From contig CACYCS010000021.1 of assembly GCA_902773005.1 (NCBI GenBank), forward strand, positions 1-33,969: a stretch of 33,969 bases of DNA. The letters run 5' to 3'. Position numbers and translations under genes: made by a program. Shown here in pieces: positions 1 through 33,969 of this stretch (positions are counted from its first letter, which is position 1; each line of letters begins with the position of its first letter). The stretch is from an uncultured Erysipelotrichaceae bacterium (GTDB lineage Bacteria > Bacillota_I > Bacilli_A > RFN20 > CAG-826). The notes beneath the pieces were generated by a model that saw nothing but the letters and a program-made list of their open reading frames with translations, ran no database searches and had not been told where the DNA came from.

Positions 1-831
1 CTAGGTGACTATACCGATTGGTATGATGGGCTCGCGTTCCAATTCAATACCTACACTAGCGCCGGGCAGATCAATTCCAATAACGTCGGTGCCTTCGAAG
101 GAAATGATTACCTTAGCTCCATCAGCTTCCAAAATGCGCCTTCCGCGCAGGGAGTGACAGCACTAGGAAATGAGCACGTAAGAAGCTGCCAAATCCGCAA
201 TTTCAAAGGCGCCGATGTCACCGATAATTACGATTTGACCTTCGTTGGATCGGTGAATAAGCAAGAGATCAACATGGGCAATATCTATACTTCGAGCTAT
301 AGCCAAACCTTTAATGGCAAACCGCTTACCTATATCGGAACCTATGAAGGCATGTATTCCTATGACCGCGAGCTTGTCGCCGTCCTAGCTTCCTATGGCT
401 TCGAGGTCTCGATTACGTCTAATGCAACCGTTGGGCCAGATGTCGGAACTGCGGACAATGCTTTCACCGTGAAGATCACGCGCTTTGGCCAAGATGTCAC
501 CTCATTCGTTTCCTATAACCCCGTCTATGGCGAGCTTTCCATCACGCCAGTCACCGTGATACTGGTATCAGTCAGCGTCATCATCTTCGAGGGCGATGGT
601 TTTGCGAATTCCGTCTCCGTCTTCCAGAATTATTCTGGCATCGTGATCAAGGTCACCGGGATCACTGGCGGCGGATATGGCGAGCTGATTGAAGAAGGCG
701 ATGACGAATACGGGCATTATCGGGTATATCGTAACGACCAGATCGAATATACCCTCGATACCTCGGGCTGGGATCTATCGAACTTCAATATCCAATTCCT
801 CGCTGGCACGATCCGCGTCTATAGCTTTTAG
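1..831 (+). CDS. C-terminal part of a large repeat-containing surface protein (5' truncated by window)
   Basis: The reading frame is open from the first base of the window and ends at TAG 829-831, so the start lies upstream. The visible 276 residues are rich in Gly, Ser, Thr, Tyr and Asn with almost no Cys, typical of secreted beta-rich repeats. Two segments end in the pattern DVT-x(2)-Y/V-x-N/T with the second running into YNPVYGELSITPVTV, which resembles the end of MBG/bacterial-Ig-like repeats (DVT..Y.ITYVYGTLTITP) of adhesin-like proteins. The last ~90 residues are less repeat-like. No LPXTG motif, C-terminal hydrophobic helix or charged tail is visible, so attachment to the surface, if any, must come from the unseen part or be non-covalent. 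Function as an adhesin is inference only. Confidence 0.7.
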   Translation, partial: LGDYTDWYDGLAFQFNTYTSAGQINSNNVGAFEGNDYLSSISFQNAPSAQGVTALGNEHVRSCQIRNFKGADVTDNYDLTFVGSVNKQEINMGNIYTSSYSQTFNGKPLTYIGTYEGMYSYDRELVAVLASYGFEVSITSNATVGPDVGTADNAFTVKITRFGQDVTSFVSYNPVYGELSITPVTVILVSVSVIIFEGDGFANSVSVFQNYSGIVIKVTGITGGGYGELIEEGDDEYGHYRVYRNDQIEYTLDTSGWDLSNFNIQFLAGTIRVYSF

Positions 832-852
832 CAATTCTAGATTCGTCAACGA

Positions 853-882
853 TTGATTGCGCGCGCAAGCGCGCTTTATAAT
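853..882 (+). promoter_or_regulatory. Promoter of the pdp-dtd-mnmA operon
   Basis: TTGATT (853-858), an 18-bp spacer and a perfect TATAAT (877-882). The expected transcription start is near G889, two bases before the pdp ATG at 891. The GC-only inverted repeat at 859-874 lies in the spacer and may also act as a weak terminator for the upstream gene. Confidence 0.7.
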
Positions 883-890
883 ATGCGCGT

Positions 891-2192
891 ATGAGAATGG
901 TAGATATCATCGAAAAGAAACGCGATGGGTTCGCTCTGACCAGACAAGAGATTGATTTTTTCGTGAAGGGATACGCCCGCGGAGCGATCCCCGATTACCA
1001 GGCTAGCGCCTTTGCGATGGCCGTTTATTTCCGTGGGATGAACAAGCAAGAGACCGCTTGGCTTACCGATGCGATGATGCATTCGGGCGACACGATCGAT
1101 CTTTCGCGCATCGAAGGCGTGAAAGTCGACAAACATTCGACAGGCGGAGTAGGGGATAAGACGAGCCTTGTCGTCGGACCTTTAGTAGCCGCCTGCGGGG
1201 CAAAGATGGCCAAGATGAGCGGACGTGGGCTAGGGCACACAGGCGGAACCCTCGACAAGATGGAATCCGTTCCCGGAATGAATATCTTTTTGACCGAGGA
1301 GCAATTCATCGATCAGGTCAACCGCATCGGGCTCGCCATCATGGGCCAGACCGCTGAGATCGACCCAGCCGACAAGAAGCTTTACGCGTTGCGCGATGTG
1401 ACCGCGACCATCGAGTCGATTCCTCTTATCGCCTCTAGCATCATGAGCAAGAAGCTAGCCGCGGGGACGGATGCGATCCTGCTTGACGTCAAGTTCGGTA
1501 GCGGCGCTTTTATGAAGACCCTCGACAAGGCAAGGGAACTTGCCAAGGCGATGGTGGAGATCGGCGATGAACTCGGAAGAGACACGCGCGCGATTCTCAC
1601 CGACATGCAGCAGCCCTTAGGCTGCGCAGCAGGAAACTCGCTTGAAGTGAAAGAAGCGATTGCAACCCTAAGCGGGAAAGGCCCGAAGGATCTCGTGGAG
1701 CTAGCCCTCAATGCCGGTGGCATCTTGTTAGAGCAGGCCCATATTGCCAAAGACCTCGAAGAAGGCAAGGCGATGATCCAAAAGGCGATCGACGATCGGA
1801 GTGGCCTCAAGAAGCTCCATGATCTCTTCGAGGCGCAGGGCGGGGATGCGAGCTACATCGATGACCCGAGCAAATTCCCTCTCGCCAAAGTCATTAAGCC
1901 CATCGTTGCGAAGAAGAGCGGCTACGTTGAGCGCATCGATTCCTTGACCGTCGGAGTGGCGGCGATGAAGCTTGGCGCAGGTCGCGAAACCATGGATGAC
2001 GTCATCGATATGTCCGCGGGTGTTGTTTTATGCAAGAAAGTAGGGGACAAAGTCAATAGTGGCGATGTCCTCGCATATGCTCATACCAATAAAGAAGGGT
2101 TCCTTGAGGTCTATGATGATCTTTTGAACGCCTTTGAGATCTCCGATAAAGAAGTCAAGACCCATCCGATCGTTTGGGATTACATCAAGTAG
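891..2192 (+). CDS. pdp: Pyrimidine-nucleoside (thymidine) phosphorylase
   Basis: Cytoplasmic salvage enzyme that splits thymidine/uridine with phosphate to the free base and (deoxy)ribose-1-phosphate. The 433-residue length is that of Bacillus Pdp. The N-terminus MRMVDII matches that family, which supports ATG 891 over the second ATG at 897. The family signature is clear: KVDKHSTGGVGDK (phosphate site) at about residues 80-92 and SGRGLGHTGGTLDK at about 109-122; the central SIPLIASSIMSKK and the C-terminal LGAGR segment are also typical. It is the first gene of an operon with dtd (4-nt gap) and mnmA. There is no Shine-Dalgarno sequence before the ATG, and the -10 box ends only 8 nt upstream, so the message is probably leaderless or nearly so. 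Discrimination between Pdp and DeoA is by resemblance only. Confidence 0.93.
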   Translation: MRMVDIIEKKRDGFALTRQEIDFFVKGYARGAIPDYQASAFAMAVYFRGMNKQETAWLTDAMMHSGDTIDLSRIEGVKVDKHSTGGVGDKTSLVVGPLVAACGAKMAKMSGRGLGHTGGTLDKMESVPGMNIFLTEEQFIDQVNRIGLAIMGQTAEIDPADKKLYALRDVTATIESIPLIASSIMSKKLAAGTDAILLDVKFGSGAFMKTLDKARELAKAMVEIGDELGRDTRAILTDMQQPLGCAAGNSLEVKEAIATLSGKGPKDLVELALNAGGILLEQAHIAKDLEEGKAMIQKAIDDRSGLKKLHDLFEAQGGDASYIDDPSKFPLAKVIKPIVAKKSGYVERIDSLTVGVAAMKLGAGRETMDDVIDMSAGVVLCKKVGDKVNSGDVLAYAHTNKEGFLEVYDDLLNAFEISDKEVKTHPIVWDYIK

Positions 2193-2196
2193 AGTC

Positions 2197-2649
2197 ATGC
2201 GCGCTTTGGTTCAAGTCGTCGATCGCGCCTCCGTTTCGATCGACGGAAATAAAATCTCTTCCATCGAGAAGGGGTTTTTGGTTTTCCTTGGCCTGACCGA
2301 GGGGGACGATGAAGCAACTGCGCGAAAGATGGCGGAGAAGATCATGAAGCTCCGCGTCTTCGAAGACGAAAACGGAAAGATCAATCTGTCGCTTGATTCC
2401 GTCGGCGGTGAGATATTGCTAGTGAGCCAATTCACTCTCTACGGCAACATGAAAGAAGGAAACCGGCCTTCATTCGTCGAGGCGCTTCGACCTGAAAAAG
2501 CGAAGCCCCTTTACGCCTATTTCGCCTCCGTTCTGCGCGAGAAATTCCCTTCCTTGCAAGAAGGGGTATTTGGCGCTGACATGAGGGTTGAATTGGTGAA
2601 TCATGGCCCGACTACCCTTTGGCTCGATTCGAAGGAGCTATTCAAATGA
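2197..2649 (+). CDS. dtd: D-aminoacyl-tRNA deacylase
   Basis: Removes D-amino acids mischarged on tRNA, a proofreading step in translation. Start ATG 2197 was chosen because MRALVQVVDRASV is the conserved Dtd N-terminus; an upstream in-frame ATG at 2134 lies inside pdp and would add unrelated residues. Length is 150 aa, standard for the family. The two active-site motifs are visible: SQFTLYG at about residues 78-84 and NHGPTTLWLD near the C-terminus, carrying the Gly-cisPro element. It follows pdp after 4 nt, and its TGA stop overlaps the mnmA ATG (ATGA, 2646-2649), so translation of the three genes is likely coupled. Confidence 0.95.
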   Translation: MRALVQVVDRASVSIDGNKISSIEKGFLVFLGLTEGDDEATARKMAEKIMKLRVFEDENGKINLSLDSVGGEILLVSQFTLYGNMKEGNRPSFVEALRPEKAKPLYAYFASVLREKFPSLQEGVFGADMRVELVNHGPTTLWLDSKELFK

Positions 2650-3770
2650 AAGTGCTCATTGGGCTTAGCGGCGGCGTCGATAGCGCGGTCGCGGCGTACT
2701 TGCTCAAGAAGCAGGGGTACGAAGTCGCGGGCGGGTTCATGCGGAATTGGGACGCGCTTGCCAATAACGATTACCTTGGCAATCCGACGATCGGAAATGC
2801 GCAGTGTCCGCAGGAAGTCGATTATCAAGACGCGGTCAAAGTCGCCGAGAAGCTAGGCATCCCCTTGCTTCGCAGCGACTTCGTGAAGGAATATTGGGAT
2901 AACGTGTTTTCCTATTTCCTTTCGGAATATAAGAAAGGCAGGACGCCGAATCCCGACGTTTTCTGCAACAAGTACATCAAGTTCGATTCGTTTCTAAAAT
3001 TCGCGTTGGACTCTGGCTTCGATTGCATCGCGATGGGGCATTACGCGAAGAGGGTAGATGACGAAAACGGCTTCTCTTGGCTATATAAAGCAAGCGACAA
3101 AAACAAGGACCAGTCGTACTTTTTGTCGCAGATAAGCGAGCAGCAGATTGCCTCTTGCCTCTTTCCTTTAGCCGACATCGATAAACCGGAAGTGAGGCGC
3201 ATCGCGCATGAGCTTGATCTCGAATCGGTGATGGACAAAAAGGACTCGACGGGTGTTTGCTTCATCGGGGAAAGGAACTTCAGGCAGTTCTTGCAGAACT
3301 ATATCCCAGCAAAGCCGGGCGACATCGTCGATGGGCCAACTGGAAAAGTCATCGGACGCCACCACGGGGTGATGTATTACACCCTCGGCCAGCACAAAGG
3401 GCTTGGGATTGGCGGGGTGAAAGACGCGCCAGAAGGAGCTTATTTCGTCTACGATAAAGACGTGACGAAGAACGTGCTTTATGTCGCGCAGATGAGCCAC
3501 CGCGAATTGCTCCAAAGCGATTCTTGCCTTGTCGATAACGTGAATTTCATCGGTCCTAAGCCAACTTCGCCCATCAAAGTCGGTGTGAAATTCCGTTACC
3601 GCCAGCCAGATCAAATGTGCATGCTGCAATTTGAAGGTGACAAGGTGAGACTCCATTATCTTTCTCCCGTCGAAGCTGTTGCCCCAGGTCAAATCGCTGT
3701 CTTCTATGATGGCGAGAAGATGCTAGGCGGTGGGATCATCGATAGCATCCACCATGTGAAGTCGCTATAG
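2646..3770 (+). CDS. mnmA: tRNA-specific 2-thiouridylase
   Basis: Thiolates U34 of tRNA-Lys, -Glu and -Gln using ATP and persulfide sulfur relayed from a cysteine desulfurase. ATG 2646 overlaps the dtd stop and gives the canonical start MKVLIGLSGGVDSAV with the PP-loop SGGVDS at residues 8-13. Length is 374 aa, close to the family norm. The catalytic pair is visible: Cys in PNPDVFCNKYIKF (about residue 108) and Cys in STGVCFIGERNF (about 204). NKDQSYFLS and the C-terminal beta-barrel segments are also present. It is the last gene of the pdp-dtd-mnmA operon; a hairpin-T-tract terminator follows at 3796-3826. In many Firmicutes mnmA lies near alaS, and here the AlbA-type cassette separates the two. 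Confidence 0.96.
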   Translation: MKVLIGLSGGVDSAVAAYLLKKQGYEVAGGFMRNWDALANNDYLGNPTIGNAQCPQEVDYQDAVKVAEKLGIPLLRSDFVKEYWDNVFSYFLSEYKKGRTPNPDVFCNKYIKFDSFLKFALDSGFDCIAMGHYAKRVDDENGFSWLYKASDKNKDQSYFLSQISEQQIASCLFPLADIDKPEVRRIAHELDLESVMDKKDSTGVCFIGERNFRQFLQNYIPAKPGDIVDGPTGKVIGRHHGVMYYTLGQHKGLGIGGVKDAPEGAYFVYDKDVTKNVLYVAQMSHRELLQSDSCLVDNVNFIGPKPTSPIKVGVKFRYRQPDQMCMLQFEGDKVRLHYLSPVEAVAPGQIAVFYDGEKMLGGGIIDSIHHVKSL

Positions 3771-3771
3771 G

Positions 3772-3852
3772 AATACGCTTATTCATATTCGTTGGATCCG
3801 CGGCCTAAACGGTTCGCGGATTTTATCGTCCAATGCCTTGGAAAAGCGTATT
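3772..3852 (+). other. Candidate multi-hairpin structured element downstream of mnmA
   Basis: AATACGCTT (3772-3780) and AAGCGTATT (3844-3852) are perfect inverted repeats of 9 bp. Between them lie two separate perfect hairpins: ATCCGCG/CGCGGAT (3796-3802 with 3815-3821) and TCCAA/TTGGA (3829-3833 with 3838-3842, loop TGCC). Together they can fold as a closed three-helix junction. The first internal hairpin plus TTTTA is by itself a plausible terminator, so the larger fold is a hypothesis. Confidence 0.4.
3796..3826 (+). terminator. Intrinsic terminator of the pdp-dtd-mnmA operon
   Basis: A 7-bp perfect stem ATCCGCG/CGCGGAT with a 12-nt loop is followed directly by TTTTA (3822 onward when the last stem T is set aside). 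It lies 26 nt after the mnmA stop codon. Confidence 0.65.
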
Positions 3853-3963
3853 TTCATTTGCGCCTTATTGCGTTTTCGAATAACAGAAAAATCAAAGTTG
3901 GCTGTTCATCGAAACTTTTCTATTTGCGCTCTATTTGCGCTCTATTGCGCTCTATTTGCGCTA
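3852..3963 (+). repeat. Left copy of a 112-bp direct repeat flanking the AlbA_2/HATPase gene
   Basis: This copy matches 5442-5553 base for base in length with 5 mismatches that I count by eye (about 95% identity), same orientation. It begins TTTCATTTGCGCC, contains a unique middle (CAGAAAAATCAAAGTTGGCT and beyond) and ends in four head-to-tail copies of TATTTGCGCTC. Only this left copy continues into TATAAT, so it supplies the promoter of the gene. Confidence 0.9.
3921..3963 (+). repeat. Iteron-like array TATTTGCGCTC x4 abutting the promoter
   Basis: Units at 3921-3931, 3932-3942, 3943-3952 (one T short) and 3953-3963. The 11-bp period places each unit on nearly the same helix face. The last unit overlaps the first two bases of the -10 box TATAAT (3962-3967). 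Two related units, CATTTGCGCCT and TATTGCG, sit at the left end of the same repeat (3856-3873). This is the arrangement expected of an operator for a regulator that binds cooperatively. Confidence 0.75.
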
Positions 3964-3967
3964 TAAT
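3962..3967 (+). promoter_or_regulatory. -10 box of the AlbA_2/HATPase gene
   Basis: Perfect TATAAT overlapping the last iteron unit. No convincing -35 hexamer is visible at 16-18 bp because that region is the iteron array. The Shine-Dalgarno AAAGGAGG (3977-3984) and the ATG at 3993 follow. Confidence 0.6.
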
Positions 3968-3992
3968 ATCCTTGGTAAAGGAGGAAGCGAGC

Positions 3993-5441
3993 ATGGATAA
4001 CGCGACCGTAGAGATACTCGTGAGAGGTTTATTGGCCTTAGGGAAGGAAAACGATTACGTCGAATTCAAAATGAACGATGCTAATCCCATTGACCTAGGC
4101 GAAAGAATCTGTGGGCTTTCGAATGCCGCCGCGCTTGCCGGCAAGCCTTTTGGCTATCTCGTATGGGGCGTTGAAGACTCGACGAGGACGATCGTGGGGA
4201 CGGATCTTTCTTTCAAAAATTGGAAGAAAGGCGGCGAGGACATTGTTCCGTATTGGCGCATCAGCTTGGTCCCTCATATAGAACTTTTCGATTACGAATT
4301 GGAAATCGACTCGAAGCGAGTTCTGGTCCTTGAAATATCCGCAGCGTCGTATTCGCCAACGCAGTTTCGCAACATCGCCTATTGCAGGGTCGATAGTTAC
4401 ACGAAGCCATTGCGCGATTTTCCCACAAGCGAAAAGCGACTTTTCGATATTCTGAACGAACGTACGGCCGAGAAACGAATCTGCTATCGCGGGGCGAACA
4501 AGGAAGATTTGCGCCTCCTATTGAATTTCGAGGCATATTTTGAGCATCTAGGCCGTATCATGCCATCGAATGAGGATGAAGCCATCCGTTGTTTTGTTCA
4601 GGAAGGCTTCCTCGTCGAGAATCGCCTCGATTCCTATGACATCACCAATCTTGGCGCTTTGCTCTACGCAAACAGCCTAAGCAAATTCCAATCTTTGCAA
4701 GAAAAGGCCATCCGCATCGTGTTTTATGATGGGAATGACCGTCTTCAGACGAAAGGAAGAGAATCCTTCGACGAAGGCTATGCGATATGCTTTGACAAAG
4801 CGATTCGCGCCCTTTTGCCGCGAATCGCCAATCCAGACATATTCGTTAACGGGATTCGCAAGGACTCCTATTCGATTCCGGTCATCGCTTTGCGCGAAGC
4901 ACTTGCCAACGCCACGATGCACCAGGATCTATTGAGCGGATATGGGCCGTTGATCGAAGTGTTCGATAACCGCGTGGAGTGGAGCAACCCAGGGTCGCTC
5001 CATGTGGCTATCGATCGAATCATCGATACGGTACCGCTTCCCGAAAACCCGCAGCTCGCCATGTTCTTAAGACGGATAAACGTCGGCGATGCTTCGGGCA
5101 GCGGCGTCGACAAAATCTGCCTTTCGCTCGAAAAGGAAAAGATGGCTCCTCCGATATTCGAATCAACGCCGACCGGCACAAGGGTCGTGATATTCCGAAA
5201 CAAGCGATTCGCCGATATGGATGCGGAAGAAAAATTGCTCGCAACCTACGATCATGCCGTTTTGAAGCATCTGGATCGCGAATACATGACCAACGCGAGC
5301 CTTCGGGAACGATTTGGGCTAAACGAAAATTCCGTTTATGTCATTGCGAGATTGCTTTCGAACGCTTTGGAACGCGGCTTGATAAAAAAACGTGAAGGAA
5401 GCACGAAAAAAGACACCTCCTACATGCCATATTGGGCTTGA
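3993..5441 (+). CDS. AlbA_2 (Schlafen-type) DNA/RNA-binding protein with HATPase_c_4-like domain and C-terminal winged helix
   Basis: 482 aa. ATG 3993 is chosen because AAAGGAGG lies 8 nt upstream; the frame stays open upstream only through the flanking repeat. The N-terminal ~130 residues have the AlbA_2/Schlafen pattern (DYVEFK at 21-26, GYLVWGVED at 54-62). Residues ~295-400 carry the GHKL-like ATP-binding signature of this family: ALREALANATMHQD, then EVFDNRVEWSNPG and GSGVDK. The last ~70 residues look like a winged helix (TNASLRERFGLNENSVYVIARLLSNALERGLIKK). Homologues are widespread, often annotated 'ATP-binding protein' or 'putative transcriptional regulator', without an agreed role; some related proteins occur in defence islands. 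It is a single-gene unit with its own promoter, and the right-hand 112-bp repeat begins at the very base after the stop codon. A role as a regulator acting on its own repeats, or a mobile/defence cassette, is inference. Confidence 0.8.
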   Translation: MDNATVEILVRGLLALGKENDYVEFKMNDANPIDLGERICGLSNAAALAGKPFGYLVWGVEDSTRTIVGTDLSFKNWKKGGEDIVPYWRISLVPHIELFDYELEIDSKRVLVLEISAASYSPTQFRNIAYCRVDSYTKPLRDFPTSEKRLFDILNERTAEKRICYRGANKEDLRLLLNFEAYFEHLGRIMPSNEDEAIRCFVQEGFLVENRLDSYDITNLGALLYANSLSKFQSLQEKAIRIVFYDGNDRLQTKGRESFDEGYAICFDKAIRALLPRIANPDIFVNGIRKDSYSIPVIALREALANATMHQDLLSGYGPLIEVFDNRVEWSNPGSLHVAIDRIIDTVPLPENPQLAMFLRRINVGDASGSGVDKICLSLEKEKMAPPIFESTPTGTRVVIFRNKRFADMDAEEKLLATYDHAVLKHLDREYMTNASLRERFGLNENSVYVIARLLSNALERGLIKKREGSTKKDTSYMPYWA

Positions 5442-5553
5442 TTTCATTTGCGCCTTATTGCGTTTTCAAATAGCAGAAAAATCAAAGTTGGCTGTTCATC
5501 GAAACTTTTCTATTTGCGCTCTATTTGCGCCTTATTGCGCTTTATTTGCGCTA
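5442..5553 (+). repeat. Right copy of the 112-bp direct repeat
   Basis: It starts immediately after the TGA stop (5439-5441) of the AlbA_2 gene and aligns without gaps to 3852-3963. Iteron-like units are at 5511-5521, 5522-5532, 5533-5542 and 5543-5553. After the shared CTA the sequence is GTCG rather than TAAT, so this copy has no -10 box. Confidence 0.9.
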
Positions 5554-5741
5554 GTCGACTTTCTCAAAGCGAAACCGCCTTTTCCTTCCACGGCTAAATC
5601 AATAAGTTCGAAGTCGTTACGAGCCCTCAAATTTGCTTTGCCAAATGTCCTTTGAGCGCTTGAATCGAAAGTTTGAATGTCCCTTTCGGCTGTTGCTCAA
5701 GTCAAAGAAACGACAATATTCGAATTGCCCATTCCTCTTTT
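5554..5741. other. Intergenic stretch before the alaS T-box
   Basis: No gene is supported here. A weak possible promoter for the leader is TTGCTC (5693-5698) with AATATT (5715-5720) at 16 bp. I see no other structure. The short frames through this stretch have no ribosome-binding site and no family resemblance. Confidence 0.4.
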
Positions 5742-5911
5742 CACGCGCGTGCGGTATGATATCGCCGTATCGGGAACTTGCCACTCCCCCTTATGCGGGT
5801 AATGCCGCCGTGCCTAGCGTTAATAGGAACAATCGAGAGCACCCAGAACACGGTGAAGAAGGATGGTACCGCGCGAAACGCGTTCCTTCGAATAGGGGTG
5901 TTTTATTTTTT
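5742..5911 (+). promoter_or_regulatory. T-box riboswitch (alanyl-tRNA sensing) upstream of alaS
   Basis: The T-box core AAGAAGGATGGTACCGCG (5856-5873) fits the consensus AAnnnGGGUGGnACCGCG at all but one fixed base. The UGGU bulge would pair with the ACCA end of uncharged tRNA-Ala (discriminator A). The antiterminator is GAAGGA (5858-5863) with TCCTTC (5884-5889). The competing terminator is CGTTCCT (5881-5887) with AGGGGTG (5894-5900), including three G-U pairs, followed by TTTTATTTTTT (5901-5911). A stem I candidate pairs GCGGTAT (5751-5757) with ATGCCGC (5802-5808), closed by CACG/CGTG (5742-5745 with 5809-5812). GCC triplets at 5804-5806, 5807-5809 and 5812-5814 are possible alanine specifiers. 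CACC/GGTG (5840-5843 with 5852-5855) looks like stem III. The 5' boundary is uncertain. Confidence 0.85.
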
Positions 5912-5925
5912 GTGAGGTAATGACC

Positions 5926-8532
5926 ATGAAAAAACTATCAGGCAGCGAGATCCGCGCGATGTGGATCAAATTCTTCGAAAGCAAAGGCCATAAGTGGATG
6001 CCGGGCGTCAACTTGATCCCCCAAGGCGATAAGTCGCTTCTCTGGGTGAACGCCGGCGTCACTGGGCTTAAGAAATATTTCGATGGCAGCGAGATTCCTC
6101 CCTGCCGCAGGATCACTAACGTCCAGAAGTCGATCCGCACCAACGACATTGAAAACGTCGGCCATACGGCTAGGCACCATACTTTCTTCGAGATGCTTGG
6201 CAATTTCTCGATCGGCGACTATTTCCGCAAGGAAGTCATCGCCTTCGCGATCGAGATCTTGACCTCTCCCGAGTGGTTCGACATGCCGCTAGACAAACTC
6301 TATATGACCTACAATCCGGACGATCTCGAATCGTTCCGCTATTGGCAGGACCATGGCGTCGCGGCGGATCACCTCATCCCGCTAGAAGGCAACTATTGGC
6401 AGATCGGCGAAGGCCCCTGCGGCCCGAACACCGAAGTCTTCTTCGACCGCGGCGAGAAATATGACCCAGAAGGACTAGGGGTGAAGTTGCTCCAGGACGA
6501 TATCGAAAACGACCGCTACATCGAGATTTGGGGCATCGTGTTCTCGCAGTATAACGCCGTTAATGGCGTCGCGAGGAAAGACTACAAAGAGCTCCCATCC
6601 AAAAATATCGATACCGGTTCAGGCCTAGAGAGGCTTGCTTGCATCATGCAGGGCACCGAGACCAACTTCGAGACCGACCTCTTCATGCCGATCATCGAAG
6701 CGACCAAGAAGATCTGCGGCAAGCCCTATGAAGGCGAATATCTCATGAGCTACCGCGTGATCGCCGACCACGCGAGGTGCCTTACCTTCGCTTTGTCCGA
6801 TGGTGCCTATTTCTCGAATGAGGGCAGGGGATACGTCCTCCGCCGCATTATAAGAAGGGCGATGAGGTATGGACAGAAGCTAGGCATCAATGAGCCCTTC
6901 ATGCATAACCTCGTCCGCGTCGTCGCGGAACGCTATAGCGATTTCTATCCCGAACTCCTCGACAAAGTGGAGTTCGTCTCGAAGATGATCCTTGGCGAAG
7001 AAGAGAAGTTCATCCGCACCTTGTCTAGCGGCGAAGCGATGCTCCGCGAAATGCTTAACGGCAAGGAAAAGCTCGATGGTGCCGAGATCTTCAAACTCTA
7101 TGACACCTTCGGCTTCCCTAGCGACCTCACCAAGGAGATCTGCTTAGAAGCAGGTGTTACAGCCGATATGGAAGGGTTTGAGAGAGCGATGGAAGAGCAA
7201 AAGGAAAGGGCAAGGAACGCCAGAGGCGAGATCGAGTCCTTCCATAAGCAATCCAAAGATCTGCTCGCCTTCAAGGAAAAGAGCGAATTCACTTACGATC
7301 CCAAAGACATCAAGTCCAAAGTGATCGGCTGCTTCGTCGATGGGGTCAAAGTCGATTCCATCGAGGAGGAGGGCGAAATCTCCTTCGACGTCGATAATTT
7401 CTATGCCGAATCCGGCGGACAGGTTAGCGATGCGGGACGCGTCTATAATGGCTTTGCCGAAGGCGAGGTCATCGGAGTCTCCAAAGCCCCATCTGGTCAG
7501 CATTTGCTCCGCGTCCACATGAAGTATGGCGCGATCAAGACCGGCGATGAGCTCACCCTTGAAATCGATAAGAGGAAGAGGGAGTTGACCGCGAGGAACC
7601 ACTCCGCGACCCATTTGCTCCACGCGGCGATCGGAGAAGTGCTCGGACACCACGTCGACCAGAAGGGAAGCTATGTCGATGAGAATTATCTCCGCTTCGA
7701 CTATACCGCCCTCGCCAAGCCGACCGATGAGGAACTTCGCGCCATCGAAGAGCTCGTCAACGAGAAGATCGCCGAGGCGATTCCCGAAGTCACCGAGGTC
7801 CTGCCGATTGAACAGGCGAAGGAACTTGGCGCCGAAATGGAGTTCTCCGAAAAGTATGGAGACACCGTCCGCGTCGTGGAGTTCGGCGAGTTCTCGAAAG
7901 AGTTCTGCGGCGGCACCCACGTTGGAAACTCCTCCGACATCGGAGTGTTTGTGATCGAGTCGGAAGGAGCGGTCTCTAGCGGCGTTCGCCGCATCCAGGG
8001 CCGCACCTCATTAGGCGCCTATAAGCTTCTTGCCAACAAGAAGAGAATCCTCTCTGAACTCACTGAGGGACTCGGCAATCCTAGCGATGCGGAAGCCTCT
8101 TCTCGCTTAGCCACCTTACGCCGCGACCTTGATGCCAAAGGCAAGGAAGTCGATGCGCTTAAGTCGAAGCTAGCGACCCTTGAATCAAAGGGTCTGGATT
8201 CGGAGTTTGAAGTAGTGAACGAAATATACTTCATGCTGAAAGTTGTCGATGGTGGGCGCAACGAAGTCATGAAGCTTGGCGACAATTTGAAGACAAAGCA
8301 CCCCGATTACCTCATTGCCTTAATCGGCAAAGAAGGCGAGAAGAAGCCCTTCGTTGTCTTCGCTGGAGGCAAGGGCAAAGAAAAGCTCGCTGCCGGGAAC
8401 GCGATGAAGCTAGCGGCGCCGCTACTTGGCGGCAACGGAGGCGGCAAGCCCGAGATGGCTAGCGGCTCCGCCGTAAGCCTCGAAAAGCTTGAGGAAGTCC
8501 GCGCTGCATTAAAGAGCAAACTCGCGGAATAG
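5926..8532 (+). CDS. alaS: Alanyl-tRNA synthetase
   Basis: Charges tRNA-Ala and edits mischarged Ser/Gly in the cytoplasm. The start is ATG 5926 (MKKLSGSEIRAMW): GAGG at 5914-5917 is 8 nt from it but only 2 nt from the in-frame ATG at 5920, which would give two extra residues. About 868 aa, the full family length. The N-terminal class II aminoacylation domain is intact (WVNAGVTGLKKYF, RHHTFFEMLGNFSIGDYF, GSGLERLACIMQG). The editing domain has the zinc-binding HSATHLLH at about residue 558 and CGGTHVGN at about 660. The C-terminal oligomerisation/C-Ala region ends in a Gly-rich segment. Expression should be controlled by the T-box directly upstream. The DUF1292 gene follows after 12 nt. Confidence 0.97.
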   Translation: MKKLSGSEIRAMWIKFFESKGHKWMPGVNLIPQGDKSLLWVNAGVTGLKKYFDGSEIPPCRRITNVQKSIRTNDIENVGHTARHHTFFEMLGNFSIGDYFRKEVIAFAIEILTSPEWFDMPLDKLYMTYNPDDLESFRYWQDHGVAADHLIPLEGNYWQIGEGPCGPNTEVFFDRGEKYDPEGLGVKLLQDDIENDRYIEIWGIVFSQYNAVNGVARKDYKELPSKNIDTGSGLERLACIMQGTETNFETDLFMPIIEATKKICGKPYEGEYLMSYRVIADHARCLTFALSDGAYFSNEGRGYVLRRIIRRAMRYGQKLGINEPFMHNLVRVVAERYSDFYPELLDKVEFVSKMILGEEEKFIRTLSSGEAMLREMLNGKEKLDGAEIFKLYDTFGFPSDLTKEICLEAGVTADMEGFERAMEEQKERARNARGEIESFHKQSKDLLAFKEKSEFTYDPKDIKSKVIGCFVDGVKVDSIEEEGEISFDVDNFYAESGGQVSDAGRVYNGFAEGEVIGVSKAPSGQHLLRVHMKYGAIKTGDELTLEIDKRKRELTARNHSATHLLHAAIGEVLGHHVDQKGSYVDENYLRFDYTALAKPTDEELRAIEELVNEKIAEAIPEVTEVLPIEQAKELGAEMEFSEKYGDTVRVVEFGEFSKEFCGGTHVGNSSDIGVFVIESEGAVSSGVRRIQGRTSLGAYKLLANKKRILSELTEGLGNPSDAEASSRLATLRRDLDAKGKEVDALKSKLATLESKGLDSEFEVVNEIYFMLKVVDGGRNEVMKLGDNLKTKHPDYLIALIGKEGEKKPFVVFAGGKGKEKLAAGNAMKLAAPLLGGNGGGKPEMASGSAVSLEKLEEVRAALKSKLAE

Positions 8533-8544
8533 GAGGAAACTCGA

Positions 8545-8814
8545 ATGTTTGAAATCACGGAAGACAACGACATGATCGTCACCCTTGAGGACGGTCAAGA
8601 AGACAAAGTCAAAATCCTTTTCTACTTCCATAACGACGAGAGGGGACGCGATTACTATTTCCTCTATCGCGAGGAGAATCCGGACGAGGTCGTCGTCATG
8701 TCCTCCGCCGACGGCGAGTCGCTAGACGAGCTTGACGAAGAGGAATTCGACGAAGCGCAGCAAGTCTTCGAGGCCTACGAGAACGACCCTCAGATCCTCG
8801 AGGCGAGGAAATAA
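8545..8814 (+). CDS. DUF1292 (YrzB-like) small acidic protein
   Basis: 89 aa, strongly acidic, with the DUF1292 pattern: an N-terminal beta segment DMIVTLEDGQE, then KILFYFHNDERGRDYYFLY, and a C-terminal acidic helix DELDEEEFDEAQQVFEAYEND. Shine-Dalgarno AGGAGGA lies 5-6 nt before ATG 8545, and alaS ends 12 nt upstream, so it shares the alaS transcript. In Bacillus, yrzB also follows alaS, together with the ireB and ruvX genes; those two are not present here. The biochemical function of the family is not established. A short ATTCC/GGAAT hairpin follows the stop. Confidence 0.85.
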   Translation: MFEITEDNDMIVTLEDGQEDKVKILFYFHNDERGRDYYFLYREENPDEVVVMSSADGESLDELDEEEFDEAQQVFEAYENDPQILEARK

Positions 8815-8837
8815 TTCCATAAAGGAATCATTTCGCC

Positions 8838-8866
8838 TTGTGAACAATGGCCTGCAAGTCTATAAT
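8838..8866 (+). promoter_or_regulatory. greA promoter
   Basis: TTGTGA (8838-8843), a 17-bp spacer and a perfect TATAAT (8861-8866). The leader to ATG 8895 is about 22 nt and carries the Shine-Dalgarno GGGAG. Confidence 0.75.
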
Positions 8867-8894
8867 TTCTACGCTTTAGCAAGGGAGAAACACC

Positions 8895-9383
8895 ATGGCA
8901 GATAAGAAAATCATCCTTACCCCCGAAGAGATGGAACAGCTTACCGCTGAATACCGTCACCTGATTGACGTCGAACGTCCTGACGTCATCGAAAAACTGC
9001 AGATTGCTCGCAGCCAGGGCGACCTTTCCGAAAACGCCGACTACGACGCCGCCCGCGAAAGGCAGGGCCAGATCGAAGGAAGGATCCGCGAGATCGAAGG
9101 CATCATCAACAATGCTACCTTCGCCGAGAAGTCCGTCGCCAGCGATGGCAACGGAATCGGAATCGGAGACCTCGTCACCTTCGTCGATTTGAGCGACAAG
9201 TCCACGATCACCGTCAAGATCGTCGGCAACGTCGGCGCCGACCCAATGGCAAAGCCCTATCCGACCATTTCCAACGAGTCCCCGCTTGGCAGGGCGCTCC
9301 TTGGCAAAGTCGCTGGCGATAGCGCCGTCGTCGAAGCCGCGGAATCCTACGAGATCGAAATCAAGAAGTTCGAGCGCAGCTAA
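8895..9383 (+). CDS. greA: Transcription elongation factor GreA
   Basis: Rescues backtracked RNA polymerase by stimulating transcript cleavage through the secondary channel. 162 aa, standard length. The N-terminal coiled coil carries the signature RSQGDLSENADYDAARERQG at about residues 36-55, with the acidic tip residues D/E of the DLSENADYD loop. The C-terminal FKBP-like domain has VGADPMAKPYPTISNESPLGRALLGK, a form of the usual YTIVGSDEADPxxxxISxxSPLGxALLG segment. It has its own promoter and a strong terminator 16 nt after the stop, so it is probably monocistronic. Confidence 0.96.
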   Translation: MADKKIILTPEEMEQLTAEYRHLIDVERPDVIEKLQIARSQGDLSENADYDAARERQGQIEGRIREIEGIINNATFAEKSVASDGNGIGIGDLVTFVDLSDKSTITVKIVGNVGADPMAKPYPTISNESPLGRALLGKVAGDSAVVEAAESYEIEIKKFERS

Positions 9384-9399
9384 TCTTCTTTGAGAATTT

Positions 9400-9438
9400 G
9401 GCCTGATCCGAAAGCAAGGGTTAGGCCTTTTCTTTTTC
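9400..9438 (+). terminator. Intrinsic terminator of greA
   Basis: A 10-bp stem GGCCTGATCC (9400-9409) / GGGTTAGGCC (9418-9427), with two G-U pairs and an 8-nt loop, is followed by TTTTCTTTTTC. Confidence 0.9.
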
Positions 9439-9471
9439 TATCCTCCATATACAATAGCGGTGGAGAAAAAC

Positions 9472-10137
9472 ATGGATTACGCTAGCCTTAAGGATTATCT
9501 CATTTCGATTGGCAACAAGAAGCTTGCCGAATTCACGAAACCCTTGCTCCACTCCGATTACAAAGTCATTGGCATCTATCAGCCAGATCTCAAGCGAATC
9601 GTCAAGGAGCACGCCTTCGACGAGGATTTGAGGGTGGAGGAATTTGAACTTGGGGAGTACTTCGAGATCGATTACCTCTATTTCGCTTTCTCCTTGAAGA
9701 GGATTCCTACCTTGGATGGGCAACTTGGCTTTTTGAAGAAGCAAATCCGGCTGGCCAAAAGCTGGGCGATTACCGATAGCGTGCCATCTTTCCTTAAGAA
9801 GATGGACTTCTCGCATTTCCAAAGCTTCTTCAAATCCTCTTATAAGTCGAAGTTCACCTTTGAGCGCAGGATGGCTTATGTATTGGGACTCAAATTCTAC
9901 AAAGATGAACGGATCCTGAAGCTTCTCCCTAGCTTTGGCAAAGCAGAGGAATACATGGTCATGATGGCGGAGGCTTGGCTGCTATCTTGCATCGCGATTC
10001 GATTCGAGGATGAGGTCTATGCTTATCTAAGCGGGTGCGATGACCTCGTCCTTAAGAGAAAGGCGATCTCCAAGATCTCAGACTCACGCCGATTCAATGA
10101 AGAATCGAAAAGCCGCTTCAAGTCGCTTCGCAGCTAA
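9472..10137 (+). CDS. AlkD-like DNA alkylation repair protein (HEAT-repeat family)
   Basis: About 221 aa, all-helical. Family features: KLAEFTKPLLHS near the N-terminus, KSWAITDSVPSFLKK mid-protein, ERRMAYVLGLKFYKD, then YMVMMAEAWLLSCIAIRFEDEVYAYL, and a C-terminal KRKAISKISDSRRFNEESK. This is the pattern of the AlkD-like glycosylases, which excise N3/N7-alkylpurines by wrapping DNA in HEAT-like repeats. The aligned Trp and Asp of WAITDS fit conserved AlkD positions. ATG 9472 is preferred over GTG 9460 because GGTGGAG (9459-9465) is correctly spaced from 9472 and overlaps 9460. TACAAT at 9450-9455 is a likely -10 box right after the greA terminator. Catalytic activity has to be inferred from the family. 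Confidence 0.82.
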   Translation: MDYASLKDYLISIGNKKLAEFTKPLLHSDYKVIGIYQPDLKRIVKEHAFDEDLRVEEFELGEYFEIDYLYFAFSLKRIPTLDGQLGFLKKQIRLAKSWAITDSVPSFLKKMDFSHFQSFFKSSYKSKFTFERRMAYVLGLKFYKDERILKLLPSFGKAEEYMVMMAEAWLLSCIAIRFEDEVYAYLSGCDDLVLKRKAISKISDSRRFNEESKSRFKSLRS

Positions 10138-10325
10138 ATTAACGGCCGAGGATGAAAATAAGATACGTTTTCATTAGTCACTTTCAAAATAATTATTTCA
10201 ATGATTTCTTTTGATTATCACGCAAGAAATCATTTTTTCATTATCATAATTTAACTCTATTTTGAAAAATTTTGGTTCAAACTTTGCCTTCTTGACAGCA
10301 ATAGATAAGTGAGGAGGTCAAAAAA
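10138..10325. other. AT-rich intergenic region between the AlkD-like gene and comEA
   Basis: Noticeably richer in A/T than its surroundings. It holds an imperfect hairpin ATGAAAA/TTTTCAT near 10152-10174, the strong terminator at 10200-10238, and an inverted repeat TTTGAA (10261-10266) / TTCAAA (10276-10281) with a 9-nt spacer that could be an operator for comEA. TTGACA at 10292-10297 has no fitting -10 box before the comEA start. No gene is supported. Confidence 0.5.
10200..10238 (+). terminator. Strong intrinsic terminator after the AlkD-like gene
   Basis: ATGATTTCTT (10201-10210) pairs perfectly with AAGAAATCAT (10224-10233), extended by A10200-T10234, with a 13-nt loop, and runs into TTTTTT. 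Confidence 0.8.
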
Positions 10326-10868
10326 ATGAAGACTATCATCATCATCGTCGCCATCACCCTCATCGGCTTAGTGGGGGCAGGGGTGGTCTCAAAGACCGTC
10401 CAAAACGGCGGCACTTGGACCGCGACCCCAGCCGAGTCCAAAGCCGCGCCCACCATCACCGTCTCCGTAAGCGGGGAAGTCAACCGCCCTGGCTCCTATG
10501 TGCTGGAGGAAGGCTCGACGCTTTACGACCTGCTTTCGGCCGCAAGCGGAACCAACACCAACGCCGATCCGCTTGCCTATGACTCAAGCTGCGTCCTGAA
10601 GGAGAAGTCGTATTACATCGCTCCGATCTACGACAACGCCAACACCTGCTCCGTTGAGCCCATCAAGAAAGTCAACATCAACTCCGCGGATGCCGAATCG
10701 CTCAATTCCGTCGCTGGCTTCAGCAAGACCGTCTCGAATGCTATCGTCGCATATCGCGGCGCGAACACGAACGCGTTCACCTATCTGGAGCAAATCCAAG
10801 AGGTCTCGGGAATCGGCCCTGCGACCTTCCTCGCCGTGCGTGACAAAATCACCTTGCGCTCGGCCTAA
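10326..10868 (+). CDS. comEA: Competence protein ComEA (membrane-anchored DNA receptor)
   Basis: Binds incoming double-stranded DNA at the outer face of the membrane for natural transformation. 180 aa. One N-terminal membrane anchor (TIIIIVAITLIGLVGAGVV, residues 3-21), a spacer, a SLBB-like segment (ITVSVSGEVNRPGSYVLEEG, about 49-68) and two helix-hairpin-helix motifs (KVNINSADAESLNSVAGFS and IQEVSGIGPATFLAVRDKI) give the canonical ComEA architecture. GAGGAGG at 10311-10317 supports ATG 10326. It is immediately followed by comEC with a 3-nt gap. Confidence 0.93.
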   Translation: MKTIIIIVAITLIGLVGAGVVSKTVQNGGTWTATPAESKAAPTITVSVSGEVNRPGSYVLEEGSTLYDLLSAASGTNTNADPLAYDSSCVLKEKSYYIAPIYDNANTCSVEPIKKVNINSADAESLNSVAGFSKTVSNAIVAYRGANTNAFTYLEQIQEVSGIGPATFLAVRDKITLRSA

Positions 10869-10871
10869 AAC

Positions 10872-12890
10872 ATGAAAGCCGTATTCGCCCTTGCCGGGGC
10901 GATAATTGGCCTGAACCTCGGCTTCCGGACAGACATCCTTTCTATCGTTCTGTCATCTGTCATATCGTTAATTCTCCTTTCTATCACGATCCGGAAGAAG
11001 ATGGTTCTATACGGCGCGGTCCCGTTGGCTTTCGGGGCCGCGCTGTCTTTCGCTTATAACTACATTCCAATTTCTTACGATGGAGTCGATTCTTTTTCGG
11101 GAATCATCGTAAGGGATTCCTCATCCTATTTCGTTCTATTGACCTTGCGGGGGAAGTTCTATGTGCCTGTGAAAGATCATTCCTATGAGCTATTCGACCT
11201 CGTTCGGGTGAATGGCTTTGCAAAGCCTTATTTCCATGCGAACTACGAATCCCAATTCGACTTCGGGGAATACCTTCGCTTAAAAGGGGTGACCTATGAG
11301 ATCAGCTCGAAGTCGATTGAGATGATCCTAGGGAACCCAATCCGAATGAAAAGCTATGGGGCGAGCATGACTGGCTTTTTGGACGAGAACGCTAGGCCGC
11401 TATTCCGTTCGCTCCTATTCAATCAAAAAGACTATTCCTCCGCGATCCTTAGCGGAGCGGATGCGGTGGGGGCGAGCTATATCGTCTCTTCCTCAGGAAT
11501 CTTCTACATGGGGATCCTCGGCTTCTTCCATCGCCAGTTCAAGTTCAGGCTGAACGATAAGCCAGCCGATTTGGCGGAAATTGCGGTGGGGACGCTTATA
11601 TTGCCGTTTGGAATCACAAAAGTCGGCATATTGCGCGCCTATCTATGCCTGTGGGCTCGCTTTATCAATAAGCACATCCTCAAGGAGAGGTTCGAGCCGC
11701 ATGAAGTGCTTTCCGCGGTTGGTATAGGGATGCTTGCGATAAGCCCTTTCCTTGCATCGGACTCTGGATTCTTGCTTGGGTTTGGAGTGAGCTTCACGCT
11801 TTATTACGCGAAACCGATCCTAGCGAGATTTGGGAAAATCGAAAAGAAAATCCTGGCCTTATTCCTGATACGCCTCATTGTTTTCCCAATCTCAGTTTCC
11901 GATTCTGGCTACCGGCCATTATCGTTTTATTATGGTTTGATCTTGACGCCGCTTTCTTGGATCGCCGTGATACTTGGCTATCCCTGCGTCATCTTTCACT
12001 TCGGCGGAGGGATGCTAAATGGATACGCCTCGTTCTACAAGATGATGGTCGATGCGTTCGCGAAGAATAGCCCTAGCCTTCCTTTGCCTATCATCGGCAC
12101 GGGATTCTATTTCGTCTATTACATCGTTTTCTTGCTGTGCCTATTCTTCGTGGAAATTGGCGCAAGGCCACTTAAAAATGGCCTGATACTCGGATGTATT
12201 GGCGTTTATGCGACTAGTTTGATTCCGGTCCAATATCTTTTTACTTCGCAGGTGAGCTTCATTAACGTGGGACAAGGCGATAGCATCTTGATCCGCGATC
12301 GATCCACGGTCGTGATGATCGATACCGGCGGCATCATGAATATGGATATGGCAACCGAGACATTGATCCCGTTCCTAAGGAAGCAAAGGATCTACCACGT
12401 AGATTGCTTGATCGTAAGCCATGGCGACTATGACCATATTGGGGCCAAGGATTCGCTTATGGCTAACTTCAAGGTGAATAGATTCGTGGAAGATGCAAGC
12501 GAGTTTCCGCTAAAGATCGGCGGGCTTACCTTTGAAAACTATAACGTGTATCAAGGCAGCGACGAGAACGAGAACTCCCTTGTCCTTAGGACGGAAGTGC
12601 TTGGGAAATCTTGGCTATTCACCGGGGACGCGGGAAAAGAGGTGGAACAGAAGATCGTCCGCGATTTCCCTGACCTCGACGTCGACATGCTGAAGGTTGG
12701 GCACCATGGCTCTAGCACCTCCTCAACCGAGGAATTCCTAAAACTCATCACTCCCGAAATGGCGATCATCTCTTGCGGCAGAGCGAATAAATACAAACAC
12801 CCAAACGATGATGTTTTGGCTAGGCTCGAAAAGCTCAATATCCCCTATAGAAGGACCGATTTAGAGGGAACGATCACTTATTTTGGATAG
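10872..12890 (+). CDS. comEC: ComEC/Rec2 DNA-uptake channel with C-terminal metallo-beta-lactamase-like nuclease domain
   Basis: Polytopic protein that moves single-stranded DNA across the membrane during transformation. 672 aa. Two hydrophobic helices at the N-terminus are followed by an OB-like soluble segment (about 70-150, SFSGIIVRDSSSYFVLLTLR). The competence domain is a run of membrane helices at ~180-450. The MBL-like domain starts at about 462 (FINVGQGDSILIR) and has SHGDYDHIGA (about 515), LFTGDAG and KVGHHGSSTS, that is the metal-binding HxDxDH-type and downstream His motifs. The gene appears intact. In most Firmicutes holA follows; here a reverse-strand two-gene insert ends 19 nt after the comEC stop. 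Confidence 0.95.
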   Translation: MKAVFALAGAIIGLNLGFRTDILSIVLSSVISLILLSITIRKKMVLYGAVPLAFGAALSFAYNYIPISYDGVDSFSGIIVRDSSSYFVLLTLRGKFYVPVKDHSYELFDLVRVNGFAKPYFHANYESQFDFGEYLRLKGVTYEISSKSIEMILGNPIRMKSYGASMTGFLDENARPLFRSLLFNQKDYSSAILSGADAVGASYIVSSSGIFYMGILGFFHRQFKFRLNDKPADLAEIAVGTLILPFGITKVGILRAYLCLWARFINKHILKERFEPHEVLSAVGIGMLAISPFLASDSGFLLGFGVSFTLYYAKPILARFGKIEKKILALFLIRLIVFPISVSDSGYRPLSFYYGLILTPLSWIAVILGYPCVIFHFGGGMLNGYASFYKMMVDAFAKNSPSLPLPIIGTGFYFVYYIVFLLCLFFVEIGARPLKNGLILGCIGVYATSLIPVQYLFTSQVSFINVGQGDSILIRDRSTVVMIDTGGIMNMDMATETLIPFLRKQRIYHVDCLIVSHGDYDHIGAKDSLMANFKVNRFVEDASEFPLKIGGLTFENYNVYQGSDENENSLVLRTEVLGKSWLFTGDAGKEVEQKIVRDFPDLDVDMLKVGHHGSSTSSTEEFLKLITPEMAIISCGRANKYKHPNDDVLARLEKLNIPYRRTDLEGTITYFG

Positions 12891-12909
12891 GAATACGCGA
12901 AAGCTTCGG

Positions 12910-13782
12910 TCATTCACCCAGTTTCTCTTCGCACCAATCGTTTACTGCTTTCACCATTTCCTTCTTCGTGAGCCGATAACCGGCAGATATGGAACAGAGG
13001 TAGAAATTCCCGATGAACAGTTTCCCTTCCCTTATGCTATAACGCTCTTCTTGCCGTGGCATGCCCAATGAATCGCGGACTTTGTTTTCCTTCTCAAGGC
13101 AGCGCCTCAAATACTTCTTGAGCAACGAATAATCGAGGTCGACGAATCTCAGGGTATATACGTCCACAAGATGCTTTATTGGCCGGAGGAGTTCGCAAGA
13201 GATCGCCATGATCTTGTCGCACGCCACGTATTCGATCCTCACGCCATAAAAGTAAAAATCCGGCGCGATGATTTTCGGTCCGATGTATTTCACTTTCTCG
13301 ATTTGATCGTAATATTCAACCACTTTTCCATCAAGCAAAAACGTCTTGAACAAATCCCCATCGTGATAAGCTTCCACTTCAAAGCCGAAGGTGTCGTAAA
13401 AATAGACTGGGCTGGCCCATTTCCTTTTCGTCCACTTGATTTGAAAGGATACATCCCCTTCGGTATGCGCGATAGCCTTTTCGATTTGCTTAAAGAGGAT
13501 TTCCGGGTCCTTCGCGATGACATCGATGTCGCTGCTATGCCTAGCATGTTCTTTGAAGAACATTTTCATGAGAATGCCGCCAGCCAATAGGCAATCGACA
13601 TTGGCTTTCGTGAGAATATTGATGAAGTGGTAGAAGAGGAACAGTTCCTGAGTTTCCTCTTCTCGATAAGAAGGTTTCAAACGTTCGACTTCATTGTACA
13701 ACGCAAAAACGCTCTGGTTGCTTAGACCCTCCAATTCAACTAACGCTTTAAAGGGGTTAGCTTCTTTCTGAACCGTTCCCAT
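12910..13782 (-). CDS. AbiEii/AbiGii-type nucleotidyltransferase
   Basis: 290 aa. The nucleotidyltransferase core motif is clear: LLAGGILMKMFFKEHARHSSDIDVI, with GG at residues 68-69, Arg81, Ser84 and the metal-binding DID at 85-87. This is the pattern of the AbiEii toxin family, members of which (for example MenT) transfer nucleotides to tRNA; others act in unrelated settings. The later segment VACDKIMAISCELLRPIKHLVDVYTL fits the helical KxxxxxxR..KDxxD region of that family. It starts 4 nt after the stop of the Nif11-leader gene with no Shine-Dalgarno of its own, so translation is probably coupled. No AbiEi-like antitoxin gene is adjacent. It sits as a reverse-strand insert between comEC and holA. 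Its substrate is unknown, and whether it is a toxin or modifies the upstream peptide cannot be told. Confidence 0.75.
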   Translation of the reverse strand: MGTVQKEANPFKALVELEGLSNQSVFALYNEVERLKPSYREEETQELFLFYHFINILTKANVDCLLAGGILMKMFFKEHARHSSDIDVIAKDPEILFKQIEKAIAHTEGDVSFQIKWTKRKWASPVYFYDTFGFEVEAYHDGDLFKTFLLDGKVVEYYDQIEKVKYIGPKIIAPDFYFYGVRIEYVACDKIMAISCELLRPIKHLVDVYTLRFVDLDYSLLKKYLRRCLEKENKVRDSLGMPRQEERYSIREGKLFIGNFYLCSISAGYRLTKKEMVKAVNDWCEEKLGE

Positions 13783-13786
13783 AGAA

Positions 13787-14074
13787 TTACCAGTGGCAAT
13801 TGCAATGGGGACAAACCATGAAACCGTAGGAACTATCGCTGGTATCCGTTATGCGTTCTACGTCAGTCGCTCCGCATCTAGGGCAGCTCACAGATGGGCC
13901 TGGCGCCGGGGCCTGCGGTTGGGTACATCCGCCGCCGCTTACGGCTTCGAGCTGTGCTTCATTCAGCTCCAATCCTTCCTCTTTTGCTAGTGCGAATAGT
14001 TCCTCGTTCGATTTGCAGCTTCTCGCCTTTTCGAACAATTCCTCAGGCAAACCTTTCAGCAGGTCCTCTCTCAT
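13787..14074 (-). CDS. Nif11-like leader peptide with double-glycine site and Cys-rich (zinc-ribbon-like) C-terminus
   Basis: 95 aa. Residues 1-49 look like a Nif11/TOMM-type leader: EELFEKARSCKSNEELFALA, KEEGLELNEAQLEAVSGGG, ending in the double-Gly processing site of RiPP and bacteriocin precursors. The 46-residue remainder opens with Cys50 and a Pro/Ala/Gln spacer, then CPRC (64-67) and CPHCNC (88-93), a possible zinc ribbon. AGGAG lies 9 nt before ATG 14074, and an extended -10 (TGCTATAAT) lies upstream. It is the first gene of a two-gene operon with the nucleotidyltransferase. No lanthipeptide synthetase, cyclodehydratase, radical SAM or peptidase-transporter gene is in the window. It may be a RiPP precursor whose enzymes are elsewhere, or a zinc-ribbon protein that borrowed the leader. 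Confidence 0.75.
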   Translation of the reverse strand: MREDLLKGLPEELFEKARSCKSNEELFALAKEEGLELNEAQLEAVSGGGCTQPQAPAPGPSVSCPRCGATDVERITDTSDSSYGFMVCPHCNCHW

Positions 14075-14099
14075 ATCTTTTGGCTCCTATTCTTTTCCC

Positions 14100-14108
14100 A
14101 TTATAGCA
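14100..14108 (-). promoter_or_regulatory. Extended -10 promoter of the Nif11-leader operon
   Basis: On the reverse strand the sequence reads TGCTATAAT, an extended -10 with a perfect hexamer (14105 to 14100), about 26 nt before the ATG. It is divergent from holA. Confidence 0.7.
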
Positions 14109-14186
14109 AAAATTACCACAGAAAACCTAACCAATGCAGGTTTTGGACCTTAGCATTCGCATGCTCTATTTCATGTACGCGTGCGC

Positions 14187-14192
14187 TATAAT
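14187..14192 (+). promoter_or_regulatory. -10 box of holA
   Basis: Perfect TATAAT ending 7 nt before ATG 14200, which puts the expected transcription start at 14199-14200. No clear -35 hexamer is visible. Confidence 0.6.
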
Positions 14193-14199
14193 AATAAGG

Positions 14200-15180
14200 A
14201 TGATCACCCTGATTTATTCTAGTGAGGCCCAACTCGCCAAAAGGGCGTGCGACAGGCTCGTCAAAAAAACCTTGCCGGAACGCAACGAATGGAATTACAT
14301 CTCTTTCAACATGGCCGTGACCATGCTCAAAGAGCTTGCCTCCGAATGCGAATCCTTGCCCTTCATGGCCGACAAAAAGGTAGTGGTGGCCGATGATTGC
14401 GCCTTCCTAGCGAAATCCAAGACCAAATACAAATACCTCACTGACGATGTCCCGGAATCGTTAAGGGACTACGTTGACCACCCTAACGAAGTGGTGGACC
14501 TCTATCTCCTCGTCTATAGCGACACCTTGGATGAGAAGAATCCGATTGTCGATATCCTCAAGATGAGGAACGCGATCAAGGAAGTCGCGATCCCAAAGCC
14601 CGAGGAATGGATGGCTTACGCCACCAAATTCCTAGGCGCCAAGCGCATCAACATCGACAACAATGCATTGCTGGAGCTAGTTTCTAGGTCTAGCGGCGAT
14701 TATGGGGTATTCGCGAACGAGCTCGAGAAATACGCTTGCTTCGCTTCCCCTGGCGATACGATCCATCTCCATGACGTCGAATCCTTGACCGCCCCGAAGA
14801 TCGAAGAGAACGCCTATCAGATCTCAAACGCCCTCATGAAGAACGATGTGGCGCGCGCGATGGCAATCTACAAAGACCTCAAGACGTTTGGAGTGGAAGA
14901 AGTGCCCCTCATCGGCATGATCGCGGGGCAGATCCGCTTCTTGGAGCAGGTCTATTTCCTAGACGGCAAAGGCCTGCCAGCAAAGATGATCGCCGATGAA
15001 CTCAAAGCCAAGCCATTCCGCGTCGAGATGGCGTTAAGAAATCTCTACCGCGTGCCCCCTGGAGCGTTGGAGCGCATCACCGAAGAGCTTTATGAGGCCG
15101 ACAAAGCGATTCTTACCGGCAAGGCGACCCCGCGGTTCGCCTTTGAGCGGTTCCTCGCGAACTTCGATATCAGAAATTAG
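14200..15180 (+). CDS. holA: DNA polymerase III delta subunit
   Basis: Clamp-loader delta subunit that opens the beta sliding clamp. ATG 14200 gives MITLIYSSEAQLAKR, the usual HolA beginning; an upstream in-frame ATG at 14134 would add residues encoded by the promoter region. 326 aa. It shows the family layout: N-terminal AAA-like domain lacking a Walker A lysine, LTDDVPESLRDYVDHPNEVVDLYLLVY, the mid segment NALLELVSRSSGDYGVFANELEKYACF, and the C-terminal collar domain with MIAGQIRFLEQV. There is no Shine-Dalgarno, and the -10 box abuts the start. It converges with rpsT, sharing a bidirectional terminator. Confidence 0.92.
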   Translation: MITLIYSSEAQLAKRACDRLVKKTLPERNEWNYISFNMAVTMLKELASECESLPFMADKKVVVADDCAFLAKSKTKYKYLTDDVPESLRDYVDHPNEVVDLYLLVYSDTLDEKNPIVDILKMRNAIKEVAIPKPEEWMAYATKFLGAKRINIDNNALLELVSRSSGDYGVFANELEKYACFASPGDTIHLHDVESLTAPKIEENAYQISNALMKNDVARAMAIYKDLKTFGVEEVPLIGMIAGQIRFLEQVYFLDGKGLPAKMIADELKAKPFRVEMALRNLYRVPPGALERITEELYEADKAILTGKATPRFAFERFLANFDIRN

Positions 15181-15192
15181 GACAATAAACCT

Positions 15193-15220
15193 AAAAAGCA
15201 CGGACGTAGCCGTGCTTTTT
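15193..15220. terminator. Bidirectional terminator between holA and rpsT
   Basis: AAAAAGCACGG (15193-15203) and CCGTGCTTTTT (15210-15220) form a perfect 11-bp stem with a 6-nt loop. The A-tract on one side and the T-tract on the other serve both convergent genes. Confidence 0.93.
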
Positions 15221-15238
15221 ATGTACGCTATCTAGAAA

Positions 15239-15499
15239 TTAGAGAGCGGCGACGATGCGCTGAAGGTGGGCTTTTTTGCGATCGGCGGTGTTCTTGGCAT
15301 AGATGCCGAGCTGGGCATTCCTGTCGAGAAGGGAGATCGCGGCCTTGAGGAGTTCCTCGGCGGCTTTCTTGTCGCCAGCCTCGACGGCGGCCTCGACCTT
15401 CTTGATGGCGGTGCGGGTCTCGCTCTTGGCGGCGGCGTTGGCCTGACGCGCCTTCTCGTTGGTGCCGGCGCGCTTGATTTGGGATTTAATGTTTGGCAT
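15239..15499 (-). CDS. rpsT: 30S ribosomal protein S20
   Basis: 86 aa, highly basic and Ala/Lys-rich. MPNIKSQIKRAGTNEKARQA is the S20 N-terminus, and the C-terminal LLDRNAQLGIYAKNTADRKKAHL corresponds to the LDkaaskGvihkN.A.R.KSrL motif. It binds 16S rRNA early in 30S assembly. A Shine-Dalgarno AAAGGAAA precedes the ATG. Its own promoter lies at 15532-15560, and read-through from the acyl-AMP-ligase operon is also possible because no terminator is evident between them. The pairing holA/rpsT is conserved in Firmicutes. Confidence 0.97.
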   Translation of the reverse strand: MPNIKSQIKRAGTNEKARQANAAAKSETRTAIKKVEAAVEAGDKKAAEELLKAAISLLDRNAQLGIYAKNTADRKKAHLQRIVAAL

Positions 15500-15531
15500 T
15501 GTTTTCGATTTCCTTTTTTTGAAACGGGTTT

Positions 15532-15560
15532 ATATTAGCGTCCACGCGGTGATATCGCAA
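15532..15560 (-). promoter_or_regulatory. rpsT promoter
   Basis: On the reverse strand TTGCGA (15560-15555), a 17-bp spacer and TAATAT (15537-15532). Confidence 0.65.
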
Positions 15561-15590
15561 CCTTTTTTCGCGTGAGCGCGCATATATGAG

Positions 15591-17606
15591 TTATTTCGAG
15601 GGATGAGTGAGGTCGAGGATCTCCTTCGCGAAGTCGTTCGCGCAGGCGAGTTTTCCATATAGTTCCTCGGGGATTTCGACCTTGAATTCCTCGTCGAGCT
15701 TCTTGGCCATCTCGATGTAGCTCATCGAGTCGCCGCCGAGATCGGTCGTCCAGATCGCGTCTGGCGCGATCTTGAATTCAGGGAGGAGCAGCACCTTTGA
15801 GAAGGTCTTGATGACTTTCCCTAGGACTTCGGCGACTTCCTTTTGGTCATAGCCATCGAAGGAGACGACTTCCCTCTTCGGCCCTTCGAATCCGGTGAAT
15901 TCGCTTGAGCCTTTCTGGATCGCCTCTTTGATCAAGAACCTCTTGACCTTCATCGAGCCTGATAGTGGGAGTGGCTTCGTATCGATTAGGATCGTCTGGA
16001 CCTTCTTCTCGCTCGGCAATGTGTCATTGATTTTCTTGACGTCATCGTAGATTTTCTTTAACGATTCCTCGGACACCGAGTTATCGACCTCGCAGACCAA
16101 GGTGATCTTCTCTTCCGCTTCGCCGGGGAGCTTTGCCCCAAGGCAAACGACGTGGTTCAGGTTCTTGACGTCTTTGAAGTAGTACTCGATCTCGTCCGGG
16201 AAGACGTTCTCGCCATTGGTGAGGATGATCGTGTCCTTGATGCGGCCCTTGAGGTAGACCGATCCTTGGGCGTCCATCATCGCGATGTCGCCGGTATGGA
16301 AGTAGCCATCTTCAGAATTGACCCTTTTCAGCACTCCGCCGATGATCTCCCTTTCGTGGGTGATCGCCGACTTGATGAGAAGCTCGCCGGTTTGATTCCC
16401 GTCTTCATCGGTTCTGACATTATCGCCGCCGATCTTGTATTCGATGCCATAGAATGGCCGTCCGATCGAGCATTTTACACGCCGATTGACATCTGGGCTC
16501 ATCTCGACTGAGGTGATGCCGACTTCCGTCATGCCGAAACCGTTGTAGAGCGGATAGCCAAGTCCATTGATAAGAGCGCTGGTCTTGGGTGAGAGGAATC
16601 CGCCGCCGGAGATGCAATAGCGGACGTGGCTTCCAAGGATCTTCGATTGGAACACTTTCCTCACGATTCCCCAAGAGGCCATGCCGGCTTCCTTTTTAGT
16701 GATTTTGTTGGTGTTATAGGCGACGAGTTTGCTGAGCAGATCGCTTTTGTTCGGCCCCATCGATGCCGCTTGGCGGGTCACGCTCTGCGCGACGCCATCC
16801 CAAAGCATCGGGACGCTATAGACGTGGGTGCATTTGCCTTTCCTGACGGCATAGAGGATGTCGCTAGTGGCCATGGAGGAAGGATAGACGATGGTTTTGC
16901 CGTAATAGGCGTACCAGAGATAGACGGCGACGAAGCCGAAGATGTGGTGGAAGGGCAGCATCGCGAGATTCCTGATCGGGCCAGGATACATGAGGTCGAT
17001 CGTGGATTCGGGCATCGTGATGGAAGCGACGATCTGGGCGCAGAGGTTGCGTCCGGTATAGACCATCATCTTCGCGGCCCCGGTCGTGCCAGAGCTGCAG
17101 AAGATCACGTGGTTTGCCCAATCGGGCTGGAAGGAATAGTCGGTCTCTTGGTTCAAGACGTCATTCACCCGATACGACGGGACGCAGAATTCCTCTTCGT
17201 CATTGGCGATCAGCGCCTTGGCCTTGGCTTGGCGAAGCAAGTTGTCGGCATTGTCCTTCGCGAGCTTCGCATCGATCAATAAGACCGAATGCCCACACAT
17301 GAGCAAAGCCCAGAAAATCTCGGGCCAGCGCGGAGAATTCTTAAGTTTCAGCCCGACGATCGTCCCGGCTGGGATGCCAGAGAGGAGCTTCGCGAGCTTG
17401 CCGCTAGTGGTGTAGACGCGGTCCTTGAAGTCCTCGTAGGTCTTCTTGACGGGGCGTCCGGATTCATCGAAATAAATATAGGCAGTGGAAGAGGGGCAGC
17501 GCGAGACGATCGCGTTGTAGATATCCTCCATCTTTTGGGGCGTATCGAGTAGCTTTTTGGTCGCCGTCATGAAGGCGGCGACTTCTTTTTGACTATCTTT
17601 TCTCAT
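15591..17606 (-). CDS. Acyl-AMP ligase fused to a C-terminal acyl carrier protein domain
   Basis: 671 aa. The ANL adenylating domain has the P-loop FCSSGTTGAAKMM (about residue 170), YNGFGMTEVG, YFHTGD and GRIKDTIILTNGENVFPDEIE. The C-terminal sub-domain ends in SGSMKVKRF, carrying the likely catalytic Lys. Residues ~590-665 form a carrier domain with DLGGDSMSYIEMA, where the Ser of GDS (about 626) is the phosphopantetheine site. The protein would activate a carboxylic acid and load it on its own carrier; the substrate (fatty acid, aryl acid or amino acid) cannot be read from the sequence. Its ATG overlaps the stop of the cysE-like gene (ATGA, 17603-17606), so they form an operon. No condensation, reductase or thioesterase gene is adjacent. 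The final acceptor of the acyl group is unknown. Confidence 0.88.
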   Translation of the reverse strand: MRKDSQKEVAAFMTATKKLLDTPQKMEDIYNAIVSRCPSSTAYIYFDESGRPVKKTYEDFKDRVYTTSGKLAKLLSGIPAGTIVGLKLKNSPRWPEIFWALLMCGHSVLLIDAKLAKDNADNLLRQAKAKALIANDEEEFCVPSYRVNDVLNQETDYSFQPDWANHVIFCSSGTTGAAKMMVYTGRNLCAQIVASITMPESTIDLMYPGPIRNLAMLPFHHIFGFVAVYLWYAYYGKTIVYPSSMATSDILYAVRKGKCTHVYSVPMLWDGVAQSVTRQAASMGPNKSDLLSKLVAYNTNKITKKEAGMASWGIVRKVFQSKILGSHVRYCISGGGFLSPKTSALINGLGYPLYNGFGMTEVGITSVEMSPDVNRRVKCSIGRPFYGIEYKIGGDNVRTDEDGNQTGELLIKSAITHEREIIGGVLKRVNSEDGYFHTGDIAMMDAQGSVYLKGRIKDTIILTNGENVFPDEIEYYFKDVKNLNHVVCLGAKLPGEAEEKITLVCEVDNSVSEESLKKIYDDVKKINDTLPSEKKVQTILIDTKPLPLSGSMKVKRFLIKEAIQKGSSEFTGFEGPKREVVSFDGYDQKEVAEVLGKVIKTFSKVLLLPEFKIAPDAIWTTDLGGDSMSYIEMAKKLDEEFKVEIPEELYGKLACANDFAKEILDLTHPSK

Positions 17607-18166
17607 CTATCGAGGATTCCTTTCTTGTTTCGGCCAGGGATCTTCAGCTCGTCGGAGAAGGCGATGTCGCCTGCCTCGACGTCCTTTCTGATGACGGTGT
17701 TTGGGGCGATTTTGGCCCCGTCCCCGATTTTGATCGGGCCGAGCAATATGGCGCCTGCGCCCACCACGACGTCATTTCCGAGGGTGGGGTGGCGCTTGAC
17801 TTTCCGCGAACTGACCCCGCCGAGGGTCACTCCGTGATACAATGTGCAGTTGTCGCCGATTTCCGCGGTCTGGCCGATCACGACGTTCGAGCCGTGGTCG
17901 ATGAAGAGGTTACGGCCGATCTTGGCCTCGGGATGGATCTCGATGCCGGTGATGCGCTTCCCGCGCATCATGATCGCTTCCGCCAAAAACCTCCAGTGCC
18001 ACTTCACATAAAGGAAATGGGCGATTCGGTACCGCCTCATGATCCTGACCGAGGGATAAAGCCAGAAAACCGCCCATTTCGAAGAGGCCGCGGGGTCGCG
18101 GCGCATAATGGAATCAAGATAGCCCTCGGGCTTTCTTGCAGAGTGTTCTTGCTTATTCTTCGTCAT
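17603..18166 (-). CDS. cysE: Serine acetyltransferase-like left-handed beta-helix acyltransferase
   Basis: 187 aa. The N-terminal helices are short (YPSVRIMRRYRIAHFLYVKWHW), followed by hexapeptide repeats: ITGIEIHPEAKIGRNLFIDHGSNVVIGQTAEIGDN, then LYHGVTLGG and HPTLGNDVVVGAGAILLGPIKIGDGAKIAPNTVI. The His of FIDHG and of YHGVTLGG match CysE catalytic positions, so O-acetylation of serine with acetyl-CoA is the best family guess. The C-terminal tail (AFSDELKIPGRNKKGILDR) differs from the usual VVGxPGR..K ending. It is translationally coupled to the acyl-AMP ligase/carrier fusion instead of a cysteine synthase, which leaves open another acceptor. No Shine-Dalgarno is visible; a weak -10 (GATAGT on the reverse strand, 18183-18178) lies close to the start. 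Symbol is by resemblance. Confidence 0.78.
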   Translation of the reverse strand: MTKNKQEHSARKPEGYLDSIMRRDPAASSKWAVFWLYPSVRIMRRYRIAHFLYVKWHWRFLAEAIMMRGKRITGIEIHPEAKIGRNLFIDHGSNVVIGQTAEIGDNCTLYHGVTLGGVSSRKVKRHPTLGNDVVVGAGAILLGPIKIGDGAKIAPNTVIRKDVEAGDIAFSDELKIPGRNKKGILDR

Positions 18167-18224
18167 AAATGGCGATCACTATCGTGCGGTAACGCGTCGC
18201 GGGCGGACTAAACGCGCGCGACTG

Positions 18225-18233
18225 TGCTACAAT
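18225..18233 (+). promoter_or_regulatory. Extended -10 promoter of fmt
   Basis: TGCTACAAT, an extended -10 with hexamer TACAAT (18228-18233), about 45 nt before ATG 18279. It lies in a 106-bp divergent spacer shared with the cysE-like gene. Confidence 0.6.
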
Positions 18234-18278
18234 CTAAACCATACGGCGCAAAATTGCAACTAAACGGGAGGAGTGGCC

Positions 18279-19220
18279 ATGAAAGCATTCAACGACATCA
18301 GCGAAGCAAAGATCATCTATATGGGGACTCCCGAGATATCGGCGGAGGTGTTTTCCTCTTTGATCGAGGCGGGATTCCATTTCGTCGCGGCGATCACCAA
18401 TGAGGATAAGCCAGTTGGAAGAAGCCATGAACCTCAGCCGACTCCGGTCAAAAAAGTGGCACTGGAGCACGGGATTCCCGTATTTCAGCCCCATAGGATT
18501 CGCTTGGAGAACGACTTCCTGAAAGAGATTCCCTGCGATCTGATCCTCACGATGGCGTATGGGCAAATCGTCCCTTTAGAGGTTTTGAAGCATCCGAAAT
18601 ACGGCTGCTTGAACCTCCACGGATCATTGCTTCCGAAGTATCGCGGCGCCGCCCCGATGCAAAGGGCGATCATGGACGGAGAAAAAGAAACCGGGGCCAC
18701 CCTCATGGAAATGGTTGAGGAAATGGATGCCGGAAGGATGTATGCGAAAGTGAGCTTCCCGATTGAGGAAAGCGATAATTACGAGTCCGTCTGCAAGAAG
18801 ATGGCGGCCGCTGCTTCTAAGGCTGCGATTGACAATATTTTAAAATACTTGAACGGGGAGCTTCCTGGCGTTCCGCAAAATGAAGAACAAGTGACTTTCG
18901 CCGCGAAGATCCTCCCTGAGGATGAGCATTTGCCACTAGATTTGACTCCGGAACAAACGATTCGCTACATCAACGCGCTTTCCCCGAAGCCCGGCGCCTA
19001 TTTGAACCTAAAGGGCAAGAAGCTCAAAATCCTTTCGGCAAAGCCTTATCAAGGCAAAGGCGAAAAAGGCGAAATCATCCTCGCGAAGAAGGGATTAGCC
19101 ATCGCGACACTAAGCGGGGCGATAGAGATATTAACCTTGCAGCCCGAAGGCAAAAAGCCGATGGGCGCTAAGGATTTCGTAAACGGGAACCCGAATTTGC
19201 TCGGAGAAAGGCTCGATTAG
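18279..19220 (+). CDS. fmt: Methionyl-tRNA formyltransferase
   Basis: Formylates initiator Met-tRNA with 10-formyl-tetrahydrofolate. ATG 18279 is chosen since GGGAGGAG (18266-18273) sits 5 nt upstream, while the GTG at 18273 overlaps that sequence. 313 aa. The Rossmann start KIIYMGTPEISAEVFSSLIEAG, the catalytic block LNLHGSLLPKYRGAAPMQRAIMDGEKETGATL (Asn, His and, downstream, the Asp of EEMDAGRMY) and the C-terminal OB domain (INALSPKPGAYL) are all present. It heads an operon with the helicase (3-nt gap) and probably lepA. A folate pathway and formylated initiation are implied. Confidence 0.96.
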   Translation: MKAFNDISEAKIIYMGTPEISAEVFSSLIEAGFHFVAAITNEDKPVGRSHEPQPTPVKKVALEHGIPVFQPHRIRLENDFLKEIPCDLILTMAYGQIVPLEVLKHPKYGCLNLHGSLLPKYRGAAPMQRAIMDGEKETGATLMEMVEEMDAGRMYAKVSFPIEESDNYESVCKKMAAAASKAAIDNILKYLNGELPGVPQNEEQVTFAAKILPEDEHLPLDLTPEQTIRYINALSPKPGAYLNLKGKKLKILSAKPYQGKGEKGEIILAKKGLAIATLSGAIEILTLQPEGKKPMGAKDFVNGNPNLLGERLD

Positions 19221-19223
19221 ATA

Positions 19224-21569
19224 ATGGCGAAGCGGACGATTTCGCTATCGGTGCACCAACTGGTGGATTTTTTGCTGCGCACCGGCGATATCGATGACCG
19301 CGTCTACAATCAGGATACCATGCAGATGGGCTCGATCCTCCATGCGCGCTTCCAGAAGTCGCAGGGAAACGATTACCTGTCCGAGATTCCGTTAGAGGAG
19401 ACTTTCGAAAGGCCTGGCGGAATCATAAAGCTACAAGGCCGAGCGGATGGCATCATCGTCGGGGAGGATTATCCTATCATCGACGAAATCAAGTCCACGG
19501 TCGCGCCCCTCCATACCTTCGCCCAAGAGCAAAAGGAATGGCATCTGGGGCAAGCGCTTTGCTACGCGGTCATGTACCTTCATAAGATCGGCGGGCAGAA
19601 AGTGGGGGTGCGCCTCACTTACCTTTCGCAAGGAAGCGACGAGCAGCTCGTCAAGAACCACGTCTTCACCTTGGAAACAGCCGAGAAGAAGGTCGAGGGC
19701 TACATGGATGACTACCTCGCCTTCAAGGAACGTTATTTCTCCCATTGCAAGCAGCGCGACGCGAGCGCCAAAAAGCTCGAATTCCCTTATCCCCGTTTCC
19801 GCGCCGGGCAAAGGGAGCTCGCGAAATACGCGTTTGGGGCGATTGAAAAACGCGAGATCTTCTTCGCCGAGGCGCCAACGGGAATCGGCAAGACGATGTC
19901 GGTGCTTTTCCCAGCCGTCAAAAGCCTAAAGGAAGGAAAGCGCGACAAGATCTTCTATCTGACCGCCAAAACCACTGGAGCGATCGCCGCCTATCAAGCG
20001 GTGGGCGAACTTCAGGAGCACGGCCTAGATATCCGCGACTCTACGCTAGTCGCCAAAGAGAAGCTGTGCCTTAGCAAAGGCACGGCCTGCAATCCTGATG
20101 AATGCCCCTATGCGAAGGGGTACTTCACGAAGCTCAAGCCTCTGATCAAGGAAGTGGTGGATTCAGGAAAAAGATTCGATCAGGAGACGATTTTAGAATA
20201 TTGCATCCCGGCCGCGGTTTGCCCATTCGAATTCCAGCTTGACCTATCGGAATGGGCCGATGTCGTGATCTGCGACTACAATTACCTATTCGACCCGATT
20301 GTCCATCTGGAGCGTTATTTTGATTTCACGGCCGATCCTAGCACCTATATCGCTTTGGTCGATGAAGCGCATAACCTCGTGGAACGCGGGAGGTCAATGT
20401 ATTCGGCTGAGTTCTCCCTTGGCAAGGTCCGCGAAGCGAAGAAGAGCCTCAAAGGCAAGGAATTCGCTTCCTTGAAAAGAGCGCTCACCAAGCTCGAGAA
20501 AGCCATCGACGCGATCGTGCCGTTTGAAAATGGGCACGAGGTTTTGGATTCGGTGCCTGGGGAAATCGAGGAGGCCCTCCAATCGATCAAGCGGGCCCAG
20601 CAGAAGCACGGCAAAGACAAAAAGCCGCACCCGACCGAGGAATTCCTCGAAATCGCTAGGGAGGGCAACCGCTATTTGAGGCTCATCGCGGAATACATGG
20701 GAACAAGGTATCGGGCGTATGTCTCTAGACGCGGCGAAGCGGCGGAATACCATCTTCTTTGCGTGGATCCTTCCCCATTCCTATTAGAGACTTTGAAGCG
20801 GCTTAATAGCGCCATCATCTTCTCGGCCACGATGTCGCCGATCTCCTATTACATGGATGCGATTTTAGGCACCGAGGACAAGCCTTTCCTCCTTTTGCCT
20901 TCCCCATTCGACAAAGGGAACTTCAAGGTGCTTCTCGCCCCGAAGATCAGCGTCAGGTACAAAGACCGCCAGAAAAGCTACCCCGAAGTCGCGAGTTACC
21001 TCCATGAATTCGTCAGTGGCAAAACCGGGAATTACTTCATTTATTTCCCGTCCTATGAATACATGGAAAACATTCGGCCATTCCTTGATTTCAATGATGC
21101 GGATGTCTATTTCCAAGACCGTTCCATGACCCATATCGAGCGTCAGGAATTCCTGATGAATTTCCTTCCGAATCCTAGCAAAACCGCGGTTGGCCTATTG
21201 ATCGTCGGCGGAGCCTTCAGCGAGGGCGTCGACCTCGTCGATGACCGATTGATCGGCGTCGCGGTGGTGGGAGTAGGGCTTGCCCAAATCTCTCCCGAGA
21301 ACGAAGTCATCCGCGAATTCCGCGACCAAGAGGGAGGAGATGGTTTCTCCTTCGCCTACAAAGACCCCGGCATGAACAAAGTCATGCAGGCGGTGGGGCG
21401 AGTGATTCGCAGCGAAACCGACGTCGGTGCGGCATTGCTCATCGATGACCGCTACATGAAAGAAGAGTACCGCGCTTTCTTCGCGAGAACCTATCGCGAC
21501 TACGAAGTCGTCCTCGATCCGTTAGAAATCGGACCGATCCTAAAGGATTTCTATGGCCGAGAAGGCTAG
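19224..21569 (+). CDS. XPD/DinG-like Fe-S DNA helicase with N-terminal PD-(D/E)XK nuclease domain
   Basis: 781 aa. Residues ~30-120 have a RecB/Cas4-like nuclease pattern: MGSILHARF, GRADGI, IIDEIKST and LGQALCYA, that is the H...D...ExK...Q order. The superfamily 2 helicase follows: Walker A AEAPTGIGKT at about 213-222, DEAH box ALVDEAHNL at about 375, IFSATMSP, GAFSEGVDL and QAVGRVIRSETDVG (motif VI). Cys residues at ~281, 289, 293 and ~332 fit the four ligands of the XPD-type 4Fe-4S cluster. It should be a 5'-3' helicase acting on forked or damaged DNA with an attached nuclease. It starts 3 nt after the fmt stop. Similar nuclease-helicase proteins are found across Firmicutes, usually without a symbol. 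The exact pathway is not known. Confidence 0.87.
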   Translation: MAKRTISLSVHQLVDFLLRTGDIDDRVYNQDTMQMGSILHARFQKSQGNDYLSEIPLEETFERPGGIIKLQGRADGIIVGEDYPIIDEIKSTVAPLHTFAQEQKEWHLGQALCYAVMYLHKIGGQKVGVRLTYLSQGSDEQLVKNHVFTLETAEKKVEGYMDDYLAFKERYFSHCKQRDASAKKLEFPYPRFRAGQRELAKYAFGAIEKREIFFAEAPTGIGKTMSVLFPAVKSLKEGKRDKIFYLTAKTTGAIAAYQAVGELQEHGLDIRDSTLVAKEKLCLSKGTACNPDECPYAKGYFTKLKPLIKEVVDSGKRFDQETILEYCIPAAVCPFEFQLDLSEWADVVICDYNYLFDPIVHLERYFDFTADPSTYIALVDEAHNLVERGRSMYSAEFSLGKVREAKKSLKGKEFASLKRALTKLEKAIDAIVPFENGHEVLDSVPGEIEEALQSIKRAQQKHGKDKKPHPTEEFLEIAREGNRYLRLIAEYMGTRYRAYVSRRGEAAEYHLLCVDPSPFLLETLKRLNSAIIFSATMSPISYYMDAILGTEDKPFLLLPSPFDKGNFKVLLAPKISVRYKDRQKSYPEVASYLHEFVSGKTGNYFIYFPSYEYMENIRPFLDFNDADVYFQDRSMTHIERQEFLMNFLPNPSKTAVGLLIVGGAFSEGVDLVDDRLIGVAVVGVGLAQISPENEVIREFRDQEGGDGFSFAYKDPGMNKVMQAVGRVIRSETDVGAALLIDDRYMKEEYRAFFARTYRDYEVVLDPLEIGPILKDFYGREG

Positions 21570-21576
21570 AAATCAC

Positions 21577-21582
21577 TATAAT
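21577..21582 (+). promoter_or_regulatory. -10 box of lepA
   Basis: Perfect TATAAT in the 27-nt gap after the helicase gene. The expected start near G21589 leaves a leader of only about 8 nt, without a Shine-Dalgarno. No good -35 is visible, so read-through from upstream is also possible. Confidence 0.5.
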
Positions 21583-21596
21583 TCACCCGTTAATCT

Positions 21597-23411
21597 ATGC
21601 CATTCGATCAATCACACATCAGAAACTTCTCGATCATCGCCCACATCGACCATGGGAAAAGCACCTTGGCCGACAGGATTTTGGAATTGACCGGGACGGT
21701 CGATAAACGCGAAATGAAAGCCCAGATCCTTGACTCGATGGACCTCGAGCGCGAGAGGGGCATCACGATCAAATTGAACGCCGTCACCGTGAGTTATACC
21801 GCCCCCGATGGCGAGAAATACATCTATAACCTCATCGACACCCCGGGGCACGTCGACTTCACTTACGAAGTGAGCAGAAGCCTCGCCGCCTGCGAAGGCG
21901 CCTTGCTTGTCGTCGATGCGACCCAAGGCGTGCAAGCCCAGACTTTGGCGAACGTCTACCTCGCGGTCGATAATGACCTAGCGATCCTCCCCGTCATCAA
22001 CAAAGTCGATCTCCCCAGCGCGATGCCAGAGCTCGTGAAAAACGAGATGGAGGAGCGGATTGGAATCGATTGCACCGATGCTTCCTTGGTTTCTGCGAAA
22101 ACAGGAATGGGAGTGGAGGACGTGCTTGAGAAAATCGCGCTTCTAGTTCCGCCTCCTGGCGGATCGATAGATGCTCCCTTGCAGGCGCTCATCTTCGATA
22201 GCTATTACGATTCCTATCGCGGGGTCATCGTCATGATCCGCATCAAAAACGGGTCGGTGAAGCCCGGCGATACCATTCGTCTCATGCACTCGAAGAAGTC
22301 CTACCTTGTGACTGAGGTCGGCATCAGGACGCCCGACGAAATCAAGACCGCATCGCTAGATTGCGGCGAGGTCGGATATCTGGCGGCCCAGATCAAGGAC
22401 ATCCGCGACGTCTTCCCGGGCGAAACGATCACCCTCGACAGCAACCCGGCCGAGGAGGCGCTTCCTGGATATCGCAAGATCTCCCCGATGGTCTATTGCG
22501 GGCTTTATCCCGTCGATTCGAAAGAATACCAAAACCTCAAGGACGCGCTTGAGAAGCTGTGCCTGAACGATGCTTCTTTGCTTTTTGAACCCGAGACCTC
22601 CCAAGCGCTCGGATTTGGCTTCCGGTGCGGCTTTTTGGGCTTGCTCCATATGGACGTCATCCAAGAGAGATTGGAGCGCGAATACAATCTGAACCTGATT
22701 CTGACCGCTCCTAGCGTCGTCTATCGCATCAAGCTTAGCGGCGGCAAGGAGATCATGATATCCAACCCCTCCGAATTGCCCGACCTTTCCTCGGTCGTGG
22801 CGATCGAAGAGCCTTTCGTCGAAGCCAAAATCATGTCGCCAAAGGAATTCGTCGGCCCGATCATGGAACTTTGCCAAGACAGGCGCGGCGTCTACCGCGA
22901 CCTCGAGTATTTCGATGACACGAGGGTCATCGTGAAATACGATCTCCCCCTAAGCGAGATCATCTACAATTTCTTCGATAAGCTCAAAAGCTACACGAAG
23001 GGATACGCGAGCTTAGACTATGAGCTGACCGATTACCGCAAGAGCGATCTCTGCAAGATGGATATCCTCCTAAATGGCCAGCAGATCGACGCTTTAAGCT
23101 CAATCGTCTATCGTCCTAGCGCGTATCATCGCGGCCTAGCGATCGTTTCCAAGCTCAAATCGATCATCCCAAGGCAGCAATTCGAAGTGCCGGTCCAAGC
23201 CGCGATCGGCGGCAAGGTCATCGCGCGCGCCGACATCAAGTCGATGCGCAAGGACGTTTTGGCCAAGTGCTATGGCGGCGACATCTCGCGCAAGAAGAAG
23301 TTGCTCGAGAAGCAGAAGGAAGGTAAGAAGAGGATGAAGGCCATCGGAGCGGTGGAAGTGCCGCAAGAAGCCTTCATGTCCGTCCTTTCTATCGATGACG
23401 ACGGGAAATAA
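21597..23411 (+). CDS. lepA: Elongation factor 4 (LepA)
   Basis: Ribosome-associated GTPase that back-translocates or remodels stalled ribosomes. 604 aa, full length. G1 [10 protein letters not shown] at residues ~15-24, switch [12 protein letters not shown]3 DTPGHVDF, G4 NKVDLP and G5 SAKTG are all intact. The LepA-specific C-terminal domain is present, ending in [51 protein letters not shown] agrees with ATG 21597. In many Firmicutes hemW follows directly; here two genes intervene. Confidence 0.97.
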
Positions 23412-23447
23412 TTGTATTTTCAGTCTATAAAATTAGTAGATTTTTGG

Positions 23448-23476
23448 TTGTTTTTGTCGTCTCGTTGCCCCATAAT
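23448..23476 (+). promoter_or_regulatory. Promoter of the Fic-like gene
   Basis: TTGTTT (23448-23453), 17 bp, CATAAT (23471-23476), followed by a Shine-Dalgarno (GAAGGA) and ATG 23497. The -35 element is weak. Confidence 0.45.
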
Positions 23477-23496
23477 GGAGCCACGAAGGAAAAAAC

Positions 23497-24978
23497 ATGG
23501 CTACCAGCAGTGATCTTCTGAAGAAATATACCGATGAGCATTACTTCTCGCGGAAGGAGCTCATCGACTATCTCCATTTCCGGCTCATCGATCAGCTTTG
23601 GTATGATATCGAAGCCTATCGTTACAGAAGGGAAAACATCGACGTCATCGGTGGTTTAAAGCTCGCCAACCTCAAGCCGATCCGCTATTCGACCATCGGC
23701 AAGATCTACGAGAAATACAACGCCTTTGAGTCGAAGCTCACCTATCTTCAGGGCGAGTACATGCAAGCCACGATCTATCCGGACCAGAAGAAATCGATCG
23801 ACCGCTCGCTCACCTTGCAGGTGCTTCGCGCGGCGAATTCCCTTTCCGGCTCGCCGCTAAGCGAGCTCGCGATCAAAGCCGTGATCAACGGACAGTACCG
23901 CGAAACCGACCTCACCCATCGCCCGGTCGTGAATTACGCCGAGACGATCTCGAAATTGCCATCGCTCTTCCTCGATCAAGACCCTAGTTCCTTCCTCGCG
24001 AATGCGCTTCAGATCCAACTAGGAGCAGGGGAGCTAGTGACCTTCTATAGGGAAACTGACTTCAGTTCCAAGCATACCACCGCCTTGATCTCGCGCGTCT
24101 ATGACGCCGCTCCGGCGAAGATGATCGAGTCGATGATGGATGACTTATATCTCGAGACCTCAGACGGGCGTTCCAAAGGCCTCATCAAAGCGCTCACGTC
24201 CTTGTATTACATCCATTACGCGAAGCCCTTCGATACCGATAACGACCTCCTCGCGGCAGCTTACGCAAAGTATTGTCTCGCCAAATGCAATCTCGCCTCC
24301 ATCGCGCCATTGCTCCCGTTGGAGCATGTGCTTCTTGAGACCGAAAGGCTCAAAGATTATGAAAGCGAGATCCAAAGAACCGGAGACGTTACATACTTTG
24401 TTCTATATGCGATTGAATTGCTTACGCCTCAACTAGATCAGCTCCTTGATCTCATCGCGAAAGCCAAATCGACCGCGATTGCCAGAGAAGCCAATTCCAT
24501 GACGATGGAACAAGTCAGGAACGAAGCTCCGGAAGTCGCCAAAGAAGTGGAAGCCAGGCAAGAGGCGGAGCAAAGGATGGTCGAGGTGGAAACGCCGCGC
24601 CAAACCGTTCCTTCCCAGCCGAAGCCCGTCGATTCCAAAGTGGAAACCATCGACTCGCTTCCCGACCAAGGGGAATATGGGCAGCGCGCCTTGACCGCCC
24701 CGGCCGCGAAGCTCACCGACAAAGAAGTCAAAGAGACCGCGAAATACATCTTAGAGACCAATCCGGCCCTCAAGAAATCCCAAGCCCTCTTCTACGCGAC
24801 CCATTGCACGATCGGCAGGTATTACTCAATCGAGGATTATAAGAAAGCGACGCGCTGCGCCTATGAGACAGCCCGCACCTCGATGGATTCCCTCGCCGCG
24901 GAAGGCTTCTACAAGAAGTACAAAATCAAGAAAAAATACGTCTACACCCCGATTAAGCAGGGTGGAAAGGATAACTGA
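23497..24978 (+). CDS. Fic-domain-like protein with degenerate active-site motif and C-terminal winged helix
   Basis: 493 aa. Residues ~60-330 are helical. SLYYIHYAKPFDTDNDLLAAAYAKY at about 232-256 sits where Fic enzymes have IHPFxDGNGRxxR. PF and one Asn are kept, but the catalytic His is Lys and both glycines and the Arg are lost, so AMP transfer would not be expected. A polar Glu/Gln/Pro-rich linker (about 335-400) leads to a C-terminal winged-helix segment (about 420-485: YSIEDYKKATRCAYETARTSMDSLAAEGFYKK followed by KKKYVYTP), the usual companion of Fic domains. The Fic assignment rests on these two patterns and is tentative. The promoter and an AAGGA ribosome site precede it; the next gene starts 2 nt after its stop. 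It may serve as a regulator or scaffold. Confidence 0.55.
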   Translation: MATSSDLLKKYTDEHYFSRKELIDYLHFRLIDQLWYDIEAYRYRRENIDVIGGLKLANLKPIRYSTIGKIYEKYNAFESKLTYLQGEYMQATIYPDQKKSIDRSLTLQVLRAANSLSGSPLSELAIKAVINGQYRETDLTHRPVVNYAETISKLPSLFLDQDPSSFLANALQIQLGAGELVTFYRETDFSSKHTTALISRVYDAAPAKMIESMMDDLYLETSDGRSKGLIKALTSLYYIHYAKPFDTDNDLLAAAYAKYCLAKCNLASIAPLLPLEHVLLETERLKDYESEIQRTGDVTYFVLYAIELLTPQLDQLLDLIAKAKSTAIAREANSMTMEQVRNEAPEVAKEVEARQEAEQRMVEVETPRQTVPSQPKPVDSKVETIDSLPDQGEYGQRALTAPAAKLTDKEVKETAKYILETNPALKKSQALFYATHCTIGRYYSIEDYKKATRCAYETARTSMDSLAAEGFYKKYKIKKKYVYTPIKQGGKDN

Positions 24979-24980
24979 CC

Positions 24981-25271
24981 ATGATTGTTTACGATAGCAT
25001 TGCCCCGATTCTCATCCCGATCATCCTCGTTGCCGTTTTCGGCGTCATCGTGATCGCTGTCATCTTGGTCAAGCGCCACGTCGGCATCTTCAAAAGCGAC
25101 GAGAAGCCGAAATCCGACAAGGAAATCGCGGCCGAAGAGCTCGACCGCCTCCTCCAGCCGATCGAAGATGAAGAAGCGGCTCAGCAAATGAATTCCTACG
25201 GCAAAGATGGCGAAGAGTCTCAAGAAGCGAAAGCGGAAGAGTCCGAAGCCAAAGAGGAACCCAAAGAATAA
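24981..25271 (+). CDS. Small single-pass membrane protein
   Basis: 96 aa. One strongly hydrophobic segment (IAPILIPIILVAVFGVIVIAV, about residues 7-27) is followed by KRH and a long, charged, Glu/Lys-rich cytoplasmic tail with low complexity at the end (EESQEAKAEESEAKEEPKE). There is no signal-peptidase site. It starts 2 nt after the Fic-like gene and ends 3 nt before hemW, so it is co-transcribed. I do not recognise a family. It may help anchor a cytoplasmic partner; this is a guess from the topology only. Confidence 0.75.
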   Translation: MIVYDSIAPILIPIILVAVFGVIVIAVILVKRHVGIFKSDEKPKSDKEIAAEELDRLLQPIEDEEAAQQMNSYGKDGEESQEAKAEESEAKEEPKE

Positions 25272-25274
25272 TCG

Positions 25275-26369
25275 ATGGGAAAGCCCAGGTCGCTTTACGT
25301 CCATATCCCCTTTTGCGCAAGCATCTGCTCGTATTGCGATTTCCCAAAGCTCATCTATAGGAAGCAGTGGGCGGAGTCCTATCTCCGCTCGCTTTTTATT
25401 GAGCTAGAAAGTCTAGACGACATCGAACTTTTGGATACCATCTATATCGGTGGGGGAACCCCGAATTGCTTGCCGTTTGAACTTCTTGAATCTTTGCTTA
25501 CTCGCCTAGAGAAATACCTCCTTCCCGGTGGCGAATTCTCCATCGAGGCAAATCCCGAATTCGTGAATGAGGAGCAAGCGAAACTCTTCAAGAGGCACCG
25601 GGTGAATCGCGTCTCGATCGGGATGCAATCCTCTAGCCCGAAGCTACTCAAAACCTGCAACAGAAAACATGATTTCGAGGCTGTTCGCCAAGCGGTGCAA
25701 ACGCTTCGCCAGGCGGGAATCGATAACATCAGCTTAGACATTATCTATGCGCTTCCTGGAGAATCGCTAGAGGAAGCGGTGGAAGACGCGAAAAAGGCGA
25801 TGTCGCTTAAGCCAGATCATCTGTCCGCCTACTCGCTTATCTTAGAAGATGGCACTTCCTTCAAAGCGAGGGGGATTACGGAATCTAGCGACGAGATCCA
25901 AGCCGAGCAATATGAGGCCATTCGCGGTCTATTCGAGTCGAATGGATATAGGCGTTATGAGTTTTCCTCGTTTGCTAAGCCAAACAAAAAGTGCAGGCAC
26001 AATCTAACTTATTGGCATGATGAACAATATTATGCAGTAGGGTTAGGCGCCTCAGGATACGTGGGGGAGAAAAGATTCAGAAACACCAAGAATCTGAATA
26101 AGTACCTCGCGAGCGAGTATCACGAAGAGGAAGAGATCGTCTCGCCTACTAGCGACCGCGAATACTATTTCCTCACCAACCTAAGGCTCGAAGAAGGATT
26201 CCTGATCGAGGATTTCAATAAGCGCTTCGAAACTGATTTCGAGTCAGAGTACAAACTAAAAATCGGGCGGCTAATCGACAAAGGCCTAGTCGAAATTAGC
26301 GAAGGGCGCTTCCGAGTCAAGGCGGACAAGCTGATCCTTCTCGACGCGGTCCTAGTGGAGCTCTTTTGA
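25275..26369 (+). CDS. hemW: Radical SAM heme chaperone HemW (coproporphyrinogen oxidase-like)
   Basis: 364 aa. The 4Fe-4S/SAM motif is CASICSYCDF with Cys14, Cys18 and Cys21. IYIGGGTPNCLP, EANPE, RVSIGMQSSSPKLL and LDIIYALPGES are standard for HemW; HNLTYWHDEQYYAVGLGASGY is the conserved C-terminal block. HemW-type proteins deliver heme and lack the Cys-Arg extras of HemN, so true coproporphyrinogen oxidase activity is not expected. Position between lepA and hrcA is the usual Firmicute order. ATG 25275 follows the previous stop by 3 nt. Confidence 0.93.
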   Translation: MGKPRSLYVHIPFCASICSYCDFPKLIYRKQWAESYLRSLFIELESLDDIELLDTIYIGGGTPNCLPFELLESLLTRLEKYLLPGGEFSIEANPEFVNEEQAKLFKRHRVNRVSIGMQSSSPKLLKTCNRKHDFEAVRQAVQTLRQAGIDNISLDIIYALPGESLEEAVEDAKKAMSLKPDHLSAYSLILEDGTSFKARGITESSDEIQAEQYEAIRGLFESNGYRRYEFSSFAKPNKKCRHNLTYWHDEQYYAVGLGASGYVGEKRFRNTKNLNKYLASEYHEEEEIVSPTSDREYYFLTNLRLEEGFLIEDFNKRFETDFESEYKLKIGRLIDKGLVEISEGRFRVKADKLILLDAVLVELF

Positions 26370-26596
26370 AATAGCAATAAAAAATCCTTCGGCTGCGTCG
26401 AGAAATAGTTCTGGCTTCAGCCAAAGGATTATCCGGAAATCGCTTTGACCCAGCGAGTCTCCCTTTCTTCAAAAGAGGAAGAAGATGACTTCGCTCCTAT
26501 ATCCATATAGATCTATGCGCGCGGGCGCAAACGAATAAACAAGGCTGTTCGCCAAATCGGCCAAGACGCATGCTATGATTGCCAAGCGTGCGTTTT
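26370..26596. other. Intergenic region upstream of the heat-shock operon
   Basis: It holds the inverted repeat at 26383-26430. The remainder (26431-26596) shows a short imperfect hairpin around 26464-26484 and a GC-rich patch at 26515-26530, but no gene, tRNA or recognisable RNA family. The reverse-strand frame across this region runs over the hrcA promoter and into hrcA and is judged spurious. Confidence 0.5.
26383..26430 (-). terminator. Long hairpin with T-tract on the reverse-strand side
   Basis: AATCCTT (26383-26389) plus GGCTG (26391-26395) pair with CAGCC (26418-26422) plus AAGGATT (26424-26430), interrupted by one C-A mismatch, with a 22-nt loop. The run of A before the left arm becomes TTTTTT when read on the reverse strand, so as a classic terminator it faces the reverse strand. 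It may still end hemW transcripts as a hairpin without a good T-tract. Confidence 0.45.
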
Positions 26597-26623
26597 TTAG
26601 CAATCGAGACTTGACAGTGCCAA
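26597..26623 (+). promoter_or_regulatory. CIRCE-like HrcA operator 1
   Basis: TTAGCAATC - 9 nt - CAGTGCCAA. It matches the CIRCE consensus TTAGCACTC-N9-GAGTGCTAA at 8/9 and 7/9 arm positions. It covers the -35 element of the hrcA promoter. Confidence 0.65.
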
Positions 26624-26638
26624 AGTCCTCACTATAAT
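26611..26638 (+). promoter_or_regulatory. hrcA operon promoter
   Basis: Perfect TTGACA (26611-26616), 16-bp spacer, perfect TATAAT (26633-26638). The transcription start should fall near 26645, inside operator 2. This is the best sigma-A promoter in the window. Confidence 0.9.
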
Positions 26639-26642
26639 GGTG

Positions 26643-26669
26643 TTGGCACTCGGAAAGAAAGACTGCTAG
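26643..26669 (+). promoter_or_regulatory. CIRCE HrcA operator 2
   Basis: TTGGCACTC - 9 nt - GACTGCTAG. The arms match the CIRCE consensus at 8/9 and 7/9 positions. It overlaps the expected transcription start and ends 15 nt before the hrcA ATG. Confidence 0.8.
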
Positions 26670-26684
26670 AAAGGAAGGGAAAAC

Positions 26685-27740
26685 ATGACAAGGACCGAAA
26701 AAATCCTCAAGCTGATCGTTGAGCATTTCATCAAAACCGCCCAGCCGGTCGGCAGCCAAACCCTCCTAGACGAATACGACCTCGATTGCTCGAGCGCGAC
26801 CGTCCGCAGCGAGATGAACGCCCTTGAGAAGGCGGGCTACCTAGAGAAGACCCATACCTCATCCGGCAGAGTCCCAAGCAAAGCGGGCTACGAGTATTAC
26901 GTCGAGCATCTCCGCCAGGAGAGGCTAGACGACTCGATCAAGTACGCGCTGCAGTCGATCCTCGACAAAAAGACGCAGTCGGTCGAGGAAGTGATCCGCC
27001 AAAGCTGCGAGATCCTCGCCAACATGACGAACCTCGCTAGCGTCGTCCTCGGACCTAAGGTCACCGATGAGAAGCTCGTCTCCGTCCAGATCATCCCACT
27101 AGGGAACAACTCCGCGACCGCGGTGTTCGTCACCGATCAAGGCTATGTCGAGAACAAGACCTTCATGGTCGATGGGACGATGGACCTAAACGAGGTCACG
27201 AAGACGGTAGGGCTCCTCAACGAGAGGCTAAAAGGCACGCCGATCGCCGATCTCGTCCCGAAGATGGAGGCGATGAAGCCCGCGCTAAGCGACTACATCG
27301 TCGGCCATGACGCGATTTACCAAGCGATTCTGCAAACCTTCCTGAAGTTCGCTTCCGAAAGGATGGACCTCTATGGCAAGGAGAACCTGCTCGATCAGCC
27401 GGAATTCGCTGACGATGCCAAAAAGCTCCGACGCATCCTCTCCCTCATCGATAACCCGAAGGCGTTAAGAAGCGCGCTAGAAGGAGGCGAGGAGGAAGGC
27501 GACATGAGCGTGCGCATCGCCCCAGAAGGGAGCGACGACGTCGCGATCGTCTCGGCGAAAATCGCGATCCCGGGCGGACAAAACGCATCCATTTCCCTCG
27601 TCGGACCGACGAGGATGGACTACGAGAAGGCCCTCGCGATGCTAGGATACGTCTCTAGCGCCCTCGACGAATACTTCGGAAACGATGAGAGTTCCGATAA
27701 CGAAGGAGAAGACCCATGCAAGAAGAAACCCCAAGCGTGA
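26685..27740 (+). CDS. hrcA: Heat-inducible transcription repressor HrcA
   Basis: Repressor of class I heat-shock genes, binding CIRCE and kept active by the GroE chaperonin. 351 aa. The N-terminal winged helix is MTRTEKILKLIVEHFIKTAQPVGSQTL with the recognition part CSSATVRSEMNALEKAGYLEKTHTSSGRVPS; the central GAF-like region contains GYVENKTF and the C-terminal end VSIVGPTRM.Y-type motif (ISLVGPTRMDYEKALAML). AAGGAAGGGA precedes ATG 26685. It overlaps grpE by 25 nt. Two operators upstream point to autoregulation of the whole hrcA-grpE-dnaK unit. Confidence 0.97.
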   Translation: MTRTEKILKLIVEHFIKTAQPVGSQTLLDEYDLDCSSATVRSEMNALEKAGYLEKTHTSSGRVPSKAGYEYYVEHLRQERLDDSIKYALQSILDKKTQSVEEVIRQSCEILANMTNLASVVLGPKVTDEKLVSVQIIPLGNNSATAVFVTDQGYVENKTFMVDGTMDLNEVTKTVGLLNERLKGTPIADLVPKMEAMKPALSDYIVGHDAIYQAILQTFLKFASERMDLYGKENLLDQPEFADDAKKLRRILSLIDNPKALRSALEGGEEEGDMSVRIAPEGSDDVAIVSAKIAIPGGQNASISLVGPTRMDYEKALAMLGYVSSALDEYFGNDESSDNEGEDPCKKKPQA

Positions 27741-28336
27741 ACAAAGAAGAGCTAGAGGAAGAAGAGGAGAAGGGGAAGCGCGGCAAGAAGATCAGCCGCG
27801 AGAAATATGACGCCCTCCAAGCGGAAGCCGAAAAGCTGCAGGCTGACCGCGACCACTGGAAGAACGAGTATTACAAGGCTTACGCGGATACCCAAAACCT
27901 CAGGAAATCCCTCGAAGCCGAATCTCGCGACGCAATAAGATACCGCGCCTCAGGCTTCATCAGCGAGCTTCTGCCGGCGCTAGATGGATTCCATATGGCG
28001 CTGCAGAACGAACCCCCGAGTGAGGAAACGAAGAACTACCTCGTCGGGTTCCAATACATCTACAACCAAATCCAAAGCGTCCTCGAATCCGAAGGCGTCA
28101 AGGAAATCGCCCCTAAGCAAGGCGACGATTACGACCTCGATTCGATGCATGCGGTGGACTTCACCGAAACGGAAGAAGTACCAGAAGGCAAAGTCATCAA
28201 GGTGTATGCAAAAGGCTACAAATTGCATGATCGCCTCATCCGCGCGGCGATGGTAAGCATCGCGAAGCATCCAAAATCAGAAGAAGAAGAAAACAAGGAG
28301 CCGTCGGAAGAAAATCAGACGGTTCACCAAGCGTAA
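27716..28336 (+). CDS. grpE: Nucleotide exchange factor GrpE
   Basis: Drives ADP/ATP exchange on DnaK. 206 aa. An acidic disordered N-terminus is followed by a long coiled coil (about 25-85, with YADTQNLRKSLEAESRDAIRYRA, the conserved NYRKR-type segment) and the C-terminal beta-wing (MHAVDFTETEEVPEGKVIKVYAKGYKLHDRLIRAAMVSIAK), all standard for the family. It starts inside the 3' end of hrcA (25-nt overlap), indicating tight coupling, and ends 21 nt before dnaK. Confidence 0.95.
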   Translation: MQEETPSVNKEELEEEEEKGKRGKKISREKYDALQAEAEKLQADRDHWKNEYYKAYADTQNLRKSLEAESRDAIRYRASGFISELLPALDGFHMALQNEPPSEETKNYLVGFQYIYNQIQSVLESEGVKEIAPKQGDDYDLDSMHAVDFTETEEVPEGKVIKVYAKGYKLHDRLIRAAMVSIAKHPKSEEEENKEPSEENQTVHQA

Positions 28337-28357
28337 TAAGCTAAAGGAGAAATAACT

Positions 28358-30181
28358 ATGGCAAAAGAAATCATCGTGGGCATCGACCTTGGCACCACAA
28401 ACTCCGTCATCTCGGTCATGCAGGCCGACGGCAAGGTCAAAGTCATCCCCAACCCCGAAGGAACCAATACCACCCCCTCGGTTGTGGCGTTTAAGGGGAC
28501 CGGCGAAGAGATCATCGGCAATGCCGCCAAGCGTCAGGCGATCACTAACCCGGACACCGTCTCTTCCGCGAAGCGCTTCATGGGCACCGCCGAGAAATTC
28601 CATATCGGCTGCCTCAACAAGGACTTCACCCCGCAGGAGATCTCCTCGAAAGTCCTCGCCTACATGAAGAGCTATGCCGAGAAAAACCTCGGCCAGCCAG
28701 TCAAAAAGGCCGTCATCACCGTCCCGGCTTACTTCAATGACGCCCAGCGTCAGGCCACCAAAGACGCCGGCACGATCGCTGGTCTTGAAGTCGTCCGCAT
28801 CATCAATGAGCCGACCGCGGCTTGCTTGGCCTATGGCCTAGAGACCGATAAGTCCGAGAAAGTCATGGTCTTCGACCTTGGCGGCGGCACCCTCGACGTC
28901 TCGATCCTCGATATCGGAGACGGCACCTTCGAAGTATTGTCCACCAATGGCGACACCCACCTCGGCGGCGACGACTGGGACAACATGGTCGCGGATTGGA
29001 TCGCGGCCCAGATCAAGATCGAAACCGGCGCCGATTTGACCGACAAGATGGCGCGCCAGCGCTTCATCGACGCAGCCGAGCGCGCCAAGATCGAGCTCTC
29101 GAGCTCCCTCGAAGCCACGATCTCCCTCCCCTTCATCGGCATGGGCCCGACCGGACCGATCAACTATGAAGGAAAGCTCACCCGCGCCAAATTCCAAGAC
29201 CTCACGAGGTCGCTCCTCGAAAGGTGCAAAGTGCCGATGGAGAAGGCGCTTAAGGACTCTGGGCTTAGCTACAGCCAGATCAATAGCGTCCTCATGATCG
29301 GCGGTTCCACCAGGATGCCGGCCGTTCAGGAAATGGTCTCCAAGATCACCGGAAAGCAAGTCAACCTCTCCGTCAACCCGGACGAAGCCGTCTCGATGGG
29401 CGCCGCACTTCAAGGCGCGGTCATCGCTGGCGACGTGAAGGACGTCGTCTTGCTCGACGTCACGCCTCTTACCCTCGGCATCGAAACCTTAGGTGGCATC
29501 ATGACCCCGCTCATCCCGAGGAACACCACGATCCCGACCACCAAGTCGCAGATCTTCTCGACCGCGGAAGACAATCAGCCGGCCGTCGACATCATGGTTT
29601 ACCAGGGCGAGCGTCAGATGGCGCACGACAACAAATTGCTCGGCCACTTCCAGCTTTCTGGCATCAAGCCGGCGCGTCGCGGCCAGCCTAGGATCGAGGT
29701 CACCTTCTCGATCGACGTCAACGGCATCGTGAAGGTTAGCGCCAAAGACCTCGACACCCAATTGTCCCAAGACATCACCATCTCCGGCAGCAACGGCCTC
29801 TCCAAAGAGGACATCGACCGCATGGTGAAGGAAGCCGAAGAGAACAAGGCGGCCGACGAGAAGCGCAAAGGCGACATCGAGATCAAGAACAAGGCACAGA
29901 CCTATGTCGACGAGATCAACAACACCCTGAATGAGAAGGGGAACGAGATGTCCGCCGAGCAGAAGGATCAGCTCACCAAGCTCCGCGACGAAGCCCAAGG
30001 CGCCATCCAAAGCGACAACATCGACAAGCTCCGCGAGATCGTCGGACGCTTGGAGGATGCAGCCGCCGCGGCCGCCAGGGGACAAGGCGCGCAGCCTGGG
30101 CAGAACCCCAATCCGCAGCCGCAAGAAGGCCACGAGACCGCCGATGACGTGGTCGATGCCGACTTCACCGACAAGAAATAA
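28358..30181 (+). CDS. dnaK: Chaperone DnaK (Hsp70)
   Basis: ATP-driven Hsp70 folding chaperone. 607 aa. It has the nucleotide-binding signatures [12 protein letters not shown] (residues 9-20), [16 protein letters not shown] and [17 protein letters not shown], the linker region [17 protein letters not shown], and the substrate-binding domain with a Gly/Gln/Pro-rich C-terminal tail before DDVVDADF. The last motif, which is typical of DnaK C-termini, shows the gene is complete. AAAGGAGA is 7-8 nt before ATG 28358. A strong hairpin separates it from dnaJ. Confidence 0.98.
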
Positions 30182-30199
30182 GCGTATTCGACGCATTTC

Positions 30200-30233
30200 G
30201 GCTTAGCGGCGCAGCAACGCCGCTAAGCCTTTA
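30200..30233 (+). terminator. Hairpin (attenuator/terminator) between dnaK and dnaJ
   Basis: GGCTTAGCGGCG (30200-30211) and CGCCGCTAAGCC (30218-30229) form a perfect 12-bp stem with loop CAGCAA, followed by TTTAT. The T-tract is short, so partial read-through to dnaJ is likely; no separate dnaJ promoter is visible. Confidence 0.75.
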
Positions 30234-30256
30234 TCCACAAAGAAAGGAGGGCCAAC

Positions 30257-31396
30257 ATGGACGAGAAAAGGGATTATTATGAAGTGCTTGGCGTGAACAA
30301 ATCCGCGACCAAGGACGAAATCAAATCAGCTTATCGAAAACTAGCCAAACAGTATCACCCAGACGTCAACAAAAGCCCGGATGCGCCGAAGAAATTCGAA
30401 GAGATTCAAGAAGCTTACGACGTACTTTACGACGACCAGAAGCGCGCGGCTTACGACCGCTTCGGCCACGCCGCTTTCCAGCAAGGCGGCTCCACCGGAG
30501 GAGGAGGCAACCCCTTCGGCGAAGGATTCAGCTCCGCCGGGTTCGGCGATATCGACCTAGGCGACATCTTCTCCAGCTTCTTCGGAGGCGGCGGAAGAAG
30601 GCAGCAAGGCCCAGTCGGACCGCAAAAAGGCGACAACGTGCTTCGTCGCGTCCGAGTCAGCTTCATGGACGCGATCAACGGCACGAAGATCACTTTGCCT
30701 TTGACTTACGATGAGCCTTGCGAACATTGCCATGGCACCGGCGCGGAAAGCCCTAACGCGATGGAAACCTGCTCCCAATGCGGCGGATCAGGTGTTGTCA
30801 TCCAGCAGCAGCGGACCATATTCGGCATCTCACAGACCCAATCGACCTGCCCTCGTTGCGGCGGAACGGGCAAGATCATCCGCGACAAATGTCATACTTG
30901 CGGCGGCAGCGGATATAAGCGCATCAAGCGCGATCTGACCGTCAATATCCCCGCCGGCATCAACGCCGGACAGCAAGTCCGCGTCGCTGGAAAAGGCGGC
31001 AGGGGATATAATGGCGGCCCTAATGGCGACCTTTACCTCGAAGTGGTTGTTGCAGACCACGAGGAATTCAGGAGAGATGGCAATGACATCCATCTCGACG
31101 TCCCGCTCAGCTTCGTCGATTGCGCCTTAGGCACAACGATCGTCGTTCCAACCGTTTATGGCGAGGTATCGGTGCAGATCCCAGAAGGCACCCAGCCTGA
31201 ACAGATATTGAAGATCCGCGCTAGAGGCGTAAAAGACCTCCGCTCCGGCACCCCAGGCGACGAATACATCCACATCAAAGTCAAAACGCCGACAAAGCTC
31301 AGCAGGAAGCAGAAAGACCTCCTTGAGGACTTCCGGAATTCCGTCGACAAAAAGGATAGCCTGTTCGAGCGGTGGAAATCTCGTTTCAGCAAATAA
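30257..31396 (+). CDS. dnaJ: Chaperone DnaJ (Hsp40)
   Basis: Type I J-protein that delivers clients to DnaK and stimulates its ATPase. 379 aa. J-domain with YHPDVNK (HPD at about 35-37), a Gly/Phe-rich region ([17 protein letters not shown]), four zinc-binding CxxCxGxG repeats ([32 protein letters not shown]) and the C-terminal client-binding beta domains. AAAGGAGG precedes ATG 30257. It follows the dnaK hairpin, and a terminator lies 35 nt after its stop. Confidence 0.98.
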
Positions 31397-31430
31397 AATA
31401 GCTCCCCCAAACGCTAGGAGGAGCGGACGA

Positions 31431-31462
31431 AAGGGCTTCATCTCAGCGAGGCCCTTTTCCTT
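31431..31462 (+). terminator. Terminator of the heat-shock operon
   Basis: AAGGGC (31431-31436) pairs with GCCCTT (31451-31456), running into TTTTCCTT. A second hairpin, GCTCC..GGAGC, at about 31401-31424 lies just before it. Confidence 0.8.
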
Positions 31463-31651
31463 ATATTTCAGCACTGTGTGGGTTTTTAAGCGTATTGCCA
31501 TTCGCCCTAATACCCCATAGGGATTCAACAATACGCAAAACCTGGAAAGTCAATCTTATGAAACTAACATCAGGAAAGGATGAATCGCGAAAACGCTTAC
31601 GTAACGTGAAAAAAGTCGATTCACGCCCTACAAAGATTGGCGCCGCGGGGC
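31463..31651 (+). other. Intergenic region with a nested hairpin
   Basis: GCGTATTG (31490-31497) and CAATACGC (31529-31536) are perfect inverted repeats enclosing CCCTA/TAGGG (31505-31509 with 31518-31522). The same AAGCGTATT/AATACGC words occur around the mnmA terminator, after dnaK and after comEC. TGAATCG/CGATTCA (about 31579-31624) encloses an 8-bp palindrome TTACGTAA (31598-31605). No coding sequence is supported here. Confidence 0.4.
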
Positions 31652-31657
31652 TATACT
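31652..31657 (+). promoter_or_regulatory. -10 box of the zinc-ribbon/TM2-like gene
   Basis: TATACT ending 10 nt before ATG 31668; expected start near A31664, giving about a 4-nt leader. No clear -35. Confidence 0.5.
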
Positions 31658-31667
31658 TTTATTAGTT

Positions 31668-32105
31668 ATGCCATACTGTAAGAACTGCAACCAAATCATA
31701 TCGAAATTCGACACCGACATCTGCCCGTACTGTGGGACGCCTCACCCCATCGAATCCGGCTACAAGACGATGGACATGACCAAGCGTTATGACCAATTCG
31801 GCAACCAGTCGCCGCTATATCGCTCGCGCTCGCAAAAGACCGCAGCGATCCTAGCGATGGCGACCGGGCCTTTCGGTGGCCATTTCTTCTATGTCCGCAA
31901 GCCCGTTGCCGGAATTATCGCGATCCTCGCTACGCTTTTGATAGTCGGCGGGGTCGCTTGCGCCTTAATTTTCGGCGCATCGCTTAACCCTGCTTTAGCG
32001 ATTCTAATTCCCTTAGCAGGGGTTTGGCTTTGCCATATCGTTTACGGCATATTGTTCCTCAAGACGAATTCGCCAAAGGACGGAAACGGGGAGTTCCTTC
32101 GCTGA
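31668..32105 (+). CDS. Zinc-ribbon membrane protein (TM2-like)
   Basis: 145 aa. The N-terminal zinc ribbon is MPYCKNCNQ..CPYCGTPH with Cys at 4, 7, 19 and 22. A polar spacer is followed by a hydrophobic part with RSRSQKTAAILAMATGPFGGHFFYVRKPVAGIIAIL, which resembles the TM2 domain (a helix, a G-x-H-x-F-Y turn, a second helix), and a third helix NPALAILIPLAGVWLCHIVYGILF. TM2-type proteins are common but functionally uncharacterised. It occupies the place where many Firmicutes carry prmA, between dnaJ and rsmE. Its stop overlaps the rsmE start by one base (TGATG). Confidence 0.75.
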   Translation: MPYCKNCNQIISKFDTDICPYCGTPHPIESGYKTMDMTKRYDQFGNQSPLYRSRSQKTAAILAMATGPFGGHFFYVRKPVAGIIAILATLLIVGGVACALIFGASLNPALAILIPLAGVWLCHIVYGILFLKTNSPKDGNGEFLR

Positions 32106-32827
32106 TGCAACATTATTTTGGAACCATCGTCGATGGGCATGCAATCCTAGATTCCGCTCAGCGTCATCACTTGCTTGACGTAAGGAGGGCAACCGTCGGC
32201 GAAAAGATAGAAATCGCAGACGGGACGGACATTTTCTTGTGCCAGGTCGCCTCCATCGATCCCTTAGACGTCATCGCGCTGGAGAAAACCGAATTCCGCC
32301 GCGAGCTAGACAACCACATCACGATTGCCTTCGCGACGCTGAAAGGAGACCATAACGATTTGATCGTCCTGAAAGGGACGGAGCTCGGGGTTATGAGGTT
32401 CATCCCATTCGTTTGCGATCGAACCGTCGTGCGACCGAAGGAAAAGGAAGACAAGAAATTGCTCCGCCTCCGCAAGATCGCCGAAGAAGGGTCCGAACAA
32501 TCGAGAAGAACGATTGTGCCAGTGGTGGAACCGTACGCGGATTTCAAAGATGTGGTGGAACTTTCTGCCGACGTCAAAATCTTCGCTTACGAAGGGGAAG
32601 CCGGCAATGACGGCACCTTGCTTTCCATTGCGCAAGGGATCGCTAAGAACCAAAGCGTTCTTGTGGTCGTTGGGCCAGAAGGCGGATTCAGCGAATCGGA
32701 GGTAAAGCTTGCCGAGGATTATGGATTCCGTTTCGCGTCTTTGGGAAGAAGAATCTTAAGGGCGGAAACCGCCGCGATTTATGCATCGGCGATTCTATCC
32801 GCATTCAGCGAACAAACCGGGCAATAA
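32105..32827 (+). CDS. rsmE: 16S rRNA m3U1498 methyltransferase
   Basis: SPOUT-family methylase acting on the 30S decoding region. ATG 32105 (MQHYFGTIVDGHAILD) overlaps the previous stop by one nucleotide and gives 240 aa, the family length; an upstream in-frame ATG at 32024 lies inside the neighbour. The N-terminal PUA-like part contains HHLLDVRRATVGEKIEIADG. The SPOUT knot has VVGPEGGFSESEVKLAEDYGF and LGRRILRAETAAIYASAIL, both diagnostic. It is coupled to the zinc-ribbon gene. Confidence 0.95.
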   Translation: MQHYFGTIVDGHAILDSAQRHHLLDVRRATVGEKIEIADGTDIFLCQVASIDPLDVIALEKTEFRRELDNHITIAFATLKGDHNDLIVLKGTELGVMRFIPFVCDRTVVRPKEKEDKKLLRLRKIAEEGSEQSRRTIVPVVEPYADFKDVVELSADVKIFAYEGEAGNDGTLLSIAQGIAKNQSVLVVVGPEGGFSESEVKLAEDYGFRFASLGRRILRAETAAIYASAILSAFSEQTGQ

Positions 32828-32863
32828 GCCCAAAAGGCACCATTGGGCCTTAATAAACCAAAA

Positions 32864-33658
32864 ATGAACTTATTCGAGACTCTTGAAAAGAAGCAGAGGA
32901 TCACCGCCTTCGATCGCGGAGACGAAATGCGGTTCTTTTTGGCAAACCATATCTTGCTAGCGGACTTCCCAACTTTTATTCATTATCGGAACTCTACAAA
33001 GCCTTTCGACGTGATTCGCGCGAATATCATCATCCGCGGCATCATCAATCGAAACGCCTTCATCAAAGTCATCAAAACGCTGAAAGAGCATGAGGGCGAG
33101 TCCGATCTTGAGGAACTTGCTACAAAGACCCTGCAGGGACTGATAAAAGGGCTCCCATATTATCAAGATGGCGCCACCAGAATCTACATGCCTTTTCTCC
33201 CGAAAACCGTCAATGATTTGTATTTTAGATCGCCGGAGAAGTTGCTTTCTAAAGAATATCTAAACCTCTTTAGGCATGTCGATAGCATCTGCATAGACCC
33301 CTTTGACGAATATGGTGCCGACCTATATGACAGCACCTACACACAGTTGATTCTAATTCGTAGAGCTAAGGAGTCGAGTGCTTATTACGACTATGACTCT
33401 GCGTCGATTTATTTCATCAACAGTCAGGGGAGACTCGATTGCAGGATCTGTGTATTCGACCGTGGCATCAAGCGTCCAAACACCCATCACATGATGCAAA
33501 GAATCGAGTCAGTCGTCGATGCATATTATGAAAACGACCGCGAGAAACTGAAAATGGCATTAGTTGAAAATCAGTTAATATCTAGTAGTTTATTGAATAG
33601 AATAAATTCCGATGACAGAAAGCATTTATCCAAAATTAGCAAAAAGGCCGCAAAGTGA
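32864..33658 (+). CDS. Conserved-looking protein of unknown function
   Basis: 264 aa from ATG 32864 (MNLFETLEKKQ), or 271 from an in-frame TTG at 32843; neither has a strong ribosome site, and the TTG falls in the right arm of the hairpin GCCCAA/TTGGGC (32828-32833 with 32843-32848). It is soluble, with mixed charge and many Tyr/Asp. Segments such as NRNAFIKVIKTLKEHEGESDLEELA and MQRIESVVDAYYENDREKLKMALV look helical, while IYFINSQGRLDCRICVFDRGIKR looks beta. There is no catalytic motif that I recognise. The last 40 codons are AT-rich compared with neighbours. Its TGA stop overlaps the probable GTG start of mtaB, so it belongs to the rsmE-mtaB transcript. Confidence 0.7.
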   Translation: MNLFETLEKKQRITAFDRGDEMRFFLANHILLADFPTFIHYRNSTKPFDVIRANIIIRGIINRNAFIKVIKTLKEHEGESDLEELATKTLQGLIKGLPYYQDGATRIYMPFLPKTVNDLYFRSPEKLLSKEYLNLFRHVDSICIDPFDEYGADLYDSTYTQLILIRRAKESSAYYDYDSASIYFINSQGRLDCRICVFDRGIKRPNTHHMMQRIESVVDAYYENDREKLKMALVENQLISSSLLNRINSDDRKHLSKISKKAAK

Positions 33659-33969
33659 GTAAAACAATGTATTTGCATAGCCTTGGATGCAAGGTGAACG
33701 CTTACGAAACGGCGAGTTTGGCAACCGAACTTGAAAAAGACGGATATGCGCGAACCGACGATATTGCCTCAGCAAGCGTCATCATTTTAAACACGTGCTC
33801 CGTGACCGGACGAGCCGACCAAAAATCGCGTCAGCATATTAGTTCGTTCCGAGCGAAGAACCCAGGCGCGACGATTCTGGTCATGGGGTGCTATTCTCAA
33901 AAGCACGCGGAGAAATGCGCGGAGCTCGGTGGGGATATCGTTCTAGGATCCGCCAATCGCTCGAAGGCC
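33655..33969 (+). CDS. mtaB: tRNA N6-threonylcarbamoyladenosine 2-methylthiotransferase (3' truncated by window)
   Basis: 105 codons are visible, running off the window. The N-terminal UPF0004/MTTase domain is clear: LHSLGCKVNAYE, ILNTCSVTGRADQKSRQHI and VLVMGCYSQ-type (ILVMGCYSQKHAEK), with the three cluster-binding Cys in GCK, NTC and GCY; VLGSANRSK corresponds to the usual VIGTxDRSK. MtaB makes ms2t6A37 in tRNA. GTG 33655 overlaps the upstream stop (GTGA); ATG 33667 is an alternative start that keeps the whole domain. MtaB after rsmE is the usual Firmicute order. Confidence 0.88.
   Translation, partial: MSKTMYLHSLGCKVNAYETASLATELEKDGYARTDDIASASVIILNTCSVTGRADQKSRQHISSFRAKNPGATILVMGCYSQKHAEKCAELGGDIVLGSANRSKA

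What the first reader, a model, noticed from the sequence alone, without database searches (positions are those of the whole stretch)
3852..5553. AlbA_2/HATPase gene packed between two 112-bp direct repeats: a self-contained cassette
The repeats at 3852-3963 and 5442-5553 align without gaps with 5 differences. The left copy carries the promoter, and the right copy begins at the base after the stop codon. The unit lies between mnmA and alaS, which are neighbours in many Firmicutes. There is no transposase, and the ends are not inverted. This could be a unit that moves or is lost by recombination between the repeats, or a gene with its own binding site on both sides. The protein family has no settled function and some relatives are linked to defence.
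Basis: partly seen in the sequence, partly recalled or inferred. Interest (0 to 1): 0.72.

Follow-up and report, generated by a model that had tools for sequence, protein, structure and literature searches.

The report
Schlafen-type gene bounded by private repeats
A bacterial relative of the antiviral Schlafen proteins sits between two near-identical copies of its own private control-like DNA array, and this repeat-gene-repeat package is found at unrelated places in other gut bacteria, so it looks like a self-contained travelling cassette that carries no known transposase.

Summary
In detail: 3852-3963 and 5442-5553 are 107/112 identical, ungapped, and occur nowhere else in the genome. The gene (3993-5441) encodes a Schlafen/AlbA_2 nuclease-fold domain, a GHKL ATPase domain and a winged helix. 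The repeat is built from 11-bp iterons: one lone unit, a spacer, then an array starting 65-66 bp after the lone unit.

This is not a one-off. In the genus, 20 of 61 full-length family members are flanked by their own, unrelated iteron repeats, against 3 of 215 control ORFs; all are direct. All eight complete members of the window protein's closest group have them.

Evidence that the unit moves: 7 relatives have mnmA next to alaS with no cassette. A 95%-identical unit lies at unrelated sites in two genomes, with homology ending at or near the repeats. One of those genomes also holds a gene-less site with a single repeat. Between diverged units the repeats stay 96-97% identical while fourfold sites are 40% identical, so both copies appear constrained.

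Best reading: a self-bounded, mobile, self-regulated Schlafen-type cassette. DNA binding, defence role and transfer machinery are inferred.

The parts
3852..3963 (+). left direct repeat (112 bp): lone iteron, spacer, iteron array
3855..3865 (+). lone iteron of the left repeat (unit containing ATTTGCGC, 3856-3863), 66 bp before the array
   Evidence: offsets 4 and 70; the same 65-66 bp spacing in L049, L050, L110, L111 and L387
3896..3914 (+). conserved spacer motif AGTTGGCTGTTCATCGAAA, left copy
3920..3963 (+). array of four roughly 11-bp iterons (TATTTGCGCTC type)
   Evidence: (period 11, 0/100 shuffles)
3962..3967 (+). -10-like hexamer TATAAT at the edge of the left repeat, absent from the right copy
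   Evidence: no consensus -35 found
3980..3984 (+). ribosome-binding-site-like GGAGG
   Evidence: sequence
3993..5441 (+). gene of 482 aa: Schlafen/AlbA_2 (residues 19-140), GHKL ATPase HATPase_c_4 (319-400), C-terminal winged helix (about 410-480)
   Evidence: Pfam; AlphaFold model pLDDT 90; PDB fold matches 3LMM, SLFN14, SLFN13, histidine-kinase catalytic cores
5442..5553 (+). right direct repeat, starts at the base after the stop codon
5486..5504 (+). conserved spacer motif, right copy
5510..5553 (+). right iteron array
2646..3770 (+). mnmA, left neighbour (context)
5721..5890 (+). T-box leader of alaS, right neighbour (context)
   Evidence: RF00230, 34.3 bits, E 3e-6, below the gathering score of 93
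5920..8532 (+). alaS, right neighbour (context)

Best explanation
The unit 3852-5553 is a self-bounded single-gene cassette. It encodes a bacterial Schlafen-type protein (nuclease-fold AlbA_2 domain, GHKL ATPase, winged helix) and carries a private array of 11-bp iterons at each end in direct orientation. The left array sits where an operator would, next to the -10-like element, and probably binds the protein's winged helix so that the gene controls its own level (inferred). The repeat-gene-repeat package is what is gained by genomes, at intergenic sites (shown by comparison). Recombination between the two repeats can remove the gene and leave one repeat (single-repeat site shown; process inferred). 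The protein's job is most likely anti-phage or abortive-infection RNase activity (inferred from the family). What inserts the unit at new sites is unknown; because the unit holds no recombinase, host recombination or an enzyme acting in trans is assumed.
For: Repeats and gene as described. 20 of 61 full-length genus members have flanking repeats built from the gene's own iterons, against 3/215 control ORFs, Fisher p 5e-12; 20:0 direct against inverted. Upstream periodicity of mostly 10-12 bp in 27/62 members against 9/227 controls. The window protein's group has repeats in 8/8 complete members, three of them outside the genus, with a lone iteron 65-66 bp from the array while the iteron sequence differs. 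No cassette at mnmA-alaS in 7 relatives; a solo iteron array after mnmA in G008. The unit in G021 (L105) and G031 (L174) is 95% identical over 1.67 kb with no flank homology. G031 also carries the same flanks around a single repeat without the gene. dN/dS 0.15, 0.10 and 0.04 in three close pairs. For L079/L084 the repeats are 96-97% identical while fourfold sites are 40% identical. Schlafen-kinase-wHTH fusions are linked to BREX in at least 1017 taxa (PMC12839542).
Against: 41 of 61 full-length members lack a detectable downstream repeat, and some of these also occur in near-identical copies at different sites (L069/L073/L076, L057/L062, L089/L098), so the repeats are not needed for every transfer. 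Only one recent pair (L105/L174) fixes the unit's ends; its left end lies about 47 bp outside the detected repeat. Outside the genus such repeats are rare (about 3 of 71 members). No binding, excision or insertion was observed, and no target duplication was established. All genomes are draft or metagenome assemblies, so repeats can be mis-assembled.
Confidence: 0.5

Rival explanations
1. Two-sided operator only: the protein bridges or covers arrays on both sides of its gene to control its own transcription. The repeats are kept for regulation, and ordinary horizontal transfer explains the scattered locations; homology seems to stop at the repeats because only they are under selection.
For: Both copies stay 96-97% identical between L079 and L084 although fourfold sites are saturated at 40% identity, so both seem functional; helically phased 65-66 bp spacing; the array borders the -10-like hexamer.
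Against: Looping would tolerate inverted copies, yet 20 of 20 are direct. In the recent pair L105/L174, with fourfold sites 91% identical, homology still stops at or near the repeats. A gene-less single-repeat site exists.
Confidence: 0.3
2. Relic of tandem duplication: array-gene-array-gene lost its second gene, leaving a passive array downstream.
For: Tandem family genes and gene-less tandem repeat units exist (L054/L095/L103 locus; L010 downstream units).
Against: On the tree the repeats need at least 11 changes, the right copy often starts within 10 bases of the stop codon, and it is conserved far beyond neutral sites.
Confidence: 0.07
3. Integrase-made element: the repeats are attachment-site arms of a tyrosine-recombinase element that has lost its integrase or is moved in trans.
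For: An integrase ORF lies beside the single-repeat site in G031; homologues ride next to the integrase on streptococcal satellite phages.
Against: No integrase in the unit or between mnmA and alaS; repeats of 40-112 bp differ completely between units, unlike a shared core; the satellite-phage homologue has no flanking repeat.
Confidence: 0.08
4. Captured replication or partition module: iterons plus an iteron-binding protein, once a plasmid origin or centromere.
For: Iterons with helical periodicity beside a winged-helix protein.
Against: The protein is Schlafen/GHKL, not a known replication or partition protein; no plasmid hit by blastn.
Confidence: 0.04

Closest known systems
Bacterial Schlafen RNase - minimal histidine kinase - wHTH proteins (PF04326 + PF13749), linked to BREX and to phage defence (PMC12839542, which cites a 2025 preprint on bacterial Schlafens)
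   Same: Same domain order; conserved E-x4-E-x-K motif (E19, E24, K26) and E302/N306 of the GHKL fold; structural match to SLFN13/14 and 3LMM
   Different: Here it is a solitary gene between housekeeping genes, with private iteron arrays at both ends; no BREX genes were recognised among the ORFs listed for the first 12 kb of the window
Integron gene cassettes
   Same: Compact single-gene units that move as one piece
   Different: No integrase, no shared recombination site; each unit has its own repeat sequence and its own upstream control region
LTR elements and solo LTRs (analogy only)
   Same: Near-identical direct end repeats, more alike within than between units; gene-less solo repeats
   Different: No reverse transcriptase or integrase; repeats are iteron arrays
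Iteron-controlled replication/partition loci of plasmids (analogy, from general knowledge)
   Same: Helically phased short direct repeats next to the gene of the presumed binding protein
   Different: Chromosomal, duplicated at both ends, unrelated protein

Membership tests
Bacterial Schlafen-HATPase-wHTH protein | Schlafen/AlbA_2 domain with conserved acidic motif | tested here: met
   PF04326 E 6e-12; E19, E24, K26 conserved in at least 90% of 43 homologues; SLFN folds
Bacterial Schlafen-HATPase-wHTH protein | GHKL/histidine-kinase-like ATPase | tested here: met
   PF13749 E 9e-13; E302, N306, G334 and G371 invariant
Bacterial Schlafen-HATPase-wHTH protein | C-terminal winged helix | tested here: met
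   model helices 411-460 then two strands, winged-helix PDB matches; Pfam wHTH hits below cut-off
Bacterial Schlafen-HATPase-wHTH protein | RNase and anti-phage activity | not testable with these tools
   only reported for relatives in the literature
Transposon / insertion sequence | transposase gene in the unit | tested here: not met
   only one gene in the unit, not a transposase
Transposon / insertion sequence | terminal inverted repeats | tested here: not met
   ends are direct repeats
Transposon / insertion sequence | target-site duplication | tested here: inconclusive
   relatives too diverged for an exact pre-insertion site at the window
Integrase-driven element | integrase gene in the unit | tested here: not met
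   an integrase is near the single-repeat site only in G031
Integron cassette | shared recombination site across cassettes | tested here: not met
   each unit's repeats differ

The most novel reading that the evidence does not exclude
A new class of single-gene mobile element in which a Schlafen-type ATPase-nuclease uses its own private iteron arrays as the ends of its own cassette, moving or maintaining it without a transposase, while the same arrays regulate its expression.
Probability: 0.12. Interest if true: 0.9.

Novelty: new variant of a known kind. Interest (0 to 1): 0.64.

Why it matters
Bacterial Schlafen proteins are only now being linked to phage defence, and how such solitary genes spread and keep themselves silent is open. 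Here each gene carries its own address (iterons whose sequence differs from gene to gene but whose spacing is conserved) at both ends. This gives a direct, testable handle on how the protein is controlled and how the cassette travels. It also suggests a simple signature for finding further self-bounded defence cassettes outside defence islands.

Tried and rejected
A single-protein scan of genome contigs and of IMG/VR found no relative of the window protein; distant blastn of plasmids found nothing. A profile of 26 diverse members was too diverse to scan, so a narrower one was used. The window's 28-bp spacer motif turned up at other intergenic places and beside iteron-bearing ATPase genes; it is enriched over its reversed control but no function was settled. 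Flanking-repeat scores from L055, L081 and L090 were excluded because their repeats lie far from the gene or are not iterons. Phage and satellite-phage homologues have no flanking repeats. The DUF4143 and DUF234 families were tested as possible parallel cases: 3/25 and 2/27 with repeats, not the same pattern. Empty sites for G023/G029 units were sought in 800 kb of G030; the loci hold other family genes or larger inserts instead. NCBIfam gave no hit, and the PADLOC hit (E 3e-5) was partial and weak.

Full report
Observation. The two repeats were found independently: 3852-3963 and 5442-5553, 107/112 identical, no gaps. They are the only two matches in the 2.3-Mb draft genome. The gene 3993-5441 starts 30 bases after the left repeat, and the right repeat starts at the first base after the stop. 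TATAAT lies at 3962-3967, straddling the end of the left repeat; the right copy has TAGTCG there. So the repeated piece looks like an operator array without the core promoter.

The protein. Pfam gives Schlafen AlbA_2 and HATPase_c_4. The AlphaFold model (mean pLDDT 90) matches the uncharacterised protein 3LMM over its length, Schlafens 13/14 for the first domain, histidine-kinase catalytic cores, and winged helices. E19, E24, K26 and the GHKL residues E302, N306 and G334 are conserved. This is the Schlafen - minimal histidine kinase - wHTH architecture reported beside BREX systems in at least 1017 taxa (PMC12839542).

The repeat has an inner plan. In the window's group each repeat has one lone iteron, a spacer with a conserved ATCG-centred motif, then an array of roughly 11-bp iterons. 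The distance from lone iteron to array is 66, 66, 65, 66, 66 and 65 bp in WIN, L050, L110, L111, L049 and L387, although the iteron sequence differs (ATTTGCGC, TTGATGG, TATTTTCC, TTCTTGAT and others). 66 bp is six turns of 11 bp. This is geometry one would expect for a protein assembling on one face of DNA (inference).

It is a family-wide habit, not a single accident. About 70 relatives were collected in 31 genomes of the genus. 20 of 61 full-length members have flanking direct repeats close to the gene, against 3 of 215 control ORFs. Each pair has its own sequence. None is inverted. In an 800-kb stretch of G030, 1 of 708 ORFs has a nearby flanking repeat of comparable score, and it is a family gene. 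Upstream periodicity, mostly 10-12 bp, marks 27 of 62 members against 9 of 227 controls. On a maximum-likelihood tree the repeat state needs at least 11 changes on well-supported branches. The group of the window protein has repeats in all eight complete members: five in the genus and three outside it (L386, L387, L388). L386's repeat is shorter (43 bp) than the others.

Movement. In seven relatives mnmA lies directly before the alaS T-box with nothing between, so the window cassette is an addition here. G008 has only an iteron array after mnmA, and no family gene was detected in that 61%-complete genome. L105 (G021) and L174 (G031) share 1.67 kb at 95% identity, running from -132 to +85 of the gene, and nothing beyond; whole-genome searches in both directions found no flank homology at the unit, and no flanking ORFs are shared. 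G031 also has a second site where the same left flank (271 bp, 96%, including the repeat) and the same right flank (134 bp, 91%) meet in a single repeat without the gene. This is what recombination between the repeats would leave, or what a site looks like before a circle integrates. The occupied site lies in a region with an ABC-3C system, a KAP NTPase, an integrase and another Schlafen-type gene.

Constraint. For L079/L084 the coding DNA is 73% identical and fourfold sites 40% identical, while the upstream and downstream repeats are 96-97% identical. For L049/L111 fourfold sites are 31% identical and the repeats 73-79%. Both copies therefore appear to be kept by selection, not merely left over. 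At such distances neutral flanks would decay anyway, so these pairs do not by themselves fix the ends of the moving unit; only L105/L174 does, and there the left end is about 47 bp outside the detected repeat. Close pairs show dN/dS of 0.15, 0.10 and 0.04, so the protein is functional.

Limits. 41 of 61 full-length members lack a downstream repeat. Some of these also move, and a subset is bordered by another motif, CCCGCATCGCGCTCCA. Three family hits with distant, non-iteron repeats were excluded by hand, whereas controls were not filtered that way. Outside the genus repeats are rare and are absent from 22 viral-contig and phage homologues. All genomes are draft or metagenome assemblies. Nothing here shows binding, excision, or an enzyme that inserts the unit.

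Verdict. I favour a self-bounded, self-regulated, horizontally mobile Schlafen-type cassette (0.5), with a purely regulatory two-sided operator as the main rival (0.3).

Noticed in passing
L334-L361 (DUF234 loci in the genus): 19 of 27 DUF234 ATPase-wHTH genes carry upstream iterons, 18 of them with a period of exactly 15 bp (for example GATTTAGTAAATTAT repeated), mostly without a downstream copy; a different single-gene family with its own spacing.
   Followed up: partly
L069 1919 and 3676; L092 1993 and 3665; L073, L076, L082, L098, L115, L306: Motif CCCGCATCGCGCTCCA followed by a hairpin-like stretch borders several non-repeat family genes; about 15 copies against 1 for the reversed control in 1.48 Mb. 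Possible second cassette boundary.
   Followed up: partly
window 3896-3914 and 5486-5504; L152, L153, L154, L155, L156, L157, L387: Motif AGTYGGCTRTTCATCGAAA recurs between genes elsewhere, including upstream of a dnaA-like gene in G023 and beside an iteron-bearing DUF234 gene in G000; 12 hits against 1 for the reversed control.
   Followed up: partly
L152, L153, L156 (G027): A shared upstream stretch ending CCAATTAAATAAGTGAGGAGG precedes three genes, one peptidase C39-like; possibly a competence-type promoter.
   Followed up: no
L080 (G023) and L088 (G030): Same locus, flanks about 92% identical, but the family gene keeps only its first 410 bp at 89% while the rest has diverged: apparent domain swap.
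   Followed up: partly
L010 2786-3099 (G000): Tandem units of about 107-118 bp with 11-bp GAGTCGCCAAG iterons without a gene of their own; resemble gene-less repeats.
   Followed up: partly
L384 (Streptococcus satellite phage Javan309): Full-length homologue at 33% identity sits beside the integrase gene of a phage satellite, without flanking repeats.
   Followed up: partly
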